Source: an uncultured Pseudomonadota bacterium
GTDB taxonomy: Bacteria > Pseudomonadota > Gammaproteobacteria > Steroidobacterales > Steroidobacteraceae
Direction of reading: 5' to 3'
Length of the DNA stretch: 41,542 nt
NCBI GenBank assembly: GCA_902826225.1
Contig: CADEED010000003.1
Coordinates: 1-41,542, forward strand
Every line of letters starts with the position of its first letter. Position 1 is the first letter of the stretch. Below the pieces are notes generated by a model that had not been told where the DNA came from, did not search any database, and was given only the letters and a program-made list of their open reading frames with translations. The translations under genes and the position numbers were made by a program. Below, piece by piece: positions 1 through 41,542 of this stretch.

Positions 1-1
1 C

Positions 2-25
2 AAGAAAGCCCTCGCCGCCAGGTAA
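2..25 (+). CDS. Possible 3' end of a CDS cut by the window edge
   Basis: One frame reads KKALAAR and then stops at TAA (23-25). A Lys/Ala-rich C-terminus is common in nucleic-acid-binding proteins, but seven residues identify nothing. The call rests on the open frame and on the terminator-like hairpin just downstream, which would suit two convergent genes. Confidence 0.25.
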   Translation, partial: KKALAAR

Positions 26-34
26 GTGGTCGAA

Positions 35-64
35 ATCCCGTCTTCTCGAGAGGGGAGACGGGAT
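35..64. terminator. Hairpin between convergent genes, likely bidirectional terminator
   Basis: The arms ATCCCGTCT (35-43) and AGACGGGAT (56-64) pair perfectly. Four further pairs, two of them G-T, extend the stem to a GAGA tetraloop (48-51). Read on the minus strand, the hairpin lies about 30 bases after the stop of the Ser/Thr kinase gene and is followed by TTT. No long T tract is present, so termination strength is uncertain. Confidence 0.5.
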
Positions 65-93
65 CACCGTATGCGTGACCCCGGACCCGCTTG

Positions 94-1398
94 CTACGCG
101 ATGGCGGGGCGCTCTGCCTCTGACGTGCAGTAATCCATGAGCGCCGCGAGAGCGGCTTCGGCGCTTTCGTAGCGCAGCTCCGGGCTCTTCGCCACGAGCC
201 GCTCCAGGAACCGCTGGTGGCGCGTATGCGGCTCGGGCAGCTTGGGGATCGGCGCCGTCTTGTGCATCTCGAACAGACCCACGAGGGTGCCGGCGGCGTA
301 CATGCGTTGTCCCGTGAGCAGCTCGTAGAGCATCACGCCGACGCTATAGAGATCCGACCGTTCGTCCGCCGTGCCGCCGAGCGCCTGTTCCGGCGACAGG
401 TAGTAAGGCGTGCCGATCACGACGCCGGCCAGCGTCTTGGCCACCGGGTCCGCGTCGCGGCGCGCGCTGCCGAAATCGACGAGCGCGATCGTGCCGTCGT
501 CGCGGAACATGACGTTCGCCGGCTTGAGGTCGCGATGGATGATGCCGGCCGCATGCACGGACACGAGCGCCGAAAGAATGGAGCCGACGATGATCAGCGC
601 CTCCTCGACGGTGGGCCGTTCACGCGCGATGCGCGCGCGCAGGTCGCCGGCGGGGAAGTACTCCATGACGATGTACGCATGGGTGTCGGTGAAGCCGTGC
701 TCGAACACCTTCGCGACGTATGGGCTGTCGATGCTCGATGTCGCGAAATATTCCTGCACGAATCGCGACAACAGGTCGGAGTCGCCGCTGCCCTCGGCTT
801 TCAGGATCTTGAGGACCACCTGCGATCGGTCCGGCCGCTCGCACAGCGCGACATTGGCGGTGGCGCCCACACCCAGCGATTTGACCGGCGTGAAGTTCGT
901 GATGCCCGCGGACTTCAAGACGGCATCGGCATCGGACAGACGTCGCGCCTCGGCGCGCGCCTGGTTCTGCGCCTGCTCTTCGGGCGAAGCGGGCTTGCTG
1001 ACCGCCTTGAAGTCCGGACGCACGGGCTGGATGTCGGCGGCGGGCTTCGGCCTGAGCGTCTCCGACTTCGTATCGCGACGTGGCGGTAGCGGCGGCGCCT
1101 CGACCGGGATCTCGGCGGGCGGCTTGTGTTTCACGCCCTCGGTGGGCACGCGCACGATCTTCGGGAATCCCGGTTTGCCGCGGACTTCCGACATCCACAA
1201 CAGGCCTTCGCGCCGCAGGTATTCGTCGTCGATGAGGATGTTCGAGTAGCGGTCCCAGCGGAAGTCCGCCGGCGGCTTGCCGTAGGCCGCGAGGTCGTGG
1301 ACCTCGAGCTTGGCTTCGGGCCACCTCTCGATGGCCAGGCGCCGGGCCCGGTTCACGAGCCCGCTGGCATGCCGCATGATGAGGACGCGTTCGGTCAT
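94..1398 (-). CDS. Ser/Thr protein kinase with receiver-like N-terminal domain, last gene of the Pil-Chp operon
   Basis: This is a 434-residue Hanks-type protein kinase, predicted to phosphorylate Ser/Thr on unknown partners in the cytoplasm; no membrane segment is seen. Residues 171-425 hold the kinase domain: a glycine loop near 176-182, the ATP lysine K197, the catalytic HRD 288-290 with K292 and N295, DFG 308-310, and SPEQ 335-338 at the end of the activation segment. All catalytic residues are present. Residues 1-88 resemble a receiver fold (strand RVLIM, then NILIDD at 53-58) without an obvious functional phosphorylation pocket. Residues 89-170 form a Pro/Ala/Gln-rich linker. The start lies 21 bases after the PilG-type gene, so it is probably co-transcribed with the chemosensory genes. 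Kinase identity is sure; the receiver-like reading and a role in pilus control are inference. Confidence 0.88.
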   Translation of the reverse strand: MTERVLIMRHASGLVNRARRLAIERWPEAKLEVHDLAAYGKPPADFRWDRYSNILIDDEYLRREGLLWMSEVRGKPGFPKIVRVPTEGVKHKPPAEIPVEAPPLPPRRDTKSETLRPKPAADIQPVRPDFKAVSKPASPEEQAQNQARAEARRLSDADAVLKSAGITNFTPVKSLGVGATANVALCERPDRSQVVLKILKAEGSGDSDLLSRFVQEYFATSSIDSPYVAKVFEHGFTDTHAYIVMEYFPAGDLRARIARERPTVEEALIIVGSILSALVSVHAAGIIHRDLKPANVMFRDDGTIALVDFGSARRDADPVAKTLAGVVIGTPYYLSPEQALGGTADERSDLYSVGVMLYELLTGQRMYAAGTLVGLFEMHKTAPIPKLPEPHTRHQRFLERLVAKSPELRYESAEAALAALMDYCTSEAERPAIA

Positions 1399-1419
1399 CT
1401 AGCTACTTCCGTGCAGATC

Positions 1420-2895
1420 TCATCTCTTCGCGACGTTGTGCCGCTCGATGATGGCGCGCAGCTTCATCTCGTCGACGGGCTTCGTCAGGTAGCCGTCGCA
1501 GCCGGCCATCGTGCCGCGGATCTTGTCGAAGGTCTTGTCCTTGCTCGTGAGCATCACGACCTTCATGAGCGAGTTGTCCTTGTTCTTCTTGATCATCTTG
1601 CAGACGTCGTAGCCGTCCATGCCGGGCAGCATGACGTCGAGGAAGATGAGGTCGAAGTGCTGCTTCGAGATCTTGAAGAGCGCCTCTTCGCCCGACGCGG
1701 CGAACTCGGGCGCGATGCCGTACGGCTGCAGCTTGTTCTGCAGGAACGTGCGCATGAGCGGGCTGTCGTCGACGGCGAGCACGCGGAAGACCTGCTCCTC
1801 GTGCCGGGCCGACGTCGTCCCCGACGCATGGACCGGGGGTGCCACGGGGATGACCGGGGCGACCGGCGCGGGCGCCGGGGGAGCCGCGATGACCGGCGGG
1901 GCCGGCGCCACCGGGGCCGGCGGTGGCGGGGCATCGGCGACGCGTGCCGCGGCCGCCGCCGTGTTGGCGCCCGGCAGCGAAGCGGCGAGCGGCGAATTCG
2001 CCGGCAGCGGAACGAGGCGCAGGTTGGTGCGCGTCGATCCGACCACCGCGGCCAGCGCGGCGGGCGTGAGCGGCGTTGCGCCGCTCGACGGGGGCAGCGC
2101 GGCGGCTGACTTCTCGGCCGGTTTCTCGCCCGATTTTTCGGGCTTGTCGGAGAGGATGCGATCGACGGCCTTCTCGGTCACCGGCTTTTCGCTCAGCGAC
2201 TTCTCGAAGTGAGCCTGTCCCGATGGGCGCGCGTCAAGCGCGACACTCGGCTGGATCGTGACGTGCGGGAGCACCGTCTGGGCGGGCGCGTTGGCCGTCA
2301 TGGTCGCCGACATCGCGCTCGCGGCCGCCGCCACCTGGCTCGGCGCAATCCCGCCGGCAGCGGCGGTCGCGGTGGCGCCGGCCTGGGCTGCGCTGAACGG
2401 GGATGCCCCGTTCATGCCGGCGGCGATCGCCTTCGCGGCCGCAGGGGCCGGGGCAGTCATCGAGTCGTTGGCGGCCGTGCTCGTCGGGGGCGCGCCCAAC
2501 GAACGGGGCGCGGAGGCCTCGTGAGCCGCGGGTTCCCTGGCGGCGCTCGCGGACACGTTGTTGAGGGCGATGGCGAGCCGATCCATGGCGCCGACGACCT
2601 TCAATCCGAGCGGGCGCGCGGCGGAGGCGACGCCGAGATCGGTGTTCTTCGCGCCCACCACGAGCGTTCGATCCGAGCCGCTGGCGAAGGTCGCCTGCCA
2701 GCTCGCGACGGCGCTGTCGCTGTCGCCGTCGAGCAGGTACATGTCGGGTGCCGCCCCGGCCTCCGGATTCCAGAGCTTGTATCCGATCTGGCGTGCCGGC
2801 GCGACCGACAGCAGGAAGATGGAGTTCAGCATCTGCCGCTCGGGAGCGGAGAAGCCGACGACTCGGACGTGGAAGACGCGGGTTTTGGCACTCAT
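1420..2895 (-). CDS. PilG-type response regulator with degenerate N-terminal domain and long Ala/Pro linker
   Basis: This 491-residue protein is much longer than a stand-alone PilG (about 130). Residues 370-487 are a complete receiver: an acidic DD pair in VLAVDDS, phospho-acceptor D420 in LIFLDVMLPG, the T in MLTSKD and the K in YLTKP. The stretch after the phosphorylation site (MLTSKDKTFDKIRG) resembles PilG, the regulator that drives pilus extension through the Chp kinase. Residues 1-115 look like a second, degenerate receiver-like fold (RVFHVRVVGF, then DMYLLDGDSD). About 250 residues of Ala/Pro/Lys-rich, probably disordered linker join the two. The gene sits 18 bases after the CheA-type gene, with GAAAGG ahead of its ATG. 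The long linker suggests a tether between two binding partners, which is inference. Confidence 0.82.
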   Translation of the reverse strand: MSAKTRVFHVRVVGFSAPERQMLNSIFLLSVAPARQIGYKLWNPEAGAAPDMYLLDGDSDSAVASWQATFASGSDRTLVVGAKNTDLGVASAARPLGLKVVGAMDRLAIALNNVSASAAREPAAHEASAPRSLGAPPTSTAANDSMTAPAPAAAKAIAAGMNGASPFSAAQAGATATAAAGGIAPSQVAAAASAMSATMTANAPAQTVLPHVTIQPSVALDARPSGQAHFEKSLSEKPVTEKAVDRILSDKPEKSGEKPAEKSAAALPPSSGATPLTPAALAAVVGSTRTNLRLVPLPANSPLAASLPGANTAAAAARVADAPPPPAPVAPAPPVIAAPPAPAPVAPVIPVAPPVHASGTTSARHEEQVFRVLAVDDSPLMRTFLQNKLQPYGIAPEFAASGEEALFKISKQHFDLIFLDVMLPGMDGYDVCKMIKKNKDNSLMKVVMLTSKDKTFDKIRGTMAGCDGYLTKPVDEMKLRAIIERHNVAKR

Positions 2896-2913
2896 GGCGA
2901 TACCTTTCTGTGG

Positions 2914-5718
2914 TTAGCCGGCGGCGACGCGTTTGTTGACGCGCCCGGTGACGGCGGTGGCCACGTGTTGCAGTAGCTCGAAATCGGTGTAGGGCTTGGT
3001 GAGATAGACGTTCACGCCGGCGGACTGCGCCTGGCGGCGGTGCTTGTCCATCGAGCGCGAGGTGATCATGATGATCTGCAATCCGGCGTGCTCCGCGCGC
3101 GACCGCACGTGCGCGGCGAGCTCGAGACCGTTCATGTTCGGCATTTCGAGGTCGGTGAGCACCACGTCGGGCCGCGTCGCCTCGAGTTGCTTCACCGCCT
3201 CGAGTCCGTCGCGCGCGAGCGCGACCTCGTAACCCTGGTCCTCGAGCAGCGACGCAATCGCGCGCCGCACGGAAAGGGAGTCGTCGACGACGAGCACACG
3301 GGAACGTCTCACGTCGCGGGCGCGCGCCTCGGCCGCCGCGCGCAGGCTGCGCTCGTGCGGACTGCGGGCGAGCTCGGCGACGTCGAGCAGCGGGATCACG
3401 CTGCCGTCGCCGGTGAGCCCGATGCCGGACACGCCCGGCAGCCGCTTCAGGTACTTGCCGGTCGGGCGCGTCACCAGTTCGTTCGCGTCGAGCACGGCGT
3501 CGACGAGCACGGCGATCGCGCCGTTATCGGTATCCACGATGACCGCGTTGCGCCGGTCCGGCGAGCTCGCGGGGGCGAGCCCGGTGAGCGAGGCGAGCTC
3601 GTGCGCGGGGTAACGGTGCGAGTCGACGTCGGCGAACAGCAGACCCTTCTCGTGCACGAGCGACACCGCCACGGCGGGGAAGGCGCGCTGCACGGCGTGA
3701 CTCGCGAGGCCGAACGCCTGGCCGCCATCGCGCACGAACAGCGCATGCGTGGCGACGAGCGACGCCTGGAAACGCAGCTCGATGGTCAGTCCCTTGCCGG
3801 CTTCGGAGCGGATGTCGATCGCGCCGGCGAGCGCACGCAGGCGCGTCGCGACGACGTCGAGGCCGACGCCGCGGCCGGAGATTTCGGTGACGGCATCCCG
3901 CGTCGAGAATCCGGGGAGCAGCGTGAGGCGGGCGGTCTCGACTTCGCTCGGGGCGGCATCGGGTGCAATGAGCCCGCGTTCCACGGCCTTGGCGCGGATC
4001 TGCGGAAGATCCAGGCCGCGACCGTCGTCGGCCACCTGCACGGTGACGACCTGGCCGCGGCGCGCGACGGTGAGCGTGATGCGGCCCTCGGCCGGTTTGC
4101 CGGCGGCGGCGCGTTCGTCGGGGGATTCGAGACCGTGATCGACCGCGTTGCGCAGGATGTGCAGCAGCGGATCCAGCAGCTGATTGAGCACCTCGGCGTC
4201 GACGAGGATGTCGGCGCCAACGACGTGCAGTGCCGCCTGCTTGTGGGTCGCGGCGGCGGTCTGGCGGACGTTGCGCTGCAGCCGCGGCAGGATCGTCTCG
4301 ACCGGCGCCATGCGGGTCTGGGAAGTCAGATGCTGCAGTTCGCGCATGAGGCGCTGCTGCTGGTGCAGGATGCCCGCGAGGCCCGCGAGCTCGTCCTTCA
4401 GGCCGATGCCAAGATCGCGCGCATCGGTCGTCTCTTCGATCAGCGCGCGCGTGATCGACTGCACTTCGTTGTACTGGTCGAGTTCCAGCGAGTCGAAGCC
4501 GGCCGGGAAGGCGGCGGTCGCGCCCGGCACGCTCTGGATCTTGTGCCGCGCCGCCACGCCGCGGATGTCCACGGAGTTCTCGAGTTCGAATAGGCGCTTC
4601 TGGATCGCCCGGTCCTGCTCGACCAGCTGCCGCGAGTTGTTCGTGGTGCCCTTGAGTTCCTGTTCGAGCTCTCCGATCTTGATCGACAGCTCGCCCACCA
4701 TGCGGACGAGGTCGTCGAGGAGCTGCGTCGGGACGCGCGTGGTCGCCTTGATCTCGGCCCGCACGGCGGGAGCGGCGGGAACCGGCTGCACGACGACGGC
4801 GGCAGCGGCCGGTGCATCGATCCCGGGTTGTCCATCGTCGCTGCGCGCGGCGTCGAGCTGCGCGACGACGGCGAGGGCATGTTCGGGTGGCGAATCGTCG
4901 CCGGCCACGGCCGCGACCATCTGCTCGAGACAGTCGGCGGCGGCCATCAATGCCTTGGCGCGCGCCGGCGAGGGAGCCTGCGATTCGGCCTCGCAGATCT
5001 CGAGGATGTCTTCGAGGCGATGCGCGAGTTTCGCGACGCCCCGGATGCCGAGGATGTTGGCCGAGCCCTTGAGCGTGTGGGCGGCGCGCTTCGCGTTGCG
5101 CAGCAACTCGCCCTGGGACGGGTCGGCGATCCATCCCTGCAGCGACAGCGTGACCTCGGCCGCCTGCGGCGGCGAGTCGTGCATGAAGGCATCGAACAAG
5201 GACGCATCCACGTCGTGGCCGATGTCCAGCGCGAGATCCGCGGCCTCGAGGGCCTCGGGCGCGGCATCGTCGGATTCGTCGAGCGCGGCGCCGATCGAGC
5301 TGGACGCTGCGAGTTCCGACCGCAGTTCGCCGAGGGCGGCTGCATCCAGGGGCACGGGGACCCAGTCCGCACCGAAGTGCGCGACGAGCGAGTCGACGGG
5401 TTCGGCCGACTGCGCATGACGGAGATGGGATTCGAGCAGATGCGCCCAGTCGGTGAAGAACGCGCGCACGAGCACGCGTTCGTCCTGCTGCTGCGTCACG
5501 TGATCGAGATTGGCGGTGACGGCCGCGGCGATGCGCTGTACGCCGGCGAGCCCCATGTAGCCCGCGGCCTCGGCGAGTCGCGCGACGGAGGTCAGGTAGG
5601 CGTCGTTCGCACGCGCGGTCGACTCGGCATCCTCGCCCGAGTCGTACGCGGCCGCGAGCTCGGGCGCGAGGTTCGCGACCTCGTCGGCCAGCGCGGTGAG
5701 AAGATCCTGTCCTCGCAC
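2914..5718 (-). CDS. chpA: CheA-type hybrid histidine kinase of the Pil-Chp chemosensory system
   Basis: This 934-residue cytoplasmic kinase would phosphorylate PilG/PilH-type receivers under control of the PilJ receptor. Domains in order: an N-terminal helical region (1-110) like a degenerate Hpt; a true Hpt at 172-275 with H214 in AAHTLKG; a dimerisation region about 328-470; a CheA-type ATPase at 470-650 (NAVDHGLESP, DDGRGLD, GRGVGLDVV); a CheW-like domain at 652-785; and a C-terminal receiver at 806-925 with D856 and the K of YLTKPY. Pseudomonas ChpA has several Hpt-type domains and is over 2,400 residues long, so this is a compact form closer in size to PilL-like kinases. It starts 13 bases after the pilJ stop. 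No CheR or CheB gene lies in this operon. Confidence 0.9.
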   Translation of the reverse strand: MRGQDLLTALADEVANLAPELAAAYDSGEDAESTARANDAYLTSVARLAEAAGYMGLAGVQRIAAAVTANLDHVTQQQDERVLVRAFFTDWAHLLESHLRHAQSAEPVDSLVAHFGADWVPVPLDAAALGELRSELAASSSIGAALDESDDAAPEALEAADLALDIGHDVDASLFDAFMHDSPPQAAEVTLSLQGWIADPSQGELLRNAKRAAHTLKGSANILGIRGVAKLAHRLEDILEICEAESQAPSPARAKALMAAADCLEQMVAAVAGDDSPPEHALAVVAQLDAARSDDGQPGIDAPAAAAVVVQPVPAAPAVRAEIKATTRVPTQLLDDLVRMVGELSIKIGELEQELKGTTNNSRQLVEQDRAIQKRLFELENSVDIRGVAARHKIQSVPGATAAFPAGFDSLELDQYNEVQSITRALIEETTDARDLGIGLKDELAGLAGILHQQQRLMRELQHLTSQTRMAPVETILPRLQRNVRQTAAATHKQAALHVVGADILVDAEVLNQLLDPLLHILRNAVDHGLESPDERAAAGKPAEGRITLTVARRGQVVTVQVADDGRGLDLPQIRAKAVERGLIAPDAAPSEVETARLTLLPGFSTRDAVTEISGRGVGLDVVATRLRALAGAIDIRSEAGKGLTIELRFQASLVATHALFVRDGGQAFGLASHAVQRAFPAVAVSLVHEKGLLFADVDSHRYPAHELASLTGLAPASSPDRRNAVIVDTDNGAIAVLVDAVLDANELVTRPTGKYLKRLPGVSGIGLTGDGSVIPLLDVAELARSPHERSLRAAAEARARDVRRSRVLVVDDSLSVRRAIASLLEDQGYEVALARDGLEAVKQLEATRPDVVLTDLEMPNMNGLELAAHVRSRAEHAGLQIIMITSRSMDKHRRQAQSAGVNVYLTKPYTDFELLQHVATAVTGRVNKRVAAG

Positions 5719-5731
5719 GGTCTGGCTGTCC

Positions 5732-8278
5732 TCAGGCGGCCCGGGCAGTGGTCGGGAGCTTGAACACGCGCACGGACTCCACGAGCCGGTCGGCGGACTT
5801 CGACAGGTCGGCCGTCGCTTCGGACTGCAGCAGAATCTCCGCCGCGGTCTTTTCCGTGCTGGCGCCGATCTGGTGCACGCGATTGCGCAGCTCGGTCGTG
5901 ATCTTCATCTGCACCTGCGCGGACGACGTGATTCGCTTCACGAGCTCCACGAGCGACGCGGTGGACTGCTGCGTCTCGCGCATCTGCATGCCGGACCTCG
6001 CGGCGAGCTCGGAGCCCGAGACCACCTGCGAGATGGTCTTGTTGACGGTGTTGATCGTGTCGCTGGTCTCGATCTGGATGTTGCCGACGAGCTGCGCGAT
6101 CTGCTGCGTGGCCTGGCGCGAGCTCTCGGCGAGGCGCTGCACCTCTTCCGCGACGACCGCGAAGCCGCGGCCCGCGTCACCGGCGGCGGCGGCCTGCATG
6201 GAGGCGTTCAGCGCCAGCACGTGCGTGCGTTCCGCGATCGTGTTGATGAGGTTCACGATGCCGGTGATTTCCTGCGAGCGTTCGCCCAGGCGCTTGATGC
6301 GCTTTTCGGATTCGGCGATCGATTCGCGGATGCCTTCCATGCCCTTGACGGTCTCGTTCACCGAGCCCAGCGCGGTGGTCGTCGACGCCGTGGCCTGTTC
6401 GGCGGCGCGGTTGGACGCGGCGGCCAGCTCGGCCACCTGCGTCATGACCTTGCTGGCATTCGCGAGGTTCTCGCTGGCGCGTTCGACGTCCGAACGTTCT
6501 GCCGCGGCGGTGGCGTTCACCGATTCCGCCTGGCGCTTCACGCGTTCGGTGGAGAGCTTCACCTGCGAGGCGATGCTGGTCACTTCCGAGAGAACCCGGC
6601 TCGTCTCGTGGGCGAGCAGGTTGATGGAGTCGGAGACGGTGCCGATGACGTTCGCCGTCACGGGCGCCTTGGCCGTCAGATCCTTGTTGGAGAGCTGCGC
6701 GACCGCCTGCAGGAGCTGCACGACCGAGTTGTTGAGGTCTTCGTTCTCGCGCTCCGCATCGGCGAGTCGCGCCACGCGGTCGTCGAGCAGGTTGTCGAAG
6801 GCGCGCGAGAGCTCGCCGAATTCGTCGTCGCCGCCGATCTCCGAGCGAGCTTCGAAGTCGCCCTCGGAGATCTTCGCCACCGTCTGCTGCATCTTCGTGA
6901 TCGGCTTCGTGACCGAACGCAGCAGCGAGAACGCGATGAGCAGGCCGAGGCCGAGCAGCGCGACCGCGATGCCGGTCGACCAGACGACGACCTTCTCGCG
7001 CAGTGCCGCCACCGGCTTCAGTGCCTCGGTACTCTGGATCTCGGCGACGATGGCCCACTTGAGACCCAGCACGTCGAGCGGCGCGTAGGCGCCGAATACC
7101 GGCACCTTCGCGTAGTTCGGATACACGCCGAAGCCCGTGGAGTTGCGCTCGAAGACGTCGGCCGTGGCCTGCGTCTTGATCGGGACGAGGCCGATGCCCG
7201 TGCCCTTGGCCTGCACGGCGCTCGCCACACCCTGCGTGAAGCCCGCATCCTTCACCGTCGCGACGTACGCGCCGAGGTTCTCCACCGCGAGCCGCGCGAT
7301 CGATCGCGGCGTGCCGTCGGCGGCGGACACCAGGTAGGTTTCACCCGAGTCGCCGAGACCGCGTTCTTTCCACTTGCCTTCGGCCGTCATCACCGAGTTG
7401 ATCTTGTCGATCGGCACCTGCACGAGGAGTACGCCGATCTTCTTGCCGTTGTCGAAGATGGGGGTACCGAGGAAGGCGGCCTGGTCGTTGTACGAAGGCA
7501 GGTACTCGCCGAACTCCGACAGGGCGATCTCGCCCGGCGTCGTCAGGGACCAGCTCTTGCGGAACGCGTCGGCGAGCTTCGTCTTCGCGAACGGGCCGGA
7601 CTGCAGCGAGGTCGCGAAGTCGAGCTCCTTGAACACGGTGTAGACCACGTTTCCGTTGCGCGGGTCGACGAGGAAGATGTCGTAGAGACCGAATTGGCGC
7701 AGCGCGGTGCGCAGATACGGGTGGATCGCGCCGTGGAGCTCCGAGTAGCGCGAACCGTCGTTGGCGCGCTCCAGGTTGTTCTTCGAACCCAGCGGATGCG
7801 GGTTCGCGGCGATGTACTGGTACTGCAGGTTCATTGCGACGTCGGGCAGCTGCGCCACCGAGGCGGCCATGTCGATCGTGCGGTTGTTGTTGCGGCGCTG
7901 GTATTCCTGCGCGAAGTCGCCGGTGTAGTACTTGGCGAGGCGCGCGCGCTCGGCAGGCAGTTCAGCGATGTTGAGTATGGAGTTGTCGAACGCGGCCGGC
8001 ATTTCGCGCATGGAGGCGACGACGTCGGGAGAGGCCGCGAGCACCTGCACCTGGTTCGACAGCGCGTGGAAGTAGTCGGTGATCTGGCCGGCCTTCGATG
8101 CGCGCTGTGCGATCAGCGATTCGCGCGCCTGCGCTTCGAGCGCCTCGCGGCCCGAGTTCAGCGACTCGCGGCCGACGATGATCGAGGTGACCGCGACGGG
8201 AATGATCGCCAGGAAGAGTGTGCCCAGCAGCAGCTTCTGCCGGATGGATTGGGCGCCGAAGACGTTGCGGATGGCCAT
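5732..8278 (-). CDS. pilJ: PilJ-type methyl-accepting chemotaxis protein
   Basis: This is an 848-residue inner-membrane receptor. A first membrane helix lies at about 12-34. A large periplasmic region of some 390 residues, of dCache type by its length and pattern, follows it. A second helix lies at about 430-455, a HAMP domain at about 457-510, and a cytoplasmic signalling coiled coil runs to the end. The conserved hairpin tip includes RTHVLALNAS near residue 685 followed by AGDAGRGFAVVAEEV. It would bind the CheW-type adaptor and the CheA-type kinase encoded on either side. Pseudomonas PilJ is about 680 residues long with smaller periplasmic modules, so the larger sensor region here points to a different ligand or contact signal. 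The gene lies 3 bases after the cheW/pilI stop. Confidence 0.88.
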   Translation of the reverse strand: MAIRNVFGAQSIRQKLLLGTLFLAIIPVAVTSIIVGRESLNSGREALEAQARESLIAQRASKAGQITDYFHALSNQVQVLAASPDVVASMREMPAAFDNSILNIAELPAERARLAKYYTGDFAQEYQRRNNNRTIDMAASVAQLPDVAMNLQYQYIAANPHPLGSKNNLERANDGSRYSELHGAIHPYLRTALRQFGLYDIFLVDPRNGNVVYTVFKELDFATSLQSGPFAKTKLADAFRKSWSLTTPGEIALSEFGEYLPSYNDQAAFLGTPIFDNGKKIGVLLVQVPIDKINSVMTAEGKWKERGLGDSGETYLVSAADGTPRSIARLAVENLGAYVATVKDAGFTQGVASAVQAKGTGIGLVPIKTQATADVFERNSTGFGVYPNYAKVPVFGAYAPLDVLGLKWAIVAEIQSTEALKPVAALREKVVVWSTGIAVALLGLGLLIAFSLLRSVTKPITKMQQTVAKISEGDFEARSEIGGDDEFGELSRAFDNLLDDRVARLADAERENEDLNNSVVQLLQAVAQLSNKDLTAKAPVTANVIGTVSDSINLLAHETSRVLSEVTSIASQVKLSTERVKRQAESVNATAAAERSDVERASENLANASKVMTQVAELAAASNRAAEQATASTTTALGSVNETVKGMEGIRESIAESEKRIKRLGERSQEITGIVNLINTIAERTHVLALNASMQAAAAGDAGRGFAVVAEEVQRLAESSRQATQQIAQLVGNIQIETSDTINTVNKTISQVVSGSELAARSGMQMRETQQSTASLVELVKRITSSAQVQMKITTELRNRVHQIGASTEKTAAEILLQSEATADLSKSADRLVESVRVFKLPTTARAA

Positions 8279-8281
8279 TTT

Positions 8282-8794
8282 TTACACCAGTTGATCGAGA
8301 AGTTGCGCGTAGTCGAATTCGAACCAGGCGTCCTTGCCCGCGAGATAGGTGGCGAGCACCGCGGCGTTCGCGGCGTCCGGCAGGGAAGGCGGCAGGATCC
8401 GCGAGTCGGGCATGAAGACCATGCGGCGCGGAAGACCGTCGATGACGATGCCCGCGGCATCATTGCCATGACCGATGACCAGCACCATGCGTTTCTCGCG
8501 CGGCGCGTGCTCGGTCTCGAACAGCGTCGCGAGGTCGAACAGCGGCACGATGCGGCCGTGCAGGTTCACGAGCCCGAGCAGGTTCGCGGGCATGCGTGGC
8601 AGTGGATAGACGCCGGGCATCTCGACCAGCTCGCTCGCGGTCGCGAACGGCGCCAGCAGGCGCATGTGGCCGATGCGGAACGCCTGTCGCACGATCTCGT
8701 CCGGGTTCTCCACGCCCGTGGGCGGCGCGGCCAGCGCCGCGAGCTCCGGCGGGAGCGGCGGCAGATCGGTGACGAGTGGGAAAGACGAGTTCAT
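8282..8794 (-). CDS. pilI: CheW-like adaptor (PilI type)
   Basis: This 170-residue CheW-domain protein would couple the receptor to the CheA-type kinase. The adaptor fold spans about 40-165, with the typical middle LLGLVNLHGRIVPLFDLA and a following strand MVLVIGHG. The first 35 residues are Pro/Leu-rich and probably flexible. There are no membrane segments. It lies between pilH (8 bases upstream) and pilJ (3 bases downstream), the same relative order as pilH-pilI-pilJ in Pseudomonas. CheW-family membership is clear; the symbol rests on gene order. Confidence 0.85.
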   Translation of the reverse strand: MNSSFPLVTDLPPLPPELAALAAPPTGVENPDEIVRQAFRIGHMRLLAPFATASELVEMPGVYPLPRMPANLLGLVNLHGRIVPLFDLATLFETEHAPREKRMVLVIGHGNDAAGIVIDGLPRRMVFMPDSRILPPSLPDAANAAVLATYLAGKDAWFEFDYAQLLDQLV

Positions 8795-8802
8795 TGGCCG
8801 GG

Positions 8803-9168
8803 TCAGGCGCAGGCCTTGATGGCGCCCAGGATCTGGTCGGGGGTGTACGGCTTCGTGACGTAACCCTTCACGCCGAGCATCTGCGCCCAGACGCGGTCGG
8901 CCTTCTGGTTCTTGCTCGTCACGAGCACGACCGGGATCGCCTTCGTCGCGGCATCGCCACCGATGGCGCGCGTGGCCGCGAAGCCGTCCATCTGCTCCAT
9001 GTTGACGTCCATGAGGATGACGTCGGGAAGCTGGGCTTTCGAAATCTCGACGGCCTGGATGCCACTCGTGGCGGTCAGGGTCATGTAACCCGCGCCGCTC
9101 ACGATCTTCTCCAGATTCATGAGGTCCGGACGCGCGTCATCGACGATCAATACTTTCTGAATGGCCAC
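8803..9168 (-). CDS. pilH: PilH-type single-domain response regulator
   Basis: This 121-residue stand-alone receiver is the first gene of the Pil-Chp operon. It has an acidic pair in KVLIVDDARPD, a phospho-acceptor Asp in VILMDVNM, a T/S in VLVTSKNQ and a K in YVTKPY. The segment after the T/S (KADRVWAQMLGVKGYVTKP) is characteristic of PilH, which is thought to act on pilus retraction or as a phosphate sink. The start chosen is GTG at 9168, preceded by GGAGGG (9174-9179) at a 5-base spacing. An upstream ATG at 9228 would add 20 residues outside the fold and has no comparable ribosome site. The CRP-like palindrome at 9263-9278 lies about 100 bases upstream. Confidence 0.87.
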   Translation of the reverse strand: MAIQKVLIVDDARPDLMNLEKIVSGAGYMTLTATSGIQAVEISKAQLPDVILMDVNMEQMDGFAATRAIGGDAATKAIPVVLVTSKNQKADRVWAQMLGVKGYVTKPYTPDQILGAIKACA

Positions 9169-9262
9169 TGTATCCCTCCGGGCGCAACGAGACCCCGCCG
9201 TCGATTCGGCGGTTTCTCCCATTGGCACCTGGGGAATCTTGGCGGGAATGTGACAAAACCAC

Positions 9263-9278
9263 GGTGACGCGGGTCACA
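9263..9278. promoter_or_regulatory. CRP/Vfr/Clp-like operator upstream of the Pil-Chp operon
   Basis: On the minus strand this reads TGTGACCCGCGTCACC. It matches the CRP-family pattern TGTGA-N6-TCACA with one mismatch in the last base. Its centre is 102 bases upstream of the pilH GTG, in the only intergenic gap that can hold the operon promoter. Vfr and Clp, the CRP homologues of Pseudomonas and Xanthomonas, regulate pilus and surface genes. No convincing -35/-10 pair was found beside it. Confidence 0.4.
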
Positions 9279-9362
9279 CCGGGTTTCCCCAGGAAAGGCT
9301 CCAGTTCGCGCTTTTCCCGGGAGTCAGCGGGGTTTGGAGGGGTCACCGGACGCCCGTCACAG

Positions 9363-11291
9363 CTACGGCGTTGTGGTTTGACGCCAGTAGAGGTTGTAGC
9401 GCTCGTGCGCCAGCCGGAACCAGGGGATCAACTCGACGCTCGCGTCGTCCGCGAAGCCACGCGCCGTGAAGCTCAGGCGCTCCCCCGGATTGCGGGCGGT
9501 GTTCGCGAGGAGTTCGCCGAGCGGCCGTGTCCACCGCGGGTTCGCGACGTCCGAGTTCAGCATCTCGCCCGATTCGCGCTCGTTGACGATGAGTTGCGAT
9601 CCGGGAACTAGGCCCTCGGTGCCCAGCCGGCCGGCGAGCACGATCGGGCCGAACACGAAGGCGGCCCACCTTTCGGCGGGGTCGTCGGGTGATTTCTGCA
9701 ATGGCTCGAGCGTCAACGACATCGGCACGGTGACTTCGACGACGTCGCCCGCGTGCACCCGGCCGCGCAACGCGTGATAGCTGCCGGGCCGGCGTGCCGT
9801 GGAGCGGCGCTTGCTGTTCACCGTGACCGTCATGACCGGGCACCACGCGGGCTGACGCACAGCGAGGGCTACCGACGTCGAGGAGCCGCCCTTGATCTCG
9901 ATCCGCGTGGTATCCGTGTCCGGAAAGCGCGTCGTCTGCGTGATGGTCGCGTTGCGATCGCTCCAGGTGAGCGTCGACGACACGAACAGGTTGACGTACA
10001 GCGTGTCGACGTCGTGCGAGTAGATGGACTCGCCGTAGCGCGCATGGTTCTCCAGGCCGGAGCCCGTGCAGCACCAGAAGGAATCGAACGGCGTGTGATA
10101 GAGCCGCAAGTACCCGGGCCGCGTCGCCTGGAAGTAGGTCATCATGCCGGTATCCGGATCCTGGGAGGCGAGGATGCCGTTGAAGAGCGCGCGTTCGAAG
10201 TAGTCGAAGTACCGCGCGCGCGGATCGCGGCCGTAGAGTGCGCGCGTCAGCCGCAGCATGTTGTGCGTGCAGCAGGTTTCCATCGTCTTCGCGGAAGGCA
10301 GGTGTTCGGCGAACTTCGCTGGCGGAAAGAAATGCTCGACGTCGCCGTGGCCGCCCGTGGCGAACGAGCGCTTCTCGACGACGGTACGCCAGAAAAAATC
10401 CGCGGCGCGGCCGTACTCCGGCGCGCTCGTCAGTTCGTGGATGCGGTTGAACCCGATCACTTTCGGGATCTGCGTGTTCGCGTGCAATCCGTCGAGCGTG
10501 TCGCGGCCTTCGGCGAGCGGTTCGAGCAGGGCGCGATGCGAGAACTTCTCCGCGAGCAGCCGGAACTTCTGGTCGCCCGAGATCATGAACAGGTCGGCGA
10601 AGATCTCGTTCATGCCGCCGTGCTCGCGGTCGAGCATCTTCTGGAAAGCGACGTCGGAAACGGTCTTGCTCTCCTCTTCGATCCAGCGTGCGATGCCGAA
10701 CAGGATGCCGAGCGCGCCGCGCGAGCGCGCGTGCCAGTACGCATCGCGCAGGCCCGCCATGATCTTGTGCATGGTGTACCAGGGGACGCCCGCGAACGGT
10801 CTGCCGGCGAAGCTGTCGATCAGCGGCGCCGCGCCGTCGGGAAATGCGACGACCAGCCCGTCGCCGCGCTTCTTCTGGCAGAGCGCAAGCTCGGCGACGA
10901 TGTAGTCGACGCGCTCCGAAAAGCGCGCGTCACCCGTGGATTCGAACATGCACGCGCAGGCGGTGAGGTAGTGGCCCAGCGTGTGGCCGTGGCAGCGGAT
11001 CTCGTTCCAGGGATCCTTCGACTCCCATCCGCCGTACACGCGCGCCCTGGGCGTGAGTCCCGCGTTGGTCCGGAAGTTCGCGAGCATGCGGTCCGGCTCG
11101 AGCTCGAGCAGGTATTTCTCGTCGAGCTTTTGCGCGGTGAGGAACGGCCCGGGCTCGAGACGCACGTCTCGCAACGAGAACCAGGCGAGCGGAGGTGTAC
11201 GCGCCGCCGCGAATGCGGGCGCCGCGGCCGTGGCGGCCGCACCCGCGCCGAGGAGCTTGAAGGCATCCCGGCGCGTGTGAGTGGCGGTCAT
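9363..11291 (-). CDS. GH127 beta-L-arabinofuranosidase family protein (DUF1680), Tat-exported
   Basis: This 642-residue enzyme of glycoside hydrolase family 127 removes terminal beta-L-arabinofuranose from arabinosides such as those on hydroxyproline-rich plant glycoproteins. The family's Zn/Cys site is present: E338 and C340 in METCC, and the Cys pair C407-C408 in FWCCTGSGLEN, one of which is the expected nucleophile. Conserved RCHGHTLGHYL lies at about 99-109. The N-terminus has twin arginines (R7-R8), a hydrophobic Ala-rich stretch and a cleavage-like AFAAA near 30, so Tat export to the periplasm is likely. The start is 9 bases after the GH51 stop, so the two are probably co-transcribed. 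The family includes members of other specificity, so the exact substrate is inference from the operon. Confidence 0.88.
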   Translation of the reverse strand: MTATHTRRDAFKLLGAGAAATAAAPAFAAARTPPLAWFSLRDVRLEPGPFLTAQKLDEKYLLELEPDRMLANFRTNAGLTPRARVYGGWESKDPWNEIRCHGHTLGHYLTACACMFESTGDARFSERVDYIVAELALCQKKRGDGLVVAFPDGAAPLIDSFAGRPFAGVPWYTMHKIMAGLRDAYWHARSRGALGILFGIARWIEEESKTVSDVAFQKMLDREHGGMNEIFADLFMISGDQKFRLLAEKFSHRALLEPLAEGRDTLDGLHANTQIPKVIGFNRIHELTSAPEYGRAADFFWRTVVEKRSFATGGHGDVEHFFPPAKFAEHLPSAKTMETCCTHNMLRLTRALYGRDPRARYFDYFERALFNGILASQDPDTGMMTYFQATRPGYLRLYHTPFDSFWCCTGSGLENHARYGESIYSHDVDTLYVNLFVSSTLTWSDRNATITQTTRFPDTDTTRIEIKGGSSTSVALAVRQPAWCPVMTVTVNSKRRSTARRPGSYHALRGRVHAGDVVEVTVPMSLTLEPLQKSPDDPAERWAAFVFGPIVLAGRLGTEGLVPGSQLIVNERESGEMLNSDVANPRWTRPLGELLANTARNPGERLSFTARGFADDASVELIPWFRLAHERYNLYWRQTTTP

Positions 11292-11300
11292 GCCGCGATA

Positions 11301-12941
11301 CTACGCTGCCAGGTGCAGCACGGTGTACGAACGAGCCGGCAATTTCACCGTCATCGTCGCGCCCGGCTTGGGCGCATCGAGTTTCGTCGCGGTCACCTTG
11401 TCGGGACTCTCGAACGTGTTGAACGCCTTCACGTCGGGACCCGTGACCGTTTCGCAGGCGAGTACGCGCGACGGCGTGATGTCCTCGAAAGTGAGCGCGA
11501 GCTCGCGCTCGTTCGACAGGTCGCGGTTGAGTGCGAACACCGCGATGCGCTTCGACTTCGCATCGTAGGTGGCGACGACATCGAGGTACGGCACCTGCTC
11601 GTCGCGCGCGAAGTCGGCACGCAATCCGGCCGCGCGGATCGGGTACGTCTCGCTCTCGACCTGGATGTCGAGCATGCGGCCGCGCGCGTGGTCGAGCACC
11701 ATCTTGTAGGGGTAGTAGATGGACTGACGCAGCGTCCCCCGCGGATTCGTGACCAGCGGCGCGATGACGTTGACGATCTGCGCGAGGCACGCGACCTTCA
11801 CGCGGTGCGACTGGCGGATCAGCGTGTTCAGGAATCCGCCGGTGAGCATCGCGTCCTCGAGGTTGTAGACCTCCTCGAGCAGCTTCGGCGCAAACGCGCC
11901 CTTGCCGTCGAGATCTTTGGCCGAGCGCGCGCGGTACCAGACGTTCCACTCGTCGAAACTCAGCCAGAGCCGCTTGGGGGAGCGGTAGAGACCCTGCACG
12001 TAGTCGGCGACCGCGGCGATCTCCAGGATCTGCCGCTCCATGTCGAGGTTGTTGGCGAGGAAGCGCTCGGACTTGCCGCCCGTGAGCTCGGGCTCGTTGC
12101 CCCAGTAATTGTGCAGCGAAATGCCGTCGACCTGGTCGTAGCATTCTTCGAGCACTTCGCGATCCCAGGTGAGGTAGGTGGGCAGGATCGTGTTGCTGGA
12201 GCCGCAGGCGATGAGCTGCACGTCCGGGTCGATCACGCGCGCCTGCTGCGCGATGTCACGCGCCTTGCGTCCGTATTCGCGTGCCTGCAGCCGGCCCATC
12301 TGCCAGGGACCGTCCATCTCGTTGCCGAGGCACCAGTACTTCACCTTGTGAGGCTGGTCGTAGCCGTGCGAGCGGCGCAGCTCGCTCCATTTCGTGCCTT
12401 TCGCGTAGTTGCAGTACTCGATGTACGCAACGGCCATCTCGGAGGTGCCCGTGCCGAGGTTGAAGCCGAGCAGGGCCTCGGTGCCCACCGCCTTGGCCCA
12501 GTCCATGAACTCGTTCGTGCCGAACTGGTTCGTCTCGAGAGAATTCCACGCGCGCTCGAGGACGGTGGGCCGCTTGTCCTTGGGGCCGACGCCGTCCCAC
12601 CAGTTGTAGCCGGAGACCATGTTGCCACCGGGGTAGCGGATGATCGGCACGTGCAGGTCCGCGACCTCTTTGATGACGTCCTTGCGGAAGCCGCGCTCGT
12701 CGGAGAGCGGATTGCCGGGGTCGTACACGCCCGTGTAGATGGAGCGCCCGAGATGCTCGAGGAACGCGCCGAACAGCCGCGGATTGAAATCCGCGCGCGG
12801 CGCCACGAGACCGAGAGTGGCTTTCGCCGTGCGTCCCCGGGTCTGCGAGTAGCCCGGCAGCGCGAAGACGGACGAGGCGGCGATGCCGGCGCCGGCGAGG
12901 CCGGCGTGCTTGAGGAAACGGCGGCGGCTCTTGGACTGCAT
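11301..12941 (-). CDS. GH51 alpha-L-arabinofuranosidase, Tat-exported
   Basis: This 546-residue glycoside hydrolase family 51 enzyme releases alpha-L-arabinofuranose from arabinan, arabinoxylan or arabinosides. Its (beta/alpha)8 barrel carries the acid/base E208 in CLGNEMDG and the nucleophile E331 in SFDEWNVWY, both in standard family motifs. RYPGGNMVSGYNW (102-114) is another family signature. A beta-sandwich domain fills about the last 150 residues. The N-terminus (SRRRFLKHAGLAGAG) is a Tat signal, with cleavage expected near residue 32. Many GH51 enzymes are cytoplasmic, so export together with the GH127 partner suggests extracytoplasmic debranching before furanose uptake. The 80-base gap upstream contains a perfect 18-base palindrome. 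Confidence 0.93.
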   Translation of the reverse strand: MQSKSRRRFLKHAGLAGAGIAASSVFALPGYSQTRGRTAKATLGLVAPRADFNPRLFGAFLEHLGRSIYTGVYDPGNPLSDERGFRKDVIKEVADLHVPIIRYPGGNMVSGYNWWDGVGPKDKRPTVLERAWNSLETNQFGTNEFMDWAKAVGTEALLGFNLGTGTSEMAVAYIEYCNYAKGTKWSELRRSHGYDQPHKVKYWCLGNEMDGPWQMGRLQAREYGRKARDIAQQARVIDPDVQLIACGSSNTILPTYLTWDREVLEECYDQVDGISLHNYWGNEPELTGGKSERFLANNLDMERQILEIAAVADYVQGLYRSPKRLWLSFDEWNVWYRARSAKDLDGKGAFAPKLLEEVYNLEDAMLTGGFLNTLIRQSHRVKVACLAQIVNVIAPLVTNPRGTLRQSIYYPYKMVLDHARGRMLDIQVESETYPIRAAGLRADFARDEQVPYLDVVATYDAKSKRIAVFALNRDLSNERELALTFEDITPSRVLACETVTGPDVKAFNTFESPDKVTATKLDAPKPGATMTVKLPARSYTVLHLAA

Positions 12942-12990
12942 TTCTCGAAGCTCCGGAAGGTGAGCGGGCGTCGAGTATAGGAGCGGCGCG

Positions 12991-13008
12991 GATACGCACG
13001 TGCGTATC
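12991..13008. promoter_or_regulatory. Perfect 18-base palindrome, candidate operator of the two glycosidase genes
   Basis: GATACGCACGTGCGTATC is identical to its own reverse complement. It lies in the 80-base gap between the galM stop (13022) and the GH51 start (12941), 50 bases upstream of the GH51 ATG. With no central loop it is a poor RNA terminator and looks more like a site for a dimeric repressor. The regulator is not identifiable from the window. Confidence 0.5.
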
Positions 13009-13021
13009 GTCCCATACCCGT

Positions 13022-14020
13022 TTACTGATGACGAAAGCGGTACTCGATCGTCGCGCGCCAGGTGTGGCCGGGCCGCAGGATCGACGATGGGAATCCGGGT
13101 TCGTTCGGGGCGTTCGGGAATCCCTGCGGCTCCAGGATGACTCCGCTGCCGATGGCCGGATGCGTGCGATCCAGGAACTGGCCGTTGTAGAACTGCAGGC
13201 CCGGGCCGCTGCCGAGCATCACGAGCGTGAGATCGCCGGTCGCCGACGAGAGTTCGCAGGCGCAGTCGGCATCCGCGTCGAGCACCCAGCAGTGGTCGTA
13301 GCCGCCCGCGAGGCCGAGTTGGGGATCGGAAGCGAGCGGCGGCGGTGCGAGCACGCGGCGGGTGCGGAAATCGAACGTCGTGCCGTCGACGGGGGCGCGT
13401 CGTCCGGTCGGAATGAGGCCGGCCGCCACGGGTAGATAGTGCGCGGCGGGGATGCGCAGCCGCATGGTGGTCGCCGGCGCGCCGCCGGCGTTCACGTTGA
13501 AGTAGGGGTGATACGTGAGGTTCACCGGTGTCGGCGCGTCCGTGACGGCGCCGAGGGTGATCCGCAGGGCATCGTCGCGCGTTTCGAGCGCCACCGTCGC
13601 GTCGAGCGTGCCCGGGTAGCCCTCGTCACCCGCCTCCGAGCGCAGGGTCAGCCAGACGCGCCGCGCGTCGTGTTCCGTCACCCGCCACACACTCTTGCCG
13701 AAGCCGATCCGCCCGCCGTGCAGGTGATTGGCTCCCTCGTTGGCGGCGACGTTGTGTGTCACGCCGTCGAGCGTGAAGCGCGATGCGGCGATCCGGTTGC
13801 CGAACCGGCCGACGATCGGGCCCACGTACGCCGTATCGCGCTCGTACTCCGCCAGTGTGTCGAATCGCAGGATCACGTCGCGGCGAACGCCGTTCACGGG
13901 GACCGTCAGACGCCGCAGGATCGCGCCGTAGGTGAGCACTTCCGCCTGTACACCGTCCGGCGTCCCGATCGCGATCGAGCGGACCTCGCGGCCGTCCGCG
14001 AGCCGTCCGCAGGGCGTCAT
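13022..14020 (-). CDS. galM: Aldose 1-epimerase (mutarotase)
   Basis: This 332-residue enzyme interconverts alpha and beta anomers of aldoses. Family features are GRFGNRIAASRFTLDG, the loop ANHLHGG with a catalytic-type His, the catalytic motif NLTYHPYFNV, GYDHCWVL, and the C-terminal Glu in VILEPQGFPNAPN that acts as the base. The length is typical. It overlaps the last permease gene by 4 bases (ATGA), which indicates translational coupling. There is no signal peptide, so it acts in the cytoplasm on the imported sugar. In this operon it probably speeds equilibration of arabinose anomers before oxidation, which is inference. Confidence 0.92.
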   Translation of the reverse strand: MTPCGRLADGREVRSIAIGTPDGVQAEVLTYGAILRRLTVPVNGVRRDVILRFDTLAEYERDTAYVGPIVGRFGNRIAASRFTLDGVTHNVAANEGANHLHGGRIGFGKSVWRVTEHDARRVWLTLRSEAGDEGYPGTLDATVALETRDDALRITLGAVTDAPTPVNLTYHPYFNVNAGGAPATTMRLRIPAAHYLPVAAGLIPTGRRAPVDGTTFDFRTRRVLAPPPLASDPQLGLAGGYDHCWVLDADADCACELSSATGDLTLVMLGSGPGLQFYNGQFLDRTHPAIGSGVILEPQGFPNAPNEPGFPSSILRPGHTWRATIEYRFRHQ

Positions 14021-15003
14021 CGCTTCTGCCCGGCGCGCGCCTCGATGAGGCGCTGGGCGACGCAGAACAGGAACAGCAGGATGCCGATGACGATGCGCGT
14101 CCACCAGGAGCTCAACGTGCCGTTGAAGATCACGAGCGTCTGGATGATCCCGAGGATCAGCACACCAACGACAGTGCCCGCCACGTAGCCGATGCCGCCC
14201 GTGAGCAGCGTGCCGCCGATCACGACGGCCGCGATCGCGTCGAGCTCCAGGCCGACCGCATGCAGGCTGTACCCGGACAGCATGTAGACGCTCATGACGA
14301 GCCCGGCGAGCGCCGCGCAGCCGCCGGAGAACGCATAGACACGCACCAGCGCGCTGCCGACCGGCAGTCCCATGAGCGTCGCGGATTTCGCATTGCCGCC
14401 GATCGCGTACACCGTGCGTCCGAAGCGCGTCGAATGCGCGAGCCACAGCGCGACGGCCACGGTGATCATGGCGATCACCGCGCCGCTCGACAGCGAATTT
14501 CCGCCACCCACCGGGATGCGCGCCTCCGCCATCGCGACGAAGAACGGCGCGCTGATCGGGATCGATGCGGTGTCGATCAGATAGCACAGGCCGCGCGCCA
14601 CGAACATGCCGGCGAGCGTCACGATGAAGGGCTGCAGGCGATAGCGATGGATGAGGAAGCCCTGGATCGCCCCAAACGCGGATCCGCCCGCGAGGAGCAG
14701 CGGCACGAGAATCCACGGGCTCCAGCCGAGCTTCGACAGGGCCGCGGCCGCCATGGTCGTCAGCGCGAGCACGGAGCCGACCGACAGGTCGATGCCGCCC
14801 GTGAGGATCACGAACGTCATGCCGATGGCGACGATGCACAGGAACGAATTGTCGATCGCCAGATTCAGGAACACCTGCGGCGACAGGAAAGCGTCGTAGG
14901 ACACGGCGCCGTACACCACGAGCCCGATGAACAGCGCGAGGGTCGCCGCGAGCGGCACGAGCCGGCGATCGAGGCCCAGGATGCGGACGGCGGCCGTGTT
15001 CAT
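14017..15003 (-). CDS. yjfF: Furanose-type sugar ABC transporter permease (YjfF-like)
   Basis: This 328-residue integral membrane permease of the BPD_transp_2 (RbsC-like) family has about eight to ten hydrophobic segments. Signatures are TFVILTGGIDLSVGSVLAL and the cytoplasmic coupling region AIGGNAKSATLMGLPVG. It is the second of two unlike permease genes, as in ytfQ-ytfR-ytfT-yjfF, the galactofuranose system of E. coli. The ATG (15003) overlaps the stop of the upstream permease by 4 bases, and its own stop overlaps the galM ATG. Family and role are clear; the symbol follows gene order and the two-permease layout. Confidence 0.85.
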   Translation of the reverse strand: MNTAAVRILGLDRRLVPLAATLALFIGLVVYGAVSYDAFLSPQVFLNLAIDNSFLCIVAIGMTFVILTGGIDLSVGSVLALTTMAAAALSKLGWSPWILVPLLLAGGSAFGAIQGFLIHRYRLQPFIVTLAGMFVARGLCYLIDTASIPISAPFFVAMAEARIPVGGGNSLSSGAVIAMITVAVALWLAHSTRFGRTVYAIGGNAKSATLMGLPVGSALVRVYAFSGGCAALAGLVMSVYMLSGYSLHAVGLELDAIAAVVIGGTLLTGGIGYVAGTVVGVLILGIIQTLVIFNGTLSSWWTRIVIGILLFLFCVAQRLIEARAGQKR

Positions 15004-16022
15004 GCGCCTGGCTGCCGGGCGAGCCTGACGATCCCGGCGCGGAACTCCGGGGACTGCAGGAGCATGACGATGAAGATGAGCGCCGCCTTGAACACGAGAT
15101 TGACCTCGGGCGGGACCCCGAGCGAGTAGATGGTCGTCGTCAGCGTCTGGATGATCAGCGCGCCGAGCGCCGTGCCGACGAGGCTGAACCTGCCGCCCGT
15201 GAGCGCCGTGCCGCCGAGCGTGACGGCGAGGATCGCGTCGAGTTCGAGCAGCTGGCCGGCGTTGTTCGCATCCGCGCTGCGCACGTTGGAGCTCACGATG
15301 AGCCCGGCGACGCCCGCGAGGAGCCCGCAAAACCCGTAGAGCGCGAGCGTGATCGGCTTCGCGCGGATGCCGGCGATGCGCGCGGCGACGGGGTTGATGC
15401 CGATGGCGCGCACGTAGAGGCCGAGCGGCGTGCGCGAGAGCAGCAGCTGCGTCAGGGCGATCACCGCTGCGGCGAGTACGGCCGCGAAGGGCAGGCCGGC
15501 CAGGAAGCCGTTGCCGAGGTACGCATACGGCGGGTAGTAGATCGTGATGATCTGGCCGCCCGTCACGAGCTGCGCGACGCCACGTCCCGCGACCATGAGG
15601 ATGAGCGTGGCGATGATCGGCTGCATGCCGACGCCGACCACGAGCGCGCCGTTCCACAGGCCGCAAGCCAGCGCGATCGCGAGCGCCGCGAGGATCGCGA
15701 GCCACATCGGGAAACGGCTGACGGCCTCCGCGTCCCCGAGCGAGAGCGAACCGCCGATCATCACCGCGGCCACCGCCGCGGAGATCGCCACGACCGCGCC
15801 GACGGAGATGTCGAGGCCGCGCGCGGCGATCACCAGCGTCATGCCCGTGGCGACGAGCGCGAGGGGCGCGGCGCGGTTCAAGATGTCGACGAGATTTCCG
15901 TACAGGTGGCCGTCGCGCCATTCGAAGGCGAGGAAGCCCGGGTTGACGACGGCGTTGAGCGCGATGAGCAGCGCGAGGGTCAGGCAGGGCCAGAAGAGGT
16001 GCCAGCGGACGAGGGCGCGCAT
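15000..16022 (-). CDS. ytfT: Furanose-type sugar ABC transporter permease (YtfT-like)
   Basis: This 340-residue inner-membrane permease is paralogous to the next gene and would form a heterodimeric channel with it. It has the family signature MTLVIAARGLDISVGAVVAIS, AIGINPVAARIAGIRAKPI in the coupling loop, and TLGGTALTGGRFSLVGT near the C-terminus. Its ATG shares one base with the stop of the ATPase gene (TGATG), so translation is probably coupled. Confidence 0.86.
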   Translation of the reverse strand: MRALVRWHLFWPCLTLALLIALNAVVNPGFLAFEWRDGHLYGNLVDILNRAAPLALVATGMTLVIAARGLDISVGAVVAISAAVAAVMIGGSLSLGDAEAVSRFPMWLAILAALAIALACGLWNGALVVGVGMQPIIATLILMVAGRGVAQLVTGGQIITIYYPPYAYLGNGFLAGLPFAAVLAAAVIALTQLLLSRTPLGLYVRAIGINPVAARIAGIRAKPITLALYGFCGLLAGVAGLIVSSNVRSADANNAGQLLELDAILAVTLGGTALTGGRFSLVGTALGALIIQTLTTTIYSLGVPPEVNLVFKAALIFIVMLLQSPEFRAGIVRLARQPGA

Positions 16023-17551
16023 CAGGGGCTCACCGGCGCTGGCGCGGCGGCGATCATCGCGTACACCGCCTCTTCACCGCAGTCACCCGCGAGCGTCCCG
16101 GCCTGCACGCGGTCGCGCATCACGGTGATGCGCGTCGACACGCGCAGCAATTCCTCGATCTCCGCGGAGATGAACACGATCGCGAGCCCCTCGCGCGCGA
16201 GTGCGACGAGCTGGTTCATGATCTCTGCCTTGCCGGCGACGTCGATGCCGCGAGTCGGTTCATCGAGGATGAGCAGGCAGGGCTGCGTCGCCAGCGCGCG
16301 CGCGATCATGCACTTCTGCTGGTTGCCGCCCGACAACGTGCCGATCGTGCCGTCGAGATCGGGCGCGCGGATGTCGAGTAGTTTGGCCAGGCGGTCGGTG
16401 ATCTCGCGCACGTGCGCGGCCGGCAGCCGGCGCCACAGCCCCGCGCGCGCCTGCAGCGTGAGCACGATGTTGTCGCGGATCGAGAGATCCTCGACCACGC
16501 CTTCCGTCTTGCGCTCCTCGGGACAGAATCCGAGGCCATGCGCGATGGCCTGCGCCGGGTCGTGCAGCACCACCTCCTGGCCCTGCACGGCGACGGAACC
16601 CGCGTCCGCGCGATCGAGGCCGAACAGCAGCCGGGCGACCTCCGTGCGCCCGGATCCCAGCAGCCCCGCCACACCCAGGATTTCACCGCGGCGCACGTCG
16701 AGGTTCACGCCATTGACCGAGCCGCGCCGCGCGAGCCCGCGCGCACTGAGCACCGGAGTTCCGGGCGCTGCAGGCGCGTCCCCCGTTGCGCCACACGCGA
16801 CGGGAGGCGCTTCCGGTGTCCGGCCCACCATCGCGGCGATGAGCGCCGCGTGATCGAGATCCTCCACGGGCCATTCGCCCACGAGCTTGCCGTTGCGCAG
16901 CACGGTGATCCGGTCCGAGATCGCGTACACCTGGTCGAGGAAGTGCGTGACGAACACGATGCCGAGACCCTGCGAGCGCAGTCGCCGCAGCGCCGCGAAC
17001 AGGCGCTCGACCTCCTCGCTGTCCAGGCTGGACGTCGGTTCGTCGAGGATGAGAACGCGCGCGGAGATGTCGATGGCGCGCGCGATCGCGACCATCTGCT
17101 GGATCGCGACCGGATAGCTGCCGAGCTCGCGGCGCACGTCAATGTCGACGTCGAGGCCGCGCAGCAGTCCAAGCGCGCGCGAGTTGAGCGTGCGCCAATC
17201 TATGCCGCCGCCGCGTGGCCAGGGCTTCATCGGCTGACGGCCCGCGAAGATGTTCTCCGCCACCGAGAGGTTGGGGCAGAGATTCACTTCCTGGTAGACG
17301 GTGCTGATGCCGAGCTGCTGCGCGTGCAAGGTCGAGGTCGGAACTATCCGCGAGCCGCCGAGCGCCATTTCACCTGCTCGCGGCGACTCGACTCCCGTCA
17401 GCACCTTGATCAGCGTCGACTTGCCCGCGCCGTTCTGGCCCATGAGCGCGTGCACTTCGCCCGCGCGCACCGTGAAGTCGACGCCGTCGAGCGCCGGCTT
17501 GCCCGTGTAGACGTGCGTGATGCCGCGCGCGGCCAGCAGGGGCGCGGACAC
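16022..17551 (-). CDS. ytfR: Sugar ABC transporter ATPase with two cassettes (YtfR-like)
   Basis: This 509-residue cytoplasmic protein has two fused ABC domains, the rule for the RbsA/YtfR family. The first cassette has Walker A GQNGAGKST and Walker B LILDEPTSSLD, with a degenerate signature (SYPVAIQQM). The second has a degenerate Walker A region (GLLGSGRTE), a good signature LSGGNQQK and Walker B LILDEPTRGID. This division, one cassette good at each half-site, is typical of the family. The likely start is GTG at 17551, one base after the binding-protein stop. It powers import through the two permeases that follow. Confidence 0.9.
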   Translation of the reverse strand: MSAPLLAARGITHVYTGKPALDGVDFTVRAGEVHALMGQNGAGKSTLIKVLTGVESPRAGEMALGGSRIVPTSTLHAQQLGISTVYQEVNLCPNLSVAENIFAGRQPMKPWPRGGGIDWRTLNSRALGLLRGLDVDIDVRRELGSYPVAIQQMVAIARAIDISARVLILDEPTSSLDSEEVERLFAALRRLRSQGLGIVFVTHFLDQVYAISDRITVLRNGKLVGEWPVEDLDHAALIAAMVGRTPEAPPVACGATGDAPAAPGTPVLSARGLARRGSVNGVNLDVRRGEILGVAGLLGSGRTEVARLLFGLDRADAGSVAVQGQEVVLHDPAQAIAHGLGFCPEERKTEGVVEDLSIRDNIVLTLQARAGLWRRLPAAHVREITDRLAKLLDIRAPDLDGTIGTLSGGNQQKCMIARALATQPCLLILDEPTRGIDVAGKAEIMNQLVALAREGLAIVFISAEIEELLRVSTRITVMRDRVQAGTLAGDCGEEAVYAMIAAAPAPVSP

Positions 17552-17552
17552 G

Positions 17553-18548
17553 TCAGTACTTGCGCTTCGGGAATTCCTGCGCGGCGGTTTCCATCGGGAA
17601 CACCGACTCTTCGGTGACGATGCGTTTCGGGATCTGCTTGCCGGCGACGACGTCCTTCACCGTCGACATGAGCTGCGGCCCGAGCAGCGGGCTGCACTCG
17701 ACGCTCACGTTGAGCTTGCCGGCCATCATCGCCTCGAACGCGCCTTTCACGCCGTCGATCGAAATGATGATGATCTCGGTCCCCGGCTTGATGCCGGCTT
17801 CCTCGATGGCCTGGATCGCGCCGATCGCCATGTCGTCATTGTGCGCGTACAGCACGTTGATCTTCCTGCCTTCGGCTTTCAGGAAGGCTTCCATGACTTC
17901 CTTGCCCTTCGCGCGCGTGAAATCGCCGGTCTGCGAGCGGATGACCTTGTAGCGCGGATCAGCGGCGATGATCTCGGCGAAGCCGGCCTTGCGGTCGTTC
18001 GCGGGCGCGGAGCCCACGGTGCCCTGCAGTTCGACGATGTTGATGTCGCCCTTGAAGTCCTTGCCCTTGCCGGTGGAGTAGTACTCGGTGAGCCAGCGGC
18101 CGGCGCGGCGGCCTTCCTCGACGAAGTCCGACCCGATGAACGACACGTACAACGACTCGTCGCTCACCTCGACAGCGCGATCAGTGAGGATGACGGGGAT
18201 CTTCGCGGTCTTCGCCTCTCGCAGCACCGTTTCCCAGCCGGTCTCGACGACGGGCGAGAAGGCGATGACATCGACGCGCTGCGCGATGAACGAGCGCAGC
18301 GCCTTGATCTGGTTCTCCTGTTTCTGCTGCGCGTCCGAGAATCGCAGCGTGATGCCGGCGTCCCGGGCGGCGCCCTGGATCGAGACGGTGTTGGCCGTGC
18401 GCCATTCGCTCTCCGCGCCGATCTGACTGAATCCGAGCACGATGGGTTTCGCGGCGCCCGCATCGCTCTTGGTGCCGTCCGCCCCGCCCGAACACGCGGC
18501 GAACAGCACGACGCCGGCGGCCAGCAACCAATGCTTGAGTCCAGTCAT
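17553..18548 (-). CDS. ytfQ: Sugar-binding lipoprotein of the furanose ABC transporter (YtfQ-like)
   Basis: This 331-residue periplasmic-binding protein of the ribose/galactofuranose type has a lipobox LFAAC with C19 as the lipidated residue, so it is anchored rather than freely periplasmic. The mature part begins IVLGFSQIGAESEWRTANT, a YtfQ-like opening, and includes AHNDDMAIGAIQAIEEAG and SIDGVKGAFEAM at the hinge and sugar pocket. E. coli YtfQ binds galactofuranose. Because this operon carries two arabinofuranosidases, an arabinofuranose ligand is a reasonable inference. GGGGGA precedes the ATG by a few bases. The start lies 30 bases downstream of the truncated AraD1-like gene. Confidence 0.9.
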   Translation of the reverse strand: MTGLKHWLLAAGVVLFAACSGGADGTKSDAGAAKPIVLGFSQIGAESEWRTANTVSIQGAARDAGITLRFSDAQQKQENQIKALRSFIAQRVDVIAFSPVVETGWETVLREAKTAKIPVILTDRAVEVSDESLYVSFIGSDFVEEGRRAGRWLTEYYSTGKGKDFKGDINIVELQGTVGSAPANDRKAGFAEIIAADPRYKVIRSQTGDFTRAKGKEVMEAFLKAEGRKINVLYAHNDDMAIGAIQAIEEAGIKPGTEIIIISIDGVKGAFEAMMAGKLNVSVECSPLLGPQLMSTVKDVVAGKQIPKRIVTEESVFPMETAAQEFPKRKY

Positions 18549-18578
18549 TTCTTCGTCCCCCGTCAGAATATGGAATCG

Positions 18579-19109
18579 TCAGAGCGTGCGCACGCCGTGC
18601 AGTCCGTAGCCATCGTCGCGGAGCGCCAGCGGATTCGAGAGTGGCGCGCCGAGCGCCGGCAGGTCCACTTCGAATACGTCGCCCGCCTCGGCCGCGATGC
18701 CGTCCGCGAAGCTTATTGTAGATGTCCCGAAGAAGTGCAGATGGACATCGCCGGGCCGCCGGTGCGCGGCGTATTCGAAGTGGTGGTACTCGAGATTCGC
18801 GAGCGAGTGGCACATGTTGCTCTCGCCGGTGACGAAGGGCCGTTCCCGCAGTACCCGGGCCCCGCGACGGATGCGGCTCGTCCCGTCCATGTGCGCGCGC
18901 GGCACCCCGGTGCGCAATTCGGGACCGTGATCGGAGAACTCGTTGCACTCGGGCTGCGCGCCCGGCGCGGTCCTCGCGGCGAGCGCGAGTTCGTGCATGG
19001 TGGCGAACGAGCCGACGCGGCCGACGGCGTCGCCGGTCGGCATGACCCAGCCGACCGCCGGGGACCCTTTCTCGGTGAGGTACTGGTTGAGTCGCACGGC
19101 CGAAATCAT
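18579..19109 (-). pseudogene. Internally deleted AraD1/GguC-like gene (fumarylacetoacetase superfamily)
   Basis: About 176 residues are encoded, where the family is normally about 330. The N-terminal start (VRLNQYLTEKGSPAVGWV) and a well-conserved C-terminal half (MDGTSRIRRG, GESNMCHSLANLEYHHF, RRPGDVHLHFFGTSTISFAD, GDVFEVDLP) both match AraD1/GguC as I remember the family. The middle is missing: the frame goes from the N-terminal module through TAPGAQPEC straight to NEFSDH. About 20 residues usually found between NEFSDH and GPELR are also absent. Both losses keep the frame. The Glu pair expected to hold the catalytic metal lies in the lost part, so activity is unlikely. It is the first gene of the arabinose operon. 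The start is uncertain (ATG 19109, GTG 19097 or TTG 19133); no clear ribosome site was found. Confidence 0.65.
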
Positions 19110-19110
19110 G

Positions 19111-19171
19111 AGATTGCTATCGATAGCCAACAAGCCCGAGATTGGTTCGGAGCTATACAGATTGATATATC
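19111..19171. promoter_or_regulatory. Divergent promoter region with three AGATTG repeats and two small palindromes
   Basis: The hexamer AGATTG occurs at 19111, 19139 and 19159 in the same orientation, within a locally AT-rich stretch between the LysR gene and the arabinose operon. GCTATCGATAGC (19116-19127) is a perfect 12-base palindrome and GATATATC (19164-19171) a perfect 8-base one. LysR-type regulators usually sit next to such sites in the shared promoter of divergent genes, so this is the likely binding region of the neighbouring regulator. Confidence 0.5.
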
Positions 19172-19211
19172 TATGGCATGAATCCGGACGGGTTCGAGGG
19201 GGAGAAGAAGA

Positions 19212-20180
19212 ATGTCCACGACGTCACCCTGGTTCATTCGGGCGCGACTCAAGACGCGGCAACTCATGCTGCTGACGGCGATCTGCGACGAGGGCAACAT
19301 TCACCGCGCCGCCGAAGTCCTCAATATGTCGCAGCCCGCGGCGTCGAAACTGCTCAAGGATCTCGAGGACATGCTGGGCGTGACGTTGTTCGAGCGGCAA
19401 CCGCGCGGCATGCGGCCGAACTGGTACGGCGAGACGATGATCCGCCACGCGCGCATCGCGCTGTCGTCGCTGCGCGAAGCGGGGCAGGAAGTCGAGGCGC
19501 TGAAGACGGGTCTTTCCGGTCACGTGAGTCTCGGCGCGATCACGGGTCCGGCGCTGTCGCTCATCCCGCAGGCGATCATGATCGTGGCGCGGGAGAGCCC
19601 GAGGCTGCGCGTCGAGCTGCACGTCGAATCGAGCAACGTGCTCATCGAGCAGCTCGCGCAGGGCAAGCTCGACATCATGATCGGGCGGCTGTTCGAGCGG
19701 CAGGACAAGACCGGGTTGCGGTACGAACGTCTCGCGGAGGAACCGGTCGCCGCGGTCGTGCGTCCCGGGCATCCGCTGCTGAACGTCGCCGGACTGACAC
19801 TGGAGCAGGTCGAGAAGAAGCCATGGATCGTGCCGCCGGCGGGCAGCGTGCTGCGCCATCGCTTCGACCTCATGTTCCGCGAGGCCGGCCTCGCGCCGCC
19901 GACGCAGCTCATCGAGACCGCGTCGCTGCTGTTCGTGACGAAGATGTTGCAGCAGACGGATTTCATCGCCGTCGTTCCGACCGAGGTCGCGCGTTATTAC
20001 GCGACTTACGGCATGGTTGCGCTGCTGCCGATGCCGCTGTCGTGCACGATGGACGCCTTCGGCATCATCACGCGCACCGACTGGCTGTTGTCCCCGGCCG
20101 CCAATGTATTGCTGCGCGCGCTCAAGACATCGGCCGTGAGTAGTTATGGCTATGCCCCCGAATTGAAGAACGCGTCGTGA
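19212..20180 (+). CDS. LysR-family transcriptional regulator (GbpR-like), likely controller of the arabinose genes
   Basis: This 322-residue regulator has an N-terminal winged helix-turn-helix at about 14-75 (LTAICDEGNIHRAAEVLNMS, then KLLKDLEDMLGVTLFER) and a C-terminal substrate-binding domain from about 100 to 300. The start is ATG 19212, with GGGGGAG about eight bases ahead. It is transcribed away from the AraD1-like/transporter operon and towards the L-arabonate dehydratase. In Agrobacterium the LysR regulator GbpR adjoins chvE-gguA-gguB-gguC, a sugar-binding protein, transporter and GguC set; the same kinds of gene meet here, which supports a sugar-responsive role. The effector, perhaps L-arabinose or an acid derived from it, is inference. 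Confidence 0.9.
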   Translation: MSTTSPWFIRARLKTRQLMLLTAICDEGNIHRAAEVLNMSQPAASKLLKDLEDMLGVTLFERQPRGMRPNWYGETMIRHARIALSSLREAGQEVEALKTGLSGHVSLGAITGPALSLIPQAIMIVARESPRLRVELHVESSNVLIEQLAQGKLDIMIGRLFERQDKTGLRYERLAEEPVAAVVRPGHPLLNVAGLTLEQVEKKPWIVPPAGSVLRHRFDLMFREAGLAPPTQLIETASLLFVTKMLQQTDFIAVVPTEVARYYATYGMVALLPMPLSCTMDAFGIITRTDWLLSPAANVLLRALKTSAVSSYGYAPELKNAS

Positions 20181-20260
20181 CGGGAATGCCAAAGAAGATA
20201 TTGCTCGTCCGTAGAAAACTATTGTTCGCTTATCTTTTCGCCTTGTAGGCTGCCGCTCGA

Positions 20261-21985
20261 ATGGACGTTCCCAAGAAACGCACGCGGCGCAGCCAGGCCT
20301 GGTTCGGGCGCGATGGCAAGGATGGTTTTCTCCATCGCAGCTGGATCAAGAACCAGGGCTACCCCGACGACCTCTTCGATGGCCGCCCGGTCATCGGCAT
20401 CTGCAATACCTGGAGCGAGCTCACGCCGTGCAACGGGCATTTCCGCGAGCTCGCGGAGTTCGTGAAGCGCGGCGTGTACGAGGCCGGCGGATTCCCGCTC
20501 GAATTCCCGGTGATGTCGCTCGGCGAGACGCAGTTGCGGCCCACCGCGATGCTGTTCCGCAATCTCGCGTCGATGGACGTCGAGGAATCCATCCGCGCCA
20601 ACCCGATCGACGGCGTCGTGCTGCTCATGGGCTGCGACAAAACGACGCCCGCGCTGCTGATGGGCGCATCGAGCGTGAACATCCCGACGATCGGCTTGTC
20701 GGGCGGGCCGATGTTGTCCGGGCATTTCCGCGGCAAGCAGATCGGCTCGGGCACCGGCGTATGGCAGATGTCCGAGGACGTGCGTGGTGGGAAGATGACG
20801 CAGGAAGAATTCACCGCCGCCGAATCCTGCATGCATCGCTCGAAGGGCCACTGCATGACGATGGGAACGGCGTCGACGATGGCGAGCATGGTCGAGGCGC
20901 TCGGAGTCGCGCTGCCGGGCAACGCGGCGATCCCCGCGGTGGACGCGCGGCGCTATCGCCAGGCGCAGCTCACGGGGCGGCGCATCGTCGAGATGGTCGA
21001 AGAGGAGATGAACCTCTCGAAGGTTCTGACGCGCGCCGCATTCGAGAACGCGATCAAGGTGAACGCGGCGATCGGCGGCTCGACGAACGCGGTGATCCAT
21101 CTCCTGGCGATCGCGGGCCGCATCGGCGTGAAGCTCGAGCTCGGTGACTGGGACAAGCTCGGGTCCGAATTGCCCTGCCTCTTGAACCTGCAGCCGTCGG
21201 GAAAATTCCTGATGGAAGACTTCTACTACGCGGGCGGATTGCCGGCCGTGATGAAGGAGATCGCGCGCGAACTCGATCTCGAGGCGATCACCGTGAACGG
21301 GAAGTCGATCGGCGACAACATCGCCGACGCGCCGAACTGGAATCGCGAGGTCATCAAGCCGCTGGCGGAGCCGTTCCGCGATCGCGCCGGCATCGCCGTG
21401 CTGCGCGGCAATCTTGCGCCCGATGGCGCGGTGATCAAGCCGTCGGCCGCGTCGCCGCATCTCCTGCGCCACAAGGGCAAGGCCGTGGTGTTCGAGAACA
21501 TCGAGGATCTCCACGCGCGCATCGACGACGAGAATCTCGACATCGACGAGAACTCGATCATGGTGCTCAAGGGCTGCGGGCCGAAGGGGTACCCGGGCAT
21601 GGCGGAAGTCGGCAACATGCCGCTGCCGCCCAAACTACTGCGCCGCGGCATCAGGGACATCCTGCGCATCTCGGACGCGCGCATGAGCGGCACGGCATAC
21701 GGCGCCGTCGTGCTGCACGTCTCGCCTGAATCTGCCGCCGGCGGTCCGCTCGCGCTGGTGAAGAACGGCGATCTCATCGAAGTGGACGTCCCCGCACGGC
21801 GCCTGCACCTCGACGTGAGCGACGCCGAGCTCGCGAAGCGCAGGGCCGCGTGGAAGCCGCCGCCGGCTCCGCAGCGCGGCTGGTTCAAGCTGTACGTGGA
21901 CCATGTGCAGCAGGCGCATCTCGGCGCCGACCTCGACATTCTCGTCGGGGGCAGCGGCGCCGGAGTCTCCCGCGACTCGCATTGA
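20261..21985 (+). CDS. araC: L-arabonate dehydratase (IlvD/Edd family)
   Basis: This 574-residue Fe-S dehydratase is predicted to convert L-arabonate to 2-keto-3-deoxy-L-arabonate in oxidative L-arabinose catabolism. Three cysteines for the [2Fe-2S] cluster are visible: C57 (ELTPCNGH), C125 (MGCDKTTPA) and C198 (GHCMTMGTAST). The spacing fits the sugar-acid dehydratase branch. Family motifs GGSTNAVIHLLAIAGR and SDARMSGTAYG are intact and the length is normal. Xylonate and arabonate dehydratases are close relatives, so the substrate is partly inferred from the neighbouring arabinofuranosidases and LysR gene. araC here means the oxidative-pathway gene, not the E. coli regulator. No strong ribosome site precedes ATG 20261. 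Confidence 0.88.
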   Translation: MDVPKKRTRRSQAWFGRDGKDGFLHRSWIKNQGYPDDLFDGRPVIGICNTWSELTPCNGHFRELAEFVKRGVYEAGGFPLEFPVMSLGETQLRPTAMLFRNLASMDVEESIRANPIDGVVLLMGCDKTTPALLMGASSVNIPTIGLSGGPMLSGHFRGKQIGSGTGVWQMSEDVRGGKMTQEEFTAAESCMHRSKGHCMTMGTASTMASMVEALGVALPGNAAIPAVDARRYRQAQLTGRRIVEMVEEEMNLSKVLTRAAFENAIKVNAAIGGSTNAVIHLLAIAGRIGVKLELGDWDKLGSELPCLLNLQPSGKFLMEDFYYAGGLPAVMKEIARELDLEAITVNGKSIGDNIADAPNWNREVIKPLAEPFRDRAGIAVLRGNLAPDGAVIKPSAASPHLLRHKGKAVVFENIEDLHARIDDENLDIDENSIMVLKGCGPKGYPGMAEVGNMPLPPKLLRRGIRDILRISDARMSGTAYGAVVLHVSPESAAGGPLALVKNGDLIEVDVPARRLHLDVSDAELAKRRAAWKPPPAPQRGWFKLYVDHVQQAHLGADLDILVGGSGAGVSRDSH

Positions 21986-21995
21986 CGGGTCCCCA

Positions 21996-24900
21996 TTACC
22001 TGGCGACGTGTCTGGAGAGGGCGGCCCGAAGTTCTGCGAGCTTCGGAGGTTTGCTCAGCACCTGATCCACGCCCGTCGGCACATCGCCCTCGGCGACCAG
22101 ACGCCGCCCCCAGCCGGTGAGCATGAGCACCACGGTCGTGGGGACACTCGACTTGACCGTCGCGGCGACCTTGCGGCCGTCGACGCGTGGCATGCCCAGA
22201 TCGGTGATGACCACGGGAAAAGGGGTGCCGGCCGCGTGCGATTCCACGAAGGCGTTGATGCCCGCCTGGCCGCCGCTCGCCGAGGTGACTTCGTGCCCGT
22301 CGCTCTCGAGCGCGTCGCGCAGGGACTTCAGGAGCATGGGATCGTCGTCGACGATCAGGATCTTCATTGGACCGACGGCGGCGATCTTGCTGCCCGTGAC
22401 TTCGGCCGTCGTCAACGGCGAGACGGCGAATACGAGACGCACGGTCGTGCCTTTGCCGGGCTCGCTCTCGATCTCGAGACTGGCGCCATGTCGCTGGGCG
22501 ATGCCGTACACCATCGCCAGACCGAGTCCCGTGCCACGCACGCCCTTCGTCGTGAAGAACGGTTCGAGGCAGCGCCGGCGCGTCTCCTCGTCCATGCCGA
22601 TGCCGCGGTCGACCACTTCGATCGCGACGATCTGGCCGTCCCTGCCGGCCTCGGCGCGCGTGCGAATCGTCAGCAGACCGCCCTGTGGCATGGCGTCCAC
22701 CGCGTTGAAGACCAGGTTCACGAGTGCGTCGCGGATCTGGCTCTCGAGCGCGGCGATCTTCGGCAGATCGGGGGCCAGCTCGAGTCGCAGGTCGATGGCC
22801 ACGCCGCGCTGCTGGGCCATGTCGGACCAGCGAGCGCGCGTGAGATCGACGACGTGTTCGACGAGGACGTTCAGATCGACCGGCGACAGCGCGATCTGTG
22901 GCTCACGCGCGCGATAGAACTCGCCCATGCGGGCCACGGTCTGCGCGACGTCGTCGACCGCGCGCTGGATGATCTCGAGATGCTTGCGACCGCGCTCGGT
23001 GAGGTTCGGCTCGCGCTCGAGCAGCGACTCGGTGTACAGCGCCATCGGCGAGATGGCGTTGTTGATGTCGTGCGCGATGCCGCTCGCCATCTGGCCGAGC
23101 GCGCGCAGGCGCTCCTGCTGCATGACCTGCTGCTGCGTCATGCGCAGATCGTCGTAGGCGCGCTGCAGGGCTTCGTACAGCTGCGCCTGGTGCGCGGCGA
23201 GCGCGGTATGCTCGCTCGTCTGCCGCAGGAACTCGCACTCGCCGCTGCTGAAGCTCTCGGGCGCGCGCCGGGCGCAGATCAGGATCCCGAACACCTGGCT
23301 CTCGACCAGCAGCGGCGAAAAGGTCATCGCGTGCATGCCGATGCTCGCCAGCCGCGCGGGGAACGGAAATGCCGATCCCGCGATCTCGGGCTCATAGACC
23401 AGTTCGCCTCGCACGCAGCGCGCGAGCCCGTTCTCGTCGATCGGCACGATTGCCGCTTCGGTCAGGCCGATCTGCTGCGCGAGATCCAGGCTGTGCGCGC
23501 CGACGCAGTTGACCGTCAGGCGGTTCTCGCCCATGTCGTAGAGGCACACCATGCACAGATCGACCGGCAGTTCGTCCTCCACCGTGCGCAAGACGACCTG
23601 GAAAATGCTGCGCAGGTCCTGCCGCTCACCGATGGCGTGCGTCACGCGCGACAGCAGCGCGAGGCGGGCCAGTTGCTCGCGCAGGCGGGTCTCGCTGCTC
23701 AGGCGTTCGGTGACGTCGCGGTAGTTGGTCACGATCGCCCCGACCGACGGGTCGTCGAGCAGGTTCGTCGCGACACCTTCGAGCCACAGCCAGCGGCCGT
23801 CCTTGTGACGGCGGCGCCAGAGCACGGGCACCGGCTTGCCGGGGTTCGCGATCATCTCCTCCAAGTACTTCGCGATGCGGGCCTGGTCGTCGGGATGCGT
23901 GTTCTCGGCACCGTTGCGCCCGACGAGTTCCTCTGGCCGGTAGCCTTCGACGGCCGCGACGGCCGGGCTCAGGTAGAGGATGGTGTTGTCGGCGTCGATG
24001 AGCGCGATGCTGTCCGACCCGTGCTCGATCAGCGCGCGGAAGCGGCGCTCACTGTGCGTCAGCGACTCGTTGGCGGCGGCGAGTTCGGCGGTGCGCTGCT
24101 CGACGCGCACCTCGAGCTGGTCACGCGCATCCGCGAGCGCGCGGGCCGCGGCGGCGGCGTCGGTGACGTCCCGCGCGGTACCGTACATGAACGTGCCCTG
24201 CGGCTGCGAGCGCCACGACAGCATGCGGTACTCGCCGTTCTTGTGACGGAAACGCGCTTCGAAATTCGTGACGCGTTCGCCGCGCTGCATCTGCTGCTCG
24301 ACCACCTGCTGAGACCGCTGCCGGTCGTCGGGATGGATGAGCTCCATGTAGCCGGCGTCGAGAAACTCCTCGACGGTGTAGCCGAGTATCTCGGTCACGG
24401 CCTTGCTCGAACGCTTGAAATGACCGTCCCCGCCGCTCGCGATCACGAAGATGTCCAGCGAGAGATCGAAGAAGCGGTTGAGCTCGCCCTCGGCCCGCTC
24501 CCGGCCGGCGAAGTCGCGCCGGATGGCGAACAGCGCGAGGCCCAGCACGATGAGCGCGAGCACGCTGCCACCGACGATGACAGAGCGCGTGACCGACGAA
24601 CTCGCGGCGGTCCGGCGTTCACGTTCGGCGAGCCGCGTGAGTTCCATGCTCCTCATCCGCTGCGCGATATCGCGCACCCGCGCCTGCAGCGTGGGACCCG
24701 GGCGCTGGATGGCCGTGTCGGACTGCACGGCGGCGAACCCGCCGCTACGGCGCAGTTGCATCACCTCGTCCGTGCGCGCCAGCCGGTCGCGAATGGCATC
24801 CGCGAACGACACCACGAGTGCGGACTGCTCGGCGTTGTCGCTCACCGCCAGGCGCAGTTGCTGCAGCAGTCCCTCGACGCGCCCGGTGGCGCGCGTGTAG

Positions 24901-25502
24901 TCGGCGGCGAATTGCTCGTCGCCGGTGATGATGAAACCGCGCTGGGCGCCTTCCGCTTCGGTGGTCGTCGCGAGCAGTCCGTCGATGTTCGCCATGACCT
25001 GGTGCGAATGCGAGACCAGCCGCGAGTCGGTGTCGAGGCGGACTGCGCTCAGGAACGAGACGATGCCGATGGTGCCCAGGATGGCGAGAGCCGCGGCAAA
25101 TCCCATGCGCACCTTGAACTCGGTGGCGGCGGTGTTGCGCTCGACGACTCGTTCGCGCGTCTGCCGCCGGTGGCTCTCGAGCTCGGCGAACAGTACGCTG
25201 ACCAGCACGCCCTCGAGGATCAGGAACAGCCACTGCGCGAAGTAGAGCGGGCTCTCGATGCGCAGGCTGTTGAACGGCGGCAGCACGAACCAGGCGGTCG
25301 TCACGGCGATCAGCGCGGTCGCGAACAAGCCCGGCTTGAGGCCGCCAAGGTAGGCGCTGAGGATGATGGGGATGAGATAGACGATGAAGATCGGACGTTC
25401 GTCGACCCAGGGCGTGAGCCACAGCCTCACGAGCAGGACCGCGGCGGTCAGCAGGATGGCGACGACGTACGGGCGCGCGCGCTGCGCGGAGCGGTCTGGC
25501 AC
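21996..25502 (-). CDS. Multi-domain hybrid sensor histidine kinase (CHASE3-PAS-PAS-GAF-HisKA-REC)
   Basis: This 1168-residue membrane-anchored sensor has several hydrophobic helices at about 12-105, like the KdpD-type DUF4118 region. It continues with a CHASE3-like extracytoplasmic segment at about 150-310, including the typical AEGAQRGFIITGD, and a helix near 315-335. A PAS at about 345-455 (EILGYTVEEFLDAGYMELIH) precedes a coiled coil, a second PAS at about 490-615, and a GAF at about 640-790. A HisKA domain has H811 in GIAHDINNA, and an ATPase domain includes GLGLAMVYGI. The C-terminal receiver has D1101 in ITDLGMP, though its usual Lys lies in LSKPP. It converges on the dehydratase gene with a 10-base gap. 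No partner regulator is adjacent and the signal is unknown. Confidence 0.9.
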   Translation of the reverse strand: MPDRSAQRARPYVVAILLTAAVLLVRLWLTPWVDERPIFIVYLIPIILSAYLGGLKPGLFATALIAVTTAWFVLPPFNSLRIESPLYFAQWLFLILEGVLVSVLFAELESHRRQTRERVVERNTAATEFKVRMGFAAALAILGTIGIVSFLSAVRLDTDSRLVSHSHQVMANIDGLLATTTEAEGAQRGFIITGDEQFAADYTRATGRVEGLLQQLRLAVSDNAEQSALVVSFADAIRDRLARTDEVMQLRRSGGFAAVQSDTAIQRPGPTLQARVRDIAQRMRSMELTRLAERERRTAASSSVTRSVIVGGSVLALIVLGLALFAIRRDFAGRERAEGELNRFFDLSLDIFVIASGGDGHFKRSSKAVTEILGYTVEEFLDAGYMELIHPDDRQRSQQVVEQQMQRGERVTNFEARFRHKNGEYRMLSWRSQPQGTFMYGTARDVTDAAAAARALADARDQLEVRVEQRTAELAAANESLTHSERRFRALIEHGSDSIALIDADNTILYLSPAVAAVEGYRPEELVGRNGAENTHPDDQARIAKYLEEMIANPGKPVPVLWRRRHKDGRWLWLEGVATNLLDDPSVGAIVTNYRDVTERLSSETRLREQLARLALLSRVTHAIGERQDLRSIFQVVLRTVEDELPVDLCMVCLYDMGENRLTVNCVGAHSLDLAQQIGLTEAAIVPIDENGLARCVRGELVYEPEIAGSAFPFPARLASIGMHAMTFSPLLVESQVFGILICARRAPESFSSGECEFLRQTSEHTALAAHQAQLYEALQRAYDDLRMTQQQVMQQERLRALGQMASGIAHDINNAISPMALYTESLLEREPNLTERGRKHLEIIQRAVDDVAQTVARMGEFYRAREPQIALSPVDLNVLVEHVVDLTRARWSDMAQQRGVAIDLRLELAPDLPKIAALESQIRDALVNLVFNAVDAMPQGGLLTIRTRAEAGRDGQIVAIEVVDRGIGMDEETRRRCLEPFFTTKGVRGTGLGLAMVYGIAQRHGASLEIESEPGKGTTVRLVFAVSPLTTAEVTGSKIAAVGPMKILIVDDDPMLLKSLRDALESDGHEVTSASGGQAGINAFVESHAAGTPFPVVITDLGMPRVDGRKVAATVKSSVPTTVVLMLTGWGRRLVAEGDVPTGVDQVLSKPPKLAELRAALSRHVAR

Positions 25503-25709
25503 TGACGCAGCGTAATCCGCGCCCGCTCCACGGGAAAGGTGAATTCCGGGGCTAGTGGTTTCCCGGTGAGTCCGGCGAGCAGCGGCAACTCGACCTCGGA
25601 CACCGTGCCCCTGGCGGCTCTGCGACGCAAGAGTAGGATTTCTCGACCACGGGCGGACGGATCGGCAATGCAGGCGCTGATCGGGTTGTTCGCCCGCACG
25701 GAGGAGCGG

Positions 25710-26273
25710 ATGCGTACCTATCTACAGGCGAAAGCGATGGCGACCTCGTTGCGCGAGTCGCTGCATGCGCACGGCGCGCCATTGAGCCTCGATCAATGCC
25801 TCGAGATCGTCGCGCGTCAGTTCGGCTTCGCCGACTGGAGCATCCTCGCGGCGAAGATCCGGATGGCAGACCGGCCGGCGGGGGTCGCCAGGACGATCGA
25901 CCTCCCGTCGCCGATCCCCATCCTCAAGGTCGCGTCGCTGGATCTCGCGCGGCCGTTCTACATCGACTACCTGGGATTCGGGATCGACTGGGGCGACGAA
26001 TCACCCTGGCCGGGATACACGCAGGTGTCGCGTGGCGAGGTGCAGCTGCATCTCGCGGCGGAGGACGCGGGCGGCAAGACCGCGGCGCTGCTGTTCCGTG
26101 GGGTTCGAGGGCTCGCGGACTATCATTTGGAACTCGCAGGCCGGCGCGGGAATTTCACGGTCTCGGACCTGCGATTCACGCCCTACGATTCGCGCGAGTT
26201 CGAAGTCACCGATCCGTTCGGCAATCACCTGCGGTTCTGGGAGAACAATCCGCCGGGCGTGGCGCGCCCTTAA
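25710..26273 (+). CDS. Glyoxalase/bleomycin-resistance superfamily protein
   Basis: This 187-residue cytoplasmic protein begins MRTYLQAKAMATSLRESL, the helical N-terminal module found in one group of glyoxalase-superfamily proteins. A beta-alpha-beta-beta-beta domain follows from about residue 65 (PIPILKVASLDLARPFYIDYLGFGIDW) to the C-terminal VTDPFGNHLRFWENN, where the Glu is a typical metal ligand. The start is ATG 25710, supported by GGAGGAG (25700-25706). The open frame continues further upstream, but that part has no family resemblance. The substrate is unknown; relatives include resistance proteins that bind drugs. Its TAA stop overlaps the stop of the opposite-strand gene. Confidence 0.85.
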   Translation: MRTYLQAKAMATSLRESLHAHGAPLSLDQCLEIVARQFGFADWSILAAKIRMADRPAGVARTIDLPSPIPILKVASLDLARPFYIDYLGFGIDWGDESPWPGYTQVSRGEVQLHLAAEDAGGKTAALLFRGVRGLADYHLELAGRRGNFTVSDLRFTPYDSREFEVTDPFGNHLRFWENNPPGVARP

Positions 26274-26728
26274 TCGGCTTCGTCGGCGTGGCCGATGAGA
26301 TCCGCGACTTCGTCGAACTCGAGCAGGCCGCGATCCAGCAGGGCGTCGGCGACGCGCTCGATCACCGGCCATTCGTGTTCCACGAGCTCGACCGCGTCGC
26401 GGCTGGCGGCGACGAATTGCTCCTCGCTCAGGCCCAGCTCGGCGATGCCGGCGCGGTCGTCCATTGCGGCTTCGCCCATGAACAGCCGCTCGATGCGCAG
26501 CTTGCGGAGCTTCGCCTCGGCGCAGGGCCCGGCCAGCAGGACGATCGCGACGAGCCCGGGAGGCATCTCGAGGCCGGTCGACACGTGCAGCTCGCTCCAA
26601 TGCAACGCACCGTCGGTTTCGCGCTCGTCGTCCGGTTCCGCGGTGACGTGGTCGAACACCAGCCCCGCGCGGATCGCCGCCACCGCGTGCGCGGCTTCGT
26701 GGATGGCGATGACTCGTTCTTCGTCCAT
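26270..26728 (-). CDS. Small M41-like zinc-peptidase-fold protein (HEAAH)
   Basis: This 152-residue protein carries a zinc-binding HExxH motif at 10-14 (AIHEAAHAVAA), placed like HEAGH at the start of the FtsH (M41) peptidase domain. The following pattern, LLAGPCAEAKL at 64-74 and an Asp pair at 90-91 before AGIAEL, matches the M41 segment that supplies the third metal ligand. There is no AAA ATPase, membrane helix or signal peptide, so it would be a free-standing, ATP-independent relative. The stop codons of this gene and the glyoxalase-fold gene overlap in TTAA (26270-26273). The fold call is fairly good; the function is unknown. Confidence 0.7.
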   Translation of the reverse strand: MDEERVIAIHEAAHAVAAIRAGLVFDHVTAEPDDERETDGALHWSELHVSTGLEMPPGLVAIVLLAGPCAEAKLRKLRIERLFMGEAAMDDRAGIAELGLSEEQFVAASRDAVELVEHEWPVIERVADALLDRGLLEFDEVADLIGHADEAD

Positions 26729-26809
26729 GCTGAAGTGTAGGTGTCCATCACCCTCAACGTGAGCGCTTTCCTGTTAGACGGCAGGCCGGAAAACGACGAT
26801 CGTAGGCTC

Positions 26810-27157
26810 ATGCAGACAAACATCGCGGCCTACCAGGCCGACATCGAATCCGCGCAGGCTTCGCTCCGCAACGTACTCGTCGGCGACTTCCGCGAGAGCG
26901 CCACGGTCGAAGCGGGCTCCCTGGCCCGGATACTCACCCACGTCGAGAACATCCAGCGGGCCATCGCGGAATCTCCCGCCTGTCACGACAACGCGGCCAA
27001 GCGGCTGGGTGACTTCGCGGACATCACGTTGCGGATGGAAAGCCGGTTCCCCAAGTGGGCGGAGAAATTCAGCGCCGCTTCGAAGTCGCTGCGTGCGGCG
27101 AGCGTGCGACTGCGCGACAGCGCCCGCGTCGCGGACGAGGCCACGCCTGCGGCCTGA
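26810..27157 (+). CDS. Unknown small helical protein
   Basis: I do not recognise this family. From ATG 26810 it encodes 115 residues, rich in Ala, Arg, Ser, Asp and Glu, probably a bundle of helices (YQADIESAQASLRNVL, ILTHVENIQRAIAES, WAEKFSAASKSLRAAS). There is one Cys, no signal peptide and no membrane segment. The frame is open back to a GTG at 26741, giving 138 residues, but neither start has a strong ribosome site. It is transcribed away from the M41-like gene and ends four bases before the tRNA-Val gene on the other strand. Confidence 0.6.
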   Translation: MQTNIAAYQADIESAQASLRNVLVGDFRESATVEAGSLARILTHVENIQRAIAESPACHDNAAKRLGDFADITLRMESRFPKWAEKFSAASKSLRAASVRLRDSARVADEATPAA

Positions 27158-27161
27158 AAAT

Positions 27162-27236
27162 TGGTGGGCGGTACAGGGCTTGAACCTGTGACCCCTGCCG
27201 TGTGAAAGCAGTGCTCTACCGCTGAGCTAACCGCCC
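27162..27236 (-). tRNA. tRNA-Val (anticodon CAC)
   Basis: A complete cloverleaf is visible. The acceptor stem is GGGCGGT/ACCGCCC and the anticodon stem CTGCT/GGCAG encloses the loop TTCACAC, giving anticodon CAC. The T-arm is ACAGG-TTCAAGC-CCTGT, and the discriminator A with CCA is encoded. A TTTT run follows shortly after the 3' end and may help termination. Confidence 0.95.
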
Positions 27237-27267
27237 GCCGGAGCCAATGTCCGTTCGAGAGGGGCGA

Positions 27268-27296
27268 AGTCTAAAGACCGGGGTCAGGCGAATCAA
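27268..27296 (-). promoter_or_regulatory. Sigma-70-type promoter of tRNA-Val
   Basis: On the minus strand, TTGATT (27291-27296) and TAGACT (27268-27273) are separated by exactly 17 bases. A GC-rich discriminator (TTCGCCCC region) follows, as is usual for stable-RNA promoters. The position, about 30 bases before the tRNA 5' end, fits. Confidence 0.6.
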
Positions 27297-27336
27297 ATGA
27301 TACGATTCGCGCCCGATTTTCCAGTCGAATGCTCGC

Positions 27337-28737
27337 ATGACGCTGCCCGTTGTCACCCGTTTCGCCCCGTCGCCCACCGGCCTTCTGCACATCGGGGGCG
27401 TGCGCACGGCGCTCTTCAGCTGGCTCTATGCGCGGCGCATGCAGGGCCAGTTCATCCTGCGCGTCGAGGACACGGACGTCGAGCGTTCGTCGTCCGAAGC
27501 GGTGAAGGTGATTCTCGAAGGCATGGCATGGCTCGGCCTCGATCACGACCAGGGACCGTTCTACCAGACGCAGCGATTCGATCGATACAAAGGGGTCATC
27601 GCCGAGATGCTGACGGCGGGCACGGCGTACCACTGCTACTGCTCGAAGGAAGAACTCGACGCCATGCGCGCGGACCGGAAGGCGCGAAAGGAAAAGCCCC
27701 GATACGACGGCCGCTGCCGTCATGGCAAGGGTCCGGGTGCCGCGAGCGGCCGCCCGCCGGTCGTGCGCTTTGCCAATCCGGAAACCGGCGCCACCGTCGT
27801 GGAGGACGTGGTGCACGGGCAGGTCACGTTCCAGAACACGGAGCTCGACGACCTCATCATCGCCCGCTCGGACGGCACGCCGACGTACAACTTCTGCGTG
27901 GTCGTGGACGACGCCGACATGGGCGTCACGCACGTGATCCGCGGCGACGACCACCTCAACAACACGCCCAAGCAGATGAACATGCTGCTCGCGCTCGGCA
28001 AGACGCCGCCGGTGTACGCGCACGTGCCGATGATCCTGGGCGCCGACGGCGCGAAGCTGTCGAAGCGCCATGGCGCGGTGAGCGTGCTCGAGTACCAGGA
28101 GCAGGGCTATCTACCGGAGGCGCTGCTCAACTATCTCGTGCGGCTCGGCTGGTCCCACGGCGACCAGGAGTATTTCACGCGCGAGGAGATGATCGCCGCG
28201 TTCGACGTGCGCGAGATCAACAAGGCCGCCTCGGCGCTGAACCCCGAGAAGATGCTGTGGCTCAACCAGCAGCACCTCATGAAGGCGCAGCCCAAGGACG
28301 TGCTGCCGCACCTGCGCTGGCACCTGGCGCGCCTCGGCATCTTCTCCCAGGACGAAGCGCTGCTCGAAGGGATCATCCTCGCGCAGCGCGAACGCTCGAA
28401 GACGCTGAAGGAGATGGCGGAAAACAGCCGCTTCTTCTTCGGCGATGACATCTCGCTCGATCCGAAGGCAGCGGACAAGCACCTGACGGCCGATGCCAAG
28501 GTGCTGTTGAAAGACCTGCGCGCGCGGTTCGCGGCGCTCGAGGACTGGGCTGCACCCGCGATTCACGCCGTGCTGGAAGGGCTCGCGCAGGAGAAGACGC
28601 TGGGGTTGGGCAAGGTCGCGCAGCCGCTGCGCGTCGCCGTGACCGGCGGGACCGTGTCACCGCCGATCGATGCGACGCTCGCGCTCCTGGGCCGGGAGCG
28701 CACGCTCAAACGCCTCGACCTGATCGTCGGGACGTGA
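27337..28737 (+). CDS. gltX: Glutamyl-tRNA synthetase
   Basis: This 466-residue class I synthetase charges tRNA-Glu with glutamate. The class I HIGH motif appears as HIGG at 18-21 in RFAPSPTGLLHIGG, and the KMSKS motif as KLSKR at 240-244. The length is typical of bacterial GluRS. The C-terminal anticodon-binding domain is complete and ends LLGRERTLKRLDLIV. The ATG is about 100 bases from the divergent tRNA-Val gene. It converges on the Ig-lipoprotein gene with an 18-base gap. A tRNA-Glu gene lies 2 kb downstream. Confidence 0.97.
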   Translation: MTLPVVTRFAPSPTGLLHIGGVRTALFSWLYARRMQGQFILRVEDTDVERSSSEAVKVILEGMAWLGLDHDQGPFYQTQRFDRYKGVIAEMLTAGTAYHCYCSKEELDAMRADRKARKEKPRYDGRCRHGKGPGAASGRPPVVRFANPETGATVVEDVVHGQVTFQNTELDDLIIARSDGTPTYNFCVVVDDADMGVTHVIRGDDHLNNTPKQMNMLLALGKTPPVYAHVPMILGADGAKLSKRHGAVSVLEYQEQGYLPEALLNYLVRLGWSHGDQEYFTREEMIAAFDVREINKAASALNPEKMLWLNQQHLMKAQPKDVLPHLRWHLARLGIFSQDEALLEGIILAQRERSKTLKEMAENSRFFFGDDISLDPKAADKHLTADAKVLLKDLRARFAALEDWAAPAIHAVLEGLAQEKTLGLGKVAQPLRVAVTGGTVSPPIDATLALLGRERTLKRLDLIVGT

Positions 28738-28755
28738 TCTCCCGCCTGACGGCGC

Positions 28756-30267
28756 CTACTGGATGAACTTGGTGGCGAGATTCGAGATCTCGCTCGTCAC
28801 GCCGCGCGCGTTCACCGCGTAGACGGCGAAGTACCACTGGCCGGCCGACAGGTTCTCGACACGGAACTGCGAGAGGCCGGCGTTGTTCACGTTCGCGGTC
28901 TGGTCGAGCGTCGACGCGGAGCGTCCGTAGACCACGCGGAAGCCCGTGAGGTCGGAGAGGGCGCTGCCGTCGGTATTCGTCGTCGGGATCTGCCAGCGCA
29001 CGACGGCGTCGCCGGTCGCATTTTGCAGCACCACCAGCGAGAACGCGGGCAGCGAGGTGATGGCCGTGCCGTCGGACACGGAGATCGTGACGTTGGCCGT
29101 CGTGCCCACGTCCGCGAGCGTCGGCGTACCCGAGAGGCGGCCGTTCGCGGTGTTGAACGTGGCCCAGCTCGGACGGTTCTGGATGCTGAAAGTGAGCGTG
29201 TTGCCGTCCGGATCGGAGGCTGTCGGCTGGAAGTCGTAGAGCACCGCGATCAGTACCGAAGTCAGCGGGCTGCCCGAGATCACCGGGGGGCGATTCGCGG
29301 CGGCGCCGACCTGGATCGTGAACGAAGGCAGCGATGCGGTGGCCGTGCCGTCGCTGACCGAGATCGTGATGCGCGCGCTGGTGCCGACGTTCGCGCTCGT
29401 GGGAGTGCCCGTGAGGCGGCCCGTCGTCGCGCTAAACGTGGCCCACGCCGGGCGATTCTGGATCGTCCAGGTGAGCGTGTTGCCGTCCGGATCGCTGGCC
29501 GTCGGGCGGAAGCTGTAGGCGGTGCCGGCCGTCGCGGTCGTGGCGGGCGTGCCGGAGATCGTCGGCGCGCGGTTGGGCGGCGGCTGCGACGGCGCCGTGG
29601 CCACCTGCAGGTTGAACGCCGGGAGCGAGACCGTCGTCGTGCCGTCGCTGACGCTGATCAGGATGTTCGACGTCGTGCCGACGTTCGCGCTGATCGGCGT
29701 GCCGCGCAGCTCGCCGGTGGAGGTCGAGAAGGTGGCCCACGACGGACGGTTCTGGATGCTGAAGGTGAGCGTGTCGTCATCGGCGTCGTCGCCGGTCGGC
29801 ATGAATGAGTACGTCTGTCCCACGGTCGCGGTGGTCGCCGGTGTGCCCGTGATGGTCGGCGCCGAGTTGCCGCCGCCCGGGGGCGGGTTGTTGATGGCGC
29901 TCGCGACCTGGATGCGGAACCCGGGCAGCTGCGCCACCGCCTGCGCGTCCGAGACTTCGACAGTGATCATTCCCGACATGCCGACGTTCGCTTCGGCCGG
30001 GGTGCCGGAGATGGCGCCCGTGGTCGCGTTGATCGACGCCCAGGCCGGGAGGTTCGAGGCAGAAAAGGTGAGGGCGTCGCCGTTCGGGTCGGCGGCCGTC
30101 GGGGTGAACGTGTAGTTGGAGCCGGCGACGACGGTGGTCATCGGCGTACCAGAGATGATCGGCGGCAGATTGTCGCCCGTGACGAGCGTGTCGGCCTCGT
30201 TGCCGCAACCCGCGAGGGCGACGGACGAGACGATGAATACCGCGATCTTTCTGGCGTCAATGCGCAT
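28756..30267 (-). CDS. Surface lipoprotein with four Ig-like repeats and a fibronectin-III-like end
   Basis: This 503-residue predicted lipoprotein has a signal peptide ending in the lipobox LAGC with C21, and the next residue is Gly, compatible with outer-membrane sorting. Four cadherin-like/He_PIG-type Ig repeats lie at about 35-121, 136-222, 234-320 and 327-412. Each carries a recognisable core such as PTISGTPATTATAG, SDPDGNTLTF, RPSWATF, GTP and ISVSDGT. A fibronectin-III-like domain occupies about 418-503 (GFRVVYGRSASTLD, WYFAVYAVNARGVTSEIS). Repeats 2 to 4 are so alike that recent duplication is plausible. No enzyme domain is seen; adhesion or matrix binding is inference. AAGGA precedes the ATG by eight bases, and a c-di-GMP-I riboswitch match lies about 80 bases further upstream. 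Confidence 0.87.
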   Translation of the reverse strand: MRIDARKIAVFIVSSVALAGCGNEADTLVTGDNLPPIISGTPMTTVVAGSNYTFTPTAADPNGDALTFSASNLPAWASINATTGAISGTPAEANVGMSGMITVEVSDAQAVAQLPGFRIQVASAINNPPPGGGNSAPTITGTPATTATVGQTYSFMPTGDDADDDTLTFSIQNRPSWATFSTSTGELRGTPISANVGTTSNILISVSDGTTTVSLPAFNLQVATAPSQPPPNRAPTISGTPATTATAGTAYSFRPTASDPDGNTLTWTIQNRPAWATFSATTGRLTGTPTSANVGTSARITISVSDGTATASLPSFTIQVGAAANRPPVISGSPLTSVLIAVLYDFQPTASDPDGNTLTFSIQNRPSWATFNTANGRLSGTPTLADVGTTANVTISVSDGTAITSLPAFSLVVLQNATGDAVVRWQIPTTNTDGSALSDLTGFRVVYGRSASTLDQTANVNNAGLSQFRVENLSAGQWYFAVYAVNARGVTSEISNLATKFIQ

Positions 30268-30344
30268 TCGTTCGGTCCTTCAAGAGAAACTCAGTAATCG
30301 CTGGACCGGACGGACGGATGCGGAATGACGAAGGCCGCGCAGCG

Positions 30345-30436
30345 CGCGTCTTTCGGCAACCCCGCTATCTCGAGCCATTCGCTCCAGACCGGAAGCTTTG
30401 CGTCCCCGCCTCACGACGGGTATGCCCTTGCTCTGG
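30345..30436 (-). ncRNA. Cyclic-di-GMP-I (GEMM-I) riboswitch
   Basis: On the minus strand, the core reads AAGGGCATACC, then CCCGTC-GTGA-GGCGGG (a stem with a GNRA tetraloop), GGGACGCAAAGC, TTCCGG, and finally ATAGCGGGGTTGCCGA. These blocks, in this order and spacing, match the GEMM-I aptamer, including the invariant GGACGCAAAGC and the closing TAGCGGGGTT(A/G)CCG of the Vibrio Vc2 example. It lies in the leader of the Ig-lipoprotein gene, about 80 bases before its ATG. The expression platform is unclear: a GC-rich hairpin follows but has no U tract, so it could act on transcription or translation. Confidence 0.87.
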
Positions 30437-30574
30437 AGCACAGTAGAACCGGCGTTTTGCGTTCCGGCAACGTGTCACCAGCCGCAGACATGGGAAAACT
30501 CGGGTCTTGGGTAATGCGTGATGTCACGCAGCGGCCCAAAAAGCGCGCACTGTGACGCAGTCGCTTTTGTTTGC

Positions 30575-30603
30575 TTGACAGGCATGGAGCGGCTCCGTAA
30601 TTT
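30575..30603 (+). promoter_or_regulatory. Sigma-70 promoter of the tRNA-Ala/tRNA-Glu pair
   Basis: TTGACA (30575-30580) and TAATTT (30598-30603) are spaced by exactly 17 bases. The discriminator GCCGCGCC is GC-rich, typical of growth-rate-controlled stable-RNA promoters. The tRNA-Ala 5' end begins 15 bases after the -10 element. Confidence 0.75.
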
Positions 30604-30617
30604 GCCGCGCCTCGCGT

Positions 30618-30693
<76 letters not shown>

Positions 30694-30706
30694 ATTTTTG
30701 AGTCCT

Positions 30707-30782
30707 GTCCCCATCGTCTAGAGGCCCAGGACATCGCCCTTTCACGGCGGTAACGGGGGTTCGAATCCCCCTGGGGACGCCA
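30707..30782 (+). tRNA. tRNA-Glu (anticodon TTC)
   Basis: The cloverleaf is complete. The acceptor stem is GTCCCCA/TGGGGAC, the anticodon stem TCGCC/GGCGG encloses CTTTCAC with anticodon TTC, and the T-loop is TTCGAAT. The discriminator G and CCA are encoded. It starts 13 bases after tRNA-Ala and is probably processed from the same transcript. Confidence 0.97.
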
Positions 30783-31125
30783 TCTCAGGAAAAGTGTGAT
30801 GCCGCTCTGAATCGCGGCAATGGGCGCCTTCCGCGCTCCGCCAAACCCGCAATGGGTTGGCATGATCAACCCAGGTCGCTGAGAGGAAGTTCCGCTGGTC
30901 GTGTTAGGCCTGCGGTTCATGGGTTTCGTTCGCTCGCCGGTTTCAAAGTGCGCGTGAGGATATTGGGCGCAACTGGTGGCAGCAATACACGTAAGCGTCT
31001 GTTTTTAACGACGTTTTGTGTCGAAAAACGGCGACGGAATGCACATTCGCAAGCCGTCGCGCGGACTTGCGGAGCCTTGTTGACATAAACGCTGATGAGC
31101 CCGACTTCGTGAAAACACTCCGTCG
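30783..31125. other. Intergenic leader before the exopolysaccharide locus, with inverted repeats
   Basis: No gene is supported in these 343 bases. A 6-base stem TGCCGC/GCGGCA (30800-30819) follows the tRNA-Glu and could end that transcript, but no T tract follows it. At 30841-30872 the strand GGGTTG (30854-30859) can pair either with the upstream AACCC or with the downstream CAACCC, so two hairpins exclude each other. At 31001-31029 GTTTTT and AAAAAC flank an inner CGAC/GTCG pair. TTGACA at 31080-31085 has no good -10 partner. I found no convincing sigma-54 site, although an enhancer-binding protein is encoded downstream. Confidence 0.5.
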
Positions 31126-32529
31126 ATGAAGATCCGACTTCTCAACCAGTATCTGAACCTCTCACTGGCGCTGCTCGCAGCGTTCGAGACGGCCCTGATA
31201 TTCCTGGCGCCGGTGTCGGCCGAGATCATCGTGTACGGCCGGTCGTTGGGTGGCCTGCTCACGAACTGGGCCTTCTTCCTGCCGAAGTTCCTGTTCTTCA
31301 CACTGGCGGTGGGGCTGTCCCTCACCGCGATGGGTTTGTACAACTCTCGCCAGCGCGCGCGCACGCTGGGGCTGCTGCTGCGCGCGCTCGTCGCGCATGC
31401 GCTCGCGATGGCGCTGGCCGCGCTCGGTGCGTACTTCATCCCGGCGCTGCGTCCGCAACCGGGCGAGCTCTTCGTCTGGACCCTCGTGTCCATGGTCTTC
31501 ATCACGATCATCCGTGTCGTCGAGGGGGCGCTGCTCGACGAGGATGCGTTCAAGCGGCGCGTGCTCGTCTTCGGCGCGGGCCAGCGCGCGCAAAGCCTGT
31601 CGCAACTGCGCCGGCGCGCCGACCAGCGCGGCTTCCTCGCCGTGGGCTACATGCAGGCGCTCGGCGAACAGGTGCTCGTCGATCGCGACAAAGTGCTGAC
31701 GTCCGATGCGCAGCAGCTCAAGCAGGTCGCGAAAGACCTCGCCGTCGACGAGATCGTGATCGCGATGGACGACCGGCGCCGTGAATTCCCGGTACGCGAG
31801 CTGCTCGATTGCCGCCTGTCGGGCGTGGAAGTCATCGACCTCGTGAGCTTCCTCGAGCGCGAAACCGGGCGCGTCCACCTCGACGTGCTCAATCCGAGCT
31901 GGATCATCTTCGCGGACGGCTTCCGCCGCGATGGCCTGCGCCAGGCGACCAAGCGCGCGTTCGACCTCGTCGCCTCGTTCGCGCTCGTGCTCATCACCTG
32001 GCCGTTGATGCTGCTCACGATGCTGGCGATCAAGTTCGAAGACGGCCTGCGTGCGCCGGTGTTCTATCGCCAGCATCGCGTGGGACTGGACGGCAAGGAC
32101 TTCGCGCTGCTCAAGTTCCGCAGCATGCGCGTCGACGCGGAACGCGACGGCAAGGCGCGCTGGGCGCTGGGCGAGGATGACCGCGTCACGCGGGTCGGCA
32201 GGTTCATCCGCAAGGTGCGCATCGACGAACTGCCGCAGATCTTCAACGTCCTGCGCGGCGACATGAGCTTCGTCGGTCCGCGGCCCGAACGACCGCAATT
32301 CGTCGGGCAGCTCTCGGAATCCATCCCTTACTACCAGGAGCGGCATTGCGCGAAGCCCGGGATCACGGGCTGGGCGCAGATCTGCTATCCCTACGGCGCG
32401 TCGGAAAAGGATTCTCTCGAGAAGCTGCAGTACGACCTGTACTACGTGAAGAATCACAGCCTGCTGTTCGACCTGATGATCCTGCTGCAGACCGTGGAAG
32501 TGGTCCTGCTCGGCAAGGGCGCCCGGTAG
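31126..32529 (+). CDS. XrtA-associated exopolysaccharide sugar-phosphate transferase
   Basis: This 467-residue polyprenyl glycosylphosphotransferase would start repeat-unit synthesis by placing a sugar phosphate on undecaprenyl phosphate. Several membrane helices occupy about the first 125 residues. A nucleotide-binding-like CoA_binding_3 domain follows at about 140-255 (RRVLVFGAGQRAQSL). The C-terminal catalytic domain at about 270-465 has a membrane helix, VFYRQHRVGLDGKDFALLKF, RVGRFIRKVRIDELPQ, the core SFVGPRPERP, and KPGITGWAQI. The arrangement matches the glycosyltransferase tied to PEP-CTERM/XrtA loci. It opens the cluster and ends 13 bases before prsK. Confidence 0.92.
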   Translation: MKIRLLNQYLNLSLALLAAFETALIFLAPVSAEIIVYGRSLGGLLTNWAFFLPKFLFFTLAVGLSLTAMGLYNSRQRARTLGLLLRALVAHALAMALAALGAYFIPALRPQPGELFVWTLVSMVFITIIRVVEGALLDEDAFKRRVLVFGAGQRAQSLSQLRRRADQRGFLAVGYMQALGEQVLVDRDKVLTSDAQQLKQVAKDLAVDEIVIAMDDRRREFPVRELLDCRLSGVEVIDLVSFLERETGRVHLDVLNPSWIIFADGFRRDGLRQATKRAFDLVASFALVLITWPLMLLTMLAIKFEDGLRAPVFYRQHRVGLDGKDFALLKFRSMRVDAERDGKARWALGEDDRVTRVGRFIRKVRIDELPQIFNVLRGDMSFVGPRPERPQFVGQLSESIPYYQERHCAKPGITGWAQICYPYGASEKDSLEKLQYDLYYVKNHSLLFDLMILLQTVEVVLLGKGAR

Positions 32530-32542
32530 CGCACGCCGTTCG

Positions 32543-34566
32543 ATGGCTCTGCTCGGCATCACCGGCTACACCCTGGCGACGATCGCCTGGCTGGTGCTCG
32601 GCGTGCTCCTCGCGATTGCGATGCGACGCGCGACGTCCGCAGCCGCGCGTCGCCTGCTCCTCGCGGTGGCGATTTCGGTGGCCTGGTCGGCCGTGCTGGC
32701 GCTGGCCGATTCCCGCGTCCGCGTGCCGGCGCTGGTCGTCGCCGGGTTCGAACTGGCGCGCGGGGCCGCCTGGCTCTACGTGTTGCTCGGCATCGCGCCC
32801 AACGTCATGCCCCGGCTGCTCGCGCCGATCGCGTGGGGATTGTTCGCCGTCTGGGCGATCGCGTGCTTCGCCTGGCATTCCGTCGCGGGCGCACTCGCGG
32901 CCGGCGGCATCATGTTCGCGCTGCTGCTGCTGCTCGTGGTCGAGCAGCTTTACCGCAATTCGGGCGCGAGCGCGCAGCGCAGCCTCAAGTACCTGGCTCT
33001 CGGCATCGGCGGGCTCGCCACGTTCGACCTCTTCATGTACGCGCAGGCGCTGCTGTTGCGCGGCCTCGACGCCGTCACCTGGGACGCGCGCGGCTACGTG
33101 AGCGCGATGCTCGTGCCATTCCTCGCGCTGGGCGCGCGCCGGCTGCCGGACACCGACCTGCGCGTGTTCGTGTCGCGGCAGGCCACGTTCTACACGACGA
33201 CGTTCCTGGCGGCCGGTCTCTATCTACTGGTGATGGCGGCCGCGGGCTATGCGATCCGCCGCCTCGGCGGTGACTGGGGCGAGGCTGTGCGCGCGCTGTT
33301 CCTGGTCGGCGCGTTCGCCGTGCTGATCGCGCTCATGACGTCTGCCGTGCTGCATCGCCGGCTGCGCGTGTTCCTGAGCAAGCACTTCTACGCGAACAAA
33401 TACGACTATCGCGTGGAATGGCTGCGCTTCTCGAAGACGTTGTCGGGCAGCGACGAACCGGACGTGTACTGCGCGAGCGTGCACGCCGTCGCGCAGGCTC
33501 TCGATTCTCCGGCGGGCCTGCTGTTCCTGCGCGACGACTCGGGCCGGCGATTCGTGCCCGCCGCGGGCTGGCCGGTGACCCCCGCGGGACTCGGCCAGCC
33601 GGCGCCCGTCGCGCAGGACGACGACATGATCGCCTTCCTGCAGCAGCGCCGCTGGATCATCGACCTCGTCGAGCGGCGCGCGAAGCCCCTGCGCTACGAC
33701 GGCGTCGCCGTGCCGCCGTGGCTCGACGCCGATCCGCGGCTGCGCATCGTCGCGCCGATCTTCCACCTCGACGCGCTCGTCGGCTTCTTCGTCCTGCACG
33801 ACCCGCCGCCGCCCTTCGAGCTGGCGTTCGAGGATCGCGACCTGCTCCAGATGATGGGCCAGCACGTCGCGACGCTGCTCGCGCAACATGCCTCGGACCA
33901 GCGCGTGAGCGAACTCAGCCAGTTCGAGACCTACAACCGCCTGACCGCCTTCCTGATGCACGACCTCAAGAACTGCGCGGCGCAGCTGTCGCTCGTGGTC
34001 GGCAACGCGGTCAAGCACCGCCACAACCCGGAATTCATCGATGACGCGATCGCCACGATCGCCAACACGTCCGAGCGGATCACCCGCCTCATCGAGCAGT
34101 TGCGGCGGCGCGGCGCCGAGGCGCGCGTCTATCCACCCGTCCACCTGGCCGAGGTGATCTCGCTCGCGGTCGAGCGCTGCAAGGGCCGGCGGCCCGTGCC
34201 GACGTTCGTGAACGAGGCACAATGCCGGTGCATGGTCGCCGCGGAGCGCGAGCAACTCGCCACCGCCATCGAACATGTGCTACGGAATGCACAGGATGCG
34301 ACCTCCGAAGCGGGTATGGTGAGCGTCGACGTCGCGAATGCCGGCGGGCAGGTGCGGCTCACCGTGCGCGACGACGGAGTCGGCATGGACGAAGAGTTCG
34401 TGCGTCAGCAATTGTTCCGTCCATTTCACAGTACGAAGGGATCGAAGGGCATGGGGATCGGCGCCTACCAGGCGCGCGAGCTGGCCCGAAGTCTGGGGGG
34501 AGACGTGGAAGTCGAAACTCGACCGGGCGCAGGAACGCGCTTTTCATTCATTCTGCCGGTGGCCTC

Positions 34567-34570
<4 letters not shown>
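32543..34570 (+). CDS. prsK: XrtA/PEP-CTERM system histidine kinase PrsK
   Basis: This 675-residue membrane histidine kinase has about eight hydrophobic helices in the first 280 residues and a GAF-like domain at about 305-445. The HisKA-type helix has H473 in FLMHDLKNCAAQLS, and the ATPase domain has EHVLRNAQDATSE, DDGVGMDEEF and KGMGIGAYQAREL. The layout is that of PrsK, the sensor of PEP-CTERM exopolysaccharide loci. It would phosphorylate PrsR, whose GTG start overlaps the prsK stop by 4 bases (GTGA). The signal is unknown. Confidence 0.92.
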
Positions 34571-35933
<1,363 letters not shown>

Positions 35934-35937
<4 letters not shown>

Positions 35938-37427
35938 TCGACGGCGGCGGCACCCTCAAGTCGGCGCTGCCGCTCGCGCGCGCGCCGGTCTCGGCGGGGC
36001 GGGTCGTCGTGGGGCGCTCCATCGCGACGATCGTGATCCTGCTCGGCACGTTCGTGGCGCTGTGGCCATCGACGGCCGCGCTCACCGTGCGCTGGGCCGA
36101 TACCGTGAGCCGCGCCTACACGCACGGTTCGCTCATCCTGCTGCTCGCCTGCGTGCTGTTGTGGCGACGGCGCGCGTCCGCCGCGGCGCTGCCCGCGCAG
36201 CCTTCGTGGCCCGCGGCCGCGGCGACCGCGATCCTCGGACTGCTGTGGCTGGTGATGTATCGCGCCGGCATCGAGATCGGGCACCTCGCCCTGCTGCCGC
36301 TCATCGTCGCGGGCACGATCGCCACGGTGTTCGGTTCCGCCATCCTGCGCGCATTGTGGCTGCCGGTCGCCTATCTCTACTTCACGATCCCGCTGTTCGA
36401 TGCGATCAACCCGCTGCTGCAATGGGCGTCGGCGTTCGCGGTCGGTGGCTTCCTCAACGTCGTGGGCATACCCGTCTACTTCGACGGGCTCGAATTCCAG
36501 ATCCCGGCGGGGCGTTTCGAGATCGCCGACGGCTGCAGCGGTCTGCATTTCTTCATCGTCGGCCTGTCGATCGCGACGCTGTACGGCGAATGGCACTTCG
36601 ACACCTGGCGGGTTCGCCTCCGCCTGCTCGTGCTGGCCGCCGCCATGGCGCTGCTCACGAATTGGGTGCGCATCTGCATCATCATCGTCGCGGGCCACGT
36701 GACCGACATGCAGCATCACCTGGTCAGCGAGGAGCACTACACCTTCGGCTGGTTCCTCTTCGCCGGCATGATGGCTATCTACTTCCTGATCGTGCGCCGC
36801 TGGGCGGCACCCGAACCCGCGCCGGTTCCCGCGGCGCCGGCCGCCGGCGCACGCGCCGCGCCCGTCGCCGGCGTCGTGCTCGCGTGCGCGGCGCTCGCCG
36901 TGCCCGCGATCGCACCGCTGGCGGACGACAACACCGCGCCGGCCGATCGCGCCGCCGGGTTCGCGCCGAAAGACCCCCCGGGCTGGACGCGCGGGCCCGC
37001 GCCGGCGAACGCGCCGGTGTTTCGCAACGCGGATGCCGCGAGCGCGGCCGGGTACGTTCGCGACGGCGCTGCGGTGCAGGCGTTCAGCGCCGTCTACCTC
37101 GCGCAGTCCCAGGGCAAGGAATTCTCGGGGTTCGGCAACGAGCCGCTCGGCGAGGGATTCCGGCAGGCGTCGGCCTTCGTGCCGGACGGCGACTGGCTCG
37201 AGGCGCGCGCCACGGACGCCGCGCGCGACCCGTGGCTCGTGCGCATTCGCTACCGGATCGGGCACACCGCGTTCACCGGCCTGCGCCGCGCGCAGCTCGA
37301 GTATTCAGTCCGTTCGATCGTCGACGACCCGCTGTCGTCGGTCACGGTGCTGCGCACGCGCTGCGCCGCGGACGATTGCGCGTCCGCGCGTCCGCTGCTC
37401 GATCGATTCACCCGGGAGATGCCGTGA
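35934..37427 (+). CDS. xrtA: Exosortase A fused to an EpsI-like domain
   Basis: This 497-residue inner-membrane protein is a transpeptidase-like sorting enzyme for PEP-CTERM proteins. The exosortase part (about 25-290) has around eight membrane helices and the three conserved catalytic residues: C201 in ADGCSGLHF, R246 in NWVRI and H255 in VAGH. Residues about 300-497 form an extracytoplasmic EpsI-like domain (GWTRGPAPANAPVFRNAD, AVYLAQSQGKEF, WLVRIRYRIG). In many genomes EpsI is a separate gene; XrtA variants with the domain fused are also known. The ATG overlaps the prsR stop, and its stop overlaps the prsT start (GTGA). Confidence 0.93.
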
Positions 37428-40192
37428 AGAAACTGGGCCTCATCGTCTGCGTCGTGCTCGCGCTGGCCGGCTGCGACCGATTCCGGAGCGCCGAGTCGCG
37501 CGTGGAGCGCGCCCGGGAATACGTCGAGAAGGGCGATCCGCGCGCCGCGGTCGTCGAACTCATGAACGCTCTCAAGAAAGAGCCGGACTCCGCGTCCGCG
37601 CGCATCCTGCTCGCGGAGACCGTGCTGTGGCTCGGCGATCCCGCCGGTGCGCAGCGCGAACTCGACCGCATCAAGGCGCCGCGCGACGCCCGCCGCGCCC
37701 TGCTGGAGGCGCGCATCGCGAACCAGCTGGGCCGTCCCGCGGACGCCGTCAAGGGGCTGAACGAGGCGGGCCTCACGTTTCCGCCGGGACTGCGCGAGCT
37801 CGAGCTGGGCCGTGCCTACCTGCGACTCGGCCAGGCGACCGACGCGCAGCGATCGTTCGAGGCCGCGGCCGCCGCCGACGGCAAACTCTCCGCGGCACGC
37901 GCCGGCGTCTTCGATGCGCGCGCGCTGGGAGGCGACGAACCCGGCGCGCTCGCGGGGCTCGAGCGGCTCACGCGGGACGAACCCGCGTCCGCATCGGCGT
38001 GGTTTTCGCTGGGTCTCCTGCGTGTCACGTCGGGCGACATCCCGGGCGCCTCCGAGGCCCTCGCGCAGGCCGACAGGCACGCCGCGACGCAGCTCGACTA
38101 CCTGCAGCGCGCGACGCTGCTCGCGATGCTCGCCGAGACGCAGCTGCTCGAGAGCAAGCTCGACGCGGCCCGCGCCACCCAGCAGTCGCTGGCGAGACTC
38201 GCGCCCGACGCGCTCGGCTCGCGTTACGTGGCGGCGCGCATCGCGATGGCGAGCAACGACTACACCGCCGCCGTTGACCAGCTGCGCAAGATCCTGAAAT
38301 CCTCGCCGGACCTGCAGCAGGCGCGGCTCATGCTCGGCATGGCGTTCGTCGCGCAGGGAAATCTCGAGCAGGCGAGCCGTGAGCTCACGGAGCTCGTCGG
38401 CCGCGCGCCGGACAACGTGCAGGCGCGGCAGCTGCTCGCGCAGGTGCGCATGCGACTCGACGATCCGGATGGCGCCCTGCGCATGCTCGTGCCCACGCTC
38501 GGCGGCGGCAGCGCGCCCGAGGTCAACGCGCTCATCGACGCCGCGCGTTCGCAATTGGGCGCCGCGCAATCCGTGTCGCTGCTCGAGCAGATGCTCGACA
38601 AGGAACCCGCCAACGACTCCGTGCGCACCCAGCTCGCGGCGGCCTATCTACAGGCCGGCACGCCGGCGAAGGCGGTGGAGTTGCTGCGCAAGGGTGGCGA
38701 TTCGCCCGACGCGCGCCGCGCCGCGGTGCTCGTGAGCGCGATCGGCGCCACGCAGGGCTCGCCAGCGGCGCGCTCGCAGGTCGACGCGTTGATCGCCGCG
38801 CATCCCGGCGACACTCAGTTGGCGCAGCTCGCCGCCACCTTCTACCTGCGGCAGCGCGATTCGGGCGCCGCGCGTCGCACGCTCACGAACGCGCTCGCCA
38901 GGGGTGGCGATCCCAAGGTCCTGCTGCTCGCACTCGCCCAGGTGGAATGGGCGGCGCGCAACCGCGCCGCCGCCGCCAGCGCGCTCGCCCAGCTGCTCGA
39001 ACGCGATCCGGGCAACACCGCCGGCCACACGGCGGCGGGCGAGGTGGCTCTCGCCGGCAACGACCTGCCGGCCGCGCGCGGCCACTTCGAGGCGGTGCGC
39101 AAGGCGCGGCCCGAATCGCTGGACACTCGCCTGAAACTCGCGCAGGTGGCGCTCGCCCAGTCCGACGCCAAGTCGGCAGACGCCATCATCGACGAGGCGT
39201 TGAAGGTGGCCCCGAAAAACGCGGCGATCCGCAACCAGGCAGGCATCCTCAATCTCAACTACGGCCGCCCGGATCGTGCACTCGAGATGTTTCGCGCCGC
39301 CGTCGAACTCGACGCGGAATCGCCGATCGGCTGGTTCAACCTCGCGCGCACGCAGCGCACGCTCGGCCAGGCGGGTGCCGCGCGTGACTCGCTGCAGAAA
39401 TCGCTGGCGAAGGATCCGAACTGGTTGCCCGCCGTTGCGGGCCTGGTGGCGCTCGACATCGAGGCGCACCAGCCGGACCAGGCGCTGGCGCGCGTCGCGG
39501 CGCTGCAGAAGGCCGATCCGAACAACGCGGCCGCCCGCGTGCTCGAAGGCGACGTTTACGGCGCCGTGCAGCGATACGCGGACGCCACGACGGCATACGG
39601 CAAGGCCTACGAGCTCGCGCCGCAGGTCGCGATCGCGCTCAAGGACTTCCGCGTGCGGACGACCGGCAACCTGCCGAATGCCGTGCAACTGCTCGAGCGC
39701 TGGAGCGCCGCGCATCCGGACGATCTCGAAGCGCGCAGCGCGCTCGCCGACGCGGCGCTGCGCCGCAAGGACTTCGCGAAGGCCGCGGCCCAATACCGTG
39801 CGCTGCTCGCGTCGCGACCGAACGACGTCGTCACGATGAACAACCTCGCCTGGGTCTATCAGCAGACCGGTGACCCGCGCGCGCTGCCGCTCGCGCGCGA
39901 GGCCGTGAAGCTCGCGCCCAAGTCCACCGCGATCAACGACACGCTGGGCTGGATGCTCGTCGAGGGCGGGGCGCCCGCCGAGGGCCTGCCTTTCCTCGCG
40001 GTCGCCGCGGCCGCGCCCGATGCCACCCCGGATATCCGCTTCCACCATGCCGTGGCGCTGGCCCGCACCGGGGCGACCCAGGAGGCCCGGCGGAGTCTGG
40101 AAAGCCTCCTGCGGGCGCCCGATTTCGGAGCCCGATCCGAGGCGGAAACCCTGCTCCGCCAGCTCGCGAACGGCGCTCCGGCCGGGGGCTGA
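37424..40192 (+). CDS. prsT: XrtA/PEP-CTERM system TPR lipoprotein PrsT
   Basis: This 922-residue lipoprotein has the lipobox LALAGC with C17, followed by Asp, which may favour inner-membrane retention. The mature protein is almost entirely TPR-like helical repeats, for example REYVEKGDPRAAVVELMNAL, GRPDRALEMFRAAVELD and AFEAAAAADGKL. The size and neighbours fit PrsT, thought to be a scaffold for polysaccharide assembly. Translation probably begins at GTG 37424, overlapping the xrtA stop by 4 bases, because the lipoprotein signal begins exactly there. The upstream open frame is a shadow of xrtA. Confidence 0.92.
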   Translation: MKKLGLIVCVVLALAGCDRFRSAESRVERAREYVEKGDPRAAVVELMNALKKEPDSASARILLAETVLWLGDPAGAQRELDRIKAPRDARRALLEARIANQLGRPADAVKGLNEAGLTFPPGLRELELGRAYLRLGQATDAQRSFEAAAAADGKLSAARAGVFDARALGGDEPGALAGLERLTRDEPASASAWFSLGLLRVTSGDIPGASEALAQADRHAATQLDYLQRATLLAMLAETQLLESKLDAARATQQSLARLAPDALGSRYVAARIAMASNDYTAAVDQLRKILKSSPDLQQARLMLGMAFVAQGNLEQASRELTELVGRAPDNVQARQLLAQVRMRLDDPDGALRMLVPTLGGGSAPEVNALIDAARSQLGAAQSVSLLEQMLDKEPANDSVRTQLAAAYLQAGTPAKAVELLRKGGDSPDARRAAVLVSAIGATQGSPAARSQVDALIAAHPGDTQLAQLAATFYLRQRDSGAARRTLTNALARGGDPKVLLLALAQVEWAARNRAAAASALAQLLERDPGNTAGHTAAGEVALAGNDLPAARGHFEAVRKARPESLDTRLKLAQVALAQSDAKSADAIIDEALKVAPKNAAIRNQAGILNLNYGRPDRALEMFRAAVELDAESPIGWFNLARTQRTLGQAGAARDSLQKSLAKDPNWLPAVAGLVALDIEAHQPDQALARVAALQKADPNNAAARVLEGDVYGAVQRYADATTAYGKAYELAPQVAIALKDFRVRTTGNLPNAVQLLERWSAAHPDDLEARSALADAALRRKDFAKAAAQYRALLASRPNDVVTMNNLAWVYQQTGDPRALPLAREAVKLAPKSTAINDTLGWMLVEGGAPAEGLPFLAVAAAAPDATPDIRFHHAVALARTGATQEARRSLESLLRAPDFGARSEAETLLRQLANGAPAGG

Positions 40193-40331
40193 TCAAAGGT
40201 CGACCGCATCACGCTTTTGCCGGTGGGGGGCGGCGATGGCGCCCCGGGTCCGGAGGGGACTCTGTTACGCTTGCGACCGGTTTTTTTCCTGCGCTTTCGG
40301 GCGCTTGGGTCGCTTGGGCCACCATAACTCC

Positions 40332-40988
40332 ATGAAATTCGCGCTCTCCTTCGCCGTGCTCGCCTGGACTTCCGTCGGCCTCGCCCAGGAGACGCCGCCG
40401 GCGGCTGCCCCGGGAACCCCGGCGCCCGCTGCAGCACCCGCCACGACGACGACGACGACCGCGCCGCTGTCGCAGACCGTGGGCCCGAATTACATCGTCG
40501 GACCCGGCGACTCGCTGCAGATCTTCGTGTGGCGCAATCCCGAGCTGACCACCACCGTGCCCGTGCGTCCCGACGGCAAGATCACGACGCCGCTCGTCCA
40601 GGACATGGTCGCCGTCGGCAAGACGCCGTCGCAGCTCGCGCGCGACATCGAGATCGTGCTCGCCGAGTACATCCGCTCGCCGCAGGTCAACGTGATCGTC
40701 GCGATCCCGGTGAGCGCGTTCAGCCAGGTCAAGGTCATCGGTGAGGTGCGCACGCCGCAATCGCTGCCGTACCGCGAAGGCATGCGCGTGCTCGACGCCG
40801 TCCTCGCGAGCGGCGGTCTCGGCGAATTCGCCGCCGGCAACCGCGCGAAGATCGTGCGCAAGCAGGAAGACGGCAAGAACGTCGAACTCAAGGTCCGCGT
40901 CGGCGACCTCGTGAACAAGGGCGCCATGAAACACAACCTCGAGCTGCGTCCCGGCGACGTACTCGTGATCCCGGAATCGAGATTCTGA
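40332..40988 (+). CDS. Exopolysaccharide export protein of the XrtA locus (Wza-like)
   Basis: This 218-residue outer-membrane polysaccharide export protein has a signal peptide of about 19 residues (MKFALSFAVLAWTSVGLA), not a lipobox, then a Pro/Ala/Thr linker to about 50. A Poly_export domain follows at about 55-140 (YIVGPGDSLQIFVWRNPEL, VPVRPDGKITTPLV) and then an SLBB-like region (FSQVKVIGEVRTPQSLPY to LELRPGDVLVIPES). It is shorter than Wza, as usual for this group. The 139-base gap upstream, with a GGGGCG/CGCCCC hairpin (40227-40245) and a tandem CGCTTGGG pair (40302-40319), may hold its own promoter. Its stop shares a base with the next ATG. Confidence 0.92.
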   Translation: MKFALSFAVLAWTSVGLAQETPPAAAPGTPAPAAAPATTTTTTAPLSQTVGPNYIVGPGDSLQIFVWRNPELTTTVPVRPDGKITTPLVQDMVAVGKTPSQLARDIEIVLAEYIRSPQVNVIVAIPVSAFSQVKVIGEVRTPQSLPYREGMRVLDAVLASGGLGEFAAGNRAKIVRKQEDGKNVELKVRVGDLVNKGAMKHNLELRPGDVLVIPESRF

Positions 40989-41542
40989 TGCAGGACTCCG
41001 TCGACAAGGTCATGGGCGAGCTCAAGGGTGCGTGGCGCTTCCGTCGCTATGCGCTCGTCGCGGCCTGGATCGTCTGTCTCACCGGCTGGGCCGTGGTCCT
41101 GCTGCTGTCGGACATCTACGAAGCGCAGGCGCGCGTCAACGTCGACACGCGTACGGCGCTGTCGCAGGTGCTGCAGAACCAGGTGATCCAGCAGGACTAC
41201 GAATCGCAGCTCAACCTGATCCGCCAGTCGCTGCTTGGCCGCAGCAACCTCGAGCGCGTCGCCAACGAGACCGGCGTGGACTTCGCCGCGATGACGCCGG
41301 CGCAGCGCGAAGGGTTCATCACGTCGCTCACGCAGCGCATCGAGATCGCCCTCGAACCGGCCGTCAATCGCGACCCGCGCATCCCGAACACGCTCTACCG
41401 CATCGGCGTGCGCGACAACAGCCGTGCGCAGGCGCTCAAGACCGTCGACGTGCTGCTGAACTCGTTCGTCGAAGACTCCATGCGCTCCGATCGCACCGGT
41501 ACCGTCACCGCGCAGAAGTTCCTCACCGAGCAGATCGCCGAA
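40988..41542 (+). CDS. XrtA-locus polysaccharide chain-length protein, 3' end cut by the window
   Basis: The first 185 residues of a Wzz/GNVR-type inner-membrane protein are present. A membrane helix lies at about 23-43 (YALVAAWIVCLTGWAVVLLL). The periplasmic start YEAQARVNVDTRTALSQVL follows, then helical coiled-coil sequence (YESQLNLIRQSLLGRSNLER, YRIGVRDNSRAQALKTVD). This matches the chain-length determinant of PEP-CTERM/XrtA loci. The ATG overlaps the export-protein stop (TGATG), so translation is coupled. The frame stays open to the last base. Confidence 0.92.
   Translation, partial: MQDSVDKVMGELKGAWRFRRYALVAAWIVCLTGWAVVLLLSDIYEAQARVNVDTRTALSQVLQNQVIQQDYESQLNLIRQSLLGRSNLERVANETGVDFAAMTPAQREGFITSLTQRIEIALEPAVNRDPRIPNTLYRIGVRDNSRAQALKTVDVLLNSFVEDSMRSDRTGTVTAQKFLTEQIAE

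Follow-up and report, generated by a model that had tools for sequence, protein, structure and literature searches.

A c-di-GMP-I riboswitch ahead of a predicted Ig-domain surface lipoprotein in a Steroidobacteraceae-type bacterium, and the palindrome and promoter-like pair that recur upstream of it

The window, by which we mean the whole stretch of 41,542 nucleotides analysed here, comes from a Steroidobacteraceae-type gammaproteobacterium whose genome comprises 3.99 Mb in 194 contigs. On its minus strand a single predicted lipoprotein gene is preceded by a leader, and the features of the locus and its neighbourhood, in window coordinates, are as follows.

27337-28737, plus strand: gltX, the downstream neighbour, convergent to the lipoprotein gene
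28756..30267, minus strand: lipoprotein gene, 503 aa, with a lipobox LAGC (Cys21), four He_PIG domains and a C-terminal fn3-like domain (Pfam; model pLDDT 88)
30268..30351, minus strand: 84-nt stretch from the aptamer to the start codon, presumed to be the expression platform (predicted fold)
30352..30436, minus strand: c-di-GMP-I (GEMM-I) aptamer (RF01051 match and 18/18 consensus pairs)
30442..30470, minus strand: promoter-like pair TTGCCG - 17 nt - TCTACT (conserved in letters and spacing among same-genus leaders)
30473..30490, minus strand: palindrome TGTC-N10-GACA (TGTCTGCGGCTGGTGACA), presumed operator (leader comparison)
30618-30782, plus strand: tRNA-Ala/tRNA-Glu, the upstream neighbours, divergent from the lipoprotein gene
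31126-40988: XrtA/PEP-CTERM exopolysaccharide locus (glycosyltransferase, PrsK, PrsR, exosortase, PrsT, export protein)

Since gltX is convergent downstream and the two tRNA genes are divergent upstream, the unit holds one gene, and here the original prediction of a one-gene unit between gltX and tRNA genes is borne out. It had also placed the unit close to exopolysaccharide and pilus-control loci; the first of these is the XrtA/PEP-CTERM locus, whereas no pilus-control gene was found among the window's open reading frames in a scan that covered part of them. The pilus link of this host lies on a different contig, where the second of the genome's two RF01051 matches precedes pilM. The window also holds, at 21996-25502 on the minus strand, a large hybrid sensor kinase with DUF4118, CHASE3, several PAS, GAF, HisKA, HATPase and receiver domains.

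The 503-residue product matches He_PIG (PF05345) in four stretches (159.2 bits against a cut-off of 24, E 3.6e-47), and residues 414-493 match fn3 with 23.1 bits, just below the Pfam cut-off of 25. A lipobox-like LAGC with Cys21, read by eye, stands near the N-terminus, so that the product is predicted to be a bacterial lipoprotein, and the claim of a lipoprotein with four Ig-like repeats directly behind the leader holds, with a gap of 84 nt. An AlphaFold2 model built from 18 sequences has a mean pLDDT of 88 and a pTM of 0.37, with the domains individually confident, and its best Foldseek matches in the PDB are adhesion receptors built of successive Ig, fn3 and cadherin domains (whole-chain TM-scores near 0.2, a likeness of shape only). 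The model suggests a rod of sandwich domains and is silent on the binding partner; we infer that the protein reaches the surface and adheres, which makes it a candidate adhesin. Such proteins are abundant in databases: 7345 of 7995 scored proteins match it at E 1e-3 or better, and the names given by the sources among the matches listed are only "putative Ig domain" or "hypothetical". Two shorter paralogues in the host genome (contigs C64 and C16) have no aptamer in their 1.5-kb flanks.

The aptamer itself is an ordinary member of the known c-di-GMP-I family. The covariance model RF01051 matches the minus strand at 30436-30352 over its full length (model positions 1-87) with 64.6 bits against a gathering score of 35 (E 1.6e-10). 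The blocks that had been predicted from the letters are all present and in the correct order, namely GGGACGCAAAGC, a 6-bp stem with a GUGA (GNRA) loop and TAGCGGGGTTGCCG, and all of the 18 consensus pairs checked are standard. The related subtype c-di-GMP-I-GGC (RF03167), recognised by GACGCGAA in place of GACGCAAA according to the model consensus, was rejected for the window, where the best match is RF01051; it was likewise rejected as a subtype switch in relatives, two of whose aptamers (L053, L040) are assigned to RF03167 by cmscan yet carry GACGCAAA. Taken as a whole, the leader is no more stably folded than its shuffles (z 0.25); the RNA is therefore supported by the family match and by comparison with relatives, and not by folding energy.

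The GEMM-I fold is shared with GEMM-Ib riboswitches, which sense 3',3'-cGAMP, and the Geobacter metallireducens switch ahead of pilM is described as answering cGAMP (PMC9262584). That system resembles the present host's second site in having a GEMM-I fold ahead of pilM; its cGAMP response and its terminator are its own, and its gene differs from that of the window (PMC9262584). A G20A change shifts GEMM-I toward cGAMP, according to PMC6274999. At the position that governs this selectivity, placed by eye with the help of PMC6274999 and PMC9262584, the window aptamer has G and not A. Of the 30 parsed aptamers that precede homologues of the lipoprotein (the FN3/He_PIG class), 29 likewise have G at the corresponding nucleotide, 5' of the conserved GC. 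We therefore take the ligand to be c-di-GMP, and consider a cGAMP sensor at this locus very improbable. At least 8 of 14 pilM leaders, including that of the host (L001, G000:C2), hold a promoter-like TTTAAC...ATATAG between aptamer and pilM, and pilM may thus also have a promoter that bypasses its riboswitch.

The pairing of aptamer and lipoprotein gene recurs. A survey of 59 genomes including the host found RF01051 matches in 49 of them, 214 in total and 96 within the family; 135 of the 214 were examined (a further 15 of the best 150, all outside the family, were left out), among them 82 of the 96 in the family, the other 14 being weaker matches. Among the 135, 31 aptamers ahead of 30 genes precede a homologue of the lipoprotein; three sit at contig ends. 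Within the family, 30 of the 82 examined aptamers do so, in 22 of 31 genomes, which makes these genes the largest target class. The others among the 135, each class named from one representative, are SPOR-domain proteins (16), M23 peptidases (15), PilM (15), thioredoxin-like proteins (8) and FAD/ALO proteins (7). Conversely, 29 of 68 homologue ORFs in the family have a same-strand aptamer within 1 kb upstream, where aptamer density would lead one to expect about 0.02; eight further family homologue ORFs, none with an aptamer, stand outside this count, which becomes 29/76 if they are included. The aptamer is therefore common ahead of such genes and not obligatory, and the 39 of 68 without a listed aptamer count against the cassette.

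The same comparison of leaders bears on whether the window aptamer is a relic that has lost control of its gene. Homologues without an aptamer exist, as such a reading would expect, but the core and its pairs are retained over many genera: across 29 aptamers of the FN3/He_PIG class, standard pairs fill 517 of 522 pair cells, and a manual count finds changes on both sides at 8 of the 18 pairs. The relic reading is barely credible in view of this. In the closest relatives the core had been expected to persist wherever the gene is kept, and this is true of the same-genus genomes G001 and G003, in which an orthologue was found; in G002, which is 67% complete, the orthologue was not found, and other homologues are present, one of them with an aptamer. 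The order tRNA-tRNA-aptamer-gene is identical in G001, G003, G035, G016 and the named MAG L147. A point against the cassette is G007, whose homologue in the same tRNA-flanked place has no aptamer between tRNAs and gene; in that genome an aptamer lies behind the homologue, ahead of a lipoprotein ORF truncated at the contig end. The other relatives found are Steroidobacter and further MAGs, for the most part gammaproteobacterial, including one that carries the label Seleniivibrio. Tandem aptamers precede the gene in eight genomes belonging to a single genus (G006, G030, G198, G199, G205, G206, G208, G209), and two aptamers in a row would sharpen the response.

The regulatory stretch extends beyond the leader originally described, to 30490. 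Same-genus leaders share a common stretch ahead of the aptamer, and across the class it reads as the palindrome TGTC-N10-GACA, then TTG, then T[T/C]TACT 17 nt past the TTG hexamer, with the aptamer a few nucleotides on; this module pattern occurs once in the window. Among the 28 FN3/He_PIG leaders tested (the other 3 of the 31 do not extend far enough upstream), the palindrome is exact at the expected place in 12, has one mismatch in 1 and has at least three mismatches in 15. Elsewhere it is exact in none of 14 PilM, 11 SPOR, 6 thioredoxin-like and 3 unclassified leaders, in one of 70 other leaders and in 0.09% of shuffled leaders; the single leader among the 70 belongs to a DUF1800 lipoprotein gene (L105, G008:C300) with the same module and an aptamer. 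A palindrome in the host's pilM leader (G000:C2:62507-62524) was taken as chance because the other 13 pilM leaders checked lack it. The bare TGTC-N10-GACA was discarded as a regulon marker in the host genome: it occurs there 44 times and its reversed pattern 15 times, which makes it too loose.

Searches with the whole module were more telling. Its strict form, which excludes the window site (T before GACA), gave eight matches in 36 genomes, the set used to define the module, against none for the reversed control, and all eight precede a known aptamer. A relaxed form gave 31 matches in 26 of 217 family genomes, against one for the reversed control, and 28 of the 30 that could be tested precede a c-di-GMP-I aptamer. 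Eleven of the 31 are known leaders and 20 are new loci; of the latter, 13 have an aptamer within 10 nt, four have one 112-192 nt away (L187, L188, L197, L198), two have none (L180, L183) and one (L181) runs off its contig. In genomes outside the defining set, with G030 excluded since its leader was already known when the module was defined, 16 of 18 testable matches precede an aptamer and 17 of the same 18 precede a homologue of the lipoprotein (16 by search, L188 by reading the translation), the remaining one, L180, preceding a phosphoesterase with a He_PIG domain. At L183 (1501-1980, G133) the module lies 42 nt ahead of an fn3 lipoprotein gene and there is no RF01051 match. Across 296 genomes of the order, 207 of them outside the family by manual count, there was one match outside it (G048, with a three-base gap) against four in the reversed control, so the module is a trait of the family. 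One genome (G105:C70) has two complete cassettes about 1.07 kb apart (L179 and L196), each comprising the palindrome, an aptamer and a short gene for a lipoprotein.

Of the 31 matches, 28 have a 17-nt spacer in the promoter-like pair and 25 have C directly after TTG. The second base of the -10 element, although left free in the search, is T in 22 matches and C in the other 9. A generic sigma-70 promoter scan of the leader did not report the pair at 30442..30470, because base 2 of its -10 element is not A. A sigma-54 promoter was also considered and rejected, as GG-N10-GC is absent at the right place in the few leaders inspected by eye.

The palindrome TGTC-N10-GACA is a presumed operator, to which we infer that a protein binds. 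The outer bases and their spacing are those of the PpsR and QseF sites described in PMC3949515 and PMC8745638, which belong to other genes in other bacteria, so that the likeness is a lead only. PrsR, whose gene lies in the window together with prsK, was rejected as the regulator on account of a motif mismatch: the PrsR site of PEP-CTERM genes is described with a motif ending in TTTACA and a -24/-12 promoter, and misfits the palindrome (PMC1569441). A different reading leaves the riboswitch as described and sees in the palindrome either a component of a promoter of unusual type or a remnant of the leaders' common descent. In its favour are the fixed distance between palindrome and promoter-like pair, the restriction of the module to one bacterial family, the 15 of 28 leaders without a palindrome and the fact that no regulator was found; against it, the letters between the half-sites are highly variable (the eight outer bases being fixed by the search), and the module also stands ahead of the two aptamer-less He_PIG/fn3 genes L180 and L183, which argues that it is not merely carried along by the aptamer. 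We regard this reading as rather unlikely.

Between aptamer and start codon a terminator scan reported no terminator-like site. The Shine-Dalgarno sequence AAGGA at 30276-30280 lies inside a predicted hairpin, in which CGGUCC (30303-30308) pairs with GGACCG (30273-30278) and can sequester the Shine-Dalgarno region; the two observations together favour control at the ribosome site. The direction of the switch is less easily read. For 29 of the 31 leaders, constrained folds computed with and without the aptamer imposed point in no common direction (two aptamers were unparsed, and the rule that picked the start codons may have erred for some leaders). That of the window shows a weak lean toward OFF, its start codon being unpaired at 0.29 with the aptamer free against 0.04 with it enforced. 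In genome G026 (contig C72), two homologues (L099:878-953 and L045:1282-1360) have an in-frame ATG that overlaps the last aptamer base and is followed by a good signal peptide; were it the start, the ribosome site would fall within the aptamer, and an OFF switch would be predicted for these two genes.

These last two points speak for the same cassette with the opposite sign, in which c-di-GMP closes the ribosome site and the lipoprotein falls, as would serve a motile or detaching state; the lack of a consistent sign over the 29 leaders speaks against it. Surface adhesion is usually raised by c-di-GMP, and it is for this reason, and because the nearest tested adhesin parallel, Bc2, is ON, that ON was chosen here. 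In Bacillus thuringiensis, Bc2 is reported as a class I ON switch ahead of the repetitive adhesin gene cap/cbpA (PMC4933901, PMC7423583), and the likeness to the window is that of a class I c-di-GMP switch ahead of a repetitive surface adhesin gene. Bc2, however, works by terminator and anti-terminator and governs an LPXTG-anchored protein with 17 Cna_B repeats, whereas the window has no terminator, a He_PIG-repeat lipoprotein and an upstream palindrome. In other species c-di-GMP-I switches act both ways, and the class I switches of Clostridioides difficile are OFF (PMC6366702), a further point for the opposite sign, which we hold to be unlikely without dismissing it.

Our preferred reading, put forward tentatively, is of a one-gene cassette in which a regulator at the palindrome sets transcription and c-di-GMP at the aptamer raises translation of a predicted surface adhesin. 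If the promoter-like pair is a promoter, the RNA would start at about 30435, roughly the first aptamer base, and the aptamer would form the 5' end of the message. There c-di-GMP would bind, its occupancy of the aptamer would act at the ribosome site, and translation of the lipoprotein would change with c-di-GMP, probably upward, so that the predicted adhesin would be made according to a signal for settling. The host's second riboswitch, ahead of pilM, counts in favour of the cassette; counted against it are the 15 of 28 leaders without a palindrome, L180 and L183 without an aptamer, the empty result of the generic promoter scan, a leader no more stable than its shuffles, the weak OFF lean in folding, the occurrence of both signs among c-di-GMP-I switches of other species and the failure to find a regulator.

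The kind of riboswitch is known already, as is a c-di-GMP-I switch ahead of a repetitive surface adhesin in Bacillus. The window shares with other RF01051 riboswitches the sequence core, the pairs and the position in the 5' leader, and differs from them in its He_PIG/fn3 lipoprotein target and in the fixed palindrome-promoter module upstream. The protein type is not known as a described target, and among the matches listed in a literature search that took in few subscription journals and no supplements, we found neither He_PIG/fn3 lipoproteins as c-di-GMP-I targets nor a fixed palindrome ahead of a c-di-GMP-I aptamer. The comparison of homologous leaders that had been proposed along with the prediction thus returned a pairing that recurs across the family, together with a conserved palindrome and promoter-like pair.

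Proteins with He_PIG/fn3 repeats abound, and that they form the largest examined class of c-di-GMP-I targets in the family offers a handle on their function, which would be tied to c-di-GMP and through it, probably, to settling. The palindrome-promoter-aptamer module could serve directly as bait for its regulator, and it is a natural system that combines an input at the DNA level with another at the RNA level, for which L183 (G133), a module without an aptamer, is a natural control. More speculatively, and with less assurance than the cassette itself, we suggest that Steroidobacteraceae-type bacteria may possess a dedicated switch with two keys, a TGTC-N10-GACA regulator and one or two c-di-GMP-I aptamers. 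If this is true, the regulator would gate the transcription of almost only Ig/fn3 surface lipoprotein genes and the aptamers would gate their translation, which would amount to an AND gate over a large undescribed class of c-di-GMP-controlled adhesins.
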